A DNA stretch of 64,000 bases, from NCBI GenBank assembly GCA_017536895.1, contig JAFWCN010000005.1, positions 62,001-126,000 of the forward strand, written 5' to 3'. Each line of letters opens with the position of its first letter. Position 1 is the stretch's first letter. Positions 1 through 64,000 of the stretch are shown one piece after another. The notes under the pieces are model-generated. The model saw only the letters and a program-made list of their open reading frames with translations, was not told the DNA's origin and ran no database searches. The translations under genes were made by a program, and so were the position numbers. Source of the stretch: Candidatus Saccharimonadota bacterium. GTDB lineage: Bacteria; Patescibacteriota; Saccharimonadia; Saccharimonadales; Saccharimonadaceae.

Positions 1-1465
1 TTAGCCCCATCGCTACACCAGATACTGGTCGCTTAAGAGGCACACCTGCATCCATCAAAGCCATACACGATGAACACGTTGCCGCCATCGAAGTCGAACC
101 ATTTTGCGACATAATCTCAGTTACCGAACGAATCGCATAAGGGAACTCCTCTTCAGAAGGAAGCACCGGAATCAAAGCTCTCTCCGCCAAATATCCGTGT
201 CCAATCTCACGTCTTCCAGGAGAACCAATTCTACCAGGCTCACCCACTGTATAAGACGGAGCATTATAATGATGCATATAGCGCCTTTTTCCTTCTGTCA
301 CTTCCATTGTATCCACTTCTTGTGAGTAGGAAAGTGGTGCAAGCGTCACAATATTCATTGCCTGCGTCACACCACGGGTAAATAGCGACGAACCGTGCAC
401 TCTTGGCAATAGTCCGACCTGCGACGACAAAGGCCTTACCTCGTCTAATTTACGCCCATCCGGACGCACACCTTCTTCTACAATTCCACGACGCACTTCC
501 TTGAACAAAGCAAGCTCAAACGCCTGGTCATACACATCACGCAAGTTTTCATCATACCATGCAACTTTCTCATTATCGGTTTCACCTTTACCCTTAGAAA
601 GTGCAAATTCATCATGCATCGCGTACTTAATCTCATCCAACACCTGTGCTCTTTCCATCACATTTCCGCGCACCTTAGAACCAAATTTGTCCTTAGTCCA
701 ATCTTCAACTTCTTTAATCACTTCCTCATCCGGCAAAACTAATTCATATTCCTGTGAAGTTGCCTTTACCTTTTTCGCTAAATCTCTCTGCAAATCAAGT
801 ACTGGCTGTACATTTTCTACCGCCCAACGCATTGCATCAATAATCATCTCCTCTGGTACTTCCTTCATACCAGCTTCCACCATCATCACCTTACCATCTT
901 TGCAAGCCACCACGAGATCCATTGGCGATTCTTCACGCTCTTCTGGTGACAAAAATCCTTTGAATTTCCCACCAATTTGGCCAATTCGAATTCCAGCAAC
1001 TGGTCCATCAAACGGCACGCCCGCGTTCATAAGAGCCGCCGAAGCTGCAATCATCGCCACGCAGTCTGGTCTAAACGAAGGGTCCATCGAAAGAACCGTA
1101 CAAACCACTTGCACCTCTTGACGATACCCCTTCGGAAATAATGGCCGAATCGGTCGATCAATCAATCGCCCCACGAGTACCGCTTCGTCTGCTGGTTTAC
1201 CTTCTCGTTTAATAAACCTTGAACCGGAAATCTTCCCAGCCGCATACCACTTTTCTTCATAGTCAATCGACAGTGGAAAATAATCAAGCACCACTGGCTT
1301 TGTCCCAACCACCACTGAGCCTAGAACCACGGTATCCCCATAAGTCACCATTACTGATGAGGTTGTTCTAAACCCAACCTTGTTTACTTCAAGCGTCAAC
1401 TTTCGTCCCAACCACTCCGTTGACACCGAAAGCGTCTTCTTGCCATTAGGATTGATAATGTCCAT
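1..1465 (-). CDS. pnp: Polyribonucleotide nucleotidyltransferase (PNPase), C-terminal part outside window
   Basis: Phosphorolytic 3'-5' exoribonuclease that degrades mRNA in the cytoplasm and can add 3' tails. The gene runs off the left edge, so about 488 N-terminal residues are visible: the first RNase PH-like domain, the helical linker, and most of the second RNase PH domain (IGHGYLAERAL, SVTEIMSQNGSTSMA). The catalytic DxxxxxD region and the KH and S1 domains would lie outside the window. The start is ATG at 1465, preceded by an AAAGGAA ribosome binding site. It begins MDIINPNGKKTLSV. Its usual partner rpsO lies upstream in the same orientation, but the two are separated by an opposite-strand gene. 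Family assignment is secure. Confidence 0.96.
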   Translation of the reverse strand, partial: MDIINPNGKKTLSVSTEWLGRKLTLEVNKVGFRTTSSVMVTYGDTVVLGSVVVGTKPVVLDYFPLSIDYEEKWYAAGKISGSRFIKREGKPADEAVLVGRLIDRPIRPLFPKGYRQEVQVVCTVLSMDPSFRPDCVAMIAASAALMNAGVPFDGPVAGIRIGQIGGKFKGFLSPEEREESPMDLVVACKDGKVMMVEAGMKEVPEEMIIDAMRWAVENVQPVLDLQRDLAKKVKATSQEYELVLPDEEVIKEVEDWTKDKFGSKVRGNVMERAQVLDEIKYAMHDEFALSKGKGETDNEKVAWYDENLRDVYDQAFELALFKEVRRGIVEEGVRPDGRKLDEVRPLSSQVGLLPRVHGSSLFTRGVTQAMNIVTLAPLSYSQEVDTMEVTEGKRRYMHHYNAPSYTVGEPGRIGSPGRREIGHGYLAERALIPVLPSEEEFPYAIRSVTEIMSQNGSTSMAATCSSCMALMDAGVPLKRPVSGVAMGL

Positions 1466-1556
1466 AAAAATATTCCTTTCCCGGGAAAACCTCAGATACG
1501 GGCCCCCTTATCCCATATCTGCCGTCTTCCCTATTGTTAATGTTGTATTTATTATA
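1466..1556 (-). promoter_or_regulatory. pnp promoter and structured leader
   Basis: On the minus strand a TATAAT box (1551-1556, preceded by TGG) is followed by a leader of about 80 bases. The leader holds a 10-bp hairpin (CAGATATGGG / CCCGTATCTG, 1493-1521, one G-T pair) just before the ribosome binding site. E. coli pnp is autoregulated through a leader hairpin cut by RNase III, so this hairpin may play a comparable role; that is inference. Confidence 0.6.
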
Positions 1557-1645
1557 CCAAATCTTGATTTTTTTCGCAAAATATGCTATAATAGTAAGGA
1601 TAGATACTTTCCAGTAAATATAGAACTTTTCATAGGAGGCAAAAT

Positions 1646-2359
1646 ATGGGATTCTACTGGCCTGTAGCAATAGTTAAAGAAACCAGCGAGAAACTGCTTA
1701 CACAGGAATCGTGTTTTACTCTGGAAGAAGCAATTAAACAGATTAACCTCTGGAGGCATCAGTATCACTATGACCTTAAATGCTTCTGGGTTCATGATGA
1801 CAATGACAATGTCGTCTGGGGGATAGATTCCACAGAACGAGATTACATCAGAGAACACTCCGAGGGATCCGGAAAATTAGTCATAAAAGGGCTAACCATT
1901 CCAGAAAACAAAGAGTTTAGCCTGATGGGCAAAATATACTCCAGTGTTCGCAAGCGCAATTACGAGCGCTTCGGAATCGGGGTATCTGGTGTTTTTTCGC
2001 GAAAAGACGAAGACATTGTATGCTACTTCTACCCAAGCTGCCACGAAGCTGGATATAACGACACAGAAGTTCAAAAATATCTAGACTTGTTCAACGAAAC
2101 CTTCGATGAACAAATAGATTTATTCATCCTCGTTATGGAACAATTTATAACAGATGAAAACGGCCTTCGCGCATATGCTGAGCTTATCGGAAATCACCAA
2201 TTCACAGGAGAAGATGATTTGATAGCTTCATGCAATGAACTACTCAACAAGTTTCTCTTATCCATCGGTGTAAAAACCGAAGAAGACGAAGTAAGAAAAC
2301 GGGCACGGAACAAACAATTCCAAGAAATCCTCGATTCAATAAGCCCTCAGTACTTCTAA
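1646..2359 (+). CDS. Hypothetical protein inserted between rpsO and pnp
   Basis: Unrecognised soluble protein of 237 residues, acidic, with no signal peptide or membrane segment. The N-terminal third is rich in aromatic residues (HQYHYDLKCFWVHDDNDNVVWGID) and the C-terminal half looks helical. The start is well supported: AGGAGG at 1634-1639, a TATAAT box at 1587-1592, and TTGATT 17 bases upstream of that, leaving a 47-base leader. It ends just before a strong bidirectional terminator. It lies on the opposite strand between rpsO and pnp, which are normally adjacent and co-transcribed, so it is probably a later insertion. The Shine-Dalgarno-led start differs from the leaderless starts of most neighbours. 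No function can be proposed. Confidence 0.75.
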   Translation: MGFYWPVAIVKETSEKLLTQESCFTLEEAIKQINLWRHQYHYDLKCFWVHDDNDNVVWGIDSTERDYIREHSEGSGKLVIKGLTIPENKEFSLMGKIYSSVRKRNYERFGIGVSGVFSRKDEDIVCYFYPSCHEAGYNDTEVQKYLDLFNETFDEQIDLFILVMEQFITDENGLRAYAELIGNHQFTGEDDLIASCNELLNKFLLSIGVKTEEDEVRKRARNKQFQEILDSISPQYF

Positions 2360-2361
2360 TC

Positions 2362-2399
2362 AAAAACCCGCCGATTATACCGGCGGGTTATTCTTTTGT
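2362..2399. terminator. Bidirectional intrinsic terminator
   Basis: Perfect 9-bp hairpin (AACCCGCCG at 2365-2373, CGGCGGGTT at 2381-2389) with a 7-base loop, A-rich before and T-rich after. It sits between the convergent 3' ends of the unknown gene and rpsO and can serve both. Confidence 0.85.
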
Positions 2400-2407
2400 T
2401 CGACAAA

Positions 2408-2674
2408 TTATTTCCTGAGGCCTAATTTCTTTACAGTCTTCTTGTATAGCTCAAAATCGGTCTCTTCTAGATAGCGCAACAACTTCTTGCGCTTCCCCAC
2501 CATTTGCATTAAACCTCTTTTGGCCATAAAGTCATGTTTGTTCTTCTTCACATGCTCGGTCACTTCCTTGATCCGCTCTGTGAGAATTGAAACTTGAACC
2601 TCAGGAGAACCAACATCCGCCTTATTACGGGCGACTTTGGCAATAGCCTTGTCTTTATTCTCTTTTGTTATCAT
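2408..2674 (-). CDS. rpsO: 30S ribosomal protein S15
   Basis: Primary 16S rRNA-binding protein of the small-subunit platform. The product is 88 residues, matching the usual 88-89, with family features DVGSPEVQV, LTERI and HDFMAKRGLMQMVGKRKKLLRYL. An in-frame ATG three codons upstream was rejected: a TGGTATAAT box on the minus strand ends 7 bases before the ATG at 2674 (TTTACT lies 17 bases further up), so the transcript should begin at or just before this codon. It is convergent with the inserted unknown gene and shares its terminator. It is separated from pnp by that gene, so the classical rpsO-pnp operon is broken here. Confidence 0.95.
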   Translation of the reverse strand: MITKENKDKAIAKVARNKADVGSPEVQVSILTERIKEVTEHVKKNKHDFMAKRGLMQMVGKRKKLLRYLEETDFELYKKTVKKLGLRK

Positions 2675-2757
2675 GCACCTCATTATACCACTTCTCCCCT
2701 AGAAAGTAAACCCCCTATACCTTGTGAATTTGTCTAAATTAAGCTACAATTATATAC

Positions 2758-3102
2758 ATGAAAATACTAAACACCCCAATCAGTAAAAGTGACCTTATTA
2801 AATCATCCGAAAATTTCATTGACGACCATGCCATCAAAGGTGTAGTAGATGTCAAACGAGAGCTTTTAGCGGTAGATTCACCAATGCATTGCGATTGCGA
2901 GCAATTGTTCCTTGAAAATGGCTCAGAACAGGTTGATTTATGGGGCATCAATCTCTATTTAGACAGTGACGATATCGACGATCTAGTTGAATTTGACTCT
3001 ATGATAAATATCCGCCCCGCACAGGGGAATCGTTCCCGTTCCGTCGAGGATCCCGAAATACAAGCAAAAATCAAATCAATAGTTTCAAAATGGCTAATTT
3101 AA
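2758..3102 (+). CDS. DUF5674 family protein
   Basis: Small soluble protein of 114 residues whose function is unknown. The C-terminal block WGINLY...EFDSMINIRPAQGNRSR followed by VEDPEIQAKI is the part I recognise as typical of DUF5674, found in cyanobacteria and CPR genomes; the middle block KGVVDVKRELLAV and the HCDCEQLFLENGS segment also fit. The start follows a TACAAT box by 7 bases, so the mRNA is probably leaderless. It overlaps the next gene by 13 bases and lies upstream of truB in the same direction, so the three genes probably form one transcription unit. Confidence 0.8.
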   Translation: MKILNTPISKSDLIKSSENFIDDHAIKGVVDVKRELLAVDSPMHCDCEQLFLENGSEQVDLWGINLYLDSDDIDDLVEFDSMINIRPAQGNRSRSVEDPEIQAKIKSIVSKWLI

Positions 3103-3431
3103 CCTATATTCATAGCGATGAAGCGCGCAAAGACTGGCTCATCCGCCCCATCACTTATCAAATGGGCAATATCGGCAGCGAAGTATCCAGATCTTTAAAA
3201 TGGAACACCAAAAACCAAACTCGCGCCAGCAAAGCCATCGACCGCGCTCTCGAACTATTTGATTTTACTATTGAAGCCAATCTCAAAAATCATGCTCGTC
3301 TCACCGAAATTCTAAAAGCCCGCGAAGAATTCTGTGATTATTTCTTCGGAAATAATTCTTGGCGCACAGATCCTGCAAAAATGCAAAAATATTACGATCA
3401 ATTCGCCATTATGGAGCAACTCCACCCATGA
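3090..3431 (+). CDS. Conserved hypothetical protein, helical
   Basis: Protein of 113 residues, predicted mostly helical, without signal peptide or cysteine clusters. The N-terminal block YIHSDEARKDWLIRPITYQMGNIGSEVSR and the later FDFTIEANLKNHARLTEILKAREEFCDYFFG resemble a family of unnamed proteins seen in many bacterial genomes; I cannot name a Pfam family. It is embedded between the DUF5674 gene (13-base overlap) and truB (its end overlaps the truB start by 4 bases), so it is translated from the same mRNA, most likely by coupling. No function is proposed. Confidence 0.7.
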   Translation: MANLTYIHSDEARKDWLIRPITYQMGNIGSEVSRSLKWNTKNQTRASKAIDRALELFDFTIEANLKNHARLTEILKAREEFCDYFFGNNSWRTDPAKMQKYYDQFAIMEQLHP

Positions 3432-4153
3432 AAAACGAAGACCAAATCATCTTAGTAGATAAACCAGCCGGTATCAGCAGTTTTGGCGTCGTGGCAAAAG
3501 TTCGCGGTTACCTAAAAAATGAATTTGGCCACAAGGTAAAAGTCGGCCACACCGGCACGCTAGACCCCTTCGCCACCGGTCTTCTTATTCTCCTAACCGG
3601 CAAAAATACCAAAAAATCTAACGAATTCCTAAAACTCGACAAAATCTACGAAGCTACCCTGAAACTCGGTGAGGTTTCTACCACCGGCGACCCAGAAGGG
3701 CAGATTCAACAGTACTTAATTGAGGGGCTTTCGGAGGTTACGACCGAGAATGAGGGCGCTTCGCCCGTGACGACGGGCCGAAGCGACCCGTCCCCGAAAT
3801 TAAGTACTGTTGAATCTGTTATTAATGGCTTCATCGGCACTATCACCCAAACCCCACCTCGTTTCAGCGCAATCAAGATTAACGGCGAGCGCGCTTACAA
3901 ACTCGCAAGAAAAGGCCAAGATTTTGAAATACCCAGTCGTAAAGTAAAAATCTACTCTATCGACATCCTAAACTACGATTATCCCAAATTAAAAATCCGC
4001 GTCCACTGTAGTTCCGGCACTTATATTCGCACCCTCGCCGAAGACATTGGTAAAAAACTAAACACTGGCGCCTACCTCACAGCTCTTCGCCGTGTCAAAA
4101 TCGGCGACTACGATGTCAAAGATGCTTTCCCTCTTTCCCGCTTCACCGAATAA
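3428..4153 (+). CDS. truB: tRNA pseudouridine(55) synthase TruB carrying an in-frame palindromic insertion
   Basis: Converts U55 in the T loop of tRNAs to pseudouridine. Family motifs are DKPAGISSFG near the N-terminus, GHTGTLDPFATGLL with the catalytic Asp at about residue 48, PPRFSAIKINGERAYKLAR, and CSSGTYIRTLAEDIG. The ATG at 3428 overlaps the preceding gene by 4 bases; the longer reading frame upstream has no family similarity. Residues about 92-130, between the TGDPEG and FIGTITQTPP blocks, are encoded by a 118-bp palindrome and add roughly 25 residues compared with ordinary TruB at a loop position. The frame is kept, so the enzyme is probably active. Confidence 0.95.
   Translation: MKNEDQIILVDKPAGISSFGVVAKVRGYLKNEFGHKVKVGHTGTLDPFATGLLILLTGKNTKKSNEFLKLDKIYEATLKLGEVSTTGDPEGQIQQYLIEGLSEVTTENEGASPVTTGRSDPSPKLSTVESVINGFIGTITQTPPRFSAIKINGERAYKLARKGQDFEIPSRKVKIYSIDILNYDYPKLKIRVHCSSGTYIRTLAEDIGKKLNTGAYLTALRRVKIGDYDVKDAFPLSRFTE
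3701..3818. repeat. In-frame palindromic element in truB
   Basis: Perfect 21-bp inverted arms (3701-3721 and 3798-3818). Inside them, GA at 3722 faces GA at 3796, followed by GGGG/CCCC pairing. The core holds two hairpins, one being GCCCGT-GACG-ACGGGC extended by CGCTTCG/CGAAGCG. The core matches those in recX and polA; the arms do not. Confidence 0.85.
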
Positions 4154-4170
4154 TATGCTATAATCTACTT

Positions 4171-4776
4171 ATGTTAGTTATGAATTCTCGCCTTCTCGGC
4201 GCCCCAGTATTAAGTGTTCAAGCCGGTGGCCCAATCGGTAGAATCGTCGACGCCATCATAGATCCAGATAATCTTAGCGTTATTGCCTTTCACATCGACG
4301 GCCCACCCATCAATAAACAACAAAACATCCTCGATGTTCGTTCAGTTCGTGAATACTCTAGCTATGGCTTCGTTATCGACGATATCGACGAATTAGTTTC
4401 TCCAGACGACGTAATTAGAATTAATAACATCCTAAAACTGAATTTTAATCTCCTAAGTCTCAAAGTCGAAACCAAAAAAGGCTCTAAACTCGGCAAAGTT
4501 CAAGATTTTACTCTCACCTCCGAAGATTTCATTATTCAACAAATCATCGTCAAGCGCCCCATGATTAAATCACTCAACGACCCTGAACTAACTATCCCCC
4601 GAAATGAAATAGTCGAAATCACCGACTACAAAATTATTGTCAAAGAAGAAGAAAAAACCATCAAGAAGAAGGCCGAAAAACAAGAGTTTGTTCCTAATTT
4701 TGTAAATCCTTTTCGTGAGTCACAACCTGGCTTTGCGCCAGCTGATACGAAAACCCCTGACGCACAAGATAACTAA
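4171..4776 (+). CDS. PRC-barrel domain protein
   Basis: Product of 201 residues with two PRC-barrel-like halves: residues about 3-80 (SRLLGAPVLSVQAGGPIGRIVDAIIDPDN) and about 95-165 (LKVETKKGSKLGKVQDFTLTSEDF, IPRNEIVEI). PRC-barrels occur in RimM, in photosynthetic reaction centres and in many small proteins of unclear role. The C-terminus is a charged Lys/Glu tail followed by a polar segment. The start is leaderless: TGCTATAAT ends 6 bases before the ATG. It is convergent with recX and overlaps its 3' end by 83 bases. The domain call is confident; the cellular role is unknown. Confidence 0.8.
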   Translation: MLVMNSRLLGAPVLSVQAGGPIGRIVDAIIDPDNLSVIAFHIDGPPINKQQNILDVRSVREYSSYGFVIDDIDELVSPDDVIRINNILKLNFNLLSLKVETKKGSKLGKVQDFTLTSEDFIIQQIIVKRPMIKSLNDPELTIPRNEIVEITDYKIIVKEEEKTIKKKAEKQEFVPNFVNPFRESQPGFAPADTKTPDAQDN

Positions 4777-5383
4777 TTAACTTCTCGTCATCATATTTTG
4801 CGCGTTTTTTCGCAATTATTTTTAATATCTCTTCCTCATCATTTCGTTTATCCAGCACTTCTTCAATAATTTCTCGAGAAATTCCCTTTTTCATTAATTC
4901 CAAAGATAACCTCTTTCTCGACACACCCTTCTTTACGAACCGATTCTCCACCCAAAACTCCGCAAACCTTCGGTCATCCAAATACCCCTTATCAATAAGC
5001 CGAGAAACTATTTCATCAGAAAACTCAAAACGGTCTTCTGAGGGGCATCCGCAGTTGCTACGAGGACGCAGCGACGAGCCCTGTGAAGACAGGCGCGAGG
5101 AGCGTCCCGAAGAAGACTGTTTGAGTTTTCTACTTAAGTATTGGGCGGTTTCTCGAATCGATCTTGGACGAACAAGCACCCATTCAAGTGTTCTTTGATA
5201 CAACTTTCCAAACTCCGAAGCTCTTTTAAATTCTGTCAACTGGCTATCATCAATTTCGAGACCTATCTTTATTTTATAATCCACCACCTGCTTCACATCT
5301 AATGAAAAAGAATATTCATCATCAACAAAAACATTAATTCGGTTTGGATTTTTCACCCCTTGTTTGATATTTGTAATCTTCAT
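4694..5383 (-). CDS. recX: RecA regulator RecX carrying an in-frame palindromic insertion
   Basis: RecX binds RecA filaments and modulates their growth. The 229-residue product has the tandem three-helix repeats of the family (RSIRETAQYLSRK, VSRLIDKGYLDDRRFAEFWVENR, SRKRLSLELMKKGISREIIEEVL). Its ATG shares one base with the recA stop codon, so the two are translationally coupled in the classical recA-recX order. Residues about 84-122, Ser/Arg-rich with two cysteines, come from a palindrome at 5018-5131 and interrupt the first repeat after LSRK. The 3' end overlaps the PRC-barrel gene. Family call is good; whether the insertion affects RecA binding is unknown. Confidence 0.9.
   Translation of the reverse strand: MKITNIKQGVKNPNRINVFVDDEYSFSLDVKQVVDYKIKIGLEIDDSQLTEFKRASEFGKLYQRTLEWVLVRPRSIRETAQYLSRKLKQSSSGRSSRLSSQGSSLRPRSNCGCPSEDRFEFSDEIVSRLIDKGYLDDRRFAEFWVENRFVKKGVSRKRLSLELMKKGISREIIEEVLDKRNDEEEILKIIAKKRAKYDDEKLISYLVRQGFSYQLAQSQVVTHEKDLQN
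5018..5131. repeat. In-frame palindromic element in recX
   Basis: Arms at 5018-5039 and 5111-5131 pair almost fully (one short mismatch around AAAACGG/CTGTTT). GA at 5040 faces GA at 5109, followed by GGGG/CCC pairing. The core contains GCCCTGT-GAAG-ACAGGC and GCGAGGAGCG, closely matching the polA core. Confidence 0.85.
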
Positions 5384-6414
5384 TAATTCTGAGATGCCTT
5401 TTCACGCACTTTTTCTTCAATCTCCGTCATCAATTCCGGCTTTTCACGGAATAATTTTTTTACCGCTTCACGACCTTGTCCCAATGTTTCACCATTATAT
5501 TTAATAAATGCTCCAGCCTTATCAAGAATTCCATATTGCACGCCAAGGTCTAGCACATCACCCGGTTTCGAAATCCCTTCATTATACATGATATCAAATT
5601 CCGCCGTTCTAAATGGCGCCGCAATTTTATTCTTCACTACTTTAATCTTTGTTCGGTTACCTGACACATTGTCGCCTTCCTTAATCTGGCCAATTCGTCG
5701 AATGTCTACCCGCACCGAAGCATAAAATTTCAGTGCATTACCACCAGTCGTCGTCTCTGGATTGCCAAACATCACACCAATCTTCATCCGAATCTGATTA
5801 ATAAATATTACTGTCGCACGAGATTTTGAAATAATCCCTGTCAGTTTTCGCATTGCCTGCGACATCAACCGCGCCTGAAGTCCCATCTGCGCATCACCCA
5901 TATCGCCATCAATCTCGGCTTGTGGTACCAAGGCAGCTACGGAGTCCACCACAATCAAATCCACTGCATTAGATCTCACCAATGTTTCACAAATCTCCAA
6001 AGCTTGTTCACCATTATCTGGCTGTGAGATCAAAAGATTAGCTGTATCTACACCGATTTTTTTCGCATAAGCCGGGTCAAGTGCATGCTCTGCATCAATA
6101 AATGCCGCCTGACCACCTTGCTTTTGCATTTCTGCAATCGCATGAAGTGCCAAAGTAGTCTTACCGGAAGATTCTGGCCCATAAATCTCAATGATTCGCC
6201 CTTTAGGCCAACCACCGCCCAGCGCCAAATCCAAAGATAAAGAACCAGATGGCAGCAGTTCCACATCCATCTTCGGAGTCTCGCCAAGTTTCATAATTGA
6301 ACCGTCACCAAATTGTTTCGTAATTTGTGCAATCGCAAGCTTCAAGGCTTCGGATTTTCCGTCATTTTTCGTTTCAGTTTTAGTATTCTTATCCACCGCA
6401 TCTTTTTTTGCCAT
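5383..6414 (-). CDS. recA: Recombinase RecA
   Basis: ATP-dependent strand-exchange protein of homologous recombination and DNA-damage control. The 343-residue product has Walker A GPESSGKT at residues 79-86, the Walker B stretch [12 protein letters not shown], the L1/L2 region with [17 protein letters not shown], and a normal C-terminus. An in-frame ATG 17 codons upstream was rejected because the MAKKDAV start at 6414 has an AAAGG site, and a TATAAT box on the minus strand lies about 30 bases above it, giving a short leader unlike the leaderless neighbours. It is followed by recX with a one-base stop/start overlap. No LexA-type operator was seen. Confidence 0.97.
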
Positions 6415-6540
6415 AATAGTATTACCTTTCTTGTATCTATTATACATTATTTTAATAAAATCCACCCCACTTTCTGCGCACTCTTATAGCATGGTAGATA
6501 TCAAATTGCAACCCCCCACTAAAAATGCTATAATAACCCC

Positions 6541-7587
6541 ATGCGAGTTAATGAAAATATTCTAATTTCTAGCTTAACCACCATGCGACTCGGCGGCCCC
6601 GCCCGCTATGTCCTAGAAGTCGAAACTCCAGCCGAAGTAGCCGATGCCTACGGTTTCGCCGCTCAATTTGGCTTGCCAACTTTCGTCCTCGGCTACGGCG
6701 CAAATACCCTCGGCCACGATGACGGCTACAACGGTGTCATCATCATCAACCGCATGAAAGGAATTACCGAACTAGACGAAATCACCTTCAAAGTCATGGG
6801 TGGTGAATACTGGGATAATGTCGTTGAATACGCTGTGAATCGAAATCTCACCGGCATCGAAGCTCTTTCCAAAATCCCCGGCCTCGCGTCAGCCGCACCT
6901 GTCCAGAACATCGGCGCCTACGGCCAACAAATCTCTGATGTCCTAACCGAAATCGATGTTTATGATTCCTACACCGGTACTTACAAAACATTATCCCACG
7001 ACGATTTACAGTTCGCCTATCGTCACAGCCTTTTAAACACTACCGAAAAAGGTCGCTATTTCGTAATTTCTATCACAATAAAATTACAGGAAGGCCAAAT
7101 GCAGCGCCCACTTTATAATTCTATTGAACGCTATATTGACGAACACGACCTCGCTGACCTCAGCCCCAAAGGCATCCGTAATATAGTTTCTATTATCCGC
7201 GCTAACAAGCTCCCTGATCCTATGGACAAAGCTTCTTCTGGCTCCTTCTTCCACAACATTTATCTCACTGACGCCGAAGCCGAAATCGCCGAAGGAAAGA
7301 ATTATCCGTTCCATCGCAGTGCCGAAGGCAACAAACTCAGTTCCGCTTGGTTAATTGAGCAATGCGGCTTCAAAGGCAAACTCCTCCACGGCATCCGTGT
7401 TAGTGATAAAGCCCCTCTCGTTCTTATCAACGAATCAGCTAAATCTTTTGATGATTTAGCACGCGCTCGCGACGAAATCATCAGTGCCGTCTATGACAGA
7501 TTCGGCTACTGGCTAAAACAAGAACCCGTTGAAATCATCAATCCCCCAGTCAAACCTGGCATGTTCGCAGGCGGAGCTACTCAATGA
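6541..7587 (+). CDS. murB: UDP-N-acetylmuramate dehydrogenase (MurB)
   Basis: FAD and NADPH-dependent reduction of UDP-GlcNAc-enolpyruvate to UDP-MurNAc, the second committed step of peptidoglycan synthesis. The 348-residue product is the long E. coli-like type. Features include the FAD-binding TMRLGGPARYV and LGYGANTL, IPGLASAAPVQNIGAYGQ, the YRHS segment, GSFFHN with the proton-donating Ser, and the late EPVEI Glu. Start: TATAAT ends 6 bases before the ATG with TTGCAA 17 bases further upstream, so the mRNA should be leaderless. It overlaps folD by 4 bases, implying coupled translation. A wall-synthesis gene supports a monoderm cell with peptidoglycan. Confidence 0.95.
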   Translation: MRVNENILISSLTTMRLGGPARYVLEVETPAEVADAYGFAAQFGLPTFVLGYGANTLGHDDGYNGVIIINRMKGITELDEITFKVMGGEYWDNVVEYAVNRNLTGIEALSKIPGLASAAPVQNIGAYGQQISDVLTEIDVYDSYTGTYKTLSHDDLQFAYRHSLLNTTEKGRYFVISITIKLQEGQMQRPLYNSIERYIDEHDLADLSPKGIRNIVSIIRANKLPDPMDKASSGSFFHNIYLTDAEAEIAEGKNYPFHRSAEGNKLSSAWLIEQCGFKGKLLHGIRVSDKAPLVLINESAKSFDDLARARDEIISAVYDRFGYWLKQEPVEIINPPVKPGMFAGGATQ

Positions 7588-8378
7588 AAATCCTAAACGG
7601 CCGAGAACTAGCCGGCTTTATCAAGGAGCGCCAGGCGCACCAAGTTCGGACTCTAACCAAAAAACCCAAACTCCTCATCATCCGCGACAGCAACAATCCT
7701 GTCATCATGAAATATGTCAATCTCAAAATCAAATACGGCGAGGACATTGGCGTTATCGTTGAGGATTATTATGCCGAAAATTCCACAGCCATCGCAGAAA
7801 AAATCAAATCCGCCAATCAAGACCAAAGCATCAGTGGAATAATCATTCAACTACCGATTCTAGAAAAAACCAAAACCGACGAACTCTGCAATCTCATTGA
7901 CCCATCAAAAGACGTCGATGGTCTCGGTCAAAACGCTAAATTTGATTCCGCCACCGCCACTGCTATCAATTGGCTCCTTTCCGGCTACGACATAAAATTA
8001 AACGATAAAAAAATCGCCATCGTCGGCCGCGGTAAACTCGTCGGCATGCCACTTTTTAAAATGTTTACTGATTCACATTACGATGTTTCTCTCTTTCACC
8101 GTGGCGATAATCTAGAAAAACTAAGCGAATACGATATTATTATTACCGCAACTGGCAAACCAGGTTTAATAAACAATTCTTTTGTTAAGCCCGGCGCTTG
8201 TATCGTTGATGCTGGCACCGCGTCAGAAGACGGTGTCTTAAAGGGCGATCTTGCCGAGGAAGTCCGCGAACGCAAAGATCTCTCTGCCCTCACCCCCACG
8301 ACGGGAGGAGTAGGACCACTAACAGTGTCTTGCCTATTTGATCACGTCATTCAAAACGATATCAATCACCTTACTTAA
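7584..8378 (+). CDS. folD: Methylenetetrahydrofolate dehydrogenase/cyclohydrolase (FolD)
   Basis: Bifunctional enzyme interconverting 5,10-methylene-, methenyl- and 10-formyl-tetrahydrofolate, linking serine carbon to purine and formyl-Met synthesis. The 264-residue product has KYVNLKIKYGEDIG with the catalytic Tyr/Lys pair, GIIIQLPI, PSKDVDGL, the Rossmann segment IVGRGKLVGMP, DIIITATGKPGLI, and the closing TPTTGGVGPLT. It is slightly shorter than typical (about 280-290). The start overlaps the murB stop as ATGA. Downstream 8379-8468 holds no gene or clear hairpin. A formyl-group supply fits with the initiator tRNA later in the window. Confidence 0.95.
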   Translation: MKILNGRELAGFIKERQAHQVRTLTKKPKLLIIRDSNNPVIMKYVNLKIKYGEDIGVIVEDYYAENSTAIAEKIKSANQDQSISGIIIQLPILEKTKTDELCNLIDPSKDVDGLGQNAKFDSATATAINWLLSGYDIKLNDKKIAIVGRGKLVGMPLFKMFTDSHYDVSLFHRGDNLEKLSEYDIIITATGKPGLINNSFVKPGACIVDAGTASEDGVLKGDLAEEVRERKDLSALTPTTGGVGPLTVSCLFDHVIQNDINHLT

Positions 8379-8468
8379 CCTACCCCTCAGACCATGTCAT
8401 CCAAAACTACGTCGACTCCCAAAACCTAGTCCATCCTTCAACCATGCAACCACTAGCTAAGCTATAAT

Positions 8469-10997
8469 CTATGGTGCAGGTGGAGGACCACTCCATCCAG
8501 CAATATTTTGCATTTTTCTTCTAACCTCAGGCTTAAGGCTTAATTTACCAGCAGCCTCTTGACGCAAAGCTCCTGAAGCCGTAGACTGTATGTCTGCCAA
8601 ATCCTTCGCAGACATACTTCCCAAACTTCGCTCCAACCTATCAATAGCCCCATCATCTGCCATAGCCAACGTTTCAGACGTGTATTTACTAGCTCCAGTC
8701 GCATCATAAGTATTAGCATTAATATTATCAACCACATCACTCATTGAAGTTCCAGAAGCCATAGCCTGTATCATAGCATGTGAGCCACGATTAGTAGCCT
8801 TCAGCTTATCGCCATACTGACCCATAATATGAGAAGATGCTTTTCTGAGTCCTTCCTCTCTTGCTTCTCTCTCATCCTTAGAGAGTCCCGAAGCCTGAGA
8901 TGCCCTTGCATATGCCTCAAGATTGCCCTGCATACTATCTCGACCAGCTGTAGTCTTCATTAACATATTCTGAGCAGCTTGGATTTGTGTCATGGCAACC
9001 TCTTTCTCTGCAGCAGTCTTAGCATTATTATACCTCCCCAACGCATTTGCATGAAAAGTGCTAACCGAAGATGGATCATTAGTGTTAACCGGCTCACCAT
9101 CAGCACCAATTACTCTTCCACTAGTCATCAAAGCCTCAAAATCAGCTACTTTCTGCTGCTTAGCCTTATCTTCAATACCAGCCATAGTAGCATCATAGCC
9201 CGATCCCAACAAATTCTCTTCTCTATTTCTAGTATCTTGATTACTCAAATACTGCGATCTAGCTCTAGCAACATTTCGACTACCTCCACTCATGAACGTC
9301 GCTAATCGTCCCATCTTATATGCTTTGCCATTCTCATCTACTCCAGCCCGAAGTCTAGTCGCTCTTTCAGCTCCTAATTCCTGCGCATTTCTATAAGCTT
9401 GCGATCCACGCATCGCTCCAGTCGCTGTATTTCCCAATCTACCACCAAGCCCAGCTAACCTCGAACCAATAGCGCCCATTGCATTAAACGCACTTCTAAT
9501 CACCATCGGGATAAAGAATATTGGCAATACTCCTACTATCATAGCAGTAAACGCAGCGATAAAACCACCCTCTCCAATATTAGCAGCAAGCAATAGTCTA
9601 GACACATAATTACCACTACCCACCAATAATCCACAAACCGGATATACTATTAATAGTCCCTTGAAAAAGCTCAGCCATTTGTCAAACAATTTCTTAGTAT
9701 TAGGCAATATATATGCTACAAATGCTAGTGGTGATACCACAATTAACACAATAATCGCCGCCTCCCTCATCGACAATAATATAAATAAGAAAAATATGGC
9801 AATGACAATACCAAGCGCTGATACAAAAAGCGAAAGAAGGATTGCAGGATTACTAAAAATGGCAAATCCTCCACCAACTAGTAATGCCAAAAGTCCAACT
9901 CCAGTCAACCCAGTCGTCATCAAAGAATTACTATCATTACTTAATGGAATATTCTGTCCTTCAATACTCAATGATTGCAAATATAAATTATCTCCTAAAC
10001 TCTTAAACAAGCTTTGAAAGCTATTTCCTAAAATATTAGAAATATCCACGGCCAAAATACAAATAATATATGATAAATTAATAAGTATTGCTGCTACAAT
10101 TAATTTTGGCAAAGCTTTTTTAATGCCATAATTGTCAATACCTACACCAGTTAATTGTGAAATAATAACAGCCAAGAGTAATATTACAAAAACGATATTG
10201 GCGAAATTGCGAAAAGTATCCCACGCCACTTCTACACTACTCTCATCATTAGTAAACAACTGAGGCTCAATTCGCAAACTAGGTTCTACATATTCATCAT
10301 ATATATTGTCTGCCGCATCGCTCAACCATTCAAGAATCGGACATACTATCCACCCTAAAGCATTTGCACCACCAGAAGCTTTACATCTATTACCATACCC
10401 ATTCTCTACTGCGTCCTTATAATTCTCTGAATTAGTTTTGTTAGCCTCTTCACCTACACTCTTTTTTGTGATGTTTTCATCAATTCCCACTTTATTAATA
10501 GCTTTATTATTATTATACGTAGCCTGCGCCTGACGAACAACAGTTTCAGCAACTTCTCTAAAAGATTTATTCTCTACTGAATATGAGTATGATAATGGAG
10601 GGTCACATTTAGCACTCCCATCTCCACAAAAAAACATATTTATTTGTCGTGGATTTTTATCATCAACCTTTAATTCTGGATAAAGCTTAGTTGGCGTAGT
10701 ATTCTTTGGCCTAGCCTTATAGTAAAGAGGCCCTACCGCTTTACCATCTGAATCCACTTTTGCACAAATTTGATTAGTAGAATAAACCCCGGTTACTACG
10801 CGTTTAAGCTGAGTTCCGCCAACAACTCCACCAGGATCATTGTGTTCTTCTAGCTTTTTGTACTGGACAGCAAAACATTGAAAGGTCTTATTTTTATTTT
10901 CATTCCAATATGCATGAGCATTCTCTTGTCGCAAACAACTTCCAACAAATATACCAACAATTATTAATACCAATACTTTTGCATAACTCATCTTCAT
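8469..10997 (-). CDS. VirB6/TrbL-like polytopic membrane protein with long cytoplasmic tail
   Basis: Large protein of 842 residues. It begins with a signal-anchor (VLVLIIVGIFVGSCLRQENAHA) and an extracellular Cys-containing domain of about 200 residues, then 6-7 membrane segments between about residues 260 and 520 (FANIVFVILLLAVIISQL, LIVAAILINLSYIICILAV, LFVSALGIVIAIFFLFILLSM and others). A polar 300-residue tail rich in Ala, Ser and Arg follows. The layout resembles VirB6/TrbL channel proteins of type IV secretion systems, and comparable proteins occur in other CPR genomes. No VirB4, VirD4 or coupling ATPase is visible here, so a secretion role is inference. Its start overlaps the stop of the upstream gene by 4 bases, so the two are one operon. 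Confidence 0.65.
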   Translation of the reverse strand: MKMSYAKVLVLIIVGIFVGSCLRQENAHAYWNENKNKTFQCFAVQYKKLEEHNDPGGVVGGTQLKRVVTGVYSTNQICAKVDSDGKAVGPLYYKARPKNTTPTKLYPELKVDDKNPRQINMFFCGDGSAKCDPPLSYSYSVENKSFREVAETVVRQAQATYNNNKAINKVGIDENITKKSVGEEANKTNSENYKDAVENGYGNRCKASGGANALGWIVCPILEWLSDAADNIYDEYVEPSLRIEPQLFTNDESSVEVAWDTFRNFANIVFVILLLAVIISQLTGVGIDNYGIKKALPKLIVAAILINLSYIICILAVDISNILGNSFQSLFKSLGDNLYLQSLSIEGQNIPLSNDSNSLMTTGLTGVGLLALLVGGGFAIFSNPAILLSLFVSALGIVIAIFFLFILLSMREAAIIVLIVVSPLAFVAYILPNTKKLFDKWLSFFKGLLIVYPVCGLLVGSGNYVSRLLLAANIGEGGFIAAFTAMIVGVLPIFFIPMVIRSAFNAMGAIGSRLAGLGGRLGNTATGAMRGSQAYRNAQELGAERATRLRAGVDENGKAYKMGRLATFMSGGSRNVARARSQYLSNQDTRNREENLLGSGYDATMAGIEDKAKQQKVADFEALMTSGRVIGADGEPVNTNDPSSVSTFHANALGRYNNAKTAAEKEVAMTQIQAAQNMLMKTTAGRDSMQGNLEAYARASQASGLSKDEREAREEGLRKASSHIMGQYGDKLKATNRGSHAMIQAMASGTSMSDVVDNINANTYDATGASKYTSETLAMADDGAIDRLERSLGSMSAKDLADIQSTASGALRQEAAGKLSLKPEVRRKMQNIAGWSGPPPAP

Positions 10998-11878
10998 GAT
11001 TCTACCCTCTCCTCACTCTCAGTAGTTTTTTCTCCATTCATCATTTTTTCCAAATCCCAACATTGCCTCACGACATCATTATTCGCACTCCATATAGTAT
11101 CTTCTGCCTCATCAAAAGCATTTTCTATCTGCAACTCCAATTCCTCATCATCGTAATCGTCGCAAACTATTATTCCCTTCGTGTTTAAACAGTTTACATT
11201 TTTAACATTTTCCAAGAATTCTGCATATAATTGAAAATAATTTATTTCCTCCTCAGCGTACGTTTTAACAATTTCGTAATTTGACTTAACTAAACTACTA
11301 AATTTATTAGCAATCCAATCCTTAACATCATCTAAATTATTGTTCAACACTTTATCGATCAATTCTTTCTCATCAATATAAGTTTTATTAAATGTCAGTC
11401 TCATTAACTCAAAGTTTGCTCTGTAATTATTAATAGCCATCACAATTTCGTTATTCAAGTCATTATCCACCAACGATTCAAAATTAATCAAAAGCTCATT
11501 TGCGGTTTTTAAATAATTCGCTATAGTTTGTGTATTTTCATTTTGCATCTCATCTATTTTATAAATGTCACTCTCATCATATTCCCCCTCTAAGGTTTTA
11601 TCTGAATCTTCCCCATAAAGCAAATAATTTGCATATCTATTAAATGCCAGCTTGGCATCCTCACTTACACTCAACCTGTTATCTTTGAGTAATAAAAAAT
11701 TCACAACAAAAACCCCAATAATAATCAAGAAAACCAAAGCTAAAACAACGACAATCCATTTTCTATGGGATTTCTTTTCCTGCGTCAAAATAACATCTCC
11801 AGTGCCAGAACTAACCGGCGCTGAAAACGAAACCCCATTCGAACCAAATCCACCAAGATTATTGTATGACGAATCCAT
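10994..11878 (-). CDS. Single-pass membrane protein, operon partner of the VirB6-like protein
   Basis: Product of 294 residues: a cytoplasmic Gly/Ser-rich N-terminus, one membrane helix at about residues 42-66 (WIVVVLALVFLIIIGVFVV), then an acidic, helical extracellular domain with two cysteines near the C-terminus. An ATG four codons upstream was rejected because it lies inside the TGGTATAAT box; the ATG at 11878 follows that box by 10 bases, suggesting a leaderless start. Translation is coupled to the downstream VirB6-like gene (ATGA overlap), so both probably act in one envelope complex. No family was recognised. Confidence 0.7.
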   Translation of the reverse strand: MDSSYNNLGGFGSNGVSFSAPVSSGTGDVILTQEKKSHRKWIVVVLALVFLIIIGVFVVNFLLLKDNRLSVSEDAKLAFNRYANYLLYGEDSDKTLEGEYDESDIYKIDEMQNENTQTIANYLKTANELLINFESLVDNDLNNEIVMAINNYRANFELMRLTFNKTYIDEKELIDKVLNNNLDDVKDWIANKFSSLVKSNYEIVKTYAEEEINYFQLYAEFLENVKNVNCLNTKGIIVCDDYDDEELELQIENAFDEAEDTIWSANNDVVRQCWDLEKMMNGEKTTESEERVES

Positions 11879-11911
11879 ATATAAGTACATTATACCATAA
11901 GCATTTCATTT

Positions 11912-11943
11912 TTAACAAAAAAAAGCGTCGTTTTCACGACGCT
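11912..11943 (-). terminator. Intrinsic terminator of the lipoprotein gene
   Basis: Hairpin AGCGTCGT-GAAA-ACGACGCT on the minus strand followed by eight T residues, 19 bases after the stop of the lipoprotein gene. Confidence 0.9.
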
Positions 11944-11961
11944 AATTCAAATAAAAGGCAA

Positions 11962-12834
11962 TTACTCTATAGTTATCAACCCATGGTACCCACCATTGTC
12001 GGCATTGGTAACAACATACGTTCCCGATTCTACGCCAGAAATATCATACTCAGCATATCCATCTTTTGTGAGTGTACCCGAAACTATATATTCCGGATCG
12101 TCCAATCTATCTCTTGCCAAAACATAATACTTACTATCCGCCGGTAAAGTTACCTCTCTATATTGTGTTCCTTCATACCAAGAAACTATATAATCCTCAC
12201 CTTCATTCAAGTTGTAAATACTAGGGATATCAGATATTACATTTCCTTTTGAATCTTTTATCTCAACATTATCAGAAAATAAGAACGAAGCTCCTTGTTC
12301 ATCATCTAGAATATCATAACGACCAGAGTTTAGAGTTATCGTGTGTAATCTAATCGCATCACCATAGAAATTCACCCTCCTTAAGCCCATATTAGGTACA
12401 GAACTAGAAGAATATGAAACGATCTTATCTCCATGTTCATAGGTCGGAACCGGAATATTACCATATGAAAAGAATCCATTATTGACCGAATCTGGTAAAG
12501 AAGTTAACAAATCACTATAAACATAACACCCTTTGTCGTAACCCATTCTTAAATCCGTATATGGCAATACCCCGTTAGCTTTCTCGGGATCAATAGTACT
12601 TAAACTATAGTTCACCCCATCTCTCAATAAAAAGAAATTGCTATTATTCCCTTCTTTTGGCTCCCATACCAACAAATCTAACCCGTGGCTAGAATCATTG
12701 TCCGGCAAATCATAAGGTCCATCTTCAGGCGAGTTCAATTCTAAATCCTCATTAATTTCGTAACCCTGATCGCATGCACCAAGCGCAAACACCAGCCCAA
12801 AAACCAACAACATACACATTAGTTTCTTTTTCAT
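11962..12834 (-). CDS. Lipoprotein of unknown function
   Basis: Product of 290 residues with a lipoprotein signal peptide (Lys-rich start, hydrophobic stretch, LGAC lipobox with Cys at residue 21). The mature part is acidic and predicted mostly beta-strand with many Asp, Gly, Tyr and Ser; no family is recognised. The last third contains a short domain with SGTYVVTNADNGGYHG. The gene is monocistronic: TGGTATAAT on the minus strand (12915-12920), a leader of about 75 bases, a GGAGG ribosome site, and its own terminator. This Shine-Dalgarno-led arrangement is shared with the next four genes and differs from most of the window. Confidence 0.75.
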   Translation of the reverse strand: MKKKLMCMLLVFGLVFALGACDQGYEINEDLELNSPEDGPYDLPDNDSSHGLDLLVWEPKEGNNSNFFLLRDGVNYSLSTIDPEKANGVLPYTDLRMGYDKGCYVYSDLLTSLPDSVNNGFFSYGNIPVPTYEHGDKIVSYSSSSVPNMGLRRVNFYGDAIRLHTITLNSGRYDILDDEQGASFLFSDNVEIKDSKGNVISDIPSIYNLNEGEDYIVSWYEGTQYREVTLPADSKYYVLARDRLDDPEYIVSGTLTKDGYAEYDISGVESGTYVVTNADNGGYHGLITIE

Positions 12835-12951
12835 ATCGCCACACCTCCAATAGAAAAATAAATCATAATCTTGCCTATTTTTAAGTTACCAGGCAATAAA
12901 ACCTACTGATCGATATTATACCACATTCTACCATATAACACAAACACAACA

Positions 12952-12987
12952 AAAATAGGCTGCAAACCAAAGTCTACAGCCTATTTT
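12952..12987 (-). terminator. Intrinsic terminator of the PT-repeat surface protein gene
   Basis: 11-bp stem (AAAATAGGCTG / CAGCCTATTTT) with a 14-base loop and trailing T-rich sequence on the minus strand. Confidence 0.75.
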
Positions 12988-13015
12988 CTTAGATTCCCGC
13001 CCGTGAAGCGGTCTC

Positions 13016-14362
13016 TTACATTAACTTCTTACGGCTAGCAAGGTAGTAACCAAGCGTAGTTACAACAGAACCAGCACCAATCGCGCCAGTCACAATCTCG
13101 CCTGCACCAGTATTGACAATCGTGGTAGGAGTACTTGGATTGTCCGGCGTAGGAGTTGGTGTAGGTGTTGGTGTAGGAGTTGGTGTTGGTGTAGGTGTTG
13201 GTTTGTCACAAGTTTTCGCCACATACACTTGTGCTGAATCTTGCAATGCATAACCATTCACCGATACCTTCGCCCAGTTAACTAATTGATTTGTCTTATT
13301 ACAAGCCAAATCCTTATCCACCACCTGAGCTGTGAAACGTAGGTAAGCATCACCATTTACTTTGTAGTCACCCACATTCACTGCTGCTACTGTTGGATCG
13401 TTATAAGCTAAACCATTCGGATGTGATGCATTTAGCAATTTTGCCGAACCCTGAACATACTTCAAGTTATTTGGCAAAGAATCACGAATCATTACATTAT
13501 TCACAGTCGAAGCATTTAGGTTCTTATAGTGAATCTGGAACTCGACTTTATCGCCTATTTTGGCGTCAACCGATTCTTTCCAATCCTTCTCACCTTCTTT
13601 GCGAACCGTTTTCTGAACCGCAGTTGATTCAAACACCGGTTTCACTTCGATTGTATAGTAAGAAGCAAAGCCATAACAGCCCGGAACTTTACCGTCGCCG
13701 TTAGCCTTATAGCTAGCCTTTACACCGCTATTTGACACAATCGCGTCGCTTACGGTCTTACCACCGCCAGCACCGTAATGGTTGTTTTCGATCAAAGCCG
13801 AACCTTCAACGTAGTCAAGGTAAAATGCCCGACCATCAGCGCTCTTAAAGTCGACATAGTCCCAGTAAGAGCTGATTGCCGTACCAGGCGCATCAATGTA
13901 ACCATTAATTCGTGGTGTCGCCGAAATCATTTCCGGAATTTGGAAGGAAACCTTCACATTTTCCGCAGTTGCAGCTTCACCTTTTGGGTTATTGTTATGG
14001 ACGTAAAGACGCACTATGTAAGTTTTACCCTCTTCCACAGTGATCTGGTTACCGTCCCACACATTTTTCTTACCATTATTGCCAGTTGCCTTATCCCGCG
14101 CCCCAACGAAGTTCCGTTCGTCAGTTAGTGGCATAATCACACCAGCTTCTTTATCCTTCTGCGATAAATTCGCATCAGTATCCTTAATGGAGTTAAAGAC
14201 AATATTATTGCCAAGAGCTCCACTATTAATTTCTGCAATCGTATAAGTCCTACGATTCGCCCCCGCATTACCCCAAGCGCTCACTAACGCTGGAGCAACA
14301 GACGCGCCGACCACCATCGCGGCCGCCGACACACCTAGAATAGATTTATAGATAGTTTTCAT
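13016..14362 (-). CDS. Surface protein with PT-repeat stalk and C-terminal membrane anchor
   Basis: Product of 448 residues from ATG 14362 (a TTG six codons upstream was rejected; an AGAGG site precedes the ATG). Order: Sec signal peptide ending near VSAWG; an N-terminal domain of about 200 residues; a DUF11-like beta-sandwich (IGDKVEFQIHYKNLNASTVNNVMIRDSLPNNLKYVQGSAKL); about twelve Pro-Thr repeats forming a rigid stalk; then NTGAGE, a hydrophobic helix and RKKLM at the end. The tail looks like a cell-wall sorting signal with a divergent motif (VNTGA rather than LPxTG). It is likely abundant, outward-facing and possibly host-contacting; the function is unknown. It has its own terminator and a long upstream gap. 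Confidence 0.8.
   Translation of the reverse strand: MKTIYKSILGVSAAAMVVGASVAPALVSAWGNAGANRRTYTIAEINSGALGNNIVFNSIKDTDANLSQKDKEAGVIMPLTDERNFVGARDKATGNNGKKNVWDGNQITVEEGKTYIVRLYVHNNNPKGEAATAENVKVSFQIPEMISATPRINGYIDAPGTAISSYWDYVDFKSADGRAFYLDYVEGSALIENNHYGAGGGKTVSDAIVSNSGVKASYKANGDGKVPGCYGFASYYTIEVKPVFESTAVQKTVRKEGEKDWKESVDAKIGDKVEFQIHYKNLNASTVNNVMIRDSLPNNLKYVQGSAKLLNASHPNGLAYNDPTVAAVNVGDYKVNGDAYLRFTAQVVDKDLACNKTNQLVNWAKVSVNGYALQDSAQVYVAKTCDKPTPTPTPTPTPTPTPTPTPDNPSTPTTIVNTGAGEIVTGAIGAGSVVTTLGYYLASRKKLM
13150..13203 (-). repeat. Pro-Thr coding tandem repeat
   Basis: Short tandem repeat of alternating ACT/ACA/ACC and CCA/CCT codons encoding the Pro-Thr stalk. A shorter version occurs in the next gene near 14916-14945. 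Such tracts are prone to length change. Confidence 0.85.
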
Positions 14363-14449
14363 AATATATAATCCTCTCAAAAATATTAAAAATTAATACG
14401 AAAATTAATAACTCCTTTTGCTAGCCGAATTGTTAATTTTCGTCTGCCC

Positions 14450-14474
14450 ACAACCAAATCATCTCAAATTTCAA
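14450..14474 (+). repeat. Left copy of 25-bp inverted repeat flanking a membrane-protein gene
   Basis: Matches the reverse complement of 16250-16274 at 24 of 25 positions (core ACAACCAAATCATCTCA). It lies in the 3' flank of the 14567-16132 gene and in the upstream region of the PT-repeat surface gene. The rest of 14363-14566 holds a 7-bp hairpin (CCCAGCG...CGCTGGG) without a T tract. Confidence 0.8.
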
Positions 14475-14566
14475 TTCATATCCTGGAAGAGCCCAGCGAC
14501 ATTTAAGCCGCTGGGACTAATAAAGTGCTAGGTCCCCCCCAACCTCTTCCATGCGCTATCATCCCT

Positions 14567-16132
14567 TTAATCCGCAGGAGTAAATTCCCCATCTCCTTCT
14601 GGACTTGTTGGTTGAACCGAAGTGTCAACCGGACCCCTATTAGTTACTGGGTCTGGTTGATAGTTCATCGGATTTGAATCCGTAACTACCGGCTCTGACT
14701 TATGCTCCTCCACTACCGGAGGATTAGACGGAGTCACCGTTTTTGGATCAGAGTATCCATGATTATTGTCATTCCCCGATCCAGTCGGATTCTCCGTCCG
14801 CGGGTCGACAGGCTGAACCTCTCCAGCTCCATCGCTCGGCTTATTCTGGCCTCCACCCTTCTGTGCGTTACCCTGGTTCACCGGATCTTCCCGAGGTTGC
14901 TTTGAGTACGACGGAGTCGGTGTCGGCGTTGGTGTCGGTGTCGGCTTTGGAGGATTATCTGTATTCCCCCTTGGAATGTTCCCTGGCGGATTACCAGGAT
15001 AAACTACGTTGGCACATCTGTCCAAGATGTAAAACGTAATCTTTCCATCCTTAGTGGTAATCTTTGTTCCAGCCAATTCGCCGGTCACGCCATTTTCAGC
15101 GCTCACGACGTATTGATTACCGTTCATACCGGTATTCGTACCGCTGGGGTCAACCTCCGTCCTCAGAAGGTTCGAAGTCGCTAGAGCTCCCTCAACCTTG
15201 AAATACAGCTTTTTTCCCTCTTCCGAAAGATAATTTTTTTCTGAAGTAAGTAAGTTGTCATACGAAGTGTCATCTTTCAGCTTGAGATTGTTCGCCACTA
15301 TCGCCAGTATCCTGGCATCGTGAGCACAATCATCAAGGAGAACTTCCTCAAAGATTTCCTCGGTTATTTTACCGTTATTAGCCTTTTTCAAAAGCTTTGG
15401 CAAAAATTCCGAGTCGATTCGGTTATTCTCATTCTTCGCCCAGTTCTGAGCAAACCGAGAATCAACCCCAGTGTCTTTAGTCTTAGTGTTGCTAGTGTTG
15501 CTCGTTGATGCATTCGCTGAAGCATCATCACCAAACTGGTTGCTAATTGCTAATCCACCAACAAACACCAAGGCTACCACCGTAATTGCAACAGCAACCT
15601 TCGCAAGACGTCCAAAGTTAGCTGATTTTTTCTCAGCCTCTTCCGCCTCAGCTTTAGCATCTTTGACGTCAGAATCATTATATCCTTCCGCCAAAAGGGC
15701 ATACCCGTTTTGGTAGTATTTCATAGCATTATAGGCATAAAATCCTATAGCGCCAACACCTACCATAATAGGTATTATTGCTACCCACTTACCCGCTACT
15801 GCCGCAACACCTGTTGCCGCAAGGACAACAGTAATGATGGTAAAGCACACGAACTCTTTTTTCGTAGAGCCGTTCTTTCGCCATACATATATTAGCACCG
15901 CTATTAATGCCAACATAAGCACTAAAAACAGTGCCGACAACTTCGGCCATTTGTTTATGCCATACAAGGCAAAAAACGTAGCCGCTCCGAACAGTAAAGA
16001 CGGAACTATGGTAGAACCCTTTACCGGATCTCCATTTTCATCCTTTGAAAAAACGAACATTCCTGACACAGGCCACATTAAACAAGCAACAACGAGACCT
16101 GCAATCAAGTATAACAAAATTGCACCTTTCAT
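14567..16132 (-). CDS. Polytopic membrane protein with extracellular Pro-rich tail
   Basis: Product of 521 residues. There are five or six membrane helices in the first 190 residues (AILLYLIAGLVVACLMW, LFGAATFFALYGI, ALFLVLMLALIAVLIYVW, FTIITVVLAATGVAAVAG, VAVAITVVALVFVGGLAI), then a soluble domain of about 170 residues with CAHDARILAIVANNL, and a low-complexity tail with PT repeats and many Asn, Gly and Asp. An ATG five codons upstream was rejected because it is part of the GGAGGTG ribosome site before the ATG at 16132. No family was recognised. The gene is flanked by 25-bp inverted repeats and has an unusually long leader. Probable envelope protein, function unknown. Confidence 0.7.
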   Translation of the reverse strand: MKGAILLYLIAGLVVACLMWPVSGMFVFSKDENGDPVKGSTIVPSLLFGAATFFALYGINKWPKLSALFLVLMLALIAVLIYVWRKNGSTKKEFVCFTIITVVLAATGVAAVAGKWVAIIPIMVGVGAIGFYAYNAMKYYQNGYALLAEGYNDSDVKDAKAEAEEAEKKSANFGRLAKVAVAITVVALVFVGGLAISNQFGDDASANASTSNTSNTKTKDTGVDSRFAQNWAKNENNRIDSEFLPKLLKKANNGKITEEIFEEVLLDDCAHDARILAIVANNLKLKDDTSYDNLLTSEKNYLSEEGKKLYFKVEGALATSNLLRTEVDPSGTNTGMNGNQYVVSAENGVTGELAGTKITTKDGKITFYILDRCANVVYPGNPPGNIPRGNTDNPPKPTPTPTPTPTPSYSKQPREDPVNQGNAQKGGGQNKPSDGAGEVQPVDPRTENPTGSGNDNNHGYSDPKTVTPSNPPVVEEHKSEPVVTDSNPMNYQPDPVTNRGPVDTSVQPTSPEGDGEFTPAD

Positions 16133-16353
16133 ATCAGGCACCTCCATTTCTATTTCTAAATCTGGAGGCTGACACCTCCAGATCTCTCTAAAAGCATCAA
16201 CATATTTATTAGGTATGATAGCATCTATATTAAACAGATTTCAGTATATTTGAAATCTGAGATGATTTGGTTGTTAAGTTCCCTCTGTATTTACGAAAAC
16301 ACACCGAAAACTCAGACTATCTTAATTGTATCACACTTTAGCTTTTTTGTCAA
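16133..16353 (-). promoter_or_regulatory. Promoter and long structured leader of the 14567-16132 gene
   Basis: Minus-strand TTGACA (16348-16353), 17-base spacer, TACAAT (16325-16330), then a leader of about 185 bases. The leader contains the right inverted-repeat copy, a 9-bp hairpin (16235-16259), and a second hairpin (16161-16182) whose stem contains a decoy GGAGGTG; the functional GGAGGTG follows just downstream. This layout suggests leader-mediated control, which is inference. Confidence 0.6.
16250..16274 (-). repeat. Right copy of 25-bp inverted repeat
   Basis: Inverted partner of 14450-14474, inside the leader of the flanked gene. A transcript reading through the gene could pair its 5' and 3' regions through these copies. 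Confidence 0.8.
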
Positions 16354-16403
16354 TAGTTTTATCAGATATTTCACATTATATCAAACTGCTTATGATTGAC
16401 CAT

Positions 16404-16430
16404 GAAAAAGGCCGACCATTTGGTCGACCC
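16404..16430 (-). terminator. Intrinsic terminator of the coiled-coil gene
   Basis: Minus-strand hairpin GGTCGACCAAATGGTCGGCC followed by TTTTTC, shortly after the stop of the coiled-coil gene. Confidence 0.85.
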
Positions 16431-16446
16431 TCTCCGTACGTTAGCC

Positions 16447-17355
16447 CTATTTGGCTCTGCGCTCACGTTCAGCGAGCTTTTCTTTTCTTTTCCTAATCGA
16501 TCTGTCGTTCTCTTCAGCAAACTTTTCAGCTATCTCGATAGCAGCTTTTTCTTCCGCAATATCTTCACGTTCGATGACCCTCTCTCGAGCCTCCTGAGCA
16601 CGCTCATCTTTCTTCTTTTCGAATTCTTCGGCAAAACGGCCTTTAAACTCATCAGAAGCTGCTTCTATCTTTTCATAGTACTTGCTATCAGCCTCTTTCA
16701 GTTTCTTCTCCTTCAGCTTCTCTGCCGCATCAAGAGCCTTTTTCGCTGTCTTATATGCCTCCTTTACTTTGTCATATTCTGAATGAGCATCAGCTACATC
16801 ACTGTCGTACTGATCTCTGGCATTTTTAACGGCAGCATTAAACTCATCTACGACGACACCGGATATTTTCTCAGCATCTGAAACGAGATCTTTTACGAGT
16901 ACTCCTTCAGCATAAGCCTTCTTCACAGCATTCATCTTCCCAGTGAGGTCCGTGATAGTATTGTCACGATCATCAACCGTCGCAAGAAGATTTGTCTCAG
17001 ACTCTTCAAGAGTCTTGACCCTCTTCGCATTCTCTTCGTATTTATCAAAGAGTTCAGAGTAGTCATCTTTCTGCCGATCCTGAAGCTCACGCCACTTTCT
17101 TACCTGTTCTTTGAAAAAAGAATCATATTCTTCGATACTGTAGAAAGTACCGAATTCTGTCACGTAGCCATCATCGCCAGATCCATCTGGTTTAGTCTTC
17201 TTAGGCTCAGCTTTCTTAGGCTCAACCTTCGGCTTGGCTTCCGGTTTGCTCTCCGACACTACCTTAGTGGATGTGTCCTTAGCTGCCGATTCTACTTCTG
17301 TATCAGTGTTCCTATCCTTATTTACTTTTATTGCAAAAATTCTATCATCTTTCAT
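16447..17355 (-). CDS. Highly charged coiled-coil protein
   Basis: Cytosolic protein of 302 residues. The first 60 residues are disordered and Lys/Pro/Glu-rich (PKVEPKKAEPKK). A short ordered segment (YVTEFGTFYSIEEYDSFFKEQVRKWRELQ) follows. From about residue 90 to the end it is almost continuous Glu/Lys/Ala coiled coil, ending in a basic tail (RKRKEKLAERERRAK). The ATG at 17355 follows GAAGGAGGG by 7 bases; an ATG ten codons upstream overlaps that site and was rejected. A structural or scaffolding role is plausible, but no family was identified. It has a consensus promoter and its own terminator, indicating a strongly expressed single-gene unit. Confidence 0.7.
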   Translation of the reverse strand: MKDDRIFAIKVNKDRNTDTEVESAAKDTSTKVVSESKPEAKPKVEPKKAEPKKTKPDGSGDDGYVTEFGTFYSIEEYDSFFKEQVRKWRELQDRQKDDYSELFDKYEENAKRVKTLEESETNLLATVDDRDNTITDLTGKMNAVKKAYAEGVLVKDLVSDAEKISGVVVDEFNAAVKNARDQYDSDVADAHSEYDKVKEAYKTAKKALDAAEKLKEKKLKEADSKYYEKIEAASDEFKGRFAEEFEKKKDERAQEARERVIEREDIAEEKAAIEIAEKFAEENDRSIRKRKEKLAERERRAK

Positions 17356-17417
17356 CGTGATTCCCTCCTTCATAGATTCCTGCAAAAGCCAAATATTTTG
17401 TTAACGTACCTGTCCTA

Positions 17418-17446
17418 ATTATAGCACACTCTATTCAATTTGTCAA
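17418..17446 (-). promoter_or_regulatory. Consensus sigma-70-type promoter of the coiled-coil gene
   Basis: Minus-strand TTGACA, 17-base spacer ending TGTGC, then TATAAT. The leader is about 56 bases and ends in a strong ribosome binding site. Confidence 0.8.
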
Positions 17447-17473
17447 TATCAATAACATAAATACTCTTATAAG

Positions 17474-17509
17474 TCCAATAAAGCGGCCTATTTAGGCCGC
17501 TTTATTTGG
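17474..17509 (-). terminator. Intrinsic terminator
   Basis: 10-bp hairpin AAAGCGGCCT / AGGCCGCTTT with a 4-base loop, directly after the stop of the 139-residue protein gene. Confidence 0.85.
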
Positions 17510-17511
17510 TG

Positions 17512-17922
17512 CTAGAACATGAACATCTGGCGCTCAGTACTATCGTACCGGTATTTCAAGAGTTCTCTCTTGGTTTCAGCCAGTACAGCCCTTTTCAGTA
17601 GCAAGTTATACTCCTCATTTCTAGCTAAATAACCGCTCACTGATGAGTCTTTTATAGATTCGTCGCCTTTAACAGCAGTTGTAAAATCTTTACAACTGTT
17701 TATTGCTTTAGATAACTCCAAATCAACCGCAGCAATTTCATCAGAAAGTCTAACTCTCTCCATACAGCTATCATCGATTGAGACAAACGGAATCAACCCG
17801 CTAGCTATTTCAGACCTCTTGTAAACATAGGTTGTCTTAATAAAATCATCCAAGATATAGACTGCCACTTCCACATCATCGTTAATTAGCTCTATGTCAG
17901 CTATAGTCCAATACTTATCCAA
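17512..17922 (-). CDS. Hypothetical protein, probable TTG start
   Basis: Soluble, acidic protein of about 136 residues with a beta-rich N-terminal half (VEVAVYILDDF) and a helical C-terminal half (DEIAAVDLELSKAIN, EEYNLLLKRAVLAETKRELLKY). No family was recognised. Two starts are possible: a GTG at 17931, which overlaps the AGGAGG site and is too close to use, and a TTG at 17922 with ideal 8-base spacing, which I chose. The promoter is TTGACT, a 17-base spacer, then TATACT (17991-18019 on the minus strand), with a leader of about 60 bases. It is the most upstream gene of the Shine-Dalgarno-led block. Confidence 0.65.
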   Translation of the reverse strand: MDKYWTIADIELINDDVEVAVYILDDFIKTTYVYKRSEIASGLIPFVSIDDSCMERVRLSDEIAAVDLELSKAINSCKDFTTAVKGDESIKDSSVSGYLARNEEYNLLLKRAVLAETKRELLKYRYDSTERQMFMF

Positions 17923-18040
17923 GCTCAGCACCTCCTTTCAAAGTACTTCAGTCCCACTATAAAGCCATAAAGGCTCACTAACTGTCCATTAGTATATCAT
18001 ATATTCTTAAAGAAGTCAAGCATTAGATTTTTCTTACATC

Positions 18041-18068
18041 AAAAAAATAACCATGAATGGTTATTTTT
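18041..18068 (-). terminator. Terminator after tRNA-Gly
   Basis: Minus-strand hairpin AAAATAACCAT / ATGGTTATTTT followed by T residues, 8 bases after the tRNA CCA end. Confidence 0.8.
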
Positions 18069-18075
18069 ACTTTCT

Positions 18076-18150
18076 TGGTGCGGGTGAGGGTAGTCGAAAC
18101 CCTATCTCAAGTTTGGAAAACTTGCATACTAACCGCTGTACTACACCCGC
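18076..18150 (-). tRNA. tRNA-Gly(TCC)
   Basis: Complete 75-base cloverleaf with acceptor GCGGGTG / CACCCGC, anticodon loop TTTCCAA, T loop TTCGACT and encoded CCA. Anticodon TCC reads glycine GGA/GGG codons. Confidence 0.95.
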
Positions 18151-18166
18151 TAGTAAAATATCTTTG

Positions 18167-18249
18167 TGGGGTGGGATATCGGGATCGAACCGATAGCCCC
18201 TTGGGACGCTACGGTTCCCAGCTCGATGCACTCCACTGGATTATTTGTA
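18167..18249 (-). pseudogene. Degenerate tRNA-His copy
   Basis: The 27 bases at 18167-18193 (T arm, acceptor 3' strand and CCA) are identical to those of the intact tRNA-His at 18250-18276, 83 bases away. The part that should hold the D and anticodon arms has a different sequence, with a TGGGA/TCCCA stem, a 9-base loop and only a partial acceptor match. It does not fold as a functional tRNA. Confidence 0.6.
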
Positions 18250-18326
18250 TGGGGTGGGATATCGGGATCGAACCGACGACCTTCTGGACCACAATCAGAC
18301 GCTCTAACCATCTGAGCTAATCCCAC
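18250..18326 (-). tRNA. tRNA-His(GTG)
   Basis: 77-base gene with acceptor GTGGGAT / ATCCCAC, discriminator C73, encoded CCA and a G directly before position 1, all as expected for histidine identity. The anticodon loop is TTGTGGT. The last base pair of the anticodon stem is A-C, a small irregularity. Confidence 0.9.
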
Positions 18327-18342
18327 CATACAGAATATTATA

Positions 18343-18708
18343 TCATATTTTCTTCGAAATACCAGGGTTTCTCACCACCGGTGGGCGAGACAACCCACTT
18401 GCACCATTAGGTTTTTTAGCAAAAGATGCATTAGTTTGCGATTTTTTATCTAAAAATCCATCTTTCTTCTCTGGAGCCTCATATGCCTTTGCCTTAATTC
18501 CTGACGAAGCCCTCGCTTGCGAAACCAACCGCGAATCATTATACCCTCGTATCCGACTTCTATCTTTTTCAATTTTCATCCTATCACTAAAACTTTGCGT
18601 AGAAGCTGCTCCTATTCCACCACTATTCTGTGCCTCCGCATAAGCCGACGAGTGAACCACATCCTCTGTCTTCTTTTTCATTATAAATTTTGAAAGCAAA
18701 TCACCCAT
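18343..18708 (-). CDS. Hypothetical small basic protein
   Basis: Protein of 121 residues, basic and largely disordered (Ser, Lys, Ala, Pro), with no membrane segment. The order is MGDLLSKFIMKKKTEDV, then a Gly/Ser/Gln patch, then a Lys-rich middle and SRPPVVRNPGISKKI at the end. A GAGGAGG site precedes the ATG. It follows the single-TM Lys/Pro-rich gene after 12 bases in the tpiA operon. The two products share composition and probably act together; the role is unknown. Confidence 0.65.
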   Translation of the reverse strand: MGDLLSKFIMKKKTEDVVHSSAYAEAQNSGGIGAASTQSFSDRMKIEKDRSRIRGYNDSRLVSQARASSGIKAKAYEAPEKKDGFLDKKSQTNASFAKKPNGASGLSRPPVVRNPGISKKI

Positions 18709-18720
18709 TCAAATCCTCCT

Positions 18721-19431
18721 CTATTTCGGGAGTAGCAAAAACGCCACCGTTCCTGCAGCAGCCCCTAAAATAATCGTAATAATAATCGTCACAATAATTC
18801 CAATATGTCGATCTTTTTCTGGCTTTGCGATAATCGTCACAGGGCCTTTCGGTTCCTCTTTTACTGCCTCTTTAATTTGATGCTTGTAAATATTTCCAGA
18901 TAACGGCCGTTTCACTACCTTATTCTGATTAATAAACGGCGATTTTGGCGGTTTATAAGTTGAATTTTCCACCGGCTTTTCCACTGGTTTAACAGGAGTA
19001 GATTTCGATTTTTTAGCTACTGGCTTCAGCACTCTAGCTTTTACTTTTTTCTGCTTCGCCTCTGCTGCCTTCACTCCAGACGGTTTTGGTGCAGCCGCTA
19101 ATCCTTCGCTTAACGGTCTCTTCGGGACATTTGTCTCTACAAAATGCGAGTTCAAATCTTCTACAACACCTAGCATCGGTTTCTTATCTACCGGCATCTT
19201 ATGGAGAGCTGGCTCTGTTGCTTGTGGTACATTTTGTGGTACATTTCGCGACATTTTCTGCGGCGTCTTCTGCACTATCACTCTTGGCGCTACTGATCGA
19301 GAAACAACCGTAGGCTGTGTTGGCACCTCAGTTATTACTGTTTTTGTTACGGTAGCCCTAGTCACCATTGCTGCTCTCGGTCTTGCCGAAGCTTTCTTCG
19401 CTGGCACAAAATCTATGTATCTTTTATTCAT
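18721..19431 (-). CDS. Lys/Pro-rich protein with C-terminal membrane anchor
   Basis: Product of 236 residues: a long basic, Pro/Val/Lys-rich disordered segment (about 1-200) and one C-terminal membrane helix (IGIIVTIIITIILGAAAGTVAFLLL) ending in PK, so the bulk should face the cytoplasm as a tail-anchored protein. The basic tail might bind nucleic acid or the membrane surface. The ATG overlaps the tpiA stop by 4 bases, indicating coupled translation with a glycolytic gene, an unexplained pairing. No family was recognised. Confidence 0.65.
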   Translation of the reverse strand: MNKRYIDFVPAKKASARPRAAMVTRATVTKTVITEVPTQPTVVSRSVAPRVIVQKTPQKMSRNVPQNVPQATEPALHKMPVDKKPMLGVVEDLNSHFVETNVPKRPLSEGLAAAPKPSGVKAAEAKQKKVKARVLKPVAKKSKSTPVKPVEKPVENSTYKPPKSPFINQNKVVKRPLSGNIYKHQIKEAVKEEPKGPVTIIAKPEKDRHIGIIVTIIITIILGAAAGTVAFLLLPK

Positions 19432-20198
19432 GCTCTCACTCGTTTAGCTGTCTCTATTATATCAGTAAACTCACTCAAAATCAAACTCGCCCCCCCAACC
19501 AAAAGCCCATTTACACCTGGGACGGTCAAATACGCTCCTGCATTTGAAGGATTAACGCTCCCCCCAAATAACACTGGTACATTCTCGGCCACTTTTTTAC
19601 CATAAGTATCAGTCAACACTTTCCGAATTAATTTCACTACTTCACTAATTTCATCTGGCGCCGCCAACTTTGCTTCTTTGCCAGAAGAAATTGCCCACAC
19701 CGGCTCATACGCAATTATCACCTTGTCCACCATGTCGTCACCAATTTCCGAAAGGCCGCCCAGGAGTTGATCGCGAATTACGTCTTTCGTTTCTCCAAAT
19801 GCACGCTCACCTTCAGTTTCGCCAATACAGAGAATTGGTTTTATTTTATTGCGAATCGCTGCAGCTACTTTCTTGGCAATCATCTTGTCATCCTCACGCA
19901 AAATATAACGTCGTTCTGAATGTCCAACAATTGCATAGTCCACAATCCCTCTTAGTTGCGAAAACGACACTTCTCCCGTAAATGCTCCATAGTCACGATA
20001 AAAACCATTTTGAGCGGCTAGTTTCATCTTATGTCGATCAACTTGCAAAGATAGCGGTTGAAGCGCTATCAAAGACGGTGCCACTACCACCTCAGTATCT
20101 CTATAGTTAGGTATTGCTTTTAACAGTTTATGAAGATAGATAGAAGCCTCACCAACTGTAAAATTCAGCTTCCAATTGCCCACTATATAAGTTTTCAT
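19428..20198 (-). CDS. tpiA: Triose-phosphate isomerase
   Basis: Interconverts dihydroxyacetone phosphate and glyceraldehyde 3-phosphate. The 256-residue product has the full TIM-barrel signature: GNWKLN with the catalytic Lys near residue 10, IVGHSERR with the electrophilic His, IAYEPVWAISSGKEA with the catalytic Glu, and phosphate-binding LFGGSVNPSNA and GLLVGGASL. The mRNA should be leaderless (TGGTATAAT, 6 bases, ATG). It is divergent from the HAD phosphatase gene with only 33 bases between start codons. With the aldolase fusion at 30-32 kb it supports a partial glycolytic route. Confidence 0.96.
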   Translation of the reverse strand: MKTYIVGNWKLNFTVGEASIYLHKLLKAIPNYRDTEVVVAPSLIALQPLSLQVDRHKMKLAAQNGFYRDYGAFTGEVSFSQLRGIVDYAIVGHSERRYILREDDKMIAKKVAAAIRNKIKPILCIGETEGERAFGETKDVIRDQLLGGLSEIGDDMVDKVIIAYEPVWAISSGKEAKLAAPDEISEVVKLIRKVLTDTYGKKVAENVPVLFGGSVNPSNAGAYLTVPGVNGLLVGGASLILSEFTDIIETAKRVRA

Positions 20199-20231
20199 AA
20201 CTTCATTATACCATGTTATAATGTAAGTATT
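20199..20231. promoter_or_regulatory. Divergent overlapping promoters for tpiA and HAD genes
   Basis: Two -10 boxes head to head: ATTATA at 20205-20210 (minus-strand TATAAT) and TATAAT at 20218-20223, together forming the near-palindrome CATTATACCATGTTATAATG. Each lies 6 to 8 bases from its start codon. Confidence 0.75.
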
Positions 20232-20999
20232 ATGAAAAAAGTTTTATCATTTGACATAGACCAAACTCTAAACGTAGCAAAAACTCCTATCACGGACGAT
20301 ATCGCTGAATTATTGGTAAATTGTCTCGACCACTTCGAAATTTGCCCAATCTCCGGCCAAAAATTCGATCAGTTTTTAATCCAAATTGTCGATCGACTAC
20401 CTAATCCCACCCCTGAACAATTGTCCCATCTTCACTTATTTGTCGCTCAAGGTACTCAGTATTACCGCTATAATATCGACAAAAAAGATTGGGAGCAGGT
20501 TTATAATTATCCATTAACTGACGAACAAGTTCAAAAAATCACCGAGACAATCGAACAATCCGCCCGTGAACTCGGCTACTGGGAAGAAGACAAACTTCAA
20601 CCTGGCGACGAAATCATCGAAAACCGCCTTTCTCAAGTTACCTTCTCCGCTCTCGGTCAAAAGGCCGGCACCGAAGAAAAATACGCTTGGGATCCTGATT
20701 GCAAAAAACGCGAAAAAATCGTCGCTCGCTGCAAAGAACTCGCCCCTGAGTTCGATTACGAAATCGGCGGTACGACCTCAATTAACGCTATTACCCCTGG
20801 CATGAACAAGGTTTTCGGCATGACACATTTACTCGAAGAATTAAACGTCAAAAAAGAAGACATTCTCTACTTCGGAGACATGACTCAACCTGGTGGCAAC
20901 GACTACCCAGTAGTAGAAATGGGTATCGATACTATTACCGTCCGAAGTCACGAAGACACTGCCTACGCCCTTCGCGGCATTCTCGGCGTTATCAAATAA
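20232..20999 (+). CDS. HAD-IIB family phosphatase, phosphomannomutase-like
   Basis: Product of 255 residues. HAD motif I is FDIDQTLN (residues 6-13, both Asp present), motif II lies in CPISGQKFDQF, and the late ILYFGDMTQPGGNDYPVVEMGID carries the acidic motif IV. The cap segment with SQVTFSALGQKAGTEEK and GGTTSINAITPGMNK resembles eukaryote-type phosphomannomutases of the HAD-IIB group, so the substrate may be a sugar phosphate. The ATG at 20232 is preceded by TGTTATAAT; an upstream in-frame ATG reads through the tpiA region and was rejected. It is divergent from tpiA. Family is confident; substrate is uncertain. Confidence 0.8.
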   Translation: MKKVLSFDIDQTLNVAKTPITDDIAELLVNCLDHFEICPISGQKFDQFLIQIVDRLPNPTPEQLSHLHLFVAQGTQYYRYNIDKKDWEQVYNYPLTDEQVQKITETIEQSARELGYWEEDKLQPGDEIIENRLSQVTFSALGQKAGTEEKYAWDPDCKKREKIVARCKELAPEFDYEIGGTTSINAITPGMNKVFGMTHLLEELNVKKEDILYFGDMTQPGGNDYPVVEMGIDTITVRSHEDTAYALRGILGVIK

Positions 21000-21047
21000 T
21001 CTCACTCTTGATTTATCGTCAAAAATAAGCTATAATACCAAACAGGT

Positions 21048-21124
21048 GGATTCGTAGCTCAGTTGGTTAGAGCGCTGCCCTGTCACGGCAGAGGTCGCGA
21101 GTTCGAGTCTCGTCGGATCCGCCA
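21048..21124 (+). tRNA. tRNA-Asp(GTC)
   Basis: Complete 77-base cloverleaf: acceptor GGATTCG / CGGATCC, anticodon stem CTGCC / GGCAG with loop CTGTCAC, T loop TTCGAGT, encoded CCA. A TATAAT box lies at 21031-21036. Confidence 0.96.
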
Positions 21125-21134
21125 CAGTAAATCT

Positions 21135-21158
21135 AAATGCCTCCAGAGGGCATTTTTT
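21135..21158 (+). terminator. Terminator after tRNA-Asp
   Basis: Hairpin AAATGCC / GGCATTT followed by a T tract, 10 bases past the tRNA. Confidence 0.8.
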
Positions 21159-21183
21159 AAACTGGGAGACTCGTTCTTCGAAT

Positions 21184-21204
21184 CGAGTCTCGTCGGATCC
21201 GCCA
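21184..21204 (+). pseudogene. Orphan copy of the tRNA-Asp 3' end
   Basis: The last 21 bases of tRNA-Asp, including CCA, are repeated exactly 80 bases downstream. They are preceded by an inverted copy of part of the T stem, so that GAGACTCG and CGAGTCTC form a hairpin here. No D or anticodon arm remains. Confidence 0.75.
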
Positions 21205-21205
21205 T

Positions 21206-21246
21206 TGAATAAAAAATAAAGCCTAAAAGGCTTTGTTTTTTATTCA
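21206..21246. terminator. Bidirectional intrinsic terminator
   Basis: Nearly perfect palindrome with AAAGCCT / AGGCTTT at the centre and A/T tracts on both sides. Confidence 0.75.
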
Positions 21247-21260
21247 AATAGTGGTATTCT

Positions 21261-21378
21261 GACGAGTCGCGAACGAAAGTTCGCCCACTGTAGGAACCAA
21301 AAATAATCCGAAATTCATTTCGGATTATTTGGGGTGACGCCCAGTGGTCTCTTGCCCGTAGGGCAAGAGAGACTCGTC
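21261..21378. repeat. Perfectly paired four-way-junction element
   Basis: GACGAGTC (21261) pairs with GACTCGTC (21371). Inside, with no unpaired base at the junction, come hairpin GCGAAC-GAAA-GTTCGC (21269-21284), stem CCACTG/CAGTGG (21285, 21342) enclosing a 13-bp hairpin (21301-21330), and hairpin TCTCTTGCCC-GTA-GGGCAAGAGA (21348-21370). It ends 4 bases from the stop of the DHH-like gene. The inner 13-bp hairpin can serve as that gene's terminator. Confidence 0.75.
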
Positions 21379-21382
21379 CCTA

Positions 21383-23305
21383 CTACATCCCCGGAATCTT
21401 AAAAGCACCCGGATCGCTTCCTTGCGGATTATATACTTGATCTTGCATCGCTGGTTGCTCGCCAAGCGAAGTCGGTTCAGGCTTAGCAACTGGAGCAGCC
21501 GGCTCAATCGGTCCAGTTGGCGCTACAGGAATAGTCGGCTCTACAGGGGCAGTCATAGGATTAGGTATAGCCGAAACTGTTGGCTCGTCTGTCGGCATCG
21601 CCCCTGACATGTCAATCGGTGGCGTTGGCGGTGGTGGCAAAATTTGCTCATCTGGCATCGGCATATAATTCATCTCCGGCACACCATTTATCTCAGGATT
21701 CTCCGGTACTGCCGGTGCATTCATCGCCGCTGGATTTTCAACTGGAGCAACTGATTCATTAGTAGTTCCTTCGCCATTTACGCTCTCCAGGGCATCCTCC
21801 AACATCTTACCGTATTTACTCTCGTCTTCCATTGTCATCGGTTTTGAAGCTAAATCCTCGCTTGGCTGCAAAACTTTTTCTTGCGCTGGTGCATCCACTG
21901 CATGTTCTTCTGGATTCGACGGAGCATCAGGTTTAACTTCATCCATATTTGAAGTGCCATTTTCGCTATCAATTGTTACTTTTTCTTCCTTCGCCTCAGG
22001 TACTGCTTCCGCCCCCGCATGAGATAAACTCTCTTCCGCCGCTTTCAAATCGTCCAACAAAGAATTGTCGCCTTCAGATTCCTCTGATTCCTCTGATTTG
22101 TCATTTTGCTCATCTTTATTATTTTTTTCGTTATCAGAATCTGCACTAGAGCTCACATCTTCACCTGTTTCATCAGAGGCTGATTCGTCCTTACTATCTT
22201 CGTTACTTTCAGCATCATCATTTTTTCCACCATTTACATGCTCAATATCCAAACCCGTCAAATCATCTTTCTCTGCGTTTTCTCCATCAGTTTCAATAGC
22301 ACCATCGTTTTTGCTAGACAAAGAAAGCATCTCATTATCAATATCCGGCGTAATATTCTTTGACACTAATTGTTGATTCGCACCAGACTCCATTAACTGT
22401 GAAGATATTTGCATCGTTTCCGGTGTTGTACCAGCATTTGAAAACCTGTTCGTTGCCGCAACAATACCGGTCAAAAACGCGGTTGCTTCTTCTTTACCAA
22501 TCTCTGCTCCAGACACATTATAAAGCAATTTTGCAATCATTTCCGACACAGAACTTGCATGCTTATCACTCCATTCAATTTCGCCAAACTTACCCGGATT
22601 TCCAGTCGTTACATTAATAATTACTGCATCATGCATAATCCGTCCATGCTCTCTCAGGGCAGAATCAAGATCGATTCCATTTGCCACATCCAGCGCCAAC
22701 ACCAAGTCAACATTATAATCACCATACGAAAAGTCTAAATCACCTTCAGTAATCTTTGTTTTATAAGGTGTAATATAAATCTTCACATAATCACCATCTA
22801 ATTTATATCTTAGATGGTCAGCCTTTTCTTTCGAAAGCGCAATTACAAAATCTTGTAAAGTATCCGCCGACGACTCAAAAGTATCTTCCGGCTTCAGAAA
22901 TTCCAACGCATTCGGAGTCGCACCAGAATAAATCGCCGTCGCTCGCTTACCTAATTTATCCAAATACAACGATAAACCAATTGCCGCCGCCATCTCATCT
23001 ACTGACGGATCAGATGAAAGTGCAATCAAAACATTTTTAGAATCTCGTATTTTACCAGCTACTTCCGTATAAATATCCTTTGGACCTTCTGCGGTGGCTG
23101 TTTCAGGCATATCCGGCGTTGATAAAGGATCAACTACAACCGAGCTACTCGGTGTCGTAGCCGTTGCTGGCGTAACGTCAACCTCAGTCGTAGCATTATC
23201 TACCGGTGCAGCATTCGCCTCCGGCATCGTCGCAGAATCTGCCCCAGTAACTGTAGGATCTACCGGTGGCATACTTGGTGTAACAGCTGTATTATCTTCT
23301 GGCAT
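21383..23305 (-). CDS. Degenerate DHH-phosphoesterase-like protein with long disordered tail
   Basis: Product of 640 residues: a Pro/Thr/Ala-rich disordered N-terminus (1-70), a DHH/NrnA-like domain (about 75-330) and a 300-residue acidic then Pro-rich tail. Family landmarks are NVLIALSSDPSVDEMAAAIGLSLYLDKLGKRATAIYSG and VDLVLALDVANG. However, the position of the DHH motif reads IINVTTGNPG, and several metal-binding Asp and His residues are absent, so nuclease or phosphatase activity is unlikely. Start: ATG with an AGAAGGA site. A regulatory or scaffolding role is plausible. Family is moderately sure; function is unknown. Confidence 0.65.
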   Translation of the reverse strand: MPEDNTAVTPSMPPVDPTVTGADSATMPEANAAPVDNATTEVDVTPATATTPSSSVVVDPLSTPDMPETATAEGPKDIYTEVAGKIRDSKNVLIALSSDPSVDEMAAAIGLSLYLDKLGKRATAIYSGATPNALEFLKPEDTFESSADTLQDFVIALSKEKADHLRYKLDGDYVKIYITPYKTKITEGDLDFSYGDYNVDLVLALDVANGIDLDSALREHGRIMHDAVIINVTTGNPGKFGEIEWSDKHASSVSEMIAKLLYNVSGAEIGKEEATAFLTGIVAATNRFSNAGTTPETMQISSQLMESGANQQLVSKNITPDIDNEMLSLSSKNDGAIETDGENAEKDDLTGLDIEHVNGGKNDDAESNEDSKDESASDETGEDVSSSADSDNEKNNKDEQNDKSEESEESEGDNSLLDDLKAAEESLSHAGAEAVPEAKEEKVTIDSENGTSNMDEVKPDAPSNPEEHAVDAPAQEKVLQPSEDLASKPMTMEDESKYGKMLEDALESVNGEGTTNESVAPVENPAAMNAPAVPENPEINGVPEMNYMPMPDEQILPPPPTPPIDMSGAMPTDEPTVSAIPNPMTAPVEPTIPVAPTGPIEPAAPVAKPEPTSLGEQPAMQDQVYNPQGSDPGAFKIPGM

Positions 23306-23450
23306 ATTATTCCTTCTTCTACTATATTAGCACGAGCATTTCAAAACCGCAAGAGTTTATCCAAAGTTTATCTCAGAGCCCCCTTTACTTTTTTATTAAA
23401 ATGGGGTATAATGATTAAAACTTATTAATTTTTAACTGTATAGGAAAAAA

Positions 23451-23810
23451 ATGCCGATTATTAAATCCGCCAAAAAGGCTGCTCGTCAAGCTGTTAAGCG
23501 CACCGAGCACAACGAACAAATCAAGAAAGATATCAAGGCCGCTTTGAAGGCTTTCAAAAAGAACCCTTCTGCCAAAACCTTAAGCAAAGCTCAGTCTGAA
23601 TACGACAAAGCCGTCAAGAAAGATTTACTCAAGAAAAACACCGCCGCTCGTCGTAAAGCCAAGCTTCATGAAATCGCCAAAGCTGCCGGTGTTAAATTAG
23701 AAAAATCCGCCAAGAAACCAGCCACCAAGAAATCAGCCGCTAAGAAATCTACAGCGAAGAAACCCGCAGCAAAAAGCTCTCAACCAAAAGCCAAGGCGAA
23801 TAAGAAGTAG
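23451..23810 (+). CDS. rpsT: 30S ribosomal protein S20 with Lys/Ala-rich extension
   Basis: Binds 16S rRNA in the small-subunit body. The first 85 residues match S20 (MPIIKSAKKAARQAVKRTEHN, KKDLLKKNTAARRKAKL). The product is 119 residues because of a 30-residue repetitive Lys/Ala/Ser tail, longer than usual (about 85-90). A TATAAT box at about 23408 gives a leader of about 35 bases with AGGAAAAAA before the ATG. The last 62 bases overlap the convergent HolA-like gene. The tail is probably disordered and RNA-binding. Confidence 0.93.
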   Translation: MPIIKSAKKAARQAVKRTEHNEQIKKDIKAALKAFKKNPSAKTLSKAQSEYDKAVKKDLLKKNTAARRKAKLHEIAKAAGVKLEKSAKKPATKKSAAKKSTAKKPAAKSSQPKAKANKK

Positions 23811-24354
23811 ACTTTAATTCAAGATCAAGTTTAGAGAGTTCTTTCAAGACTCTCTTTTCTTTTGCCACTGGATTTCTCGCATAATCTTTCAACGCTTGCG
23901 AAATTAATAATCCACAAAATCGAATTGGGTCTTCATCCTGTTTTATCTTATCTAACATTTCCGCTGCTCTTTGTCCGTCTCGTTTTGCCATTCTGTAAAT
24001 ATCAAACACCAATCCATAGTTTTGATGTGCAGCTATTTTAAACTCACGAATCTCGATTTTGTCTTTCAAATCTTTATACGCTGCAGAACGCTTATCAAGC
24101 TTCAATTCTAGGATAATCACCGTATGTGGTGTTTCGATATAATTTGATATTTTTTCAAACACCGCTTTATTAGCCGATAAATCCCTAATCAAAATTCGTC
24201 GTTTTTCCTCGAATAACGAAGCTCCTTGAAAAATACTTGGAAGATCAGATTCCACCAAATCTATTCCTTCAATTACTTCGTAATCAGCTCCAAGTTCTCG
24301 TTCAATCTCGCGCCCCGCCCTCACCCGATCTTCACCGGTAAAAATCTTTATCAT
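23749..24354 (-). CDS. DNA polymerase III delta (HolA)-like protein, short
   Basis: Product of 201 residues. The N-terminal half follows the HolA pattern: MIKIFTGEDRVRAGREI, then SLFEEKRRILIRDL, then HTVIILELKLDKRSAAYKDLKD, as in clamp-loader delta subunits. It is much shorter than normal delta (about 330-340), ending in a helical segment. ATG 24354 overlaps the mutM stop as ATGA; a GTG three codons upstream was not chosen. In a reduced genome it may be the delta subunit itself or a relative acting with polymerase or glycosylase. Similarity is by pattern only, so moderate confidence. Confidence 0.55.
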   Translation of the reverse strand: MIKIFTGEDRVRAGREIERELGADYEVIEGIDLVESDLPSIFQGASLFEEKRRILIRDLSANKAVFEKISNYIETPHTVIILELKLDKRSAAYKDLKDKIEIREFKIAAHQNYGLVFDIYRMAKRDGQRAAEMLDKIKQDEDPIRFCGLLISQALKDYARNPVAKEKRVLKELSKLDLELKSTSYSPWLLVESFLLRVSSL

Positions 24355-25187
24355 TTTTGGCACCTCTCACAAACATGCGTTCCTCGTCCTGCCACACGTA
24401 TTTTTGAAATCTTATTTCCGCATTTTGCGCATGGCTGACCTTCTCTATGAAAAACTTGCGCAAACAATTCCAAATAATCCCCCTTTGTCCCATCCGCTTT
24501 TACATAAGTTGCCATCGTCGAGCCTCCCGACTCAATTGATTTATTCATCACCTCGCGCGCCGCTTTCAACAATTGCTCTGTTTCCTTTAAACTCACTTCG
24601 CCACATTTTCTTTCCGGATGTATTCCTGACGCAAACAACGCTTCATCCGCATAAATATTCCCCAGTCCACATACCACTTTCTGATCAAGTATCGTTGCCT
24701 TAATGCAAGAATTCTTGTGTCGTTGCAGTTTTTCGTATAGTTCCTCTGTTTTCATCGCCCATGGTTCTTTTGCTAGCCCTCGGATAAAACTATCTTTCTC
24801 CACCTCCGCAGTCGAAAGCACCTTAATAAATCCAAATTTCCTCTGATCATTAAAAAACAATGTTCCATCTTCAAATTCCAAAACTACCCTTGTCTGTTTA
24901 TTGGGCAGTTTAGAAACAAAATTTTCACTTGGATGCCCCCCAGCGTATCGTTCTTTCCCATCATGTATTAATTGTCCCGTCATCCTCAAATGAATCATCA
25001 GCGATTTATTACAGTCTAAATCAATTACCAAAGCCTTTCCAAATCTTCTAATTCCTGATACCACGCCTTTTACTGGCTCACCAATAAACGATTTTTCACA
25101 CAAAATCTCAGTACTCACCAACTTCTTCTTCACAATAAACTTCAAAAGCCCCCTTTTAATTGTCTCAACCTCAGGTAGTTCAGGCAC
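24351..25187 (-). CDS. mutM: Formamidopyrimidine-DNA glycosylase
   Basis: Removes oxidised purines (8-oxoguanine, FapyG) and nicks the abasic site. The 278-residue product starts MPELPEVETI with the catalytic Pro2 and Glu3, has HLRMTGQL with the conserved Lys/Arg region, GLGNIYADEALF, and a C-terminal zinc finger CAKCGN...CERCQ. All catalytic features are intact. Its 5' end overlaps the upstream PF00882-like gene by 8 bases and its 3' end overlaps the HolA-like gene by 4, forming one compact operon. Confidence 0.95.
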   Translation of the reverse strand: MPELPEVETIKRGLLKFIVKKKLVSTEILCEKSFIGEPVKGVVSGIRRFGKALVIDLDCNKSLMIHLRMTGQLIHDGKERYAGGHPSENFVSKLPNKQTRVVLEFEDGTLFFNDQRKFGFIKVLSTAEVEKDSFIRGLAKEPWAMKTEELYEKLQRHKNSCIKATILDQKVVCGLGNIYADEALFASGIHPERKCGEVSLKETEQLLKAAREVMNKSIESGGSTMATYVKADGTKGDYLELFAQVFHREGQPCAKCGNKISKIRVAGRGTHVCERCQK

Positions 25188-25824
25188 TCTTCCCCCTTTT
25201 CAACACGTAATCGTTCATAAAACTATCAATCATATCCTCCATCAACTCATCTAATCGCCGTTTTGTATAAAACAAATATTTCGAGCCCTTCAAATTGTTA
25301 TTTAAATCATCCGCTACCAGGATTCGCTCCACGTCTTCAATATCTTCTGCCGTCAAATCCACTGCTGGCACCTGATTTGAGCGCCTAGCAAGTTGCCGCA
25401 TTTCCTCTTTTTTTACCCCTAAACTATGGTGAAAATTCATATCATATAGCCAAAAATCATGATGTTTTATTTCTCTTTTTTCATCACGATTTAATCCTTC
25501 CCCAAGTTTATGTCTCTTTATTGTTCGATAAAAATCATAATTAAAAAACCCATCCGTATATAAATGGAACAAATATCCCAAAAATATCGGGTCACGTTCC
25601 AAAATTTTATCTCTGTTCTCCGCATAAAAATTCAGCGATGATTTCTGGTTATAAGCATAATGCGTTTCTTCATGTTGTTTCCGTTTAAGCACTTTATTAA
25701 TATAACCATTGTTGATATCCGGCAAAATACAACCTAGCAAAAACTCCTTGCGTTTTAGCCCAGTATATTTTATTTTTTTACAAACGCGCTCTCCCGCTTC
25801 TAGATGAATATTCCAACCTGGCAT
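25180..25824 (-). CDS. Zinc-dependent phospholipase C/nuclease-like protein (PF00882 type)
   Basis: Product of 214 residues beginning MPGWNIHLEAGERV, followed by FLLGCILPDINNGY, HEETHYAYNQ and FLGYLFHLYTDGFFNYDFY, whose His and Asp spacing resembles the PF00882 zinc-dependent phospholipase C family. No signal peptide is present, so it is probably cytoplasmic. A longer in-frame start was rejected: TGGTATAAT on the minus strand ends 7 bases before the ATG at 25824, giving a leaderless first gene of the operon with mutM and the HolA-like gene. The substrate is unknown; many family members are uncharacterised hydrolases. Confidence 0.7.
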   Translation of the reverse strand: MPGWNIHLEAGERVCKKIKYTGLKRKEFLLGCILPDINNGYINKVLKRKQHEETHYAYNQKSSLNFYAENRDKILERDPIFLGYLFHLYTDGFFNYDFYRTIKRHKLGEGLNRDEKREIKHHDFWLYDMNFHHSLGVKKEEMRQLARRSNQVPAVDLTAEDIEDVERILVADDLNNNLKGSKYLFYTKRRLDELMEDMIDSFMNDYVLKRGKSA

Positions 25825-25872
25825 TTGTTTTATTATACCATATCTGTTAATTCCGTCAAACTGTGGAAAACA

Positions 25873-25926
25873 CCCCACATTTAGCGTCAAAAAAGTCCTT
25901 GACACCCCCACATATAGCGTCTATAA
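25873..25926 (+). promoter_or_regulatory. Tandem NrdR-like boxes overlapping a consensus promoter
   Basis: CCCCACATTTAGCGTC (25873-25888) and CCCCACATATAGCGTC (25906-25921) are direct repeats 33 bp apart, about three helical turns. The second lies in the spacer between TTGACA and TATAAT (17 bases). Size, AT core and paired spacing resemble NrdR boxes, but the match to the NrdR consensus is partial. Confidence 0.5.
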
Positions 25927-25969
25927 TAGACAGCAGGTAATGCTTATAAACATAAAGAAAGGTTAAATC

Positions 25970-26410
25970 ATGAAAAAAATCATTTATCGCAACCCCCAAG
26001 AAGTCGAGAATTTCGACTTAAAAAGGTTCGAAAAATCCATCTCGCGTTATGCTAAAGTGTCCGAAAAGGAAGTCAAAGAAGCTCTTAAGGAATTCGACCA
26101 ATACGAAACTATGCATGTTTCCTGCTTAGTTGAAGTAGCTATGAAATTAATTGCTGACAAATCTGGCGAAGAAGCCGCCAAGGAATACTTCAAAGAACAC
26201 GAAATGTGGTTCGACGAAGGCAAATTCGAACGCCTCCGCCGTATCACCGGCTATCTAGTAGGCACCCTGGATCGTTGGAATGATGCCAAGAAAGCCGAGG
26301 AGCATGCCCGCGTCAAACATTCTGTCAATTCTGCCATAAACGATGCCGAGCGTCTTGCTGCTCTTGAAACTCAAGCCATGCAACACAATATTGCTTACGC
26401 AACCAACTAA
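25970..26410 (+). CDS. Small protein with NrdD-like C-terminal tail and ATP-cone-like N-terminus
   Basis: Product of 146 residues. Residues about 88-115 (FERLRRITGYLVGTLDRWNDAKKAEEHARVKH) match the C-terminal segment of anaerobic ribonucleotide reductase NrdD (ITGYLVGT-DRxNxAK), but the zinc cysteines and glycyl-radical loop are absent. The N-terminal half (IIYRNPQEVENFDLKRFEKSISRYAKVSEKEV) loosely resembles an ATP-cone. It cannot be a reductase itself. It has a strong promoter, a leader of about 45 bases with AAAGG, and paired NrdR-like boxes, all suggesting a role in nucleotide-reduction control. Terminated by a shared hairpin with polA. Confidence 0.6.
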   Translation: MKKIIYRNPQEVENFDLKRFEKSISRYAKVSEKEVKEALKEFDQYETMHVSCLVEVAMKLIADKSGEEAAKEYFKEHEMWFDEGKFERLRRITGYLVGTLDRWNDAKKAEEHARVKHSVNSAINDAERLAALETQAMQHNIAYATN

Positions 26411-26411
26411 T

Positions 26412-26445
26412 AATCAAAACCGGCTCTAAAGCCGGTTTTTTGATT
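26412..26445. terminator. Bidirectional terminator between the NrdD-tail gene and polA
   Basis: Perfect 10-bp stem AAAACCGGCT / AGCCGGTTTT with a 2-base loop, extended by AATC/GATT, with T tracts on both strands. Confidence 0.9.
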
Positions 26446-26450
26446 ATTGT

Positions 26451-28922
26451 TTATAGACATCCCCAGTTTTGCCCCGTAGTCACCTCCACCGCGAGCTTAA
26501 TATTGAGCTCCGGCGCCACCGCTTCCATTTCCTGTTTCAATATTTTTTTCACTTCTTCAACTTTGTTTACATCACATTCTACAATCAACGAATCATGTAC
26601 CTGCATAATCAAATCCGCACCCTCTGGTAATTTCTCGTCCACCCGAATCATCGCTCGTTTCATCAAATCCGCTTCCGTTCCCTGAATCGGCATATTTTCT
26701 GCTGCCCGAATCGCGGCTTGGCGAATCACAAAATTAGCAGATTTTACATCGGGAGTCGGACGTCGCCGCCCATAAAACGTCTCCACATAACCCTGTTCGT
26801 TCGCCTGTTTCAAAATTCTTTCGAGTAACCTCTTTACTGGCGCTCTCAATTTGAAATAATTATCAATAAATTCTTTCGCCTCATAAAATGGCATCTTCGC
26901 CGCATCCGCGAGCCCTCTCACGCTCATCCCATACAAAACCCCAAAATTAATTACTTTTGCCGCTCGTCGTTGAGCCTTAGTCACTTCATTAATGGGCACA
27001 TTAAATGCTTCCGAAGCAGTCTTAGTGTGAATATCTACATCATTATTAAAATCATCAATTAGCTCCTTATCATTAGCAAGAATCGCCGCAAGTCGTAGTT
27101 CAAACTGTGAATAATCTGCTGACACCAATACCTTGCTTTCCGGCGCCACAAATCCTTCCCGAATTTTCTTACCAGCATCAGTCCTAACCGGAATATTTTG
27201 CAAATTCGGATCTTTTGAAGAAAGCCGCCCCGTCGCCGTCACATTTTGCGTAAAAGTCGTATGGACCCGCCCCTCGTCATCCGCCAAAGTTGGCATCGGA
27301 ATAATATAAGTCGAAAGCAATTTCGAAGCCTCACGATATTCCATAATCTTATCAATAATTGGATGGAGTGGTTGCAACTTTTCTAGTTCCTTCACACCTG
27401 TCGAGTATCCTCTCGTTGTCTTCTTAATTCCCTTCGTCGGTAGTTTCAAAACTTCAAATAGTACTTCCGACAGTTGTATCGGCGAATTCACGTTAAAATC
27501 CCGCCCTGCAAGTTCACAGATTTCTTTTTCTAGCCCCCGAACTTCCTCCGCATATTCTTTCTCTAACTTCTTAAAATAATCTCGGTCGATCAACATCCCT
27601 TTCTTTTCCATCTTGTAAAGAATTGGAATTAAAGGCAAATCAAAATCCTTGTAAACTTTATAAAGCTTCGGATTTTTCTCAAATTCCGTTCTTTGTCTCT
27701 GATATTCTTCTTCAGGTACTACAAGCTTTGGTTCTTCGCGAGATAATGGATTAAGCAAAAACCTCGCCTGACCAAGATCCCAATATTCTTTCCCGTTTAA
27801 TATCTCCGAAGCAACCTCCTCATCCTTATGCATCAACCCTTTAACATCCCAATCGATAACTAAATCAGACGAATTTGAATCTGGAAACACTTGATTCGAG
27901 ACCGTCCGCGACCAACGGGGAGCGGATTGAGCGACTGAGCCCCGTAACGACGGGCGCGAAGGAGCGTGTCGAGAATTAAGTGTTTCAGATTCAAATTCAT
28001 CAGAACTACCTTTTCGAGCGTGTCGAGAATTAAGTGTTTCAGATCCAAATTCGCTAGAATTAATTTTACGAATGAGAGAATTAAACTCTAATTTCTTGAG
28101 TCCATCAACAATCTTTTCCTTGTCAAATACAAAATCTTTCAAATCATCAAGTTTTACCGGTGCGTCAAACATAATTTTCGCGAGCTCTCGCGACATATAT
28201 GCCGATTCACGCCCCGCTTCCAACTTCGAATGCGTTGAACCAGTAATCTTATCCAGATTTTCATAAACCCCATCCAGACTCCCATATTCATTCAAAAGCT
28301 TCGCCGCAGTTTTTTCGCCAATCCCAGCCACTCCCGGAATATTATCCGACGAATCGCCCTTCAACGCTTTAAGGTCAAGAAACTGTGATTTCAAAATCCC
28401 ATATTTTGCTTCTACTTCTTTTACGTCAATCTTTTCAATGTTCGAAAACCCCTTCAAAATCCGCCACATATGTGTATTCGAATCCACAATCTGCAACATG
28501 TCAAGATCTGACGAGATAATATACGTATCCCAATCGCCCGCCTCGTCCGCCTGCAAACTCAAAGTGCCAATAATATCATCCGCTTCATAGTCATCAATTT
28601 CCACAAAGTTCCATCCAAGATTCAGTATCAATTCACGAAGCAACGGAATCTGCGCATAAAAATCCTCCCCTGGTTTTACCCGTCCCGCTTTGTAATCCTT
28701 AAAAATCGCTCTTCTTTTCGATGTCGAACTCTTCGAATCCCAAGCTACTACCACCTTCGTCGGGTCTATTTTCCTTACAATTTCCATCGCAATTGCGGCA
28801 AATCCGTACACTCCACCCGTCGGCGTTCCATCCGTCAGCGACAAAGCTCCCATCGCATAATACCCCCTATAAAACACCGACTTCCCATCTATCAGCACTA
28901 ATCTTTTCGTGCTAGAACTCAA
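26451..28922 (-). CDS. polA: DNA polymerase I carrying in-frame palindromic insertions
   Basis: Gap-filling and primer-removing polymerase. The 823-residue product has the 5'-3' exonuclease domain (about 1-290: VLIDGKSVFYRGYYAM, YEADDIIGT, LKGDSSDNIPGVAGIGEKTA) and the family A polymerase domain (about 430-823: SADYSQFELRLAA, RRAAKVINFGVLYGMS, MQVHDSLIVE). No intact 3'-5' proofreading domain is evident. Residues about 290-351, between the two domains, derive from a palindrome and a partial tandem copy, giving two nearly identical SETLNSRHA blocks. The start is TTG within a TTGA overlap with the upstream kinase stop, so translation is coupled. Confidence 0.95.
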   Translation of the reverse strand: MSSSTKRLVLIDGKSVFYRGYYAMGALSLTDGTPTGGVYGFAAIAMEIVRKIDPTKVVVAWDSKSSTSKRRAIFKDYKAGRVKPGEDFYAQIPLLRELILNLGWNFVEIDDYEADDIIGTLSLQADEAGDWDTYIISSDLDMLQIVDSNTHMWRILKGFSNIEKIDVKEVEAKYGILKSQFLDLKALKGDSSDNIPGVAGIGEKTAAKLLNEYGSLDGVYENLDKITGSTHSKLEAGRESAYMSRELAKIMFDAPVKLDDLKDFVFDKEKIVDGLKKLEFNSLIRKINSSEFGSETLNSRHARKGSSDEFESETLNSRHAPSRPSLRGSVAQSAPRWSRTVSNQVFPDSNSSDLVIDWDVKGLMHKDEEVASEILNGKEYWDLGQARFLLNPLSREEPKLVVPEEEYQRQRTEFEKNPKLYKVYKDFDLPLIPILYKMEKKGMLIDRDYFKKLEKEYAEEVRGLEKEICELAGRDFNVNSPIQLSEVLFEVLKLPTKGIKKTTRGYSTGVKELEKLQPLHPIIDKIMEYREASKLLSTYIIPMPTLADDEGRVHTTFTQNVTATGRLSSKDPNLQNIPVRTDAGKKIREGFVAPESKVLVSADYSQFELRLAAILANDKELIDDFNNDVDIHTKTASEAFNVPINEVTKAQRRAAKVINFGVLYGMSVRGLADAAKMPFYEAKEFIDNYFKLRAPVKRLLERILKQANEQGYVETFYGRRRPTPDVKSANFVIRQAAIRAAENMPIQGTEADLMKRAMIRVDEKLPEGADLIMQVHDSLIVECDVNKVEEVKKILKQEMEAVAPELNIKLAVEVTTGQNWGCL
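27868..28053. repeat. In-frame palindromic element plus partial tandem copy in polA
   Basis: Arms 27868-27897 and 27973-28001 pair with few mismatches. GA at 27898 faces GA at 27971, followed by GAC/GTC. The core holds GCCCCGT-AACG-ACGGGC and GCGAAGGAGCG. The right flank GAGCGTGTCGAGAATTAAG... recurs at 28016-28053, 54 bp away, with one mismatch. The core reads in the same frame and orientation as that of recX. Confidence 0.85.
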
Positions 28923-29485
28923 AACTCAATCTCCTTTAATACTTTATCCACGTCTTCACAAAGTTCTTCAACCGAACCATTATTTAGTACATAGTAATCT
29001 GCCGCCACAATCGGCCCACCTTTTTCTAAATTCTCGATTTCTGAACGGTCACGCTCTCTAATTGCCGCTGCATCGAACGCTCGTCCTGGCCGTTTTGCCA
29101 CCCGCTCATATCGCAATTTCTTATCTACTACCACCGCTAAAAAAGTAATCATCCTTGGAAATTCATGCTTCAAAGTCTTATATTCCGTCCATGAATACAC
29201 GCCGTCTAAAATAATTCGTTTCTGCCCCGCATTAATCAAATCCTTCGTTTCTTCAATTACTTGTCGTACCACCCAATCCTTCCCTTCTGTCTCGCGAATC
29301 ATCTCTCGAAACTCTTTCTCGCTTTCACCGTCTTCCGTTCGCTCAATTCCGCGTTTTTCCATCTCTTTATAAATCATCCCCCCAAAATAAACTTTCGGGT
29401 AGCCTTTTTCTGTCAAATGGTCTACAATTACCGATTTTCCAGAACCACTCATCCCCACGACCGCTAGTATTTTCGTATTATCCAT
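28919..29485 (-). CDS. P-loop kinase, dephospho-CoA-kinase/AAA-like
   Basis: Product of 188 residues with Walker A GMSGSGKS (residues about 11-18), a lid-type Arg-rich segment (RYERVAKRPGRAFDAAAIRERDRSEIE) and VAADYYVLNNGSVEELCEDVDKVL. It belongs to the nucleotide-kinase-like P-loop group that includes dephospho-CoA kinases; the exact substrate cannot be read from the sequence. An upstream ATG overlaps the -10 box, so ATG 29485, 6 bases after TGCTATAAT, was chosen. Its start is 16 bases from that of the divergent phosphotransferase gene, and it is coupled to polA by a 4-base overlap. Confidence 0.7.
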   Translation of the reverse strand: MDNTKILAVVGMSGSGKSVIVDHLTEKGYPKVYFGGMIYKEMEKRGIERTEDGESEKEFREMIRETEGKDWVVRQVIEETKDLINAGQKRIILDGVYSWTEYKTLKHEFPRMITFLAVVVDKKLRYERVAKRPGRAFDAAAIRERDRSEIENLEKGGPIVAADYYVLNNGSVEELCEDVDKVLKEIEF

Positions 29486-29501
29486 GCTAAAATTATAGCA
29501 C
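29486..29501. promoter_or_regulatory. Minimal divergent leaderless promoter
   Basis: Only 16 bases (GCTAAAATTATAGCAC) separate two outward-facing ATG codons. They hold TATAAT on the minus strand and TAAAAT on the plus strand within the near-palindrome GCTAAAATTATAGC. Confidence 0.7.
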
Positions 29502-30314
29502 ATGAGTAATTATTTTACGACCAAGGACCCGCTAGATAAGATTATTGCTAGCACCCTTCCTGACGAGAAAATTCTCGAGACTAAACACATCCTTACTGGT
29601 TGGACTAATATTGTCATAGAAGTCACCACAAACAAAGGCGCCTATTTTTTCCGTTTCCCTCGCAACCCTTTTTGGTCCAAAATGATCGTCAAAGATGCTA
29701 CCGTTTGTAACTTTGTCGACGGCAAGACTAGCTACTATACCCCCCAAATGAAGTTGCACTATGACAGCAAAAACCGCCCTTTCTCCGTCCATCAAAAAAT
29801 CGAAGGCTATACCCTGGGCGATAGAATCTATCACTTATCCCACACCGCTCTTACCGGCGCTGCCTATGATATCGCCAAATTCATCAAAGAGCTCTCGAAT
29901 ATCGACCTAAAAAACGCTCCTAGCGCAGTCAAATACCCTCTCTCCGATTTTCTCCATGAACTAGATTATGAGCATTACGACAAACATATCGACGCCGACC
30001 ACAATTACATCAAAAAAACCGAGCAACATAAACTCGTTCACGGCGATCTTAATCTTGGCAATATCCTACTCGATGAGAACGACAAAGTCATTGGTTTCAT
30101 TGATTTTTGTTTTGCTGGCACTGGCAATCCCAATATGGATGTAGCCCGTATGGTTTCCCGCCCCGCTCCCAAAGAATTCGAACAAGCCTTTCTCGAACAC
30201 TTTAGCGACAACCAAGAAATAGAACGCATGAAACTCGCCTGGCAACATATCGACAACGGCTATGCTGACCACATTCGCACTAACTTTCCCGAAATCAATC
30301 TCAATCAATTATAA
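29502..30314 (+). CDS. Aminoglycoside/choline phosphotransferase-family kinase
   Basis: Product of 270 residues with the APH fold: an N-lobe (TNIVIEVTTNKGAYFFRFPR with the likely ATP-binding region), then HGDLNLGNILLDE (catalytic loop, HGDxxxxN) and GFIDFCFAGTGNPNMDVAR (metal-binding Asp). In CPR genomes such kinases may act on choline, ethanolamine, sugars or other small molecules; the substrate is not evident, and antibiotic resistance should not be assumed. The start is 8 bases after a TAAAAT box, probably leaderless. It is followed after 18 bases by the PfkB-aldolase fusion, which has its own -10 box. Confidence 0.8.
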   Translation: MSNYFTTKDPLDKIIASTLPDEKILETKHILTGWTNIVIEVTTNKGAYFFRFPRNPFWSKMIVKDATVCNFVDGKTSYYTPQMKLHYDSKNRPFSVHQKIEGYTLGDRIYHLSHTALTGAAYDIAKFIKELSNIDLKNAPSAVKYPLSDFLHELDYEHYDKHIDADHNYIKKTEQHKLVHGDLNLGNILLDENDKVIGFIDFCFAGTGNPNMDVARMVSRPAPKEFEQAFLEHFSDNQEIERMKLAWQHIDNGYADHIRTNFPEINLNQL

Positions 30315-30332
30315 TTATGCTATAATGTGAAT

Positions 30333-32138
30333 ATGAATATCTTAGTGGTGGGAAATGTCATCAAAGACATCTATCTGAATCTCGATTCTCGCACCGAAAA
30401 TTTTGAAACCGACAAAAACCACATCAAATGGTTAAATCTAGCCTTCAATGCCGAAGAACATTTCTTTTTCAATCGCAATTCTAATTTCGGTGGCGCCGCT
30501 GTTACGCTAGAAGTACTCTCCAGAATGAATCTTCCAACCACCATTACGGGCTCTGACCTCAAAATGACTGATGACGGCTTCATCACCAATCAATCAGCCA
30601 AAACCTATCGCTATATTCTTGTAGCCGACGGCAACCCTTGTTACATCGCTCCTACCAATCACGAAATCACCAATTTCGCTACCCCAGACACCTTCTACGA
30701 TTATATTTATATTGATCGCTCTGCCTTACTAAGCCCTACCGCAGTCACAAAAATATCTTCGTATCTCGATCTTTCTAAAAACACCAAATTAATCACTTAT
30801 CTCAAAGATCAAAACGATACCAACCTAAACCAACTCGCCCCACAGTCCGACTTAGTTTTCTATGAAACCAAAAAGCCGGATATTCCACCCGAAAAGCTCA
30901 TCCATATCTCAGAGACTAATCTTTCCTATCAAAACATCCACGAAGTCATTTCCGTCGAACGTATTGATATGATGACACACCTCTCAGCCTATTCCATCGC
31001 TGCCGCTACCATTCTCGGTAGCTTCATTATCGGCAAATCCGTCGAAGAAAGTCTTCGTCTTGCTCGCATTAATGTCGAAAACTCTACTCTAAATTCCACT
31101 TTAAATCTAGCAGAGCTTCAAGAAATATCTGACAAACAAAACCCCGAAGAAAATCTTGAACTCATTGCTGCAAGCTTAGTCCTTGCCAAAAAAGGCATCC
31201 TCGCCGCCGACGAATCTGGTGGCTCTATCCACAAAAAATTCGAAAAATTAAACATCGCTGATACTTACGAGAATCGCCGCGACTACCGCAACATTTTCTT
31301 TACCACAAAAGATCTCGAAAACTACGTTAATGGCGTCATCCTTTTTGACGAAACCGCCAGACAACAAGCCGATAATGGTCAAAACTTCACCGATTTTCTC
31401 ATCTCTCGTCGCATTATCCCCGGCATCAAAGTCGACCAAGGTCTAGAAAAATTCGAAAACTCCGAAGAGACCTACACCAAGGGCCTCGATGGCCTCGACA
31501 CACGCCTTCGTGAATACTACCGACTAGGTCTTCGTTTCGCCAAATGGCGCGCTGCCTTTGAAATCCATCTCGACGAACAAGGCAACATTCTTACTCCCAC
31601 TGATCACGCCATCACCGAAAACTGTCGCATTCTTGCTGAGTATGCCAGCGCCTGTCAATCTGCCGGTCTTGTTCCAATTGTCGAACCCGAAGTAGTCTAC
31701 GACGGTTATTATAGCATCGACCAATCTGCATCGATTACAGGTAAAATTCTCGACGAACTAATGAAAAAACTCGCCGATTACCATGTCAATCTTCGCGCCT
31801 GTATTCTAAAAGTTAACATGATTATCGCTGGTAAACAATTCGAAAACCAATCTACTCCCGCAGAAGTCGGCACCAAAACTGCCGAAGTTCTAAAAAACCA
31901 TCTCCCCGAAGATCTCGCTGGCGTCGTCTTTCTATCTGGTGGCCAAACTCCCGAGCAGGCCACTGATAATCTCCGCGAAATCGAAAAAAACGGCCCCTTC
32001 CCTTGGCCAGTCACTTTCAGTTTTGCTCGCGCCCTCCAAGATCCTGCTCTCTATGCCTGGAATGGTGACAATAATAACGTCGAAAAAGCCCGCCAAGCTT
32101 TTCTTGACAGGCTTATCGCTAATACCGAAGTATTATAA
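30333..32138 (+). CDS. Fusion of PfkB-like pseudokinase and class I fructose-bisphosphate aldolase
   Basis: Product of 601 residues. Residues 1 to about 255 have the PfkB/ribokinase layout (ILVVGNVIKDIYLNL, FGGAAVTLEVLSRMNLPTTITGSD). The GAGD anion-hole and base motif is replaced by SAYS near residue 217, directly before the usual hydrophobic helix and GKSVEESLRLARIN, so kinase activity is unlikely. Residues about 270-601 are a class I aldolase with GILAADESGGSIHKKF, KWRAAF, and ILKVNMIIAG with the Schiff-base Lys near residue 492. The start is ATG 30333, 6 bases after TGCTATAAT; a GTG two codons earlier overlaps the discriminator. It abuts rplY tail to tail with no spacer. Confidence 0.88.
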   Translation: MNILVVGNVIKDIYLNLDSRTENFETDKNHIKWLNLAFNAEEHFFFNRNSNFGGAAVTLEVLSRMNLPTTITGSDLKMTDDGFITNQSAKTYRYILVADGNPCYIAPTNHEITNFATPDTFYDYIYIDRSALLSPTAVTKISSYLDLSKNTKLITYLKDQNDTNLNQLAPQSDLVFYETKKPDIPPEKLIHISETNLSYQNIHEVISVERIDMMTHLSAYSIAAATILGSFIIGKSVEESLRLARINVENSTLNSTLNLAELQEISDKQNPEENLELIAASLVLAKKGILAADESGGSIHKKFEKLNIADTYENRRDYRNIFFTTKDLENYVNGVILFDETARQQADNGQNFTDFLISRRIIPGIKVDQGLEKFENSEETYTKGLDGLDTRLREYYRLGLRFAKWRAAFEIHLDEQGNILTPTDHAITENCRILAEYASACQSAGLVPIVEPEVVYDGYYSIDQSASITGKILDELMKKLADYHVNLRACILKVNMIIAGKQFENQSTPAEVGTKTAEVLKNHLPEDLAGVVFLSGGQTPEQATDNLREIEKNGPFPWPVTFSFARALQDPALYAWNGDNNNVEKARQAFLDRLIANTEVL

Positions 32139-32846
32139 TTATTCTGCTTTTTCTTCCGAAGCCTCAGGTTTTTCTTCAGTCGCAGATTCTTCAGTAGCTT
32201 CTTCAGCACCCTCTTCAGCTGCTGCTTCGGCTGCTGCCGCCTCTGCTGCTTCCTCAGCTGCTCTCTTTTCTGCTTCAGCCGCTGGATCATAAAGCGCCAC
32301 TACTACTTGGTCAAGGTCAATTTCCTTATCTGCATATTCTACACCTTCTGGAAGTTTAATCGAAGCTAAGGTCAATTTGTCGTCAACCTCAACTAATCCT
32401 GCTGCATCAATCGTTAATTCTTTTGGAAGATCGGCTGGTTTTGCCTTCACGTCAATCTCGTCAATCAACAAGTTCATTGCAAAATGATAGGTCTTGGACG
32501 CCTCAGACTCTTCAAAGTTTACAACAACTACAGGCGTTGTTGCTACCACAGCTTCCTTCGCCGAAATAGCCTGAAACTCAATATTCATAATCTTTCGCGT
32601 AACTGGATCAATGTCAACTTCCTTCACAATAGCTAACTTCTTTTTACCATCTACCGTCAAATCAATTGGTGAGTGATAACCAGCCCCAAGTAGTACTTTT
32701 TCCGTTGCTACATATTCCGAAGCTAGCAGTATTGGTTCCTTACCGCCACCATAAACCACCGACGGAATCATCCCGCTCGCTCTCAAATTTTTCAACTTTT
32801 TACCTGTCACTTCACGCTTTTCTAGCGTCAGCTTATGTTCAGCCAT
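32139..32846 (-). CDS. rplY: 50S ribosomal protein L25 (CTC-type) with acidic tail
   Basis: Binds 5S rRNA. The 235-residue product has the L25 N-terminal domain (KLTLEKREVTGKKLKNLRASGMIPSVVYG, VDIDPVTRKIMNIEF) and the C-terminal beta-domain of the long TL5/CTC form (LPKELTIDAAGL, DKLTLASIKLPEGV), then about 50 residues of Ala/Glu low complexity. A TATAAT box overlaps the grpE stop codon and gives a leader of about 25 bases with GAAAGGA, so it can be transcribed alone as well as from the hrcA-grpE unit. Its stop codon touches that of the aldolase fusion. Confidence 0.93.
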   Translation of the reverse strand: MAEHKLTLEKREVTGKKLKNLRASGMIPSVVYGGGKEPILLASEYVATEKVLLGAGYHSPIDLTVDGKKKLAIVKEVDIDPVTRKIMNIEFQAISAKEAVVATTPVVVVNFEESEASKTYHFAMNLLIDEIDVKAKPADLPKELTIDAAGLVEVDDKLTLASIKLPEGVEYADKEIDLDQVVVALYDPAAEAEKRAAEEAAEAAAAEAAAEEGAEEATEESATEEKPEASEEKAE

Positions 32847-32881
32847 TTTAATAATTCCTTTCTCTAATTTAATTAATTATA

Positions 32882-33313
32882 TCATATTTTACGAACTTTG
32901 ACCATAGCAGGACGCAAAACTTCACCGTCGTAATAATAACCTGGCCGCAAAGTTTCCGCAATCACTTCTTTTTCACCCTCACCTTCTACCATCACAGCTT
33001 CATGTAAATCCGGATTAAACTCCACATCTTTCTCCGAAGATATCCGAGCTAGCCCCAACTCCTTCAACGTTTTTTCCAGCGATTTTCCAAGGGGCGCAAG
33101 TTCCTTATAGCTTACAATCGCTCTATCAATATCATCAATTAGCGGCAACATCTTATACACCGTTGCAAGCTCCGCCATCCTTTTTTCTGATGCCTTCTGC
33201 GTTTCTACTTGTTTACGAAAATTTTCAAAATCCGCCCTTGTCCGTTGTAAATCATTTGTTAATTCAGCAATTTTTTGCTCACTTTCTATGTTTTTTTCTT
33301 CCTTCTTTTTCAT
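32882..33313 (-). CDS. grpE: Nucleotide exchange factor GrpE
   Basis: Co-chaperone that releases ADP from DnaK. The 143-residue product has the long N-terminal helix (ELTNDLQRTRADFENFRKQ), the helical-bundle stretch VYKMLPLIDDIDRAI, and the beta-domain (ISSEKDVEFNPDLHEAVM, RPGYYYDGEVLRPAMVKV). It is shorter than typical (about 180-200) through loss of the disordered N-terminus. It follows hrcA by 9 bases with AAGGAGG overlapping the hrcA stop. No dnaK or dnaJ follows; ribosomal L25 comes next. Confidence 0.95.
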   Translation of the reverse strand: MKKKEEKNIESEQKIAELTNDLQRTRADFENFRKQVETQKASEKRMAELATVYKMLPLIDDIDRAIVSYKELAPLGKSLEKTLKELGLARISSEKDVEFNPDLHEAVMVEGEGEKEVIAETLRPGYYYDGEVLRPAMVKVRKI

Positions 33314-33322
33314 CTTACCTCC

Positions 33323-34027
33323 TTATAAAATTTCCTCTAACACATTTCCTGTGTATTTTACTAGCGACATCACTCTAGAATAATTCTGCCGAGTCGGACC
33401 AAGCACCCCGATATAACTCCGATCTGAAAACGGTGACCTAAACTTAGAAACAATCAAAGAAACCTCCGAATTCCGTCCGATTGGATTCTCCTGCCCAATA
33501 AAGATATTCAATGGTTCACCCGGCGCCGCTTCTCTGAGCCACGGCTCCAAATTATCTAATAACTTCGCTACTGCCTGAACTCTACGCGTATCCACGAACT
33601 CAGGTTGCGTAAAGAGTTGCGAAATCCCTGAAAGATAAAGTTGTCCACCAATCGTTGCAAGTCCCAAATTACCAGTTAATTCCACCAAAGAATCTACCGC
33701 TCGCCGAATCGCCGCATCTGCTTGTGACTGTGAAGATACTCTTACTTCAATAGCATGAGTTCCTCTCTCAAGTGACGAATCATTCGATGCCTCGTCCAAA
33801 TGATTCACATAATATCGATAGCCCGCATCCGTCGGTACTCTTCCCGCCGAAGTATGAGGTTGCGCAATTAAACCGAGTGCTTCAAGTCTCGCCATCTCAG
33901 CCCTTATCGTCGCAGAAGAAACTTTAAAAAGCTTCGCCATCGTCACGCTCCCCACCGGCGACGCCGTCTCTGCGTACTCCTCAATAATCTGGCTTAAAAT
34001 CTGCCGCTGCCGCTCTGTTATTTCCAT
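33323..34027 (-). CDS. hrcA: Heat-shock repressor HrcA, shortened
   Basis: Represses heat-shock genes by binding CIRCE. The 234-residue product has the N-terminal winged helix ([68 protein letters not shown]) intact. The effector-binding half is about 100 residues shorter than usual (about 340), but the closing segment [20 protein letters not shown] is present. The ATG lies 6 bases after TGGTATAAT, a leaderless start. The CIRCE operator covers the region upstream, so hrcA-grpE should be self-regulated. Confidence 0.92.
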
Positions 34028-34044
34028 ACTTCAATTATACCAAA

Positions 34045-34071
34045 TTAGCACTCCACCGTCAATAGTGCTAA
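34045..34071. promoter_or_regulatory. CIRCE operator
   Basis: TTAGCACTC, nine bases, TAGTGCTAA: one mismatch from the CIRCE consensus. On the minus strand a TTGACG -35 lies within its spacer and right half-site, 17 bases before the hrcA TATAAT, so bound HrcA would block the polymerase. Confidence 0.93.
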
Positions 34072-34075
34072 TTAC

Positions 34076-34235
34076 ATCATAATGCTATTTTTATGAACAT
34101 TGAACGAACCAAGTAATTATTGGTAATTTTTAGGATTTTTGAGCGAGGGCGGGGGGTGTAGCGAAAAAATCCGTGAAAAAAATTACCAATAATTACTTGA
34201 CGTGAGTGAAGCGTGAATAAAAATAGCATTATGAT
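34076..34235. repeat. 160-bp intergenic palindrome with GA-rich internal loops
   Basis: Outer 19-bp arms (34076-34094, 34217-34235) and inner 21-bp arms (34111-34131, 34178-34198) are perfect; a third 8-bp stem (34133-34140, 34165-34172) closes GAGCGAGG opposite GTAGCGA. Unpaired blocks between stems contain GAAC opposite GTGA. It fills the space between CIRCE and the adenylate-kinase-like gene, whose TATAAT begins at the right end. Confidence 0.85.
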
Positions 34236-34246
34236 ATAATTAACCT

Positions 34247-34870
34247 ATGGATGATAAAATTGAAACAATCAAAGACTGGCTCGGCACCGGTAGTATTAAT
34301 ATTTTCGGCCTCCCTATGTCTGGCAAAGACACTCAGGGCATCAAACTCGCCGAAGCGCTAAATGCCAAATTTCTCTCTTCCGGCATGATTATCCGTGCCA
34401 TGGAAGATCAAACCAAGAACCGTTATTCCGAACACGGTGAACTTATCCCCACCAATGTTTTCTACGAATGGGTATTGCCATATTTCGAACGCTCAGACCT
34501 ATTCAAGTATCCACTAATCCTTTCTTCTATTGGCCGCTGGCAAGGAGAGGAAGACCAAGTCATGTCCGTTGCCGCTGGCGCCGGCCACGAAATCAAAGCC
34601 GCAATTGTTCTAAACATTTCCGAAGCCGACGTTGAAAATCGCTTTGAAGCCGCAAAAACCCTAAACGACCGCGGTGACCGCCTTGATGACAAGGATCTCG
34701 AAATATTCAAAACTCGTCTCAAAGAATTTCGCGAAAAAACCGCACCAGTACTCCAACACTATAATACGCTTGGTCTTCTCATTGAAGTCAACGGCAACCA
34801 ATCCCGCAACAATGTCTTTAACGAAATCGTCGAAAAACTCTTCCAAAAAGCTTCAAAATCTCATGCCTAA
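34247..34870 (+). CDS. Adenylate kinase-like nucleoside monophosphate kinase
   Basis: Product of 207 residues with P-loop NIFGLPMSGKDTQG (GxPxSGKxT type), an NMP-binding helix region (KFLSSGMIIRAM), ILSSIGRWQGEEDQV in the core, and a short lid-like DRGDRLDDKDLEIFKTRLKEF, consistent with the adenylate kinase superfamily. It is divergent enough that the substrate nucleotide is unsure. The ATG lies 6 bases after a TGATATAAT box that begins at the right arm of the adjoining palindrome. Its last 53 bases overlap the convergent lamin-tail gene. Confidence 0.8.
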   Translation: MDDKIETIKDWLGTGSINIFGLPMSGKDTQGIKLAEALNAKFLSSGMIIRAMEDQTKNRYSEHGELIPTNVFYEWVLPYFERSDLFKYPLILSSIGRWQGEEDQVMSVAAGAGHEIKAAIVLNISEADVENRFEAAKTLNDRGDRLDDKDLEIFKTRLKEFREKTAPVLQHYNTLGLLIEVNGNQSRNNVFNEIVEKLFQKASKSHA

Positions 34871-36221
34871 ATTCATACCCCAGGATTAACATCGCCACTA
34901 CCACCACTCCAATCACCGCATAAATTGCCACAAACGATGATTTTTCTTCGTATGTTTCCGGCTCCAAACTATAATCCGCCCCACTATTTTCTTTAATTTT
35001 TCGACACCTCCCCGTCTCCGGATTAAGATAATATCCTTCCTTACAAGTCTTTTCTACCGCTGTTTGTATTTTTTTACATCTCCCTGTCAAAGGATTCAAA
35101 TATTGCCCCTCCTTACACACCTTTCCAGCAAGCGTCGTCATTTTTACACAATTCCCCGTTTCCTTATTCAAAACTTTTCCTTCTTCACAGGTTTTGAATT
35201 CCTGATAATTATTAGCCACACCTGGCGTCGGCGCATAAGTCACCCGCCATACCTCCTTTCCGCTGGAATCATAACCAATAAAAGCATAGGCTGTCCCCTT
35301 TCGCTGCCCATTTGGATACTCCAACACGTCTATCACCTCCCCATCCGTATCAACTAACTCCAATATATTAGAATTCGTCGGATTCTTCGTCAAACTAAAT
35401 CCATTTTCATTTGGATAAAACACGTAGTACCCCTCTGGCTTTACCACACCCTTTAAAACATACTTTTTGTTTTTGTAACGCACCGTACATCCATCTAATA
35501 GTATTTGTTCCGACCCTCGATTATAAAACTCAATAAACTGCTCCGATTTCGACGTCTCATAATAGCTCAAAATCTCCGAAAACTCTAATCCTTTGCATTG
35601 GCTTGGACCAACTATTTCTCCCATTCCACTGTCCTTCACATAATAACTTTCCGCATCAAATATTGGCTCATACATAGTTCTAAATTCAAATTCTCCTGTC
35701 TCCAAGTTCCTTACCAGGCTTTCTCCACTTCCACTTTTAAACTTCCTATAGCACCCTTCTTGTCCATCCACCCAGCAGACTGAGTCAATCACCTCCTCAC
35801 CTCTCTTCAGCACCACCGGCCCCGAGCTCTGGGTTAATCCAGAGCTCGTGCCTTTGACTTTATAAGTCAAATTGGCTAGTTCACTCCCCGGCGAACTAGC
35901 CAAACGAAGAAGAAGGTTCTCGCCAGTCATAAAGCTGTACTCGGAAAACTCAATCAGTATTTGTTCTCCGCTTGAATTAGTATAACTGACAGCTATGCCA
36001 GCGAGCGAAATCATTTCATCGGAGTGTTTGCGGGATATTTCAATCATTTCTCCGACATTGCTTTTTCCATCAATCGTATAACCCGGATTGATGGCCTTAA
36101 TATAAATCTCCGGAATACTATCACTAATGACGATTTCTTCCGCGTTTACATTGCTAATAATCATTAGTCCACCTATTCCCACCGCAAATATAATAAATAA
36201 ATATAATAAAAATTTTCTCAT
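34818..36221 (-). CDS. Secreted or membrane-anchored lamin-tail-domain protein
   Basis: Product of 467 residues: Sec signal peptide (FLLYLFIIFAVGIGGLMIISNVNAEE), a first beta-rich region, then a lamin-tail-like domain (SEQFIEFYNRGSEQILLDGCTVRYKNKKYVL, GYYVFYPNENGFSL, WRVTYAPTPGVANNY). It continues with three 20-residue repeats of the form C-EG-xLNP-TG-C-K and a C-terminal membrane helix with a basic end (YAVIGVVVVAMLILGYEF). Lamin-tail domains occur in bacterial extracellular nucleases and surface proteins; here no nuclease domain is present. An adhesive or structural surface role is likely. A TATGAT box lies 11 bases before the start. Confidence 0.75.
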   Translation of the reverse strand: MRKFLLYLFIIFAVGIGGLMIISNVNAEEIVISDSIPEIYIKAINPGYTIDGKSNVGEMIEISRKHSDEMISLAGIAVSYTNSSGEQILIEFSEYSFMTGENLLLRLASSPGSELANLTYKVKGTSSGLTQSSGPVVLKRGEEVIDSVCWVDGQEGCYRKFKSGSGESLVRNLETGEFEFRTMYEPIFDAESYYVKDSGMGEIVGPSQCKGLEFSEILSYYETSKSEQFIEFYNRGSEQILLDGCTVRYKNKKYVLKGVVKPEGYYVFYPNENGFSLTKNPTNSNILELVDTDGEVIDVLEYPNGQRKGTAYAFIGYDSSGKEVWRVTYAPTPGVANNYQEFKTCEEGKVLNKETGNCVKMTTLAGKVCKEGQYLNPLTGRCKKIQTAVEKTCKEGYYLNPETGRCRKIKENSGADYSLEPETYEEKSSFVAIYAVIGVVVVAMLILGYEFRHEILKLFGRVFRRFR

Positions 36222-36280
36222 GCGCCTTGTCTATCATAGTATTTCTGGAATTACAACCCCCCACATGTTATAATTAAACC

Positions 36281-36991
36281 ATGAGCATTTTCATCTCCTT
36301 AGGGATTGTTATTTTGTCTATGCTTATCATGGCCTCATTCCAACTGACGCCTGGAGTTTTTGCGCTTTTTTATCATTATGCTCTCGGCCAGTTTTCTAAA
36401 GCCAAGGCTTCTTATTTATCGCTATTCTTCATTCTCGGCGCCGAAATAATCACGACCTGTTTATATTTATCAATCTACTATCTCACCTGCATTTTTTTCT
36501 TCAACAATCTTCATCCTGAAACTTCTATTCTCTTTTGGACTATTGCTGGCATATTAATTGCGCTCGGCATCATCAGCCTTTTCTTCTATTATCGACGTGG
36601 AGCTGGTACTCAATTATTCATTCCCCGAAAATACGCTGACGCCCTCGATCAAAGTGCCAAATCCGTCAAAACCCGCTCCGACGCCTTTATGCTTGGTGCT
36701 CTTTCCGGCACCTGTGAGCTAGCCTTCACTCTCCCACTATACGTCGTCACTTGTGTTGAAATCATGCGCATGGGCGCCGAAGGTTTCGCTAGCAACTTTC
36801 TCACCGTTCTTTATATTCTCACTCCCGTGATCCCCCTTTTCTTCATCCGCTGGAAATACCAATCTGGCCTCAACCTCGCCGACATCCAAAAATCCCGCGT
36901 CCACGACAAAGGCTTCACTCGTTTTATTCTCGCTTTCTGTTATATTATCGTTGCAGTATTAATAATATGTTTTAGGACTATTTACCAATGA
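36281..36991 (+). CDS. Integral membrane protein, about six helices
   Basis: Product of 236 residues with six likely membrane helices (IVILSMLIMASFQLTPGVFALFY, SLFFILGAEIITTCLYLSIYYL, SILFWTIAGILIALGIISLFFYY, LSGTCELAFTLPLYVVTCVEIM, FLTVLYILTPVIPLFFI, FILAFCYIIVAVLIICF) and short loops. The layout loosely resembles small LysE or CcdA-type transporters, but no diagnostic motif is present. A leaderless start follows TGTTATAAT by 6 bases. It overlaps the next gene by 4 bases, and a flavoprotein follows, so electron transfer or export linked to redox chemistry is a possibility (inference). Confidence 0.65.
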   Translation: MSIFISLGIVILSMLIMASFQLTPGVFALFYHYALGQFSKAKASYLSLFFILGAEIITTCLYLSIYYLTCIFFFNNLHPETSILFWTIAGILIALGIISLFFYYRRGAGTQLFIPRKYADALDQSAKSVKTRSDAFMLGALSGTCELAFTLPLYVVTCVEIMRMGAEGFASNFLTVLYILTPVIPLFFIRWKYQSGLNLADIQKSRVHDKGFTRFILAFCYIIVAVLIICFRTIYQ

Positions 36992-37227
36992 GAGACTTTG
37001 ACGAAAACGAAATCATCCACAATCTCAAAATCGACGCTCATGCCGTCGGTATTCCCGAAGGTGCCGCTGAAACTTTCATTGAACGCACTATCAAAGATGC
37101 CAAAAAATCGCTCAAAAACCGCTCCATCATCACCGAAAGCGACTTACACCGTGCCATTTTAAAAGAACTTAAAAAATATCATGCCGATTTGGCTTATGTT
37201 TATGAAAATCGTGATAAAATAATATAA
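36988..37227 (+). CDS. Stand-alone ATP-cone-like domain protein
   Basis: Product of 79 residues. The pattern FDENEIIHNLKIDAHAVGIPEGAAETF, then ITESDLHRAILKELKKYHADLAYVYENRD follows the ATP-cone fold seen at the N-terminus of ribonucleotide reductases and in NrdR (xFdxxKI...al...V...L...Y...Y). No zinc ribbon or catalytic domain is attached. It is embedded between a membrane protein gene (4-base overlap) and a flavoprotein gene (2-base gap), so it is co-translated and may be a nucleotide-sensing subunit. Assignment is by pattern. Confidence 0.6.
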   Translation: MRDFDENEIIHNLKIDAHAVGIPEGAAETFIERTIKDAKKSLKNRSIITESDLHRAILKELKKYHADLAYVYENRDKII

Positions 37228-37229
37228 GG

Positions 37230-38636
37230 ATGGGTAAAAAATATAATTTTAAATATATAGTCATTGGTAGTGGCCCAGCAGGCTCCGCTACCGCATTAAA
37301 ACTAGCCAAAGCCAAGAAAAACGTCGCTCTCGTTGAAGGTCGTTTCTATGGCGGCTCTAATCTCAATTCCCGCGATGTTCCATACAGTGTCGCACTTGAT
37401 TTTGCACATAATTATGCCAAGCTTTCTTCCTACCCTGAACTTAAGAATCAGGAATTCAGCTTCAACTTTCCTACTATCGCTGCCCGCGAACTTAGTACTA
37501 TCATTGCTGCAAACGGCAACAACAAGAAGCCTTTCGAAGAGGCTGGTGTCATTTGTCTCAGCGGCTATGCCAATTTTCTAGACGACCACACTATCGCCGT
37601 CAACCAGAAAAAATTTACCGCAGAATATTTCATTCTTGCCACTGGCTCACACCTCAAGACTTCCGGCATCACCATCCCTGAATCAATGGATTATCTCACT
37701 CCTGAATCCGCTATTAAAGTCCACCGCTTACCCGAAGTAGTTGCCATCGTCGGTGGCGGGTCTACCGGTTGCGAGCTTGCCTCCTACTACGCCGAGCTCG
37801 GTAGTCGTGTCATCCTGCTTGAAGCTTCAAATCGTCTCCTTCCACGTGAGGATAAGGAAGTCGGCGATCTCCTCACTGATTATTTCACTCGCAAACTCGG
37901 CATCACTATCTTGCTAGGCAGCAAAGTCACTTCCATCGGTCGTGATGAACACAGCGCCTTCCTCATCTTTAGCTTTGAGGGCACTGAAAAGATGGTTCGT
38001 GTTAGCGATATCGTCATGGCTACCGGCAGTGAGCCGAATCTAAACTACGGTCTCGAAAACACCAAAGTCAAGTTCAAACCCACCGGCATTGCTGTCGATA
38101 AATCCTTCCAGACTTCCGCCAAAAACATCTATGCCATCGGTGATTGTCTTGGCGGCGAATCCTCTACTGACCGCGCCTACCACGAGGGTATTACCTTAGC
38201 TACTAACCTCATTGCTGGCTCCAAAGCAGCCTCTAACTACAGCGGCCTTACCCGCGTCACCTACACTCAACCCGAGGTAGCTGTTATCGGTTTCACCGAA
38301 GATGACCTCGTCCGCCGCGACCGCAAATACAAAAAAGCCATAATAAATCTCGACGAAACCATTGCCAGTAAAACTCACAATTTCGACTACGGCTTTATCA
38401 AACTCATCACCGACAAAAACTACCGCATCATCGGCGCCAGTATCGTTGCACCTCACGCTAGTCTCCTTGCCGAAGAAATCGCTCTTGCCATTCGTCACGG
38501 CCTTACCGCCGTCGAACTTGCCAGCACTCCCCACATTATGAATAGCTATAATTATATTATCAAACTCGCCGCCACTAAACTTCTTGGCAAAAACCCAAGT
38601 GCCAAAACCAAACACGCCAAAAAACGCAAAAAATAA
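37230..38636 (+). CDS. NAD(P)/FAD oxidoreductase of the dihydrolipoamide dehydrogenase fold, without redox disulfide
   Basis: Product of 468 residues with FAD-binding VIGSGPAGSATALKLA (residues 11-26), NAD-binding VAIVGGGSTGCELASYYAELG, the second FAD motif NIYAIGDCLGG, and the dimerisation domain (TYTQPEVAVIGFTEDDL). The segment that carries CxxxxC in lipoamide or mercuric reductases reads GGSNLNSRDVP: both cysteines are replaced (Asn44, Asp49). The C-terminal His-Pro-Glu motif is also altered (TPHIMNSYN). It ends in a Lys-rich tail. It must reduce something other than a disulfide through the protein dithiol route; a quinone, metal or oxygen acceptor is possible. Confidence 0.85.
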   Translation: MGKKYNFKYIVIGSGPAGSATALKLAKAKKNVALVEGRFYGGSNLNSRDVPYSVALDFAHNYAKLSSYPELKNQEFSFNFPTIAARELSTIIAANGNNKKPFEEAGVICLSGYANFLDDHTIAVNQKKFTAEYFILATGSHLKTSGITIPESMDYLTPESAIKVHRLPEVVAIVGGGSTGCELASYYAELGSRVILLEASNRLLPREDKEVGDLLTDYFTRKLGITILLGSKVTSIGRDEHSAFLIFSFEGTEKMVRVSDIVMATGSEPNLNYGLENTKVKFKPTGIAVDKSFQTSAKNIYAIGDCLGGESSTDRAYHEGITLATNLIAGSKAASNYSGLTRVTYTQPEVAVIGFTEDDLVRRDRKYKKAIINLDETIASKTHNFDYGFIKLITDKNYRIIGASIVAPHASLLAEEIALAIRHGLTAVELASTPHIMNSYNYIIKLAATKLLGKNPSAKTKHAKKRKK

Positions 38637-38746
38637 CATTACGTTATTATACATTTGCTCTAGTTCATTACCTCTTACTATTATCTTAAAGAAAGGAGTT
38701 GTGGTAAAGCAAGACCACGCTATACACTAAGGGTAGCCGCGATTCT
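38637..38746. other. Intergenic region downstream of the lectin-like gene, two hairpins
   Basis: Contains GTGGT / ACCAC (38701-38718) and, straddling the stop codon of the minus-strand gene, GGTAGC / GCTACC (38732-38755). Similar small hairpins lie just past variable regions in some diversity-generating retroelements. No reverse transcriptase or template repeat is seen here. Confidence 0.5.
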
Positions 38747-40612
38747 CTAGCTACCTAGCACACATCGGGCTGAGTCACCGTAGTAGCGACTGCTGTTACC
38801 GGACGGACTCACACCGCTAGAACTCACGCGGAGGCGTCTCATATAGTCAGTATCGTACCAAGTAGAAGACCAGAAGCTGCCGTCGCTACCCTGATAGCGC
38901 GCCGTACCTAAGTTGAAGTAGCCAGATAGCGGCGTATCAAGGGCAGTTTGGAAAGCAGTGTAGTTACTGTTGTAGGCTGTATAAAGGGCTTGGAATTCAC
39001 CATCAGCAGTAGATGTGGGTAGACGCCAGCCTTTAGGACATATATCACCATCTATGTCATAAAGGGAGCTAGATTTAGGGTCACTGGAGGGGCTACCCGT
39101 GGAGCTCGTACCATTACCGTAGCAGTAAGTACCAGCAGAAATTGCACAGTAGTTATAGTAAATGCCTACTTTGCCTTGAGCGATACTGGTGACACCGTTA
39201 ATAGTTTGAGGAGTAACGACTTCACTATTCCATTGACCACTTGCTGGACTATCTACACAGTAGGCATTATAGCAAGTGCCACTAACTGATATTTTAGGTA
39301 CGCTATAATAGTTGCTACTATCACCGTAGCCTAGAGCAGCTGTAGGATACTTGCCGTTAGGATCAGAAGTTGGATCACGATAAGATGCTGTGCCTTTGAG
39401 GTAAGCAAGGGAGGAATCTTCTGCATTGGTGGTATCACTCGTGAGGTTCCCTTGGACAGTGGAGTCTACGAGATCTAGTCTTAGGTTATCTAGCATCCAG
39501 CAGTTGCCATCATTAAGTTGCTGTACATTGTAGGTTTTACCATCACGTCCGTCAGTAACGGTAGTTGGGGTGGTTGGGCAGGTTGTCATAGTTTGCATAC
39601 AGGTAGCTGCATCGGTACAAAGTTCTGGAAGTGGTGGCGCTGGGGAGTTGCTCTTCCACATCGCATAAAGGTTTTTGGTGACGGTAGCAGTGGCAGAAGA
39701 AGTACCAGGGTTAAGGGCTACGTAGCCACCTGGCTGGACCACGTCACTGGAGCAGGTATCGTCACTTGTTTGACTTGTACACCAGCCTTTAAACATGTAG
39801 CCTGTTCTAACTGGTACATTTGAAGAGATTTTTATAGCAGCATTGCCGGTAGTATCAGTACCTTGCAAGGGATTAGGTGTAGGCATGTTTGTTACGGTAT
39901 CAGAGCCTGCATTGGCATTATAGTTAATGGTGTAGTTAGTAGTAACTATCTTGCTTATACCAATGAAGTTAACGACATTAGAATAAGTACCTGAGGTTTG
40001 GGAAGATGTAGCTCTTGCTCCGATTTTAAACTGTACTGATGAGGAACTTGCAGTAGATGAATTAATGAGTTTAATAGGAGACGCGGTAGTGTAGATAGGA
40101 AGGCCATTATAGCCAGCTGAAGTACCACTTACGATATCACCACTAATCCAAGTGGAACCAGAATCAGTAGAATAAGAATAGCCCCAGTAACCTGGATCAA
40201 AGGCTGAGAGTGAGGCTTTGTTAGAGGATAGGTTAGTGAATTTATTAGCAGTTTCTGTACCACCTCTTCTTAGTTCTGTAGAGTTATAAGTACTACTACC
40301 TACTGTACTACTTAGAGTATAGCCTAATGGAGAGTTAGAACCAGCTGTGACAGTAATAATGTTGCTGTCTTTATAGTCGCCTGGAGTGAGGTTATCAATG
40401 GTTAATCCATCGCTAGTGGCTCCTGTGCCTCCTGTGATAGTAATCTTAACTGCAGGGTTAAAGGTAAAGGAGATGCCTTGTTCACTTTCAAAGGTTTCGG
40501 CGGAAGTATTAGAACCAAAAAAGGTAATACAGGTAAAACTTACTAAACTAACCACTAGTAACACTATGCCTAGTGTTAAGGTTTTCTTCATGATTTTTTG
40601 CTTAGTACGCAT
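38747..40612 (-). CDS. Surface protein with InlB-type B-repeat and C-terminal lectin-like (Fib_succ_major) domain
   Basis: Product of 621 residues: signal anchor (TLTLGIVLLVVSLVSFTCITFF), a Ser/Thr-rich beta region of about 190 residues, one Listeria-Bacteroides (InlB B) repeat (NYTINYNANAG, TGYMFKGWCTS, TVTKNLYAMW), then a domain with YNVQQLNDGNCWMLDNLRL, GDICPKGWRLPT and FWSSTWYDTD...GDSARCVLGS, the pattern of Fibrobacter major-paralog/FGE-like C-type lectin folds. The last 35 residues form the surface loop region that is hypervariable in known retroelement targets, and it is poor in adenine compared with the rest. An AAGGA site precedes the ATG. Likely adhesin. Confidence 0.8.
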   Translation of the reverse strand: MRTKQKIMKKTLTLGIVLLVVSLVSFTCITFFGSNTSAETFESEQGISFTFNPAVKITITGGTGATSDGLTIDNLTPGDYKDSNIITVTAGSNSPLGYTLSSTVGSSTYNSTELRRGGTETANKFTNLSSNKASLSAFDPGYWGYSYSTDSGSTWISGDIVSGTSAGYNGLPIYTTASPIKLINSSTASSSSVQFKIGARATSSQTSGTYSNVVNFIGISKIVTTNYTINYNANAGSDTVTNMPTPNPLQGTDTTGNAAIKISSNVPVRTGYMFKGWCTSQTSDDTCSSDVVQPGGYVALNPGTSSATATVTKNLYAMWKSNSPAPPLPELCTDAATCMQTMTTCPTTPTTVTDGRDGKTYNVQQLNDGNCWMLDNLRLDLVDSTVQGNLTSDTTNAEDSSLAYLKGTASYRDPTSDPNGKYPTAALGYGDSSNYYSVPKISVSGTCYNAYCVDSPASGQWNSEVVTPQTINGVTSIAQGKVGIYYNYCAISAGTYCYGNGTSSTGSPSSDPKSSSLYDIDGDICPKGWRLPTSTADGEFQALYTAYNSNYTAFQTALDTPLSGYFNLGTARYQGSDGSFWSSTWYDTDYMRRLRVSSSGVSPSGNSSRYYGDSARCVLGS

Positions 40613-40741
40613 TTACCATCCTTATGTTAGTTGCCTTTTATTCTCCTTGCCCCCTTACGGTGCCATTTATACAAAAGGCGTACATAAAATGGCACCGTAA
40701 GAGGTATGACAACATTGACTTGTTGTCACATCATAATTATA
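40613..40741 (-). promoter_or_regulatory. Promoter and double-hairpin leader of the lectin-like gene
   Basis: A minus-strand TGATATAAT (box 40736-40741) is followed by a leader of about 115 bases with hairpins TGACAACA / TGTTGTCA and a perfect 15-bp CTTACGGTGCCATTT stem (40654-40668, 40687-40701). A GGGGGCAAGGAG stretch follows the second hairpin and an AAGGA site precedes the start. The arrangement suggests mRNA stabilisation or attenuation; not proven. Confidence 0.6.
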
Positions 40742-40806
40742 TCAAGCTTTTTCATTATCGTAAACACTTATGCATAAAAAAAGACCCTCAGGTCACTGCG
40801 TCATCA

Positions 40807-40883
40807 TGGTTGCGGGGGTTGGATTTGAACCAACGACCTTTTGGTTATGAGCCAAACGAGCTACCAGACTGCTCTACCCCGCG
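40807..40883 (-). tRNA. Initiator tRNA-fMet(CAT)
   Basis: 77-base gene closely matching bacterial initiator tRNA: unpaired C1/A72, GCAG-CTGGTAGCTC D arm, anticodon loop CTCATAA, GGTTCAAATCC T arm, encoded CCA. Of the three G-C pairs usual at the bottom of the anticodon stem, one is replaced by T-A (stem TTTGG / CCAAA). Confidence 0.95.
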
Positions 40884-40902
40884 ATATTTTAATGACTCAT
40901 GT

Positions 40903-40964
40903 GCTCGTTTGGCTCATGAGCCGTCACAACGGAGGAGCTACCAGACTGCTCTGCCCCGCGATAT
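40903..40964 (-). pseudogene. Truncated, rearranged copy of the tRNA-fMet 5' half
   Basis: The 30 bases at 40858-40887 (tRNA 5' half plus flank) recur at 40935-40964 with one mismatch, 77 bases away. Next to it, 40903-40917 is an exact inverted copy of tRNA bases 40847-40861. The 3' half of the tRNA is missing. Confidence 0.75.
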
Positions 40965-41009
40965 AGTACATATTATATCGCGAGCTAGAACATCTGTCAA
41001 GCATTAAGA

Positions 41010-42332
41010 CTATGGGTTAAAATTATATTCTTGAGTCACCGTCAATGTCTTCTTCATCCCCGCACTATCATTGCCGTCATCAGCATCTAGCAGCTCGAGC
41101 GGTCCCATCACAGAAAGAGCTAAATCATTTTTACTCTTCAACGTTACCAAAACACGTCGATACAAATCATTCGCACGTCCAGTTGAATCTACTTCTAGTT
41201 GAACTCCTTTCATTTTTGCTACTACTAAACCATTATCATTGTTGACTTTCTCCTCCGTTCCACAAAGTGCACCATTCGCGCAAAACAGTTCTAGCCTAAA
41301 CTCTGTCGGTGGTTGACCATACGGATAGCTCACTATTGCTTGGAAAGTATCACTGTTTCTTGGTCCATCTATCGGGCTCGGTAATTCCATCATCACCGAG
41401 CAAGCAAAGTCATCCTTCATTTCGCCAACAGATTTAGCACAGTTTACATTATATGGGTTATTACTAACGGTCTTATCGTTCGATTTTACAAGAGCATTTT
41501 TGTTAATTATATTATCCGATGCATTACCATCCTTCGGTATAAAATACAAAGATCCACGATTAGTCTTTTCCGCACCCTCAGTTTTATTAACTTTATCGAA
41601 CGAACTCATAGTAAACCTTGGCCCCGTTTGTAATATTGTCAAAGAAACAACAGGTGGAATTGCTACTGGCACAGACGATGCTGGAAAACCTTGCTTAAAA
41701 ACGAATTTGGCATCTTTGTTGTTGCCTAACGCCTTAATTGCATCATTTTTCGAGAACCATTTTAGTTTTATATGGGAAATTTCATTTACATCCACATCAT
41801 CTGTGAATTTTAGCCTTATCACATCTAGCATATTAGAGGTTGACAAAGTTCCGCTATAGCCATCCAACACATCAGTCATTGTCAAACAGGTTGTTTCCTG
41901 TTGCATGTTATTACCGGAAGCATCACTTTTTGCTTCTACAATCTCACCATTTATTTTATTTCCATCTTCGTCACTCTTTCCTAGAATCTTCCAAACAACT
42001 GCGCAGTCTTCTTCCGCCGAATCATCATTCGCCTTATCCATATAATACATTATTTCTCCACAGGTCACTATTCCATTATTATTCGGTGTTTCCTTACTTA
42101 CGCCCTCCTGAGTCAAACAATTCTGGTAATTAGAGTAAGCCAACTTTGCATCTTCTATGCCAGCCAATGCTGAATCATAGGCTGACTGTGACAAATCATC
42201 ATTTGAAGTCCTCTCTACTTCCGAAATAATCACAGCCGCAAAGCTAATTGCCACAATCATCAAAATCAGAGTCGAGAACGCCACGATATAAAATGACGCT
42301 GCGCCTTTTTTAAATTTACTCCTTATCTTCAT
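41010..42332 (-). CDS. PilX-like pilus assembly protein
   Basis: Product of 440 residues with a basic N-terminus and one membrane helix (GAASFYIVAFSTLILMIVAISFAAVIISEVERTS), followed by DLSQSAYDSALAGIEDAKLAY. This resembles the N-terminal part of PilX-type minor pilins that lack a prepilin peptidase site. The large extracellular domain has several cysteines and beta-rich segments without recognised family. It follows a prepilin gene after one base and forms an operon with two prepilins. Likely a minor or tip component of the type IV pilus whose ATPase (pilB) lies at 54.7 kb. Confidence 0.7.
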   Translation of the reverse strand: MKIRSKFKKGAASFYIVAFSTLILMIVAISFAAVIISEVERTSNDDLSQSAYDSALAGIEDAKLAYSNYQNCLTQEGVSKETPNNNGIVTCGEIMYYMDKANDDSAEEDCAVVWKILGKSDEDGNKINGEIVEAKSDASGNNMQQETTCLTMTDVLDGYSGTLSTSNMLDVIRLKFTDDVDVNEISHIKLKWFSKNDAIKALGNNKDAKFVFKQGFPASSVPVAIPPVVSLTILQTGPRFTMSSFDKVNKTEGAEKTNRGSLYFIPKDGNASDNIINKNALVKSNDKTVSNNPYNVNCAKSVGEMKDDFACSVMMELPSPIDGPRNSDTFQAIVSYPYGQPPTEFRLELFCANGALCGTEEKVNNDNGLVVAKMKGVQLEVDSTGRANDLYRRVLVTLKSKNDLALSVMGPLELLDADDGNDSAGMKKTLTVTQEYNFNP

Positions 42333-42333
42333 C

Positions 42334-43230
42334 TTATTCTCCTCCTCCTATCGCCTGAGCAGCAAAGTTAAATTTATTTATTGAACAATAATCAAAGTTT
42401 TCGATTGATGCATTATCTATTCCTTCTGGTGTGGCGCAATAACTACCCTGCGCCGCCACATTTGCCCCACCCTGCAATGTCCCCAACACAAACGATACTG
42501 AATAAAAAATATTATTTCCAACTGCATTTATCGCTGGCGTTGGCGCAAATAAATCATATAAAGCCAGGTTGCTATTTTCAGATAATAGTTCAATCGGGTC
42601 TTCCGTCACTACCATGTTATATTCATTGCCCGAGATATCAATTTCATTCCGATCTGAAGTCTTACCAAAAGCCACACATACCGCTCGGTCCTCATCCTTC
42701 ACTTTTAGTAACCTTATTTTTTCAAGAAGAGCGTCGCCGTTAACATTCTTATATTTAAATGTAGCCTTTTTCATATTCTCGTTTACTTTCGCATCTTCAT
42801 TGTAATAATATCCCGAATTCCAAATGTATGAATAGCTCCCTGTACAAAATACTCCCACCGCTGGCACTTCGTTTTCATTTTTCTCCCCTATCGTTACATC
42901 AGTCATCTTTCTTGCTGCAACCAAACTTTGACCACTATTATTTTTACAATCATCTGCGTCATCAGAACCTTCTGCAAACCAAGTTCCACAAGATTTTTCT
43001 GGAGATACTACCATCGCATTCTGGACTGCTGCTCGCATATCATCCACCAACTCCATCCCAATCGTGTTAATCTGATTCAATACTAACCCTCGATGATAAG
43101 CCGAAATCGAGTTCGTAATAATAAGCGCCACAGCCAAAGACAAGACCGTAATAAAAGTAATAGAAAGCGAAAGTTCAATCAAGGTAAAGCCTTTTTTCCT
43201 TTCATTCATTCTTTTTTTTACAATCATCAT
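42334..43230 (-). CDS. Type IV prepilin-like protein
   Basis: Product of 298 residues with a class III signal peptide: basic leader (VKKRMNERKKG), then FTLIELSLSITFITVLSLAVALIITNSI, with cleavage expected after Gly and the conserved Glu5 present. The extracellular part is about 250 residues with five or more cysteines. ATG 43230 overlaps the stop of the upstream prepilin as ATGA; an ATG five codons earlier was rejected. It is probably a minor pilin initiating pilus assembly, given its length. Confidence 0.8.
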   Translation of the reverse strand: MMIVKKRMNERKKGFTLIELSLSITFITVLSLAVALIITNSISAYHRGLVLNQINTIGMELVDDMRAAVQNAMVVSPEKSCGTWFAEGSDDADDCKNNSGQSLVAARKMTDVTIGEKNENEVPAVGVFCTGSYSYIWNSGYYYNEDAKVNENMKKATFKYKNVNGDALLEKIRLLKVKDEDRAVCVAFGKTSDRNEIDISGNEYNMVVTEDPIELLSENSNLALYDLFAPTPAINAVGNNIFYSVSFVLGTLQGGANVAAQGSYCATPEGIDNASIENFDYCSINKFNFAAQAIGGGE

Positions 43231-43946
43231 TGTTTCTCCACGCATTTATTATCATCATCCGGCACTATTTCTACTCCCGATGTATTCCTTGCACCTTGTT
43301 CTATTCTCACGTTAGCTCTCGTTCCGCTGTCCTTTGTATTACCATTTGGGTTTACGCAAAAATTAACAGGTCCAGATTCAATGCTAAAACTATCCAGTAA
43401 TTTGTTAAGTCCTTTTCCTTGACTAACTTCCACCGTGTTATTAGGCATCACAAATGTGTAAATCGTTCCAGACTGAGGATGTCTAGTTATTAAAATAGCA
43501 CCCTTGTACAAATCACCATTCGTATCCTGTATTGCCGCAGACCATCTTGGGTTATAACTTTCTGCTTGTCCTATTATGCTACCATCTTCAATCACTTCTG
43601 CTTTACAGTCCTTCAAAGCTTCTATCGTGGCGTCAAAACTTCCTTCACACTTTGCATAGCCAATCACATCATACATGAAGATGTCGTCACTATTATTCTC
43701 GCCAAAAGTAATCAGTTTTCCATAAATAGCCTTTTTCGTATTTCCTCCATCATTTGTTCCTTGCACATTCTCTGTTTTCGAATAAGCACTCCGAAGGAAT
43801 TCCACAAAATTTTGTACGGAATCATTATACCTTTGTTGGAAAATCGAATTCTGCACCCCAATCGTCACGCCCAAAAACAAAAGTCCAGTAATCGCCAAGA
43901 AAAGCGATACTTCAATCAGAGTAAAGCCACCCTTTATTCTTTTCAT
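43227..43946 (-). CDS. Type IV prepilin-like protein, first gene of pilin operon
   Basis: Product of 239 residues: short leader MKRIKGG, then FTLIEVSLFLAITGLLFLGVTIGVQNSIF (Glu5 present) and a soluble domain with four or more cysteines. The start codon is 6 bases after TGGTATAAT on the minus strand, so a leaderless mRNA is expected. It is followed by a second prepilin and the PilX-like gene in tight overlap. Length and cysteine content suggest a minor rather than major pilin. Confidence 0.8.
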   Translation of the reverse strand: MKRIKGGFTLIEVSLFLAITGLLFLGVTIGVQNSIFQQRYNDSVQNFVEFLRSAYSKTENVQGTNDGGNTKKAIYGKLITFGENNSDDIFMYDVIGYAKCEGSFDATIEALKDCKAEVIEDGSIIGQAESYNPRWSAAIQDTNGDLYKGAILITRHPQSGTIYTFVMPNNTVEVSQGKGLNKLLDSFSIESGPVNFCVNPNGNTKDSGTRANVRIEQGARNTSGVEIVPDDDNKCVEKQ

Positions 43947-43979
43947 ATTATCATTATACCATAAGCATCAACTATTCAA

Positions 43980-44411
43980 TCAATAATTCGGGAATAAATA
44001 TAGCATCCATTTTTCAAAATTAGAGTACTCTTTCTCTTTCTTCTCCTCAGTTACCGCTACTTCGTATTTGTTTTTCGCTTTTTCAGAATTCTCTGGCATA
44101 ATCACCATATTTTCGCCAGGCATTTTTTTATCCAGATATTTTCTCGCAAGTAATTCCTGGTATTCAGTTGTTTTATAATACTCATTCTCAAGTTCCGCCG
44201 CCTCTACCTCAACTCCTAATAATTCTAATGATTTTCGTTCTGTAGCTAACCTTTCCGTCAACTCCCAGTTTCTCGACATTGCTGCAATCGACTGATACGT
44301 CCACACCAAGCAAAGCAATATTGCAAGAACTAAAACCACATTTTCCACCGTCAAAAAATCATGCCGCATCTTATAATTCAACCGTCTTAATTTCGTCTTC
44401 ATCCCACTCAT
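43980..44411 (-). CDS. DivIC/FtsB-like septum protein
   Basis: Product of 143 residues with one membrane helix (VENVVLVLAILLCLVWTYQSI), an extracellular coiled coil (RNWELTERLATERKSLELLGVEVEAAELENEYYK) and the FtsB/DivIC-type segment TEYQELLARKYLDKKMPGENMVIM. It bridges FtsL and FtsQ-type proteins at the division site in other bacteria. A longer reading frame runs into tRNA-Ile and was rejected; ATG 44411 has a GGAG site. It begins 12 bases after the tRNA-Ile CCA end, so it is probably released from a joint tRNA-mRNA transcript. Confidence 0.75.
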   Translation of the reverse strand: MSGMKTKLRRLNYKMRHDFLTVENVVLVLAILLCLVWTYQSIAAMSRNWELTERLATERKSLELLGVEVEAAELENEYYKTTEYQELLARKYLDKKMPGENMVIMPENSEKAKNKYEVAVTEEKKEKEYSNFEKWMLYLFPNY

Positions 44412-44423
44412 ATTCACTACTCC

Positions 44424-44500
44424 TGGTAGGGATGCCAGGATTCGAACCTGGGACACTGCGTGTATAAGACGCATGCTCTAACCAACTGAGCTACATCCCC
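44424..44500 (-). tRNA. tRNA-Ile(TAT)
   Basis: 77-base gene: acceptor GGGGATG / CATCCCT (one G-T), anticodon stem TGCGT / ACGCA with loop CTTATAC, T loop TTCGAAT, encoded CCA. Anticodon TAT reads the ATA isoleucine codon. It lies directly upstream of the divIC-like gene. Confidence 0.93.
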
Positions 44501-44531
44501 ATTTACTCTATTATACCATATAACGCCACTC

Positions 44532-44641
44532 ATAATTCTCAGGAAAAACCCGCCAGATTGGTATTTTCTCCGAGTGAAGCGCTATTATTGATAGAGCGAA
44601 CGAGGAAAAATGCCGAGATGGCGGGTTTTAACGAGAATTAT
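44532..44641. repeat. 110-bp intergenic palindrome
   Basis: Stems ATAATTCTC (44532-44540 / 44633-44641), AAAACCCGCCA (44545-44555 / 44619-44629) and TTTTC-type inner pairs enclose GAGTGAAGCG opposite GAGCGAACGAG with a CTAT/ATAG tip. The right arm covers the stop codon of the 67-residue gene, so it may also terminate that transcript. Confidence 0.8.
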
Positions 44642-44841
44642 TTCTTCTTCAAGGTCAAGAAACCGTTACGTGGATTCTCAACAACAACACGGTCTGCTGG
44701 AAGATCACATGGAGTACCCTTGCCACCGTTCTCTTGCTTAGTGAAGAAATAGATAGTTTGTGGTTTGCCACCACGAAGAGTCACCTCAGATTTGTGTAGA
44801 TAGTATTTCACACCCTTACCATTAGTATGTTCGTAAGCCAT
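44638..44841 (-). CDS. Conserved small protein of unknown function
   Basis: Product of 67 residues, basic, starting MAYEHTNGKGVKYYLHKSEV, with TLRGGKPQTIYFFTK in the middle and DLPADRVVVENPRNGFLTLKKK at the end. I recall very similar small proteins in other CPR genomes, but no named family. Strong expression is suggested by a TTGACA, 17-base, TAAGAT promoter and AAGGAGG site, unusual among the leaderless neighbours. Size, charge and promoter strength fit a ribosome- or nucleic-acid-associated protein, but that is speculation. Confidence 0.8.
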   Translation of the reverse strand: MAYEHTNGKGVKYYLHKSEVTLRGGKPQTIYFFTKQENGGKGTPCDLPADRVVVENPRNGFLTLKKK

Positions 44842-44872
44842 TTAGCTTTCCTCCTTAAGTTAATATATTCCT

Positions 44873-44902
44873 ATCTTATGACTAGGGCAAAAAATTGTCA
44901 AG
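44873..44902 (-). promoter_or_regulatory. Promoter of the 67-residue protein gene
   Basis: Minus-strand TTGACA (44897-44902), 17-base spacer, TAAGAT (44873-44878); leader about 25 bases ending in AAGGAGG. Confidence 0.75.
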
Positions 44903-44938
44903 AGTTTTTTCAAAAAAAATCCCCAAAAAATATTCATC

Positions 44939-45613
44939 TTACGATAGTAACAGGGATAACCTCAAGATTATCCACCAGATTCCTCTAATAAAAATTACAA
45001 CAATAATTATCAGCGTCACTAGGATCATAAACCCAGTAAACGACGGTGCCCACACTGGTGAAGCATAATTCTTACGATATAACTCCGTCGAAGGCAGGCT
45101 CGCCACAATCGAACTTTGCAACTCATCCGCCGCCGGATATTTCTGAATCTCGCTCATCATACAATTAATATATTCTGGCGAGCTCCAAGTCCAACCATTT
45201 GCGATTGCCGCCGCCTTACACACCTCTGAAGCCATTGCATACACATTTCCATTTGGATTACCATCGTTCGCCATATTCTTCTCTGCTTCTTCAAGCGCCT
45301 TATTTGCCGCCCGAATATACATGTGCTCCAAATAAAACGGCCCCGTCCCAAAAGTCACCCTCTGCTCTCCATTATCATCCACCACATTAATTACGATATT
45401 ATTAAACACAAAATCCTTCAGTTCCTCTAACCCTTGCGACACTGCCTCTTCATTTTCTTCTGCATCTGCCGCCATCACCTTATCCCGAAGCTCCGTCATC
45501 CTAATATGGTCAAATCGAAGCAAAGTTGCATCCACGAAAAACAGTGGCACTAGCGCTACAATCAGCCACCATGTCTTCAGCTTGTGGAATTTAATTCGCC
45601 CACGCTTTTTCAT
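44939..45613 (-). CDS. Membrane protein with two terminal helices
   Basis: Product of 224 residues: cytoplasmic basic start, helix 1 (WWLIVALVPLFFVDATLLRF), an extracellular domain of about 140 residues (acidic coiled segment, then AMASEVCKAAAIANGWTWSSPEYINCMMSEIQKYP with two cysteines), and helix 2 (FTGFMILVTLIIIVVIFIRGIWWIILRLSLLLS). No family was recognised. The start at 45613 lies 7 bases after TGGTATAAT on the minus strand; a longer start overlaps that box. The two-helix topology with an external loop suggests an envelope accessory protein. Confidence 0.7.
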   Translation of the reverse strand: MKKRGRIKFHKLKTWWLIVALVPLFFVDATLLRFDHIRMTELRDKVMAADAEENEEAVSQGLEELKDFVFNNIVINVVDDNGEQRVTFGTGPFYLEHMYIRAANKALEEAEKNMANDGNPNGNVYAMASEVCKAAAIANGWTWSSPEYINCMMSEIQKYPAADELQSSIVASLPSTELYRKNYASPVWAPSFTGFMILVTLIIIVVIFIRGIWWIILRLSLLLS

Positions 45614-45675
45614 GAAATATATTATACCATTTATGCTTGCACGTTTCAAAAATCTTTGCTAAAATACCATGACAT

Positions 45676-45762
45676 ATGCGTATCAAACGTTTAAATAAAT
45701 CAGGAAAACAAAAACAATCTAAAATCCCCCCTGCCGAATGGCAAAACTTTATTGAGATTTAG
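45676..45762 (+). CDS. Candidate 28-residue basic microprotein
   Basis: Short reading frame MRIKRLNKSGKQKQSKIPP... ending in EWQNFIEI. It starts 10 bases after TGCTAAAAT, the same promoter-start layout as the leaderless genes nearby, and fills an otherwise empty gap. It overlaps the convergent DsbA-like gene by 14 bases. No homology is recognised; evidence is positional only. Confidence 0.35.
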   Translation: MRIKRLNKSGKQKQSKIPPAEWQNFIEI

Positions 45763-46510
45763 CTTCTACAATTTCTTTAAGTAGTTTCACAAAATCATCC
45801 CCACCTTGAGCTTCGGTCCAGGTGACTGTTTTTCCATTCACGGTTACACTTGAACCTTCTTTACTCCCCCAATCAATCAGCTGACCATCAATATAGAATG
45901 CCGGCGTCCCCTCAATATTCATCCGGTTACCAATCCCCATATCAAAGCTGATCTTTTTCGATACCGCTTCACTTGCCATGTCTTCATTAAACTTATCTAC
46001 ATTTCCCTTTCCATCTGAAACTTCTAGAAAATACTTATCAAACATTGCTGTTCTATCCGAAGCCGAAGCATACTCCCATTCGGCTTGCTCCGCAAACAAC
46101 TTATCCGCATATTCTTTCCAATATCCTTGAAGTCCAGCCGCTTCCGCCGCCGAAGCTGCCGCCGTACCGTTCTTATGATACGACAATAGAAAACTACGAT
46201 ATACCACCGCCAACTTTCCGTCCAACTCTTCAATTGCTTTATTAACTTTCGTATTTATTGAAGCACAACCCGGGCACTGATAATCTGCATATTCAAATAT
46301 CAATACTGGTGCATTTGCATCACCTTTTACGTGATCACCAATATTTCCATTATCCTTATTGGCCGGTATTACCGAATAAAAATCATATTTACTAAAGTCT
46401 GTCGCCTTATTATTACCATCAATCACAAAATAAGCCGCCACCCCGATAGCTGCCACTATGAGAACTCCGACAATTACGCCAATCACTGAAAACCCCTTAA
46501 CTTTTTTCAT
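45749..46510 (-). CDS. Membrane-anchored DsbA-family thiol oxidoreductase
   Basis: Product of 253 residues: N-terminal membrane helix (VIGVIVGVLIVAAIGVAAYFVI), then a thioredoxin-like domain with an insertion of helices. Active site YADYQCPGCASI (Cys79, Cys82) and the cis-Pro loop IEGTPAFYIDGQ are intact, as in BdbD/DsbA and SCO-related proteins. It should oxidise extracellular proteins, which fits the cysteine-rich pilins and surface proteins nearby. A GGGAG site precedes the ATG. No VKOR/DsbB partner is visible in the window. Confidence 0.88.
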   Translation of the reverse strand: MKKVKGFSVIGVIVGVLIVAAIGVAAYFVIDGNNKATDFSKYDFYSVIPANKDNGNIGDHVKGDANAPVLIFEYADYQCPGCASINTKVNKAIEELDGKLAVVYRSFLLSYHKNGTAAASAAEAAGLQGYWKEYADKLFAEQAEWEYASASDRTAMFDKYFLEVSDGKGNVDKFNEDMASEAVSKKISFDMGIGNRMNIEGTPAFYIDGQLIDWGSKEGSSVTVNGKTVTWTEAQGGDDFVKLLKEIVEAKSQ

Positions 46511-46552
46511 AAATAACTCCCTTTAGTAAAATAATGATATAATTATTATATC

Positions 46553-47128
46553 ATGTTCGACAATTTAATGCGCAAATTCGTCAAATGGCTTGATCCTAGG
46601 CTCGACCGCTTCCGCGCCAAGAAAACTCCCACCAAACCTCAAAAATACACTCCGAAATCCCTAGAAGAGTTTATCGGCGTTTTGCGCCGTACCCCTAAAA
46701 CCATTTTAAGTGACGAGGACCGCTCTCGCATCGCCGCCATTATGAGTTTCGACAACAAAAAAGTCTGTGACCTCATGGTCGAAAAAGACAAAATGGTTTT
46801 TGTCAATCACAAAGAAATCCTCGGCCCTCTCACACTCGATAAGCTTTACAAATCCGGCTTCACCAATTTCCCCGTTGTCGATAACGGCGGCAAGGTCAAA
46901 GGCATCATCCATACCGAGGCCTTAAATGCTCTCGAAATCAAAAAAACTGACCGCGCCGAAAAATACCTCGACAAAGAGTTTTATTACCTTCACATGGACG
47001 ATTCATTGTCCTTCGCCGTCGAAGAATCCAAACGCCTTGGCGCCCACTACTTCCTCGTCCTAGACGACAAAGATTCCCTAGCTGGCTTCATCACCACTCA
47101 AATGATATTAGATTATTTATTAGGCTAA
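46553..47128 (+). CDS. CBS-pair domain protein
   Basis: Product of 191 residues: a basic N-terminal segment (LMRKFVKWLDPRLDRFRAKKTP) and two CBS motifs (VCDLMVEKDKMVFVNHKEILGPLTLDKLYKSGFTNFPVVDNGGKVKGIIHTEAL, then YLHMDDSLSFAVEESKRLGAHYFLVLDDKDSLAGFITTQMILDYL). CBS pairs sense adenosine nucleotides; here the pair resembles those of CNNM/CorC proteins but without membrane or transporter domain. TATAAT ends 9 bases before the ATG. The stop codon lies in the left arm of a long palindrome. Confidence 0.8.
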   Translation: MFDNLMRKFVKWLDPRLDRFRAKKTPTKPQKYTPKSLEEFIGVLRRTPKTILSDEDRSRIAAIMSFDNKKVCDLMVEKDKMVFVNHKEILGPLTLDKLYKSGFTNFPVVDNGGKVKGIIHTEALNALEIKKTDRAEKYLDKEFYYLHMDDSLSFAVEESKRLGAHYFLVLDDKDSLAGFITTQMILDYLLG

Positions 47129-47289
47129 TTACATAATCTATCTTGAAATAATTTGAAACTGCCCGATAAAAATTACAACAGTCACAGATGAGCGAAGAAA
47201 CTGGTAATTTCTGAGCGAATCTGCCTGACCTGTTGTAATTTTTATGCGGCGCATGTTTCAATATCGAAAGATAGGTTATGTAATTAGCC
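47123..47289. repeat. 167-bp intergenic palindrome with symmetric GAGCGA loop
   Basis: Arms of about 60 bases pair with few mismatches (GGCTAATTACATAA at 47123 with its complement ending at 47289; a perfect 16-bp ATAAAAATTACAACAG stem at 47166/47230). The tip reads CAGAT-GAGCGA-AGAAA-CTGGTAA-TTTCT-GAGCGA-ATCTG (47185-47223). It starts in the CBS gene stop and ends 23 bases before aspS. Confidence 0.9.
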
Positions 47290-47312
47290 AATCTTATGTT
47301 ATAATAACAGAT

Positions 47313-49112
47313 ATGAGAATTTTAGCAAATGAATTAAAGAACCATCTAGGCAAACAAGTAACCGTCGAAGGCTGGGTCAACTCTCGCCGCGATCACGGCG
47401 GACTAATCTTCATTGACCTCCGCGACCACACCGGTATTATCCAACTCGTCGTCACACCTGAGACCAAGGATTCCTTCAAGCTCGCTGAATCTGTCCGTGA
47501 TGAATTTGTTTTACAAGCTACCGGCAAAATGCGCGAGCGCGCCAAAGATTTAATCAACCCAAATATTCCAACCGGTACCATCGAGCTTGTTGTCGATGAG
47601 CTCACACTCCTCAATAAATCCGAACCTCTCCCAGTCAATACTCACGATGACGGCGAAAAATCTTCCGAAGAGCTAAGGCTTAAATATCGCTATCTCGACC
47701 TTCGTCGCCCTTCCATGCAAAATATCTTAAAGCGCCGCTCTGAGTTCTATCGTTTCATTCGCAATTATATGTATGACCACAACTTCACCGAAATCACCAC
47801 CCCAATTCTTGCAAACTCCAGCCCCGAAGGCGCCCGTGATTTTCTTGTTCCATCAAGGTTGCACCCAGGAAAGTTTTATGCTCTCCCTCAAGCCCCACAG
47901 CAATTCAAGCAACTCCTAATGGTTGGCGGAGTTAACAAATATTTCCAAATCGCTCCCTGCTTCCGCGATGAAGACCCTCGTGCCGACCGTCTATATGGCG
48001 ACTTTTATCAACTCGATATGGAAATGTCCTTCGTTGACGACGGCGAAATCGTCCGTCAAGAAATCGAGCCACTTTTTATCGAGCTTGCTACCAAATTCTC
48101 CAACAAAAAGCTCGTCATTAATTCCAAACCCGCCAAAAAATTCCTAAAAAAGAATGAGATAATCCCTCGTCTCCCGTTCGACTTCGCAATGGAAACTTAC
48201 GGCGTTGACAAACCCGACCTTCGCTACGGCATGGAATTAATCGAGCTCACCGAAGTATTCAAAGATACCGATTTCAAAGTCTTCAAACAACCTTGCGTCA
48301 AAGCAATTAAAGTCGAAAATGGTGCTTCCCTTACTCGCCGCGAAATCGACGAGTTTACCGAAGAAGCCCGTAAACTCGGCGCTGGCGGTCTCGCCTATAT
48401 ACTATATACAGACGAAGGCGCCAAATCCCCCATCCTCAAATTCATGAGCGAATCAGAGATCGAAGGTGTCAAGAAACTCACTGGCGCTAAAAAAGGCGAC
48501 GCTGTCTTCTTCGGTGCCGACGAACGCGCCAAAGTCAACAAAGTCCTAGGCCAGCTTCGCATCAGCTTTGCCAACCACTTTAATCTCAAGAATCCTAACG
48601 AAGTCGCCTATGCTTGGATTATCGACTTCCCATTCTACGAATGGGACGATCGAAACAACAAACTCGACTTCGGCCACAACCCCTTCAGCATGCCAATCGG
48701 CGGCCTTAAGGCCTTAGAGGAAGCCAAAACTGACAATGACAAGCTGAACCTCAAAGCCGACCAATATGACATGGTGATGAACGGCTTCGAAGTCTGTTCT
48801 GGCGCTGTCCGTAACTATAACCCTGAAATCATGTACAAGGTATTTAATATCCTAGGCTACAACAATGAATATGTCGAATCTCGCTTCGGCGGTATGTTAA
48901 ATGCTTTCAAGTTCGGCGCTCCGCCGCATGCTGGTTGTGCTCCAGGTCTTGATCGTATCTTCATGGTCCTCGAAAACCAAGACAACATCCGCGACATCGT
49001 CGCTTTTCCTAAGAACGGTAACGGCGTCGATCTTATGATGGATTCTCCATCCGTCGTCGATCAACAACAGCTCGACGAGTCTCACCTCGCCATCGTCGAA
49101 GAGGACGATTAA
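47313..49112 (+). CDS. aspS: Aspartyl-tRNA synthetase
   Basis: Charges tRNA-Asp. The 599-residue product is bacterial type: OB-fold anticodon domain (VTVEGWVNSRRDHGGLIFIDLRDHTGIIQLV), class II motif 2 (CFRDEDPRADRLYGDFYQLDMEMSF), a GAD-type insertion (about 290-410), and motif 3 (PPHAGCAPGLDRIFMVL) with VAFPKNGNGVDLM. ATG 47313 lies 7 bases after TGTTATAAT; the longer frame upstream runs through the palindrome and was rejected. Without a check for gatCAB it cannot be said whether it also charges tRNA-Asn. Confidence 0.96.
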   Translation: MRILANELKNHLGKQVTVEGWVNSRRDHGGLIFIDLRDHTGIIQLVVTPETKDSFKLAESVRDEFVLQATGKMRERAKDLINPNIPTGTIELVVDELTLLNKSEPLPVNTHDDGEKSSEELRLKYRYLDLRRPSMQNILKRRSEFYRFIRNYMYDHNFTEITTPILANSSPEGARDFLVPSRLHPGKFYALPQAPQQFKQLLMVGGVNKYFQIAPCFRDEDPRADRLYGDFYQLDMEMSFVDDGEIVRQEIEPLFIELATKFSNKKLVINSKPAKKFLKKNEIIPRLPFDFAMETYGVDKPDLRYGMELIELTEVFKDTDFKVFKQPCVKAIKVENGASLTRREIDEFTEEARKLGAGGLAYILYTDEGAKSPILKFMSESEIEGVKKLTGAKKGDAVFFGADERAKVNKVLGQLRISFANHFNLKNPNEVAYAWIIDFPFYEWDDRNNKLDFGHNPFSMPIGGLKALEEAKTDNDKLNLKADQYDMVMNGFEVCSGAVRNYNPEIMYKVFNILGYNNEYVESRFGGMLNAFKFGAPPHAGCAPGLDRIFMVLENQDNIRDIVAFPKNGNGVDLMMDSPSVVDQQQLDESHLAIVEEDD

Positions 49113-49152
49113 CCAGCATATAGCCCATACATATAATATATAGTGTCATTTT

Positions 49153-49171
49153 TGTATTACACTGTAATACA
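49153..49171. promoter_or_regulatory. 19-bp palindromic operator upstream of the MMPL exporter
   Basis: TGTATTACA-C-TGTAATACA, perfect half-sites around a single central base, 57 bases before the exporter start. The size fits a TetR- or MarR-type operator. No regulator gene lies next to it. Confidence 0.6.
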
Positions 49172-49227
49172 CTAACTAGCATAACCTTTTTACTTTTTCC
49201 CCCTTTAGGAGTATAATTATAGTCCAC

Positions 49228-51303
49228 ATGGGAAGAATCATCGTTAAATACCGTAAAATAATTTTGGCACTCGCCGCTCTTTTGCTTATACCCGCAATCA
49301 TTGGCTTTTTGAATACCAAAGTCAATTACGATATGCTAAATTATCTTCCTGATAGTATGGATACCGTCAAAGGTCAAAAAGCCCTCCTCGATGAATTCGG
49401 CAAAGGTGCTTTTACTATGGTTATCACTGAAGACTTGAATAATGAACAAATCGCAAGTCTCGAACAGGACCTCAAGACTGTCCCTCATGTCACTACAGTT
49501 CTCGGTCTTGGCACTCTCGAAAATAGCAACCTCCCCGCCGAAATCTTGCCAAGTAGCATCTATGACACCTTCAAGAAAGGCAATGAATCCTTAATTGCCG
49601 TCTTCCTCGATACTTCCACCTCCGCCGACGAGACCATTCATGCCATCAAAGAGATTCGCCAAAAAGTCGATAGCCATGCCTACGTCTCTGGTATGTCTGC
49701 CTTTGTCACCGATCTTCGCAACCTCAGCGAATCAGAACAAATCTATTACATCATCATCGGTGTCATTCTTGCTCTTATTGTTATGTTTGCTTCACTCGAC
49801 AACTGGCTTGCTCCACTACTATTTCTAATCAGCATCGGTGTTATGGTTCTCTACAACCTCGGCACCAACATTTTTCTTGGTCAAATCTCCTACCTCACCA
49901 AAGCTCTCTCTGCCGTCTTGCAGCTCGCTGTCACTATGGATTACTCCATCTTCCTCTGGCACTCCTACCGCGAGCATCTAGAACAAACCAAAAACCCCGA
50001 AAAATCTATGGCCTTCGCCATCAAAGCCACCTTAAGTTCCGTCATTGGCTCATCTGCTACTACCGTCGCTGGCTTTGTTGCACTTTGCTTCATGACCTTT
50101 ACCCTAGGCCTCGACCTTGGTCTCGTCATGGCCAAAGGCGTCATTCTTGGCGTTATTGGTTCTGTTACTATTCTCCCAGCCCTCATCCTCACCTTCAACA
50201 AAGCCCTCATCAAGCTCGACCACAAATCCATCCTCGGCACTTTTGACAAAACCGCCAAATTCATCATCAACATTTTCCCAGTTTTCATTATCGCCTTTAT
50301 TGCCATCATTCCACCTTTCCTTTACGGTTATCAACAAACCAATCAAAACGTCTATTATGACATCTCTCGTTCTCTTCCATCTGACATGGATTTTGCCGTT
50401 GCTAATAAAAAACTCACCGAGAACTTCGGTCTCTCCAACGTTCACATGATTCTCACCGATGCTAATCTCGATACCAACAAAGCCATCGATCTCACTAACG
50501 ACCTCAAAAACATCGAAGGTATCAAATCAGTCTTAAATCTCGAATCTGTTATCGGCGACCAAATTCCTGCCGAAATACTCCCCGAATCAATCGTAAACCT
50601 CACCAAATCCGACCAGCATGAATTAACCCTAGCCGTTTCCGAATACAAAACTGCCTCCCCCGAAATGACCACCCAAATTGATGAACTCCAAAACACTATC
50701 AAAAAGTATGACGAGACTGCCTTCCTCGTCGGCGAAGCCAGTCTTACTCAAGACATGATCGACCTTACTTCTCACGATTTCCAAGTTGTCAACACTATTT
50801 CTATCATTGCAATCTTCATCATTATTGCGCTTGTCACAAACAGTATTTCCCTACCGGTTATCTTAATTGCTGTCATCGAATCTGCAATTTTCATTAATCT
50901 CGGCCTACCATTTTATACCGGCACCGAACTATCCTTCATTACACCAATTTGTATCAGCACCATCCAGCTAGGCGCTACCGTCGATTATGCTATTCTCTTA
51001 ACTACTCGCTACAAACGCGAACGTCTAAATGGCCGAGATAGTAAAAAAGCCGCTTTCATCGCCGTCAAAACCTCCCTCCCATCCATCATTGTTTCCGGCG
51101 CCGTTCTCTTTGCAGCTACCATCGGCGTCGCTATCTATTCAAGAGCCGACATGATTTCCTCTATGTGTATGCTCATGGCACGTGGCGCCATCATCAGCAT
51201 CATCCTCGTCCCGACCATCCTACCTTCTCTTCTCATCTTTGCTGATCCCCTCATTATTCGCACAACCTTAGGTATGAAAAAGTTAACGAAAGGAACTAAA
51301 TGA
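49228..51303 (+). CDS. MMPL/RND-type membrane exporter
   Basis: Product of 691 residues with twelve membrane helices in two halves, each with a large extracellular loop (about 35-165 and about 385-510). Typical features are YDMLNYLPDSMDTVKGQKAL, the sterol-sensing-like helix group with LQLAVTMDYSIFLWHSYREH and its counterpart IQLGATVDYAILLTTRYKRER, which carry the proton-relay Asp-Tyr pairs. Substrates are likely lipids or hydrophobic compounds. TATAAT ends 10 bases before the ATG, with a palindromic operator further up. It overlaps its partner gene by 4 bases. Confidence 0.9.
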   Translation: MGRIIVKYRKIILALAALLLIPAIIGFLNTKVNYDMLNYLPDSMDTVKGQKALLDEFGKGAFTMVITEDLNNEQIASLEQDLKTVPHVTTVLGLGTLENSNLPAEILPSSIYDTFKKGNESLIAVFLDTSTSADETIHAIKEIRQKVDSHAYVSGMSAFVTDLRNLSESEQIYYIIIGVILALIVMFASLDNWLAPLLFLISIGVMVLYNLGTNIFLGQISYLTKALSAVLQLAVTMDYSIFLWHSYREHLEQTKNPEKSMAFAIKATLSSVIGSSATTVAGFVALCFMTFTLGLDLGLVMAKGVILGVIGSVTILPALILTFNKALIKLDHKSILGTFDKTAKFIINIFPVFIIAFIAIIPPFLYGYQQTNQNVYYDISRSLPSDMDFAVANKKLTENFGLSNVHMILTDANLDTNKAIDLTNDLKNIEGIKSVLNLESVIGDQIPAEILPESIVNLTKSDQHELTLAVSEYKTASPEMTTQIDELQNTIKKYDETAFLVGEASLTQDMIDLTSHDFQVVNTISIIAIFIIIALVTNSISLPVILIAVIESAIFINLGLPFYTGTELSFITPICISTIQLGATVDYAILLTTRYKRERLNGRDSKKAAFIAVKTSLPSIIVSGAVLFAATIGVAIYSRADMISSMCMLMARGAIISIILVPTILPSLLIFADPLIIRTTLGMKKLTKGTK

Positions 51304-52742
51304 AAAAACCATTAATCTATACTCTCGCTCTTGCAGCGCTCATCATATCAACCGGCTTCACCGCCATCTTTAGCAGTTTTGCCACAACCGAGCAAAACCC
51401 ATCAAACACACTTATCGCTCCAAGTAGCGACCTAGCTGATAATTCCTCTTCCACTTCTCTCCAGAAAAACGAAAATGTTTACGTTATCACTAATTCAGAT
51501 GGTTCCCTAAATAAATCTTTCATCAACAACACAATTAATACTAGTTCCGAATCAATTCCAATTGAAGCTTCAATCACCTATAATTTAGATGGGAGCGAAA
51601 TCAAAGCCGAAGATTTAATTAATAAATCTGGTCACGTCAAAATCACCTACAAATTCACCGCAACTAAATCCTATCAAGGAAAACTAATACCCTTCCTCAC
51701 CGTCACCGGTCTCGACCTCGACGGCACCAAATTCAAAAACATCAAAATCAACCACGGCAAAATCATTTCTGAATCCGACAATACTTTACTCGCCGGCTAC
51801 ACCTTCGCTGGTCTAAATGAGAATCTTAATACCGATATGCTTTCTGACTCTTTCACTGTCGAAGCCGACGTCACCAGTTTTGAGCTTCCCGATACCTACA
51901 CTTTTGCCACCAACGAACTCTTCGCCGAAATTGACACCACCAAACTTACTTCCGTTGATAGCATTATTAACTCCATCAACGACCTAGGTTCTGCTTTCGA
52001 CCAAATTCTCGCCGGTTCCGCCGAACTCACCAAAGGTAGTACCGATCTAGCTACTGGAGCTCAAAAACTCGCTACTGGTGCTAACGATCTAGCAACCGGC
52101 GCCAATCATTTAGCCGGCGGAATCACCTTATTAGACACCAAAGTAAACGAATTCACTCCAAAGCTCCAGCAACTCGCTACCACTCTCTCCACTCTTTCAG
52201 CCAAAAGCACTGCGATTCATCAAGGCGTTCAAGGCACCTTCACTGGTCTTTTAAATACTCTCCAAAACGTCGCCGAAAGTACCACAGATAAAACAACCAA
52301 AGCCACTTTGAACCAAATCATTGCATCATATAATACCAGTCTTCCAGAGCTTTATACATCACTCGGAACCTACACTGGCACAGTAGATCAAATCGCCTCA
52401 GCCACCGCCAGCATGGATACCACCGAATTAACTACCGGCATCGCTACCCTCAAATCAGGCGCTAATGATTTAGCTAGTGGCGCAAATCAACTTGCCACTG
52501 GAGCTAACGACCTAGCAACCGGCGCCAATCAGCTTTCCGCCGGCATGAGCACCTTAAACGATGGCTTAAACACTTTCAAACAACAAGGTCTAAACAAACT
52601 CATCAACTTTGCAAATCATGATTTAAACTCCTTCACCAACAATCTCCGCTCCACCGTTAACGCTGCAAATTCATATCATCATTACAGCAACTCTAACGCC
52701 AATTCCGTTAAATTCGTCTTCAAAACCCCAGCCCTACACTAA
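51300..52742 (+). CDS. Secreted YhgE/Pip-like partner of the MMPL exporter
   Basis: Product of 480 residues: signal sequence or anchor (LIYTLALAALIISTGFTAIFSSFA), a beta-rich domain (about 60-215), and a long helical region with repeats GANDLATGAN and relatives (52057-52110 and 52460-52550) of the kind seen in YhgE/Pip proteins and other MMPL-linked periplasmic or surface proteins. The membrane helices of full YhgE are absent. The ATGA overlap with the exporter indicates a fixed partnership; it may act as a flexible adaptor outside the membrane. Confidence 0.7.
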   Translation: MKKPLIYTLALAALIISTGFTAIFSSFATTEQNPSNTLIAPSSDLADNSSSTSLQKNENVYVITNSDGSLNKSFINNTINTSSESIPIEASITYNLDGSEIKAEDLINKSGHVKITYKFTATKSYQGKLIPFLTVTGLDLDGTKFKNIKINHGKIISESDNTLLAGYTFAGLNENLNTDMLSDSFTVEADVTSFELPDTYTFATNELFAEIDTTKLTSVDSIINSINDLGSAFDQILAGSAELTKGSTDLATGAQKLATGANDLATGANHLAGGITLLDTKVNEFTPKLQQLATTLSTLSAKSTAIHQGVQGTFTGLLNTLQNVAESTTDKTTKATLNQIIASYNTSLPELYTSLGTYTGTVDQIASATASMDTTELTTGIATLKSGANDLASGANQLATGANDLATGANQLSAGMSTLNDGLNTFKQQGLNKLINFANHDLNSFTNNLRSTVNAANSYHHYSNSNANSVKFVFKTPALH

Positions 52743-52826
52743 GATTCTCTAATTGCTTATTCTCACTAAAGAGGGCTAATTCAAGCAGAAAAATATGATA
52801 TAATTAAGGCAATAAGGAGGAACACC

Positions 52827-53021
52827 ATGCAACCAAACACCATAGAATACGATTTTACAGCAGCGATCGTAGAGGCAATGCCAGAGGAGGGGCTTCAAGA
52901 GCTAAACGAATTAATCAAAAACAATGAAATAACTGAGAGCAAACTAGATGCTCTACTAGAAAAATACCATATTGACAAAATCGCAATAATGCAAGAATTA
53001 CAAAAGGAGCATCAAAAATGA
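52827..53021 (+). CDS. Small acidic hypothetical protein
   Basis: Product of 64 residues, helical, acidic (AAIVEAMPEEGLQELNELIKNNEITESKLDALLEKYHIDKIAIMQELQ). No family was recognised. A TGATATAAT box gives a leader of about 20 bases with AAGGAGG, one of the few strong Shine-Dalgarno sites outside the 12-18 kb block. The end overlaps the next gene start by 4 bases. The small helical protein co-translated with a membrane protein suggests a cytoplasmic partner. Confidence 0.65.
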   Translation: MQPNTIEYDFTAAIVEAMPEEGLQELNELIKNNEITESKLDALLEKYHIDKIAIMQELQKEHQK

Positions 53022-53737
53022 GTGAGTTCGAGCCCAAAGACAATTCAAACAACTACGACAGGTGGAACGAAGTTGAAGCCATGGCGAATAATTACAATAG
53101 ATCCGTTAAAATAGATAATAAAGAACGCGCAGAACAAAACCGACGAACGATGGAATCAATCGTAAAAGATAAAAAAGCCTCTGGATCCTTCAGAAAAATT
53201 GCCTCCAGCGTTGCCATCACACTAATGCTAACTACTGCAGGAGCCATAATGGGCATCACAGCTGGAAATGTTGTTGCAGAACAAGCAAAAGCAGAACAAC
53301 TAGACAAAGTTACACATAATATCACAGCTTTTATTGATGATAATGGTGAAAACAAACCATGGAAGATCTATACCCAACCTATAGGTGATGATGATGCAAT
53401 ACACAATGAAAAAAAGATCTATCACGACAATATTCATTGTGACACTGATGATAAAGCAGTACTTTCTGAACAACTCGAAGCCACTCTTCCAGAACTCGAG
53501 TTAGAAAAATCAAAAGGCATCGCAGTGGAATGGATGAATGGAGATAGTGTATATACAGCATACGATGTAGACTGCGACGGTAGTTGGAATATAGTTACTC
53601 GCACCGATGTCAACACTGCTTGGGATCAAGGACCCTACTTCATAAAAGACGACAAATCCGGAGAAGAAATTCCAAGTTCTTGGTCAACCATGACTGGCGT
53701 CGAACAATACTTTGCCGAAAAGGCTGAGTCCGAATAA
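53018..53737 (+). CDS. Single-pass membrane protein with extracellular domain
   Basis: Product of 239 residues: a polar cytoplasmic N-terminus of 65 residues, one helix (IASSVAITLMLTTAGAIMGITAGNVVA), and an acidic extracellular domain with two cysteines (HCDTDD, DVDCDGSWNIVTRTDVN). No family was recognised. It is coupled to the preceding small acidic gene (ATGA). A terminator hairpin follows before tRNA-Arg. Confidence 0.65.
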   Translation: MSEFEPKDNSNNYDRWNEVEAMANNYNRSVKIDNKERAEQNRRTMESIVKDKKASGSFRKIASSVAITLMLTTAGAIMGITAGNVVAEQAKAEQLDKVTHNITAFIDDNGENKPWKIYTQPIGDDDAIHNEKKIYHDNIHCDTDDKAVLSEQLEATLPELELEKSKGIAVEWMNGDSVYTAYDVDCDGSWNIVTRTDVNTAWDQGPYFIKDDKSGEEIPSSWSTMTGVEQYFAEKAESE

Positions 53738-53766
53738 ACAAGCTATATTAAGCTAGATCATAAAAG

Positions 53767-53791
53767 AATCCTACACTTCGTGTAGGATTCT
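53767..53791. terminator. Bidirectional hairpin terminator
   Basis: Perfect 10-bp stem GAATCCTACA / TGTAGGATTC around CTTCG, placed between the 3' ends of a plus-strand gene and the minus-strand tRNA-Arg. The T tracts are short (CTTTT on the minus strand). Confidence 0.7.
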
Positions 53792-53804
53792 TGACTTTGC
53801 AAAC

Positions 53805-53879
53805 TGGCGAGGCCGGCTGGAATCGAACCAGCATTGTATCCTTAGAGGGGATATGTCCTATCCGTTGAACGACGGCCCC
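53805..53879 (-). tRNA. tRNA-Arg(TCT)
   Basis: 75-base gene: acceptor GGGGCCG / CGGCCTC, anticodon stem TATCC / GGATA with loop CCTCTAA, T loop TTCGATT, encoded CCA. Reads AGA/AGG. Confidence 0.95.
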
Positions 53880-53901
53880 GAATAGTAATATATATTATAC
53901 C

Positions 53902-54651
53902 CTATTCTTCAGGTTTTCGCAACTTATAGTAAATCGACGGCGCAAACCTAATTGGTGCCAACGCTTTCTGCGCCTTATCTTCCATCTTTACTAAGCTCTT
54001 CGTGCCAAACATCTTTTTTAGTGTTCCACTTCTAAAGTTAGACACCGAAAGCACCTTCTCGCACTTAAACCCAACTTTTTCAAAAATCTCTTCCACATAT
54101 TTTGGATGATAATTATAAAACCCATCCTTTGATATTTCTTTATAATTTGCCACCGTATGATCAAACGGATTGACTTTTGATTTTCTTGTCACAAATCTTA
54201 CCATCTTCGGCAAAGTCCGCTTATTTGCAACTTCAATTACTGCTACCCCACCCGGCTTCAATACGCGATATAGCTCTTTAAGTGCCCTGTCCATATATTT
54301 CAAATGATGCGTCACTCTCACCATCATTAATCCATCCAATTCATCATCCTTAAAAGGCAACTTATAAATATCCCCAGCTCGAGTCTCGATTTTGTCTCCG
54401 TAAATATCTTTAGCCTGTTTTAATTCCGTTTTTGAATAATCAAATATAATTACTTTGTGTGCTCTTTTCAAATACTCGTTTGCAAGCCTTCCGTATCCTC
54501 CACCAATATCTGCAAACTTATTCATTCGTTTCGGGAGTAGTTTTCGAATCGCCATTCGGTCAGCTTGATCTTCATATTCTCGATCGGCATCTTCCCAAAA
54601 AATTTTCTTATAGTCATAGCCATTATAATCTGAAACAATTTTTTCACTCAT
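53902..54651 (-). CDS. Class I SAM-dependent methyltransferase
   Basis: Product of 249 residues with motif I FADIGGGYGRLANEYL, motif II IIFDYSKTELKQA, the acidic AGDIYKLPFKDDELDGLMMVRVTHHL and the VLKPGGVAVIEV segment of the UbiE/Methyltransf_11 group. The substrate is unknown. The last 100 residues are basic. Its -10 box (TATAAT) overlaps the stop codon of pilB and lies 8 bases before the ATG, so it is transcribed independently as a leaderless mRNA besides any read-through from pilB. Confidence 0.85.
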   Translation of the reverse strand: MSEKIVSDYNGYDYKKIFWEDADREYEDQADRMAIRKLLPKRMNKFADIGGGYGRLANEYLKRAHKVIIFDYSKTELKQAKDIYGDKIETRAGDIYKLPFKDDELDGLMMVRVTHHLKYMDRALKELYRVLKPGGVAVIEVANKRTLPKMVRFVTRKSKVNPFDHTVANYKEISKDGFYNYHPKYVEEIFEKVGFKCEKVLSVSNFRSGTLKKMFGTKSLVKMEDKAQKALAPIRFAPSIYYKLRKPEE

Positions 54652-54660
54652 ATTTATATA

Positions 54661-56283
54661 TTATATCACACGTGACACTTCTTCCAAAGTCGTTTCACCT
54701 CTAAGTACTGCAAGTACACCCTTTTGTTCCAAAGTCAACATACCACCTGCTCGAGCAGTTTTTTCAATCGCATCTGTATTAATATCCGCCACATCTCCTC
54801 GAATAAACGCTTGAATATCTTCTGATACCACCAATTGCTCCATTATCACAGTTCGGCCATCATAGCCAAACGGATAATCTTCCGTCACTACTGGGTCGTA
54901 CAATTTAATATCATCCAAATTCACGCCCGACAATGCTTCCTGTGAAACACCCTCCAGAACCTCACGAATATATTTCGCTTCCGATTCCGTTGCCGGTCGT
55001 TCTTTCTTCGACGAAGCTAGTTTTCTTACCAATCTCTGTGCAACTAACAGCCTAATTGACGATGAGAAAATCGGATTTACTCCAATCAAGTCAATCATTC
55101 TTGAAAATGCTGCCGAAGTAGAATTTGCGTGGAACGATGAAAGCACCAAGTGTCCCGTAATCGAAGCCTGGATTGCCGTCTTTGCCGTATCAGCATCACG
55201 AATCTCACCGACCATCACTACGTCCGGATCTAGACGAAGCACCGATCTAAGCCCTTCCGCGAATGAACCACCGTCATTTGTGTGAATCGGAATCTGCGAT
55301 ATTCCCGTAATTCCATACTCAATCGGATCCTCCAAAGTGATAATTTTTCGGTCCGAAGTGTTAAGCGCGTTTAGCATAGAATAGAGAGTTGTCGATTTAC
55401 CAGAACCCGTCGGCCCTACCATTAGCACCAAACCTCTTGGATGCGAAATTACATCATTAATTTCCGCACGCTCCTCTTCCGACAAGCCCAAAAGGTCTAG
55501 GTTCAGCAAAGACTCATCAAAATTAAATAACCGGAGCACCGCATCCTGTCCATACATCGTCGGCACTGTTTCCACACGAATATTGAGTAGGTGTGTCGCT
55601 CCATCACGATGTATCTCCTTTTGCATGTGTCCCGACTGTGGCTTATTTGATGCCATTGACACATTTGCTCTAGATGATAATTCACCCATAAAAATTCGGT
55701 ATCTATCTCTATCAATATTCGCCACTGGGTGCAAAATACCATCCACCCTCATCCGAATTCTTATCTCTTCCCGCAAATTTTCAATATGAATATCCGAAGC
55801 CTCAAGTTTATCTGCCTGATCGATTAGAAAATCAAAAACCTTTTCCGTTGAAACTTCAGCTAAAGTTTTAGAAACCGACGCAATCGTCTCCGAATCACCT
55901 TCCCCCGCAATTTTAATATCATCATAATGAACCTGTTTTGGCGGGTCGTATCGGAGCATGAACACTTTATACGCCGAGCCAGAAATCAAGAAAAAGTCTG
56001 TTCTTTCGCCCTCGTCCGTATACTCCTGACGCATTCTGTCAATCAAAGAGCGTGGTGTTTGGCTCGTCACCATGAACTGATAATGCTCTTCCCCACCTCC
56101 CTTTTGCAATGGCAAAATATAATCCTGATGCATTTGCTTAACATCTAACAAATCCTTCACCAAAGGAATTTCATTCTCAAATTCTCTTGTATCTAAGTAC
56201 GGCAACCCCAAAATTCGCGCTCGATTTCGCGTCGCCTCTTCTTCATTCTCTCGTCGTTTTAATTGCACCTCATCTTCATTCAT
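54661..56283 (-). CDS. pilB: Type IV pilus assembly ATPase PilB/GspE
   Basis: Powers pilus extension at the inner face of the membrane. The 540-residue product has an N-terminal N1-like domain, ASDIHIENLREEIRIRMRVDGIL, Walker A VGPTGSGKSTTLY, the Asp box TLEDPIEYGITGISQ, Walker B-like LRLDPDVVMVGEIRDADTA, the His box TGHLVLSSFHAN and VAQRLVRKL. The zinc-binding tetracysteine usual after RLVRKLC is absent. TGCTATAAT ends 7 bases before the ATG. It is divergent from a membrane protein gene across a 31-bp palindrome. The pilin genes lie 11 kb away; pilC, pilD and pilT are not in the window. Confidence 0.93.
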   Translation of the reverse strand: MNEDEVQLKRRENEEEATRNRARILGLPYLDTREFENEIPLVKDLLDVKQMHQDYILPLQKGGGEEHYQFMVTSQTPRSLIDRMRQEYTDEGERTDFFLISGSAYKVFMLRYDPPKQVHYDDIKIAGEGDSETIASVSKTLAEVSTEKVFDFLIDQADKLEASDIHIENLREEIRIRMRVDGILHPVANIDRDRYRIFMGELSSRANVSMASNKPQSGHMQKEIHRDGATHLLNIRVETVPTMYGQDAVLRLFNFDESLLNLDLLGLSEEERAEINDVISHPRGLVLMVGPTGSGKSTTLYSMLNALNTSDRKIITLEDPIEYGITGISQIPIHTNDGGSFAEGLRSVLRLDPDVVMVGEIRDADTAKTAIQASITGHLVLSSFHANSTSAAFSRMIDLIGVNPIFSSSIRLLVAQRLVRKLASSKKERPATESEAKYIREVLEGVSQEALSGVNLDDIKLYDPVVTEDYPFGYDGRTVIMEQLVVSEDIQAFIRGDVADINTDAIEKTARAGGMLTLEQKGVLAVLRGETTLEEVSRVI

Positions 56284-56343
56284 ATTTCATATTATAGCAT
56301 AAACATAAACATAATTAAATTATGTTTATGTTATAATAAGTTT
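56284..56343. promoter_or_regulatory. Divergent leaderless promoters around a 31-bp palindrome
   Basis: AACATAAACATAAT (56302-56315), TAA, ATTATGTTTATGTT (56319-56332): perfect 14-bp half-sites. It overlaps the plus-strand TATAAT (56332-56337) and lies 5 bases from the minus-strand one (56291-56296), so one dimer could switch both pilB and the Clp operon. Confidence 0.7.
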
Positions 56344-56724
56344 ATGGCAATAACTGAAATGTTCCTGTGGTGGTATTCTTCCGGTTGGAAAGTTTTTGTC
56401 GGCAAACTAAAAACTGCTCTTTCAAGTATTACTGATTTCTTTTCCATGGGCTCGCTCGTTCGTACTCTTTTCAAACCCTACCGCCAAATCTCCGCTGAAA
56501 CCGCAAGAGACGGCGCCTCTCTTGATATCAAATTTCACATGTTCTTAGATCGGCTCATCTCTCGCATCGTTGGTTTTTTCTCCCGTCTTACTCTTCTTCT
56601 TGTCGGCATCATTATTATTATATTCGGTGGCATTATTAGCTTTATTCTCGTCATTCTCTGGCCAATCATCCCGCTTCTTCCTATCGTCGGTATCGTTTTG
56701 ACTGCTATGGGGGTTGTTCTATGA
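56344..56724 (+). CDS. Small membrane protein preceding the Clp ATPase
   Basis: Product of 126 residues: a soluble amphipathic N-terminal half (FLWWYSSGWKVFVGKLKTALSSITDFFSMGSLVRTLFKPYRQIS) and two closely spaced helices (IVGFFSRLTLLLVGIIIIIFGGIISFILVILWPIIPLLPIVGIVLTAMG). No family was recognised. The start lies 6 bases after TGTTATAAT; an upstream in-frame ATG is in the palindromic promoter and was rejected. It overlaps the Clp gene by 4 bases and probably forms a membrane complex with it. Confidence 0.7.
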   Translation: MAITEMFLWWYSSGWKVFVGKLKTALSSITDFFSMGSLVRTLFKPYRQISAETARDGASLDIKFHMFLDRLISRIVGFFSRLTLLLVGIIIIIFGGIISFILVILWPIIPLLPIVGIVLTAMGVVL

Positions 56725-59105
56725 GTATTACTTTCAATCTTAAGAATCCTCGCGTCCATCAAGCCAAACAAAAAAGAGCCTTCCATAATGCTGCCGTCAT
56801 TGGTCTTTGTTATATGTTCTTCTTTGCTCTCCTACTCGGTGGCATCGCTCTAATACTTATCCACAACTCGCTTGCCTGGCTCTTTATCGGCTTTTCTGTC
56901 TGGCCTCTCATGCTCATCTTCTGGATCAAAAATGCCCTGAAAGATGTCCCAGTCAAAAACACTGGCGACTTTACCGACCTATTATCGGAAGATTTACTAC
57001 TCAAACTAAAAGCAGATACTACCCCAGGAAATCTCATCAAAATCCTTCCTACTACCAGTAGTGGCGCATTTCTCATGGCACGCTTTGAACTTTCTATTCC
57101 CCTTCTCGAACAACTCCTCCAATATCTCCCTCAAGCCACCGACCCGATTTACGATTCTGCTATCAAAATCCGTGAAAAAACTAATTCCGAAGCCATCACC
57201 GGTGCAGTTCTCGTCGTATCCCTCATTGAAAATCTTCCAAACTACGAATATCTTCTAAACCAACTCAAACTCAGCATCAATGATCTTTATCAAGGAATCA
57301 CCTGGTTCAACTACTTACATGGCATTGTCAAAGACAGCAAAAAACCCGTCCATTCCGGCGGCATTGCTCGTGATCTTTCTTTTGGATTCACCCCTACACT
57401 TCAACATTTTGCTATCAATCTTTCCAGCCGCTACTACGGCGACAATCTCCATATCCAGCAAGCCGAAAACTATGAAATCATTGATCAAATCATCCAAACT
57501 TTCTCAAGGGGTGGTCGTCAAAATGTTGCTCTCATCGGCTCCTACGGCTCTGGTCGTTCCACCATTGTTAATTATTTAGCTCAAACCCTCCTCAACGCCG
57601 ACGCCAAAATTCCATCAAATCTTAAATTCCGCCAAATCTACTCCCTCGATGTCTCTAGCCTTATTTCAACCGCCAGAGATCGTGGCGAACTCGAATATCT
57701 CCTCAACAAAATATTCAACGAAATCTATTCCGCCAAAAACATCATTCTCTGTCTCAAAAATGCCCATCTCTTCTTCGAAGAAGGTCCCGGCTCAATTGAT
57801 ATTTCAAATACTCTAACACCCGTCATTCAGTCCGGTAGTATTCGTATGATTCTCACCATGGATGACCAAAAATTCCTCGAAATCTCTGCCCGAAACCCCG
57901 CTCTCGCTAGCTCTTTGAATAAAATCATAGTCCATCCATCAAACCGCGAAGAAACCATCAAAATACTCATGGACCAAGTTCCTTATTTTGAACACGCCAA
58001 AGGCGTCATTTATACTTACAAGTCCCTCACCGCTGCTTACCGTTTAAGCGAACAATACATTCACGACGTTGAAATGCCTGGCAAGGCCAAGCTACTTCTG
58101 GAATCTGCTGCTAGCTTCGCCGAAAACAGTGTCGTCACCGAAAAATCCGTCGAAACCGCTGTCGAGAATTCTTACGGCGTCAAAGTCAAAGTCGCCGACA
58201 CCACCGAAGATCGTGACAAACTCTTAAATCTCGAACAGCTAATTCACGAGCGCATGATTGACCAGGAGGAAGCTGTCTCTGCTGTCTCCAACGCTCTTCG
58301 TCGCGCTGGTGCTGGAGTCAAAAACCAAGGTCGTCCTATTGGTACCTTCCTCTTCCTCGGTCCTACCGGCGTCGGTAAAACTGAGCTCGCCAAATCGCTC
58401 TCCCATGTTTATTTCAATGGCGAAGACAACATCATCCGCCTTGACATGAACGAGTTTGTCTCAGCGGACGACGTTTCGCGTCTCATCAAAGACGGAGCAT
58501 CCGATTCACTTAGCCTTACTGCCCAAGTCATGAAACAGCCTTTCTCCGTCATCCTTCTCGACGAAATTGAAAAAGCACATCCTTCTGTTCTCACCACTCT
58601 TCTCCAAGTTCTCGATGAAGGCATCCTTCGCGACGAAAAAAACCGCGAAGTCAGTTTCCGTGATTCCATTATTATCGCGACCTCAAACGCCGGCGCCAAC
58701 ACCATTCGCGAAAAAATCGAAGCCGGCCAAAATGTCAACGATTTCAAAGAAGAACTTATCGAAAACCTAATTTCTAGTAACGAATTCAAACCCGAATTTC
58801 TCAACCGCTTCGACGAAATTTGTCTCTTCAAGCCTCTTTCCAAAGAAGACCTCGTCCAAGTCCTTGACCTCATCATCGCTTCCACCAACAAAACCCTTGC
58901 CAACCAAAAAATTTCAGTTAATGTTACTCCGGAAGCCAAACAAATCCTCATCGATCAAGGCTACGATCCCAAAATGGGTGCTCGTCCAATGCGTCGCATC
59001 GTCCAAAAAACCGTCGAGAATATCGTCGCCGCAGCTATTCTCTCTGGCGCCGCCCAGCCAGGTAGTACCCTCACTATTACACCTAACGAAATCAACATTA
59101 ATTAA
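56721..59105 (+). CDS. Membrane-anchored ClpC/ClpA-like AAA+ ATPase with degenerate first domain
   Basis: Product of 794 residues: two N-terminal helices (AAVIGLCYMFFFALLLGGIALILI, LAWLFIGFSVWPLMLIFWI), a Clp-N-like region, AAA domain 1 (about 250-480) and AAA domain 2 (about 515-790). Domain 2 is intact (FLGPTGVGKTELAKSL near 546, VILLDEIEKAHPSV, sensor TSNAG, GARPMRR). In domain 1 the Walker A Lys is Arg (GSYGSGRST, near 272) and the Walker B acids are gone (IILCLKNAHLFF), so it probably does not hydrolyse ATP. A ClpP-binding loop was not found. Likely an unfoldase acting at the membrane. Confidence 0.88.
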   Translation: MSITFNLKNPRVHQAKQKRAFHNAAVIGLCYMFFFALLLGGIALILIHNSLAWLFIGFSVWPLMLIFWIKNALKDVPVKNTGDFTDLLSEDLLLKLKADTTPGNLIKILPTTSSGAFLMARFELSIPLLEQLLQYLPQATDPIYDSAIKIREKTNSEAITGAVLVVSLIENLPNYEYLLNQLKLSINDLYQGITWFNYLHGIVKDSKKPVHSGGIARDLSFGFTPTLQHFAINLSSRYYGDNLHIQQAENYEIIDQIIQTFSRGGRQNVALIGSYGSGRSTIVNYLAQTLLNADAKIPSNLKFRQIYSLDVSSLISTARDRGELEYLLNKIFNEIYSAKNIILCLKNAHLFFEEGPGSIDISNTLTPVIQSGSIRMILTMDDQKFLEISARNPALASSLNKIIVHPSNREETIKILMDQVPYFEHAKGVIYTYKSLTAAYRLSEQYIHDVEMPGKAKLLLESAASFAENSVVTEKSVETAVENSYGVKVKVADTTEDRDKLLNLEQLIHERMIDQEEAVSAVSNALRRAGAGVKNQGRPIGTFLFLGPTGVGKTELAKSLSHVYFNGEDNIIRLDMNEFVSADDVSRLIKDGASDSLSLTAQVMKQPFSVILLDEIEKAHPSVLTTLLQVLDEGILRDEKNREVSFRDSIIIATSNAGANTIREKIEAGQNVNDFKEELIENLISSNEFKPEFLNRFDEICLFKPLSKEDLVQVLDLIIASTNKTLANQKISVNVTPEAKQILIDQGYDPKMGARPMRRIVQKTVENIVAAAILSGAAQPGSTLTITPNEININ

Positions 59106-60561
59106 TATCTATTTCTATACCGCAAGTCGCATTAACACCCAAATTCGACAGAATAATCATCTCATCATCCGAAATCATATGCGTCGCGTGCAACTCTGCT
59201 CCATCTAATTTATCCAAAGATTCCAGCGCCTTTTTAACCACTGGGTTTGTCGTCGAACAAATCGATAGCGCACTAAGCACTTCTCCAAGTTTCAAATACG
59301 ATTCTTTAAAATTAGATGTCTTATTCTTCACTTCGAGAATTGGTTCTAATACCATTGGCGCAATCAAATCCACTTCATCCGGAATCTTATTCATCACTTT
59401 AAGCGCATTTAGAAAAGTTGCGGATACTGGCGAAAGAAACCCAGTCTTTCGTCCTGTAACATATTTTTTTCCAACCTTTATACAAGCACTAGGCAAGTTA
59501 CCAACGCTTTCCCTTTTATCCTCCGCCAATCCTGCTACAATTCTATCTTTTTCCGAAATACCAAGTTCGTTCATCAGAAGTTTAATTCTCTCCGGCACCT
59601 CCGGCCCCACCAAACCCTTTTTGAGATCCGTCACCGCCCGATAATACCGTCTAATTATCTCGTCCGACGCCGCTTTCTTTATTGCTTTGTCGTCTGTGAT
59701 GCACTCGCCAATTACATTTACACCCATATCCGTCGGCGAATAATACACATTTTTGCCAGTGATTCGATGCAAAATCTCCTTCAACACTGGAAAAGTCTCC
59801 AAGTCCCGATTATAATTCACTGCTGCCACACCATACTTTTCCAAATGGAAATAATCAATCATATTCTTATCATTTAAATCCGCCGTTGCCGCTTCATATG
59901 CCAAATTCACTGGGTGTTTCAAAGGCAAAGACCATACCGGGAAAGTTTCAAATTTGGCATAGCCTGCATTCACTCCTCGTTTTGATTCGTGATAAAGTTG
60001 TGACAAAGACGTTGCAAGTTTACCAGAACACGGACCAGGTGCCGACACCACCACTAAAGGTTTTGTTGTTTTAATATATGGGTTTGCACCATACCCTTCT
60101 TCTGACACAATTGTATCTACATCCGTCGGATAACCTTTTGTAAAAGTATGGAAATATACTTTTACTTTATAATCCTTCAACCGATTCGCAAAATCCACCG
60201 CCTTCTTTTGTCCATCAAATAATGTTATTACCACCGAACTAACAAGTAGTCCTTTCGAGCGCAAAAATTCAATCAGCCTCAAGACCTCCGTCTCATAAGA
60301 AATCATGTGGTCTGCCCGTATCTTCGACTTTTCAATTGCATTAGCATTAATACACAAAATTATTTCTGCATTATCTTTAAACTCCTGAAGCAACCGAATC
60401 TTCAAATCAGGCAAAAACCCGGGCAAAGTCCGGGCTGCGTGTTGATCATCAATCAGTTTCCCACCAAATTCAATGTAAAGCTTGTCAAACATTTTGATGC
60501 GTTTTTCAATCTTCTTCTTCTGTACCTTCAAATATTTGTCTGCATCAAAACATTTTTTCAT
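59098..60561 (-). CDS. DUF1846 family protein
   Basis: Product of 487 residues starting FDADKYLKVQKKKIEKRIKMFDKLYIEFGGKLIDDQHAARTLPGFLPD, the signature of DUF1846, a family with a crystal structure but no established reaction. Further blocks are VVVSAPGPCSGKLATSLSQLYHE (P-loop-like), FHLEKYGVAAVNYNRDLETFP, and ATHMISDDEMIILSNLGVNATC at the C-terminus. It is full length. An AAAGGAGG site precedes the ATG. The last 8 bases overlap the convergent Clp gene. Family is certain; a nucleotide-dependent enzyme is likely. Confidence 0.88.
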   Translation of the reverse strand: MKKCFDADKYLKVQKKKIEKRIKMFDKLYIEFGGKLIDDQHAARTLPGFLPDLKIRLLQEFKDNAEIILCINANAIEKSKIRADHMISYETEVLRLIEFLRSKGLLVSSVVITLFDGQKKAVDFANRLKDYKVKVYFHTFTKGYPTDVDTIVSEEGYGANPYIKTTKPLVVVSAPGPCSGKLATSLSQLYHESKRGVNAGYAKFETFPVWSLPLKHPVNLAYEAATADLNDKNMIDYFHLEKYGVAAVNYNRDLETFPVLKEILHRITGKNVYYSPTDMGVNVIGECITDDKAIKKAASDEIIRRYYRAVTDLKKGLVGPEVPERIKLLMNELGISEKDRIVAGLAEDKRESVGNLPSACIKVGKKYVTGRKTGFLSPVSATFLNALKVMNKIPDEVDLIAPMVLEPILEVKNKTSNFKESYLKLGEVLSALSICSTTNPVVKKALESLDKLDGAELHATHMISDDEMIILSNLGVNATCGIEIDIN

Positions 60562-60617
60562 AAAACCTCCTTTACCCTACCCATTATATCACGGTCAACT
60601 AATTGTATTTCAATTTA

Positions 60618-61352
60618 TTAGTTTGAAGATAAACCTGGCAACAAAGGCAGCAAATCATAAGCCATTTTGTTGCTTGTCACAGCATAGTTTGTATGACTGC
60701 CTCCATATTCACCATAGCTACTTCCGCTAACTACAGCAGTCACATCTTTAACATTGCTCATCATATATGGATTATAGTTTTTATCCTTCAACATTGTATA
60801 AACACTAACCATGCCCAAATAACCATCCTTCATCACAAAGAAAATATACTCGTTGCCGACCCCCTGGCCAAAACTAGCAATTCTATACGATTCTACTTCC
60901 CGACTAAAAGTGAAATAAATCGGATAATTTAAGCCTTTTTCACCATAGTAATGTTCAACCATTTTTTCATCAAAGGTAACTGTAACCTTTTTGCTATCAT
61001 CTTTGTCAATCACAATCGTAGCAAGTTTTTGAAGCTCTTCGTCATTGTCTGTCAAAGTATAAGTAAAACCTTTTTGCGCATTAATAATACTAGAGTTATC
61101 AATCTTGCAATAATCAGCACCAGGCTTTTGATCCTTAACACATTCAAGTTCCCCTAGAAGAGTGCTTTTGGTATAGGTAGTTGATTCTTCATCGTCTGTA
61201 GTATCAGCAGTATCTGGAACAAGTGAATGTTTATGCTCAACTTGATTATTGTTGTTGAAGAATAGAAAATAAACACCACCACCGATTATTATCAAGATTA
61301 ATATAATAATCGTAAAGATATAAGGTTTGTTATTCGAATTTGCTGTCCCCAT
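60618..61352 (-). CDS. Membrane-anchored hypothetical protein
   Basis: Product of 244 residues: polar N-terminus, helix at about 11-32 (IFTIIILILIIIGGGVYFLFF), an acidic linker (DTADTTDDEEST), and an extracellular domain of about 180 residues with two cysteines (ECVKDQKPGADYCKIDNSS) and a beta-rich end (VSGSSYGEYGGSHTNYAV). No family was recognised. AAGGAGG precedes the ATG. It is divergent from the large surface protein gene; the 170-base gap between them has AT-rich promoter-like stretches but no clear operator. Confidence 0.65.
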   Translation of the reverse strand: MGTANSNNKPYIFTIIILILIIIGGGVYFLFFNNNNQVEHKHSLVPDTADTTDDEESTTYTKSTLLGELECVKDQKPGADYCKIDNSSIINAQKGFTYTLTDNDEELQKLATIVIDKDDSKKVTVTFDEKMVEHYYGEKGLNYPIYFTFSREVESYRIASFGQGVGNEYIFFVMKDGYLGMVSVYTMLKDKNYNPYMMSNVKDVTAVVSGSSYGEYGGSHTNYAVTSNKMAYDLLPLLPGLSSN

Positions 61353-61522
61353 AAAGCCTCCTTATTATTATTAAAGAACTTACCGCTATTGTACCATGTA
61401 AACTCTTAATCGCAAACCTATACTAATATCTGCTTATTTTTTCTCTCTAAATCCATCAAAGCATATATCCTATAATCTATTTTCGTGGTAAAATATAAGT
61501 ATAACTTATTTGAAAAGCTTAA

Positions 61523-64000
61523 ATGGTAAAAAGCATGAAGAAAATGAAAAGGAGCAATAATAAGCGGTATTTTAACGCCGGTTTTTCAACACCTCTCCAA
61601 GCCGGCGCTATGCTCCCGCTTATTCTGATTGGAGTTATAGCCTTTACTGGAGCCACTAACCTCTTCGGTCTCAATGGCTCCGCCTATGCAGAATACACTA
61701 TCTCCATGACTTCATCAGGAGCTCAAAGCATAGATATATTACCAGATGCTTCCAATGTCAATACCAGTATTAGTGTAGATGCAGTAACAGTAACTACCAC
61801 CTGCCCTGCTGGTTATAATCTCACTACCACTACATCAGTAAATGATAATAAACTATATCTCAATGGTAGTAGCTCTAATAATGCAACTGACACCTACTTC
61901 AATCCTTCTGATGGTACTACTGCCCTGTCTAATGCACCTAATACTTGGGGCTTCTATCAGGATGGTAGTACTGTCCCTACTGCATCAAGTGTCTTTAAAC
62001 CAGTACCTACCAGTACTTCTACTCCAGCTACCATTAGAACTTCTTCCAGCACCAGTGATTCCTTTAATATCTACTATGGTGTAGCAGCAGGTAGTGGTCT
62101 TGCACCTGGTACTTACAAAATGATACCAGAGCAGAATACTAATGAGAATGGTACTATCGTTTACTACCTTACTATGGCGGAGGAATGTATGACACCGAAA
62201 CAATATATGCAAGACATGACTGAAGCAGATCTGGCTGAGCTAATGCCAAATGATGGTGATAGTGCCACGCTTTATGATAAACGTGATGAAAGTGATTACC
62301 AAATCACGAGAATCGCCGGAAGGTATTGGATGACGCAGAACCTTAGAATCACGCATACGGAGGGTCAACCTGTAGGGACTATCTTGGCTGAAAACTCCAA
62401 TTTTAATAACGATATAACCTTTGATGGAGATTTAACTTCTGGAAATAGCTATGTAGCAAAACGATACCATACACCTACAGAAACTGATTTATCCACACTG
62501 GGCCTTACTGCAGACCAGGTAGGTGTTTGGTATAATTATTGTGCTGTATCAGCTGGAACTGTGTGCAATAGTACTGATACTGTTGATGCAACTGAGGATA
62601 TTTGCCCAGCCGGATGGGGATTACCATCATTGGAACAAATAAAAACAATACTGCCATATAAAACTAGCTTACCACTGTACTTTACCGGCTATTATAGCGC
62701 TGGTTCATTGACTTCAGCTAATCAACGTGGCTATTGGTGGTCTTCATCTGCGAATAATGCCACAACACAATACAGCTTACGTTATCTAACGAATGGATCT
62801 AGTACAACGTTCGTATCAACGACATCAAATAAAAGATATGGATTTTCAACGAGATGTGTTAAGAAATCAGATTCGCCCAGTGAATCACCACTTTATGACT
62901 TAGTAGCAGCTCAAAGCAAAGGCGCCCAAACCCTCGCTGAGCTCCGTGCTGAAATAACCACCAGCAATTCCGGTGTCTATGAATACAACAGCTCAGTCTT
63001 TGGTGCTGCCTCTGATGCTGCTAATACCAGCAAAATCTACTACTACCGCGGTATCCTAGATAACACTACGGGTTCATATGGTTCTGATGGTGACAATGCC
63101 GCCTGGCCTAACACAGTTGTTCTCTCATCCGCTAGCAGTAAATCCGGCCTTACGACCAACGATACCTGCTGGCGCATTGTTCGTACCACCGGCTCTGGTG
63201 GTGTAAAGATGATCTACCAAGGTAAATGGACTGGTTCTACTTGTGCCAACAAGCAAGCTGCCGCCCAACTCACCTATCAAGCCTTTGGTCTCCAAGGTAA
63301 TTCACAGTCTACCGACTGGTACTTTAACATCAATCGTGTAGGTTACACCTTCAACAATACCGCAAGCATCCAAGATATCACCACCGCCACTTCAGTAGAT
63401 ACCGTATTTGGCAGTAACTCTAGCCCTTCCACTAATAATGAAAGATCAAATATCAAAACTTACATCGAAGATACTTGGTATCCTGGTAGCATAGGCGCAA
63501 GTAGTGGTCATAACTTCACATCAAAACTAGAAGCCAGTGCTGGTTACTGTAATGACCGTACTGCCTTCACTGACGAATCCGGTACCTCGTCTATGTCCAC
63601 TATCCCACCTTATGCTACTTCTGGTGCTACTATGTACTTTGGTCCCTATACTCGTGTTGTTAATGCAACCAGTGCTTCAACTAACAGACCATCTCTCAAC
63701 TGCCAACGTAGTACAGTGGACCTATACCGCTATGTAGCAGGAAGCACTGGAGTATCCAATCGACTTAAATACCCAGTTGCTCTAATTACTGCCGATGAAG
63801 CCGCTTTTGCCGGTTCAGGCTATTCCTCATCCACTACTCCTTATCACGCTAAATCATACCTGCGTTCCGGTTCTGCCTTTTGGTTGCTGTCTCCTAGCTA
63901 CCGCCGCCCGAACGGTTATGCGAGCGGCTTCAACCTGCACCCGGACGGCCATCTCGCCTGCCCCTACGTCAGCAGCACGGACGGTGTGCGTCCCGCCATT
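61523..64000 (+). CDS. Large surface protein with two lectin-like domains, cut by the right edge
   Basis: Open from ATG 61523 to the window end (826 codons, no stop). Order: basic start and membrane helix (AGAMLPLILIGVIAFTGATNLFG), a Ser/Thr-rich beta region, a Fib_succ_major-type domain (about 225-455: IAGRYWMTQNLRI, DICPAGWGLPSLEQI, YWWSSSANN...YGFSTRCV), then a DUF6273-like domain (about 460-826: TCWRIVRTTGSGGVKMIY, YPVALITADEAAFAG, AFWLLSPSYRRPNG...GVRPAI). The last visible 120 bases are strikingly poor in A and rich in GC, and encode the loop that is variable in known retroelement targets. Start choice among three nearby ATGs is uncertain. Confidence 0.8.
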   Translation, partial: MVKSMKKMKRSNNKRYFNAGFSTPLQAGAMLPLILIGVIAFTGATNLFGLNGSAYAEYTISMTSSGAQSIDILPDASNVNTSISVDAVTVTTTCPAGYNLTTTTSVNDNKLYLNGSSSNNATDTYFNPSDGTTALSNAPNTWGFYQDGSTVPTASSVFKPVPTSTSTPATIRTSSSTSDSFNIYYGVAAGSGLAPGTYKMIPEQNTNENGTIVYYLTMAEECMTPKQYMQDMTEADLAELMPNDGDSATLYDKRDESDYQITRIAGRYWMTQNLRITHTEGQPVGTILAENSNFNNDITFDGDLTSGNSYVAKRYHTPTETDLSTLGLTADQVGVWYNYCAVSAGTVCNSTDTVDATEDICPAGWGLPSLEQIKTILPYKTSLPLYFTGYYSAGSLTSANQRGYWWSSSANNATTQYSLRYLTNGSSTTFVSTTSNKRYGFSTRCVKKSDSPSESPLYDLVAAQSKGAQTLAELRAEITTSNSGVYEYNSSVFGAASDAANTSKIYYYRGILDNTTGSYGSDGDNAAWPNTVVLSSASSKSGLTTNDTCWRIVRTTGSGGVKMIYQGKWTGSTCANKQAAAQLTYQAFGLQGNSQSTDWYFNINRVGYTFNNTASIQDITTATSVDTVFGSNSSPSTNNERSNIKTYIEDTWYPGSIGASSGHNFTSKLEASAGYCNDRTAFTDESGTSSMSTIPPYATSGATMYFGPYTRVVNATSASTNRPSLNCQRSTVDLYRYVAGSTGVSNRLKYPVALITADEAAFAGSGYSSSTTPYHAKSYLRSGSAFWLLSPSYRRPNGYASGFNLHPDGHLACPYVSSTDGVRPAI

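Follow-up and report, generated by a model that had tools for sequence, protein, structure and literature searches.

A four-way junction behind a tRNA-Asp gene belongs to a family of palindromic units at tRNA ends in Saccharibacteria

The four-way junction encoded at positions 21261-21378 of the window, a stretch of 64,000 nucleotides from a Candidatus Saccharimonadota bacterium, represents a single copy among hundreds of a palindromic unit found behind tRNA genes in nearly the whole genus. The reading preferred here, with a probability of about one half, is that the junction is the form of a tRNA-tail repeat unit that bears an insert, called X, and that it represents a palindromic mobile insertion element acting at the level of DNA. 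This reading builds on the anatomy of the units, their presence/absence polymorphism, their occurrence as discrete and tandem copies, their conservation at the DNA level and the separability of X. What is new is a variant of the RtT type of tRNA-tail repeat with an apparently mobile palindromic insert, which is widespread and was unexpected.

The 118 bases form four stems that abut with no unpaired base at the branch point. The outer stem of 8 bp pairs 21261-21268 with 21371-21378 on the plus strand; its 5' strand is an antisense copy of the 3' strand of the T-arm, and its 3' strand is the start of a displaced, now truncated tRNA-Asp end, which is retained through CCA in fresh units elsewhere. 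Hairpin 1 (21269-21284), with 6 bp and the form GCGAAC-GAAA-GTTCGC, consists of an antisense T-loop followed by the 5' half of a second sense T-loop (GTTCG), and in other units the T-loop sequence of the adjacent tRNA recurs in this hairpin. The insert X supplies the remaining two arms. Arm 2 (21285-21347), recognised from an R1 match of 93.7 bits together with covariation and column conservation, has 6 bp, an internal loop and an inner 13-bp hairpin, and hairpin 3 (21348-21370) has 10 bp, a GTA loop and a variable sequence. The minimum free energy of 21261-21378 is -68.5 kcal/mol compared with -30.1 +/- 3.8 kcal/mol for 200 dinucleotide shuffles (z = -10.1), none of which equals it. The fold behaves alike on the minus strand and is identical under DNA parameters. 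The perfect four-way junction of the original prediction, with stems of 8, 6, 6 plus 13 and 10 bp and a GAAA loop, is thus reproduced. The fold is far outside chance expectation (0/200 shuffles as good), and the junction recurs with compensatory changes in about 90 other copies.

The intact tRNA-Asp (GTC) gene lies at 21048-21124 on the plus strand (ARAGORN; Rfam RF00005), and its last 22 nt (21103-21124) are the stretch that is repeated downstream (direct repeat D2). It is followed by a short tRNA-tail unit of 80 bp without X (21125-21204, plus strand), recognised from the direct repeat and a comparison of unit lengths, in which a terminator-like hairpin (21125-21164), an antisense T-arm (21165-21182) and an exact copy of the tRNA end (21183-21204) stand in this order. 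Similar units of 64-87 bp are found at other tRNAs of the same genome. What had been called a tRNA-Asp remnant is this second tRNA-Asp 3' end, an exact copy of 22 bp, and the string it was said to share with the junction is GAGACTCGT, located in the T-arm remnant at 21166-21174. The X-bearing unit has a palindromic tail hairpin at 21205-21247 (plus strand; inverted repeat I1) with 20-bp arms that are 95% complementary. The junction is placed between tRNA-Asp and the stop codon (21383) of a gene for a 640-aa protein (21383-23305, minus strand), for which there is no Pfam match. This gene has a paralogue, 63% identical, at G000:C4:29649-31571, and each of the two paralogues adjoins a tRNA-Asp of its own. 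Within this genome the tRNA-Asp of the window (contig C17) is filled and that of contig C4 is empty, and across species the tRNA-Asp locus holds the unit in some and is empty in others. Elsewhere in the window, at 18167-18249 (minus strand), a unit of 83 bp stands behind the tRNA-His gene and closes with 24 nt that copy the 3' end of this tRNA exactly; besides its antisense T-arm, the unit has another kind of small hairpin, GCGTCCCAAGGGGC, which recurs behind other tRNAs (L041, L110). An X match at the tRNA-Arg(tct) of the window is a false positive of a loose pattern.

Throughout the units, the antisense T-arm makes up the 5' strand of the outer stem plus hairpin 1 and scores 10.6 with its tRNA against 6.4 +/- 1.6 for other tRNAs; no convincing unit bearing the T-arm of another tRNA was found. 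The arm is altered, with GAGAAC or GCGAAC in units where the reverse complement gives TCGAAC. The 3' strand of hairpin 1 is T-loop sequence (GTTCG), and X (arm 2 and hairpin 3) comes next, followed by the tRNA end; in this way the two hairpins of X interrupt the second sense T-arm at its T-loop (57|58-60). Among 69 clear cases, 61 take up the tRNA again at position 58-60 after X and 52 continue to A76, and a displaced tRNA end (at least 12) is present in 66 of 92 units versus 0.4% of controls. In the genome of the window, 13 of 49 tRNA loci have a copy of their own end downstream; in the control pairing for such copies, a length of 11 nt is attained in 3 of 209 and one of 14 nt in none. A palindromic tail hairpin also belongs to the X-bearing unit, and unit lengths are discrete, namely about 178-194 bp with X (about 184), about 64-87 bp without X and in some cases 250-266 bp, and exact or near-exact tandem units occur (L215, 182/364; L177, 183/367). 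All four stems appear in the plain minimum-energy fold of a wider stretch in 64 of 92 tRNA-linked units. Because the T-arm is present both in antisense and as a split sense copy, one DNA strand can refold the T-arm duplex as outer stem and hairpin 1, and the branching of X at the T-loop split produces the four-way junction.

Numerous tRNAs in this genome have no unit, nor do many sister species. The displaced 3' tRNA fragment is a feature that the units share with tRNA-integrated genomic islands; at about 64-266 bp, they are too short for an integrase or a cargo gene between the two tRNA ends, and no cargo-bearing cassette was found between tRNA ends. An antisense copy reaching over the acceptor stem and CCA is convincing by eye but was rejected, with a score of 3.99 against 3.96 in the control. 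In minimal copies (L119, L120, L006) the antisense T-arm is missing and arm 2 begins directly at the CCA end of the tRNA (CCAUCG-UAGGAG), and at four loci (L005, L104, L080, L203) the tail palindrome has an extra insert of about 80 nt (TTTTTCTTGCTCGCTC..GCAAGAAGAAAA).

A DNA search of the genus gives related copies behind Asp, Glu, Leu, Ser, Arg, Gly and Ala tRNAs. A covariance model comprising hairpin 1 and arm 2, built from nine copies, matches 144 of 170 genomes of the genus, with 1 to 22 copies in each and 6 in the genome of the window; matches are also found in a sister genus of the same family and seldom further out. A covariance search in other Saccharibacteria had been proposed with the original prediction, which named a lack of homologues and broken stems in sister strains as signs against it; homologues are present, and the stems covary. 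The named records with matches are Candidatus Saccharibacteria MAGs, many of them from ruminant gut. Nearly all strong copies start about 56-65 nt 3' of a tRNA on the same strand, and most tRNA types have copies behind them. X is more similar across species at the same tRNA (0.684) than at different tRNAs (0.610), and many units are therefore old and vertically inherited, with much of the pattern due to descent. No known Rfam family reaches the gathering score at the junction, and none was found for sample X loci at lax thresholds. Phage sequences give only unrelated 32-nt matches, and IMG/VR has no exact pattern match. Pattern matches in Planctomycetes, Chloroflexi, Actinomycetota and others are chance matches, none of which fits the covariance model. 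A search of the literature available returned nothing directly on such units in Saccharibacteria or on the mechanism of RtT.

The conservation of the fold points to the DNA level. Over 91 copies, both sides have changed in 25 of 28 pairs, with 486 double-change cells versus 120 in shuffles and a covariation score of 0.527 versus 0.155, and the signal is lost when the partner is slid. The internal loop of arm 2 is near-invariant over these copies (GUAGGA/GACGCC), with GUAGGAG..CGAG on one side and GAG..CGACGCC on the other, and could be a binding site for RNA or protein. In a rarer form of arm 2 (L011, L012, L018, L020/L121, L177) the 5' side reads GACGA and the 3' side AGGAGG, which gives the impression of an internal-loop motif turned round with its strands exchanged. 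Arm 2, hairpin 1 and hairpin 3 together contain 50 G.U, 41 A.C and 2955 Watson-Crick cells, whereas the tRNA stems of the same loci, which serve as control, contain 130, 13 and 1891; for G.U:A.C of 50:41 versus 130:13 the p-value is 3e-10, which is indicative given that the copies are related. Selection on an RNA fold would be expected to admit G.U pairs but to disfavour A.C in the strand concerned, and the symmetry seen here thus points to a fold kept at the level of DNA, either as a selected cruciform or single-strand structure or through an exactness that comes from hairpin-templated copying.

X, in the form of arm 2 plus a hairpin, also lies inside genes, namely those for QueA, ValS, a P-type ATPase, a diacylglycerol-kinase-like protein, TrmD, RecX, PheT and a methyltransferase (apart from QueA and PheT, the names are read from the translations). 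These copies are in frame and free of stop codons, and they occur in both orientations, which agrees with the DNA-level reading. When QueA is aligned with the solved enzyme 1yy3, its 68 extra residues fall precisely between aligned residues that are neighbours in 1yy3, and X is about 75 nt long where it can be measured. In polA of the window, a comparison with the X-bearing valS and ATPase genes identifies an in-frame palindromic insert without X at 27893-27976. It is the palindrome that hosts X in valS (L228) and in the ATPase gene (L205), 75 nt shorter, and the most economical alignment puts X in the loop of the hairpin CCCGT-AACG-ACGGG. In this comparison, the polA palindrome and those of valS and the ATPase gene are the empty and filled states of a site for X.

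At 27860-28075 within polA (26451-28922, minus strand), the in-frame palindromic insert shows direct repeats of 54 bp (SETLNSRHA twice) together with inverted arms specific to the locus, and it belongs to the palindrome family that hosts X in valS and an ATPase gene. Further repeated coding inserts are present in valS (L228), with SEGVRSAAAREVAPAAHGDGPAGRAPKI twice and an NTFETVRDN motif. In-frame palindromes in essential genes of these genomes seem to form several families. At another locus (L151, position about 4413-4488, minus strand), X lies within a CIRCE-like inverted repeat (TTAGCAC..GAGTGCTAA), another hairpin target.

If the units are mobile DNA elements, their working form would be an extruded or single-stranded DNA fold rather than an RNA. 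X would be recognised through its conserved internal loop and would insert into hairpin loops, while the tail units would arise and expand at tRNA ends, which may tolerate insertion because the tRNA is restored. The units would move rather than merely duplicate in place, and candidate drivers are host replication or repair, or a recombinase. Tyrosine recombinases, serine recombinases, reverse transcriptases and Y1 transposases (PF00589, PF00239, PF00078, PF01797) have no link to copy number, and no mobilising protein was found among them. One Xer-type recombinase is present in each of the 17 genomes tested and does not track copy number, and the Y1 transposase PF01797 is absent from 15 of the 17, including the genome of the window and most of the high-copy ones. 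The integron integrase model TIGR02249 stays below its cut-off in a scan of the two extra recombinases of this genome and one Xer-type recombinase of a sister genome. The negative results on mobilising proteins weigh against the mobile reading, as do the greater similarity of X at the same tRNA across species and the lack of a convincing unit with the T-arm of another tRNA; the small-RNA annotation of E. coli RtT and the near-invariant loop leave some room for a transcribed role or a binding site.

Several alternative readings were weighed. The original prediction included a structured RNA, and the tRNA transcript could give rise to a functional small RNA or a cis-element, in the manner of RtT/RttR of E. 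coli, with the junction as its active fold. The homologues, the strong covariation and the near-invariant internal loops are in line with this claim, as are the location of the units on the strand of the tRNA and the annotation of E. coli RtT, which has the same layout, as a small RNA. However, the stems have almost no G-U pairs, with A.C about as frequent as G.U, and a role at the RNA level is not favoured because they lack the wobble signature of the tRNAs at the same loci. A terminator-like palindrome also stands between the tRNA and the junction, X occurs inside genes in both orientations, and the unit is missing from many tRNAs of the same genome and from many sister species, all of which makes an RNA function rather unlikely. 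The original prediction also considered repeated inverted duplications. This largely holds where an altered antisense T-arm pairs with a split sense copy, in the outer stem and hairpin 1, but it does not cover arm 2 and hairpin 3, which are a separate recurring element. Its third suggestion, a decoy for junction-resolving enzymes, is a conjecture that the present findings neither strengthen nor weaken. More broadly, the units might be by-products of replication template switching at tRNA hairpins without dedicated machinery, formed by repeated inverted and tandem duplication, with perfect pairing through hairpin-templated correction and with X as a separate palindromic repeat caught inside. 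Such an origin would explain why T-arm copies run sense-antisense-sense and why stems are almost purely Watson-Crick, and it fits the tandem units and the E. coli tyrT array of like form. It has difficulty with the identical and exact split at 58-60 at many tRNA types, with an antisense T-loop that is altered in a consistent way (G[A/C]GAAC for the expected TCGAAC) in both Saccharibacteria and E. coli, and with loop bases that are near-invariant across 91 copies, and is likewise rather unlikely.

Two further readings are given little weight. In an integron-like cassette site, a tyrosine recombinase would join the folded strand to the T-arm of the tRNA, with the tRNA in the place of attI and the four-way junction in that of attC. 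The directly repeated tRNA end, the imperfect inverted repeat holding a variable insert, the orientation fixed by the target and the tandem arrays are as expected for such a site; however, the units have no ORF cargo, no integron integrase is above the cut-off among the recombinases tested, and the Xer-type recombinase found in 17/17 genomes does not follow copy number, so this reading is very unlikely. An ordinary bidirectional terminator between convergent genes would suit the position between the stop codon of the 640-aa gene (21383) and the tRNA as well as the minus-strand arm-2 hairpin that is followed by TTATTTTT. It is scarcely credible given that copies elsewhere stand before promoters, inside genes and behind tRNAs that already have a terminator, and that termination does not need a conserved internal loop.

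The tyrT/RtT repeats of E. coli are an old case that has long been known and, to our knowledge, has no explanation. The 178-bp repeat unit at E. coli tyrT/tyrV (RttR) comprises GGGGAAGGATGAGAAGCTTCG (an antisense T-arm with the GAGAA alteration), AAGGTTCGA, a hairpin block and AATCCTTCCCCCACCACCA. RtT (RF00391) resembles the units described here in being a repeat of similar length behind a tRNA, with the E. coli unit ending in the last 19 bp of the tRNA, in its antisense T-arm with the GAGAA alteration, in a sense T-arm that is split at the T-loop by hairpins and in its tandem copies. The antisense T-arm and split T-loop are traits read here from the E. coli sequence, and we know of no published definition of RtT that includes them. 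Unlike RtT, the Saccharibacteria units have X as insert instead of the RtT hairpins and stand behind most tRNA types, whereas E. coli RtT stands behind one tRNA, and X is additionally found inside genes. The RF00391 covariance model (cut-off, 45 bits) finds nothing in the window or elsewhere in its genome, nor in X units even when E<=1 is allowed; within the genus it matches 7 of 118 genomes, with one match above the cut-off. The four matches that were read occupy the same slot, immediately behind Gln and Arg tRNAs, but with two other hairpins replacing X. X and RtT are therefore alternative inserts of one architecture, by descent or by convergence.

The antisense T-arm with a sense T-arm split at the T-loop provides a general anatomy for the tyrT/RtT repeats of E. 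coli, and an RtT-like architecture is spread over most tRNA types within one bacterial genus. One short insert occurs both behind tRNAs and in frame in essential genes, which offers many natural replicates for testing how small palindromes can spread when no transposase is present. It is possible, as a tentative generalisation, that an unrecognised class of folded-DNA mobile units with the T-arm as attachment site extends from Saccharibacteria to E. coli; in these units one strand would refold the T-arm and carry an exchangeable two-hairpin insert (X, RtT or others) at the T-loop, and the insert would also jump alone into hairpin loops of genes.

Other known systems share some of these features. 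Rickettsia palindromic elements (RPE) are short palindromic inserts that lie in frame within genes. X is likewise short, palindromic and in frame inside essential genes, a likeness of description rather than of sequence, but it differs from RPE in also occurring in split T-arm repeats behind tRNAs. REP elements with RAYT transposases are palindromes tagged with GTAG/CGTC that have GTAG at the foot of the hairpin, and they resemble X in carrying GTAG, with CGTC on the opposite strand, and in having both intergenic and intragenic copies (PMC3733652). In contrast to REP/RAYT systems, most high-copy genomes here are without a Y1 transposase, and the GTAG of X is located in the internal loop. The attC site of integrons is an imperfect inverted repeat with a variable insert, and its single strand can rebuild a duplex recombination site. 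The units are also imperfect inverted repeats with a variable insert in which one strand is able to rebuild a duplex site; however, they have no visible R/L boxes or cargo genes, no integron integrase is found among the recombinases scanned, and the site in the units is the T-arm of a tRNA.

Follow-up and report, generated by a model that had tools for sequence, protein, structure and literature searches.

The gene at positions 30,333 to 32,138 of the window, the 64,000-nucleotide stretch of DNA that was analyzed, joins a kinase-like N-terminal half to a class I fructose-bisphosphate aldolase (FBA), which raises the question of what a sugar kinase fold does when it is tethered to a glycolytic enzyme and appears to have lost its catalytic motif. 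The window derives from a MAG of 0.84 Mb that is 99% complete, and its close named relatives are Candidatus Saccharibacteria, mostly from the gut of ruminants or horses; members of the large genus to which it belongs are tiny, host-dependent gut bacteria. The open reading frame lies on the forward strand, begins with an ATG at 30,333, ends with a stop codon whose last base is 32,138 and encodes 601 residues. Both the fused gene and its degenerate GAGD motif, as described in an initial annotation made from the letters alone, are confirmed. A chance or frame artefact was ruled out, as the N-terminal domain (N domain) is present in 40 of the 43 genomes of the genus that were sampled, and as the fusion gene, where its flanks were compared, usually adjoins rplY. 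Directly upstream, on the same strand, positions 29,502 to 30,314 encode an APH-type phosphotransferase family protein (PF01636). The two halves of the fusion are as follows.

30,333-31,139, forward strand: degenerate PfkB/ribokinase-fold domain, residues 1-269 (AlphaFold, VIA-align, hhalign).
31,155-32,129, forward strand: class I fructose-bisphosphate aldolase domain, residues 275-599 (Pfam, NCBIfam, catalytic residues intact).
31,809-31,811, forward strand: Schiff-base lysine K493, equivalent to K229 of rabbit aldolase (residue alignment).

The C-terminal half is a member of the class I FBA family by every measure applied. Its 325 residues match PF00274 with an E-value of 1e-106 and score 389 bits against the NCBIfam class I FBA model, for which the cut-off is 250, and the catalytic set is complete (D293, K366, K404, E451, E453, K493, S535 and R566). 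The protein passes the family cut-offs (PF00274, NF033379) and keeps the catalytic residues of these enzymes, but it differs from them in its added N-terminal pseudokinase and in ending soon after the barrel. The N-terminal half, of approximately 270 residues, has no match in Pfam or NCBIfam even at an E-value of 10, the cut-off of PF00294 not being reached, and a sequence search of the PDB likewise returned no match. A fold search with the full-length protein gave aldolases only, and the N domain was therefore folded separately. The resulting AlphaFold model, built from a 95-row alignment, has a mean pLDDT of 94.4 and is matched by Foldseek to HldA, ribokinase and ketohexokinase with a probability of 1.00; VIA-align superimposes it on ribokinases with Z scores of up to 20.2 (3.3 Å over 242 residues), and a profile-profile comparison by hhalign aligns it along its whole length with intact Saccharibacterial PfkB kinases (probability 99.3, E 2.7e-20). 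The N domain belongs to the PfkB/ribokinase fold, and the structure prediction upholds the initial reading of a kinase fold fused to an aldolase. With the PfkB/ribokinase family (PF00294) the domain shares the fold (Z of about 20), the substrate-side Asp12, the GG region, the lid and the helix that follows the GAGD loop, whereas it lacks the GAGD, NxxE and TDG motifs, is some 60-70 residues shorter and is missed by the Pfam model. When the full protein was modeled (pTM 0.62), no confident interface between the two halves was obtained.

Whether the fold can still act as a kinase depends on the residues that it has lost and on those that it has kept, which map to the following sites.

30,984-30,995, forward strand: SAYS, residues 218-221, the positional equivalent of GAGD, with S221 at the place of the catalytic Asp (profile alignment, 14-sequence alignment, 95 homologues).
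30,975-30,983, forward strand: THL, residues 215-217, part of a conserved THL[ST]xxS motif that surrounds the former GAGD site (95-domain alignment).
30,366-30,368, forward strand: Asp12, the Asp that PfkB-fold proteins have on the substrate side (unchanged in all 95 domains).
30,405-30,494, forward strand: the lid and the GG region (residues 25-54), in which E25, D27, W33 and G54 never vary (95-domain alignment).

An ungapped run between the window protein and the kinase profile pairs S221 with D266, T226 with T271, G234 with G279 and N247 with N292, and an independent 14-sequence alignment also places S221 opposite the catalytic Asp, so that the initial reading of SAYS as the former GAGD is borne out. 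How widespread this loss is, a point that the initial annotation had left to an alignment of homologues, was determined in 95 N domains from the window's own genus (g1) and its sister genus (g32): GAGD is kept in none of them, and the position of the catalytic Asp is occupied by Ser (78 domains), Leu (13), Asn (2), Thr (1) or Gln (1). The initial annotation had also allowed that a different loop might be the true equivalent of GAGD; this was ruled out, since the alignment of SAYS is ungapped and no [GA][AGS]GD string occurs in any of the 95 domains. In the 14-sequence alignment, NxxE and TDG, on the ATP side, have likewise been lost or deleted, and the segment that bears them is shortened. The earlier description of the kinase half as non-catalytic is well supported at the level of sequence, as GAGD, NxxE and TDG are all gone and the domain lacks every PfkB hallmark for which it was tested. 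The loss of these three motifs makes the ATP sensing that was also suggested for it unlikely.

What has been conserved belongs to the substrate side and to the lid. The residues G7, D12, E25, D27, W33, G54, R93 and N247 are invariant in all 95 domains, and residue 216, which corresponds to an invariant Arg in active relatives, is His in 85 domains, Arg in six, Lys in three and Asp in one. Active relatives also have N58, K41 and R119 on the substrate side, and these are changed in the pseudokinase. A basic residue in 94 of 95 domains, set in a motif whose conservation almost equals that of an active site, could indicate surviving kinase or other phosphotransferase activity at an unorthodox site, for example one that uses His/Arg/Lys216, and pseudokinases of other folds have proved active. 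We nevertheless regard this as highly improbable, given that all three ATP-side motifs are absent, that the ATP-binding segment is shortened and that S221 is replaced by Leu, Asn, Thr or Gln in 17 of the 95 domains.

A fused PfkB domain could be mistaken for the phosphofructokinase that these genomes seem to lack. By family search, the window's own genome contains no phosphofructokinase of the PF00365 type, and no match to transketolase (PF00456) was found in 14 genomes of the genus, its own included. A pentose-phosphate bypass has been proposed for other Saccharibacteria (PMC6031116); with no transketolase it is inapplicable here in that form, and a transketolase route around the missing phosphofructokinase was ruled out. 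The genome does encode one other PfkB, PfkB1, whose GAGD is intact, and a separate PfkB is present in 13 of the 14 genus genomes tested, including its own, in agreement with the initial view that the fusion is not the true answer to the missing enzyme. PfkB1 shares about 40-47% identity with kinases encoded next to class II FBA in other genera; class II FBA itself is absent from the tested genomes of g1, g32, g28 and g42 and present in those of g30. In the window's own genome (L001), genes read by eye as rpe and rpiB adjoin PfkB1. The catalytic Asp of PfkB1 is kept in G305 (as GSGD), G034, G003 and G284, and is replaced in two genomes, G232 and G306 (L226, L227), where GAGS stands in place of GAGD; judged by sequence, a PfkB protein has here lost its catalytic Asp for a second time and independently. 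Both of these genomes have also lost the aldolase, and this co-loss, which counts as one event, would fit a PfkB1 that acts as the phosphofructokinase just before the aldolase, but G284 and G305 have kept an intact PfkB1 and neither of them has a working aldolase. The separate PfkB1 is likely to be the better phosphofructokinase candidate, and it would be a mistake to annotate the kinase half of the fusion as the enzyme that these Saccharibacteria seem to lack.

The history of the fusion can be followed across genera. A search of 294 genomes of the order with a profile of the N domain (A1) recovered fusion-length frames in g1, g32, g28 and g42. Elsewhere it gave weaker matches, the frames being 336-361 or about 470-520 residues long, and the eight of these that were read are all intact GAGD kinases, here called PfkB2. 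Most relatives carry PfkB2 as a free, intact kinase. In g30, a genus of the same family, PfkB2 with intact GAGD, NKEE and TDG is fused to a class I FBA in proteins of 669-678 residues (110 bits against PF00294 and 372 bits against PF00274), and a single genome (L162) encodes an intermediate fusion in which GAGD is present and the Glu of NxxE is absent. The fused kinase half of g1, g32, g28 and g42 lacks all three motifs and is mostly about 60-70 residues shorter. Judged by their motifs, these proteins form a decay series that leads from a free intact kinase to the complete g30 fusion, then to L162, to g28 and g42, and lastly to g32 and g1. All strong class I FBA matches within the family reside in fused frames, and in a tree of the aldolases the fused ones all fall on one side of a 99/98 branch. 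This agrees with a single fusion event, provided that the root, whose position the tree cannot prove, lies among the free aldolases. A free class I FBA adjoins PfkB2 in families f31 and f36, and gene coordinates place the two side by side in some more distantly related members of the phylum. The fusion may once have been a bifunctional sugar or sugar-phosphate kinase/aldolase that later lost its kinase activity and retained the fold together with part of the substrate-side cleft. Two further arrangements of PfkB2 were observed: in several genera of the family, class II FBA, PfkB1 and PfkB2 lie in a row (e.g. G101 C1:147385-150714), and in L072, L073, L074 and L078 a free PfkB2 of about 505 residues carries an N-terminal extension of roughly 170 residues, which gave no Pfam match in L072, the one scanned.

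Sugar kinase-aldolase fusions are represented by NF047869, an IolC-type kinase with its aldolase, and NF041633, a KHG/KDPG aldolase/sugar kinase, but these contain other aldolases and are named as active kinases, and the intact relatives tested match them weakly, far below cut-off. A genetic link between a PfkB kinase and FBA in Saccharibacteria is also seen in TM7x_02415 of Nanosynbacter lyticus, which shares an operon with FBA and has been proposed to be a PfkB-type phosphofructokinase (PMC12815258); it differs in being a separate gene and a kinase proposed to be active. No paper describing a fusion of a PfkB pseudokinase to a class I FBA was found in an open-access library.

The initial annotation took the dead kinase to be a regulator or scaffold of its aldolase, and if this were its sole function, allosteric or structural, the two halves should share one fate. 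They do so in the 35 of 43 sampled genus genomes that have an intact aldolase, where it is always fused to the N domain and where an aldolase without the domain was not seen. A PF00274 match is found in 36 of the 43, and five of the 40 genomes that keep the N domain have the aldolase half deleted or inactivated: in G305 it is degenerate and lacks D33, K107, E187 and K229; in G232 and G306 a short remnant lacks D33, K107, K146, E187 and R303; and in G284 and G005 the N domain stands alone. A family search found no class II FBA in any of the five, and, as these genomes are MAGs of 96-98% completeness, such absences are likely and not proved. G005, which keeps its lone pseudokinase domain, has no match to PfkB, PGI or either class of FBA. 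On the tree of N domains the aldolase-less state requires four changes, the five genomes occupying four branches. Between G232 and G306 the N domain shows a dN of 0.087 and a dS of 1.13 (dN/dS 0.077). For the aldolase remnant the ratio over its first 100 codons, which are clear of rplY, is 0.089; the 3' end of the frame overlaps rplY on the other strand. The selection test rests on this single pair, since dS is saturated in pairs with G284, G305 or G005, and in G284 and G005 the rest of the gene could have been deleted recently, leaving the single domain as a remnant. The two loci, at 3635-4933 of L115 (G306) and 4517-5830 of L117 (G232), encode double pseudoenzymes composed of a dead kinase and a non-catalytic aldolase remnant, and these ratios indicate that the protein is under purifying selection though neither half can be the old enzyme. 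The fusion of the domain to every intact aldolase leaves a part for it in aldolase regulation or scaffolding; its conservation in five aldolase-less genomes and the purifying selection in one pair argue that it is not merely an aldolase regulator, and make the exclusive form of that proposal unlikely. As several species keep the domain after loss of the aldolase, it probably does more than serve its own enzyme. The whole gene is absent from G262, G302 and G017, and so is dispensable in some members of the genus.

Retention of the 5' half could have a simpler cause, which is suggested by the element that precedes the start codon.

30,318-30,326, forward strand: extended -10 element TGCTATAAT, 6 nt upstream of the ATG (sequence).

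TATAAT lies exactly 6 nt 5' of the start codon in 56 of the 95 homologues, a spacing that suggests a leaderless transcript of the fusion gene. With a putative leaderless promoter abutting the first codon, deletions from the 5' end would be costly and those from the 3' end tolerated, and the domain might be a structural leftover that has neither ligand nor signal and serves only to let translation begin or to keep the polypeptide folded or soluble; the loss of the ATP site and the many changed substrate-side residues accord with this. We consider it a rather poor explanation, as conservation is focused on specific invariant positions (D12, W33, R93 and the THL motif) and is not that of a general core, and as the domain is kept on its own or, in G232 and G306, with an aldolase remnant on which purifying selection also acts.

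We therefore favor, with a probability of roughly 0.55, a ligand-binding pseudokinase whose role is not limited to control of the aldolase. It would bind a ligand without ATP and signal to, or scaffold, a partner. The pseudokinase would still close its lid on the ligand, with Asp12 and the basic residue 216 holding what is probably a sugar phosphate or an anionic sugar, a sugar-phosphate-type ligand being possible; the ligand-bound state would then be passed on to a partner, of which the fused aldolase may be one, and at least one role of the domain would be independent of aldolase catalysis. A functional precedent, by analogy only, is provided by plant FLN1 and FLN2, PfkB-type proteins that have no detectable kinase activity and form part of the plastid RNA polymerase complex (PMC5405513, PMC3409070); unlike the domain studied here, they are plant proteins and are not described as fused to an enzyme. 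A metabolite-sensing or scaffolding PfkB pseudokinase with a job outside glycolysis, maintained in some species as a selected double pseudoenzyme, is a tentative extension of this reading. A single bacterial family displays the whole series, from a free kinase through an intact fusion and a conserved pseudokinase fusion to a pseudokinase that has outlived its enzyme partner.
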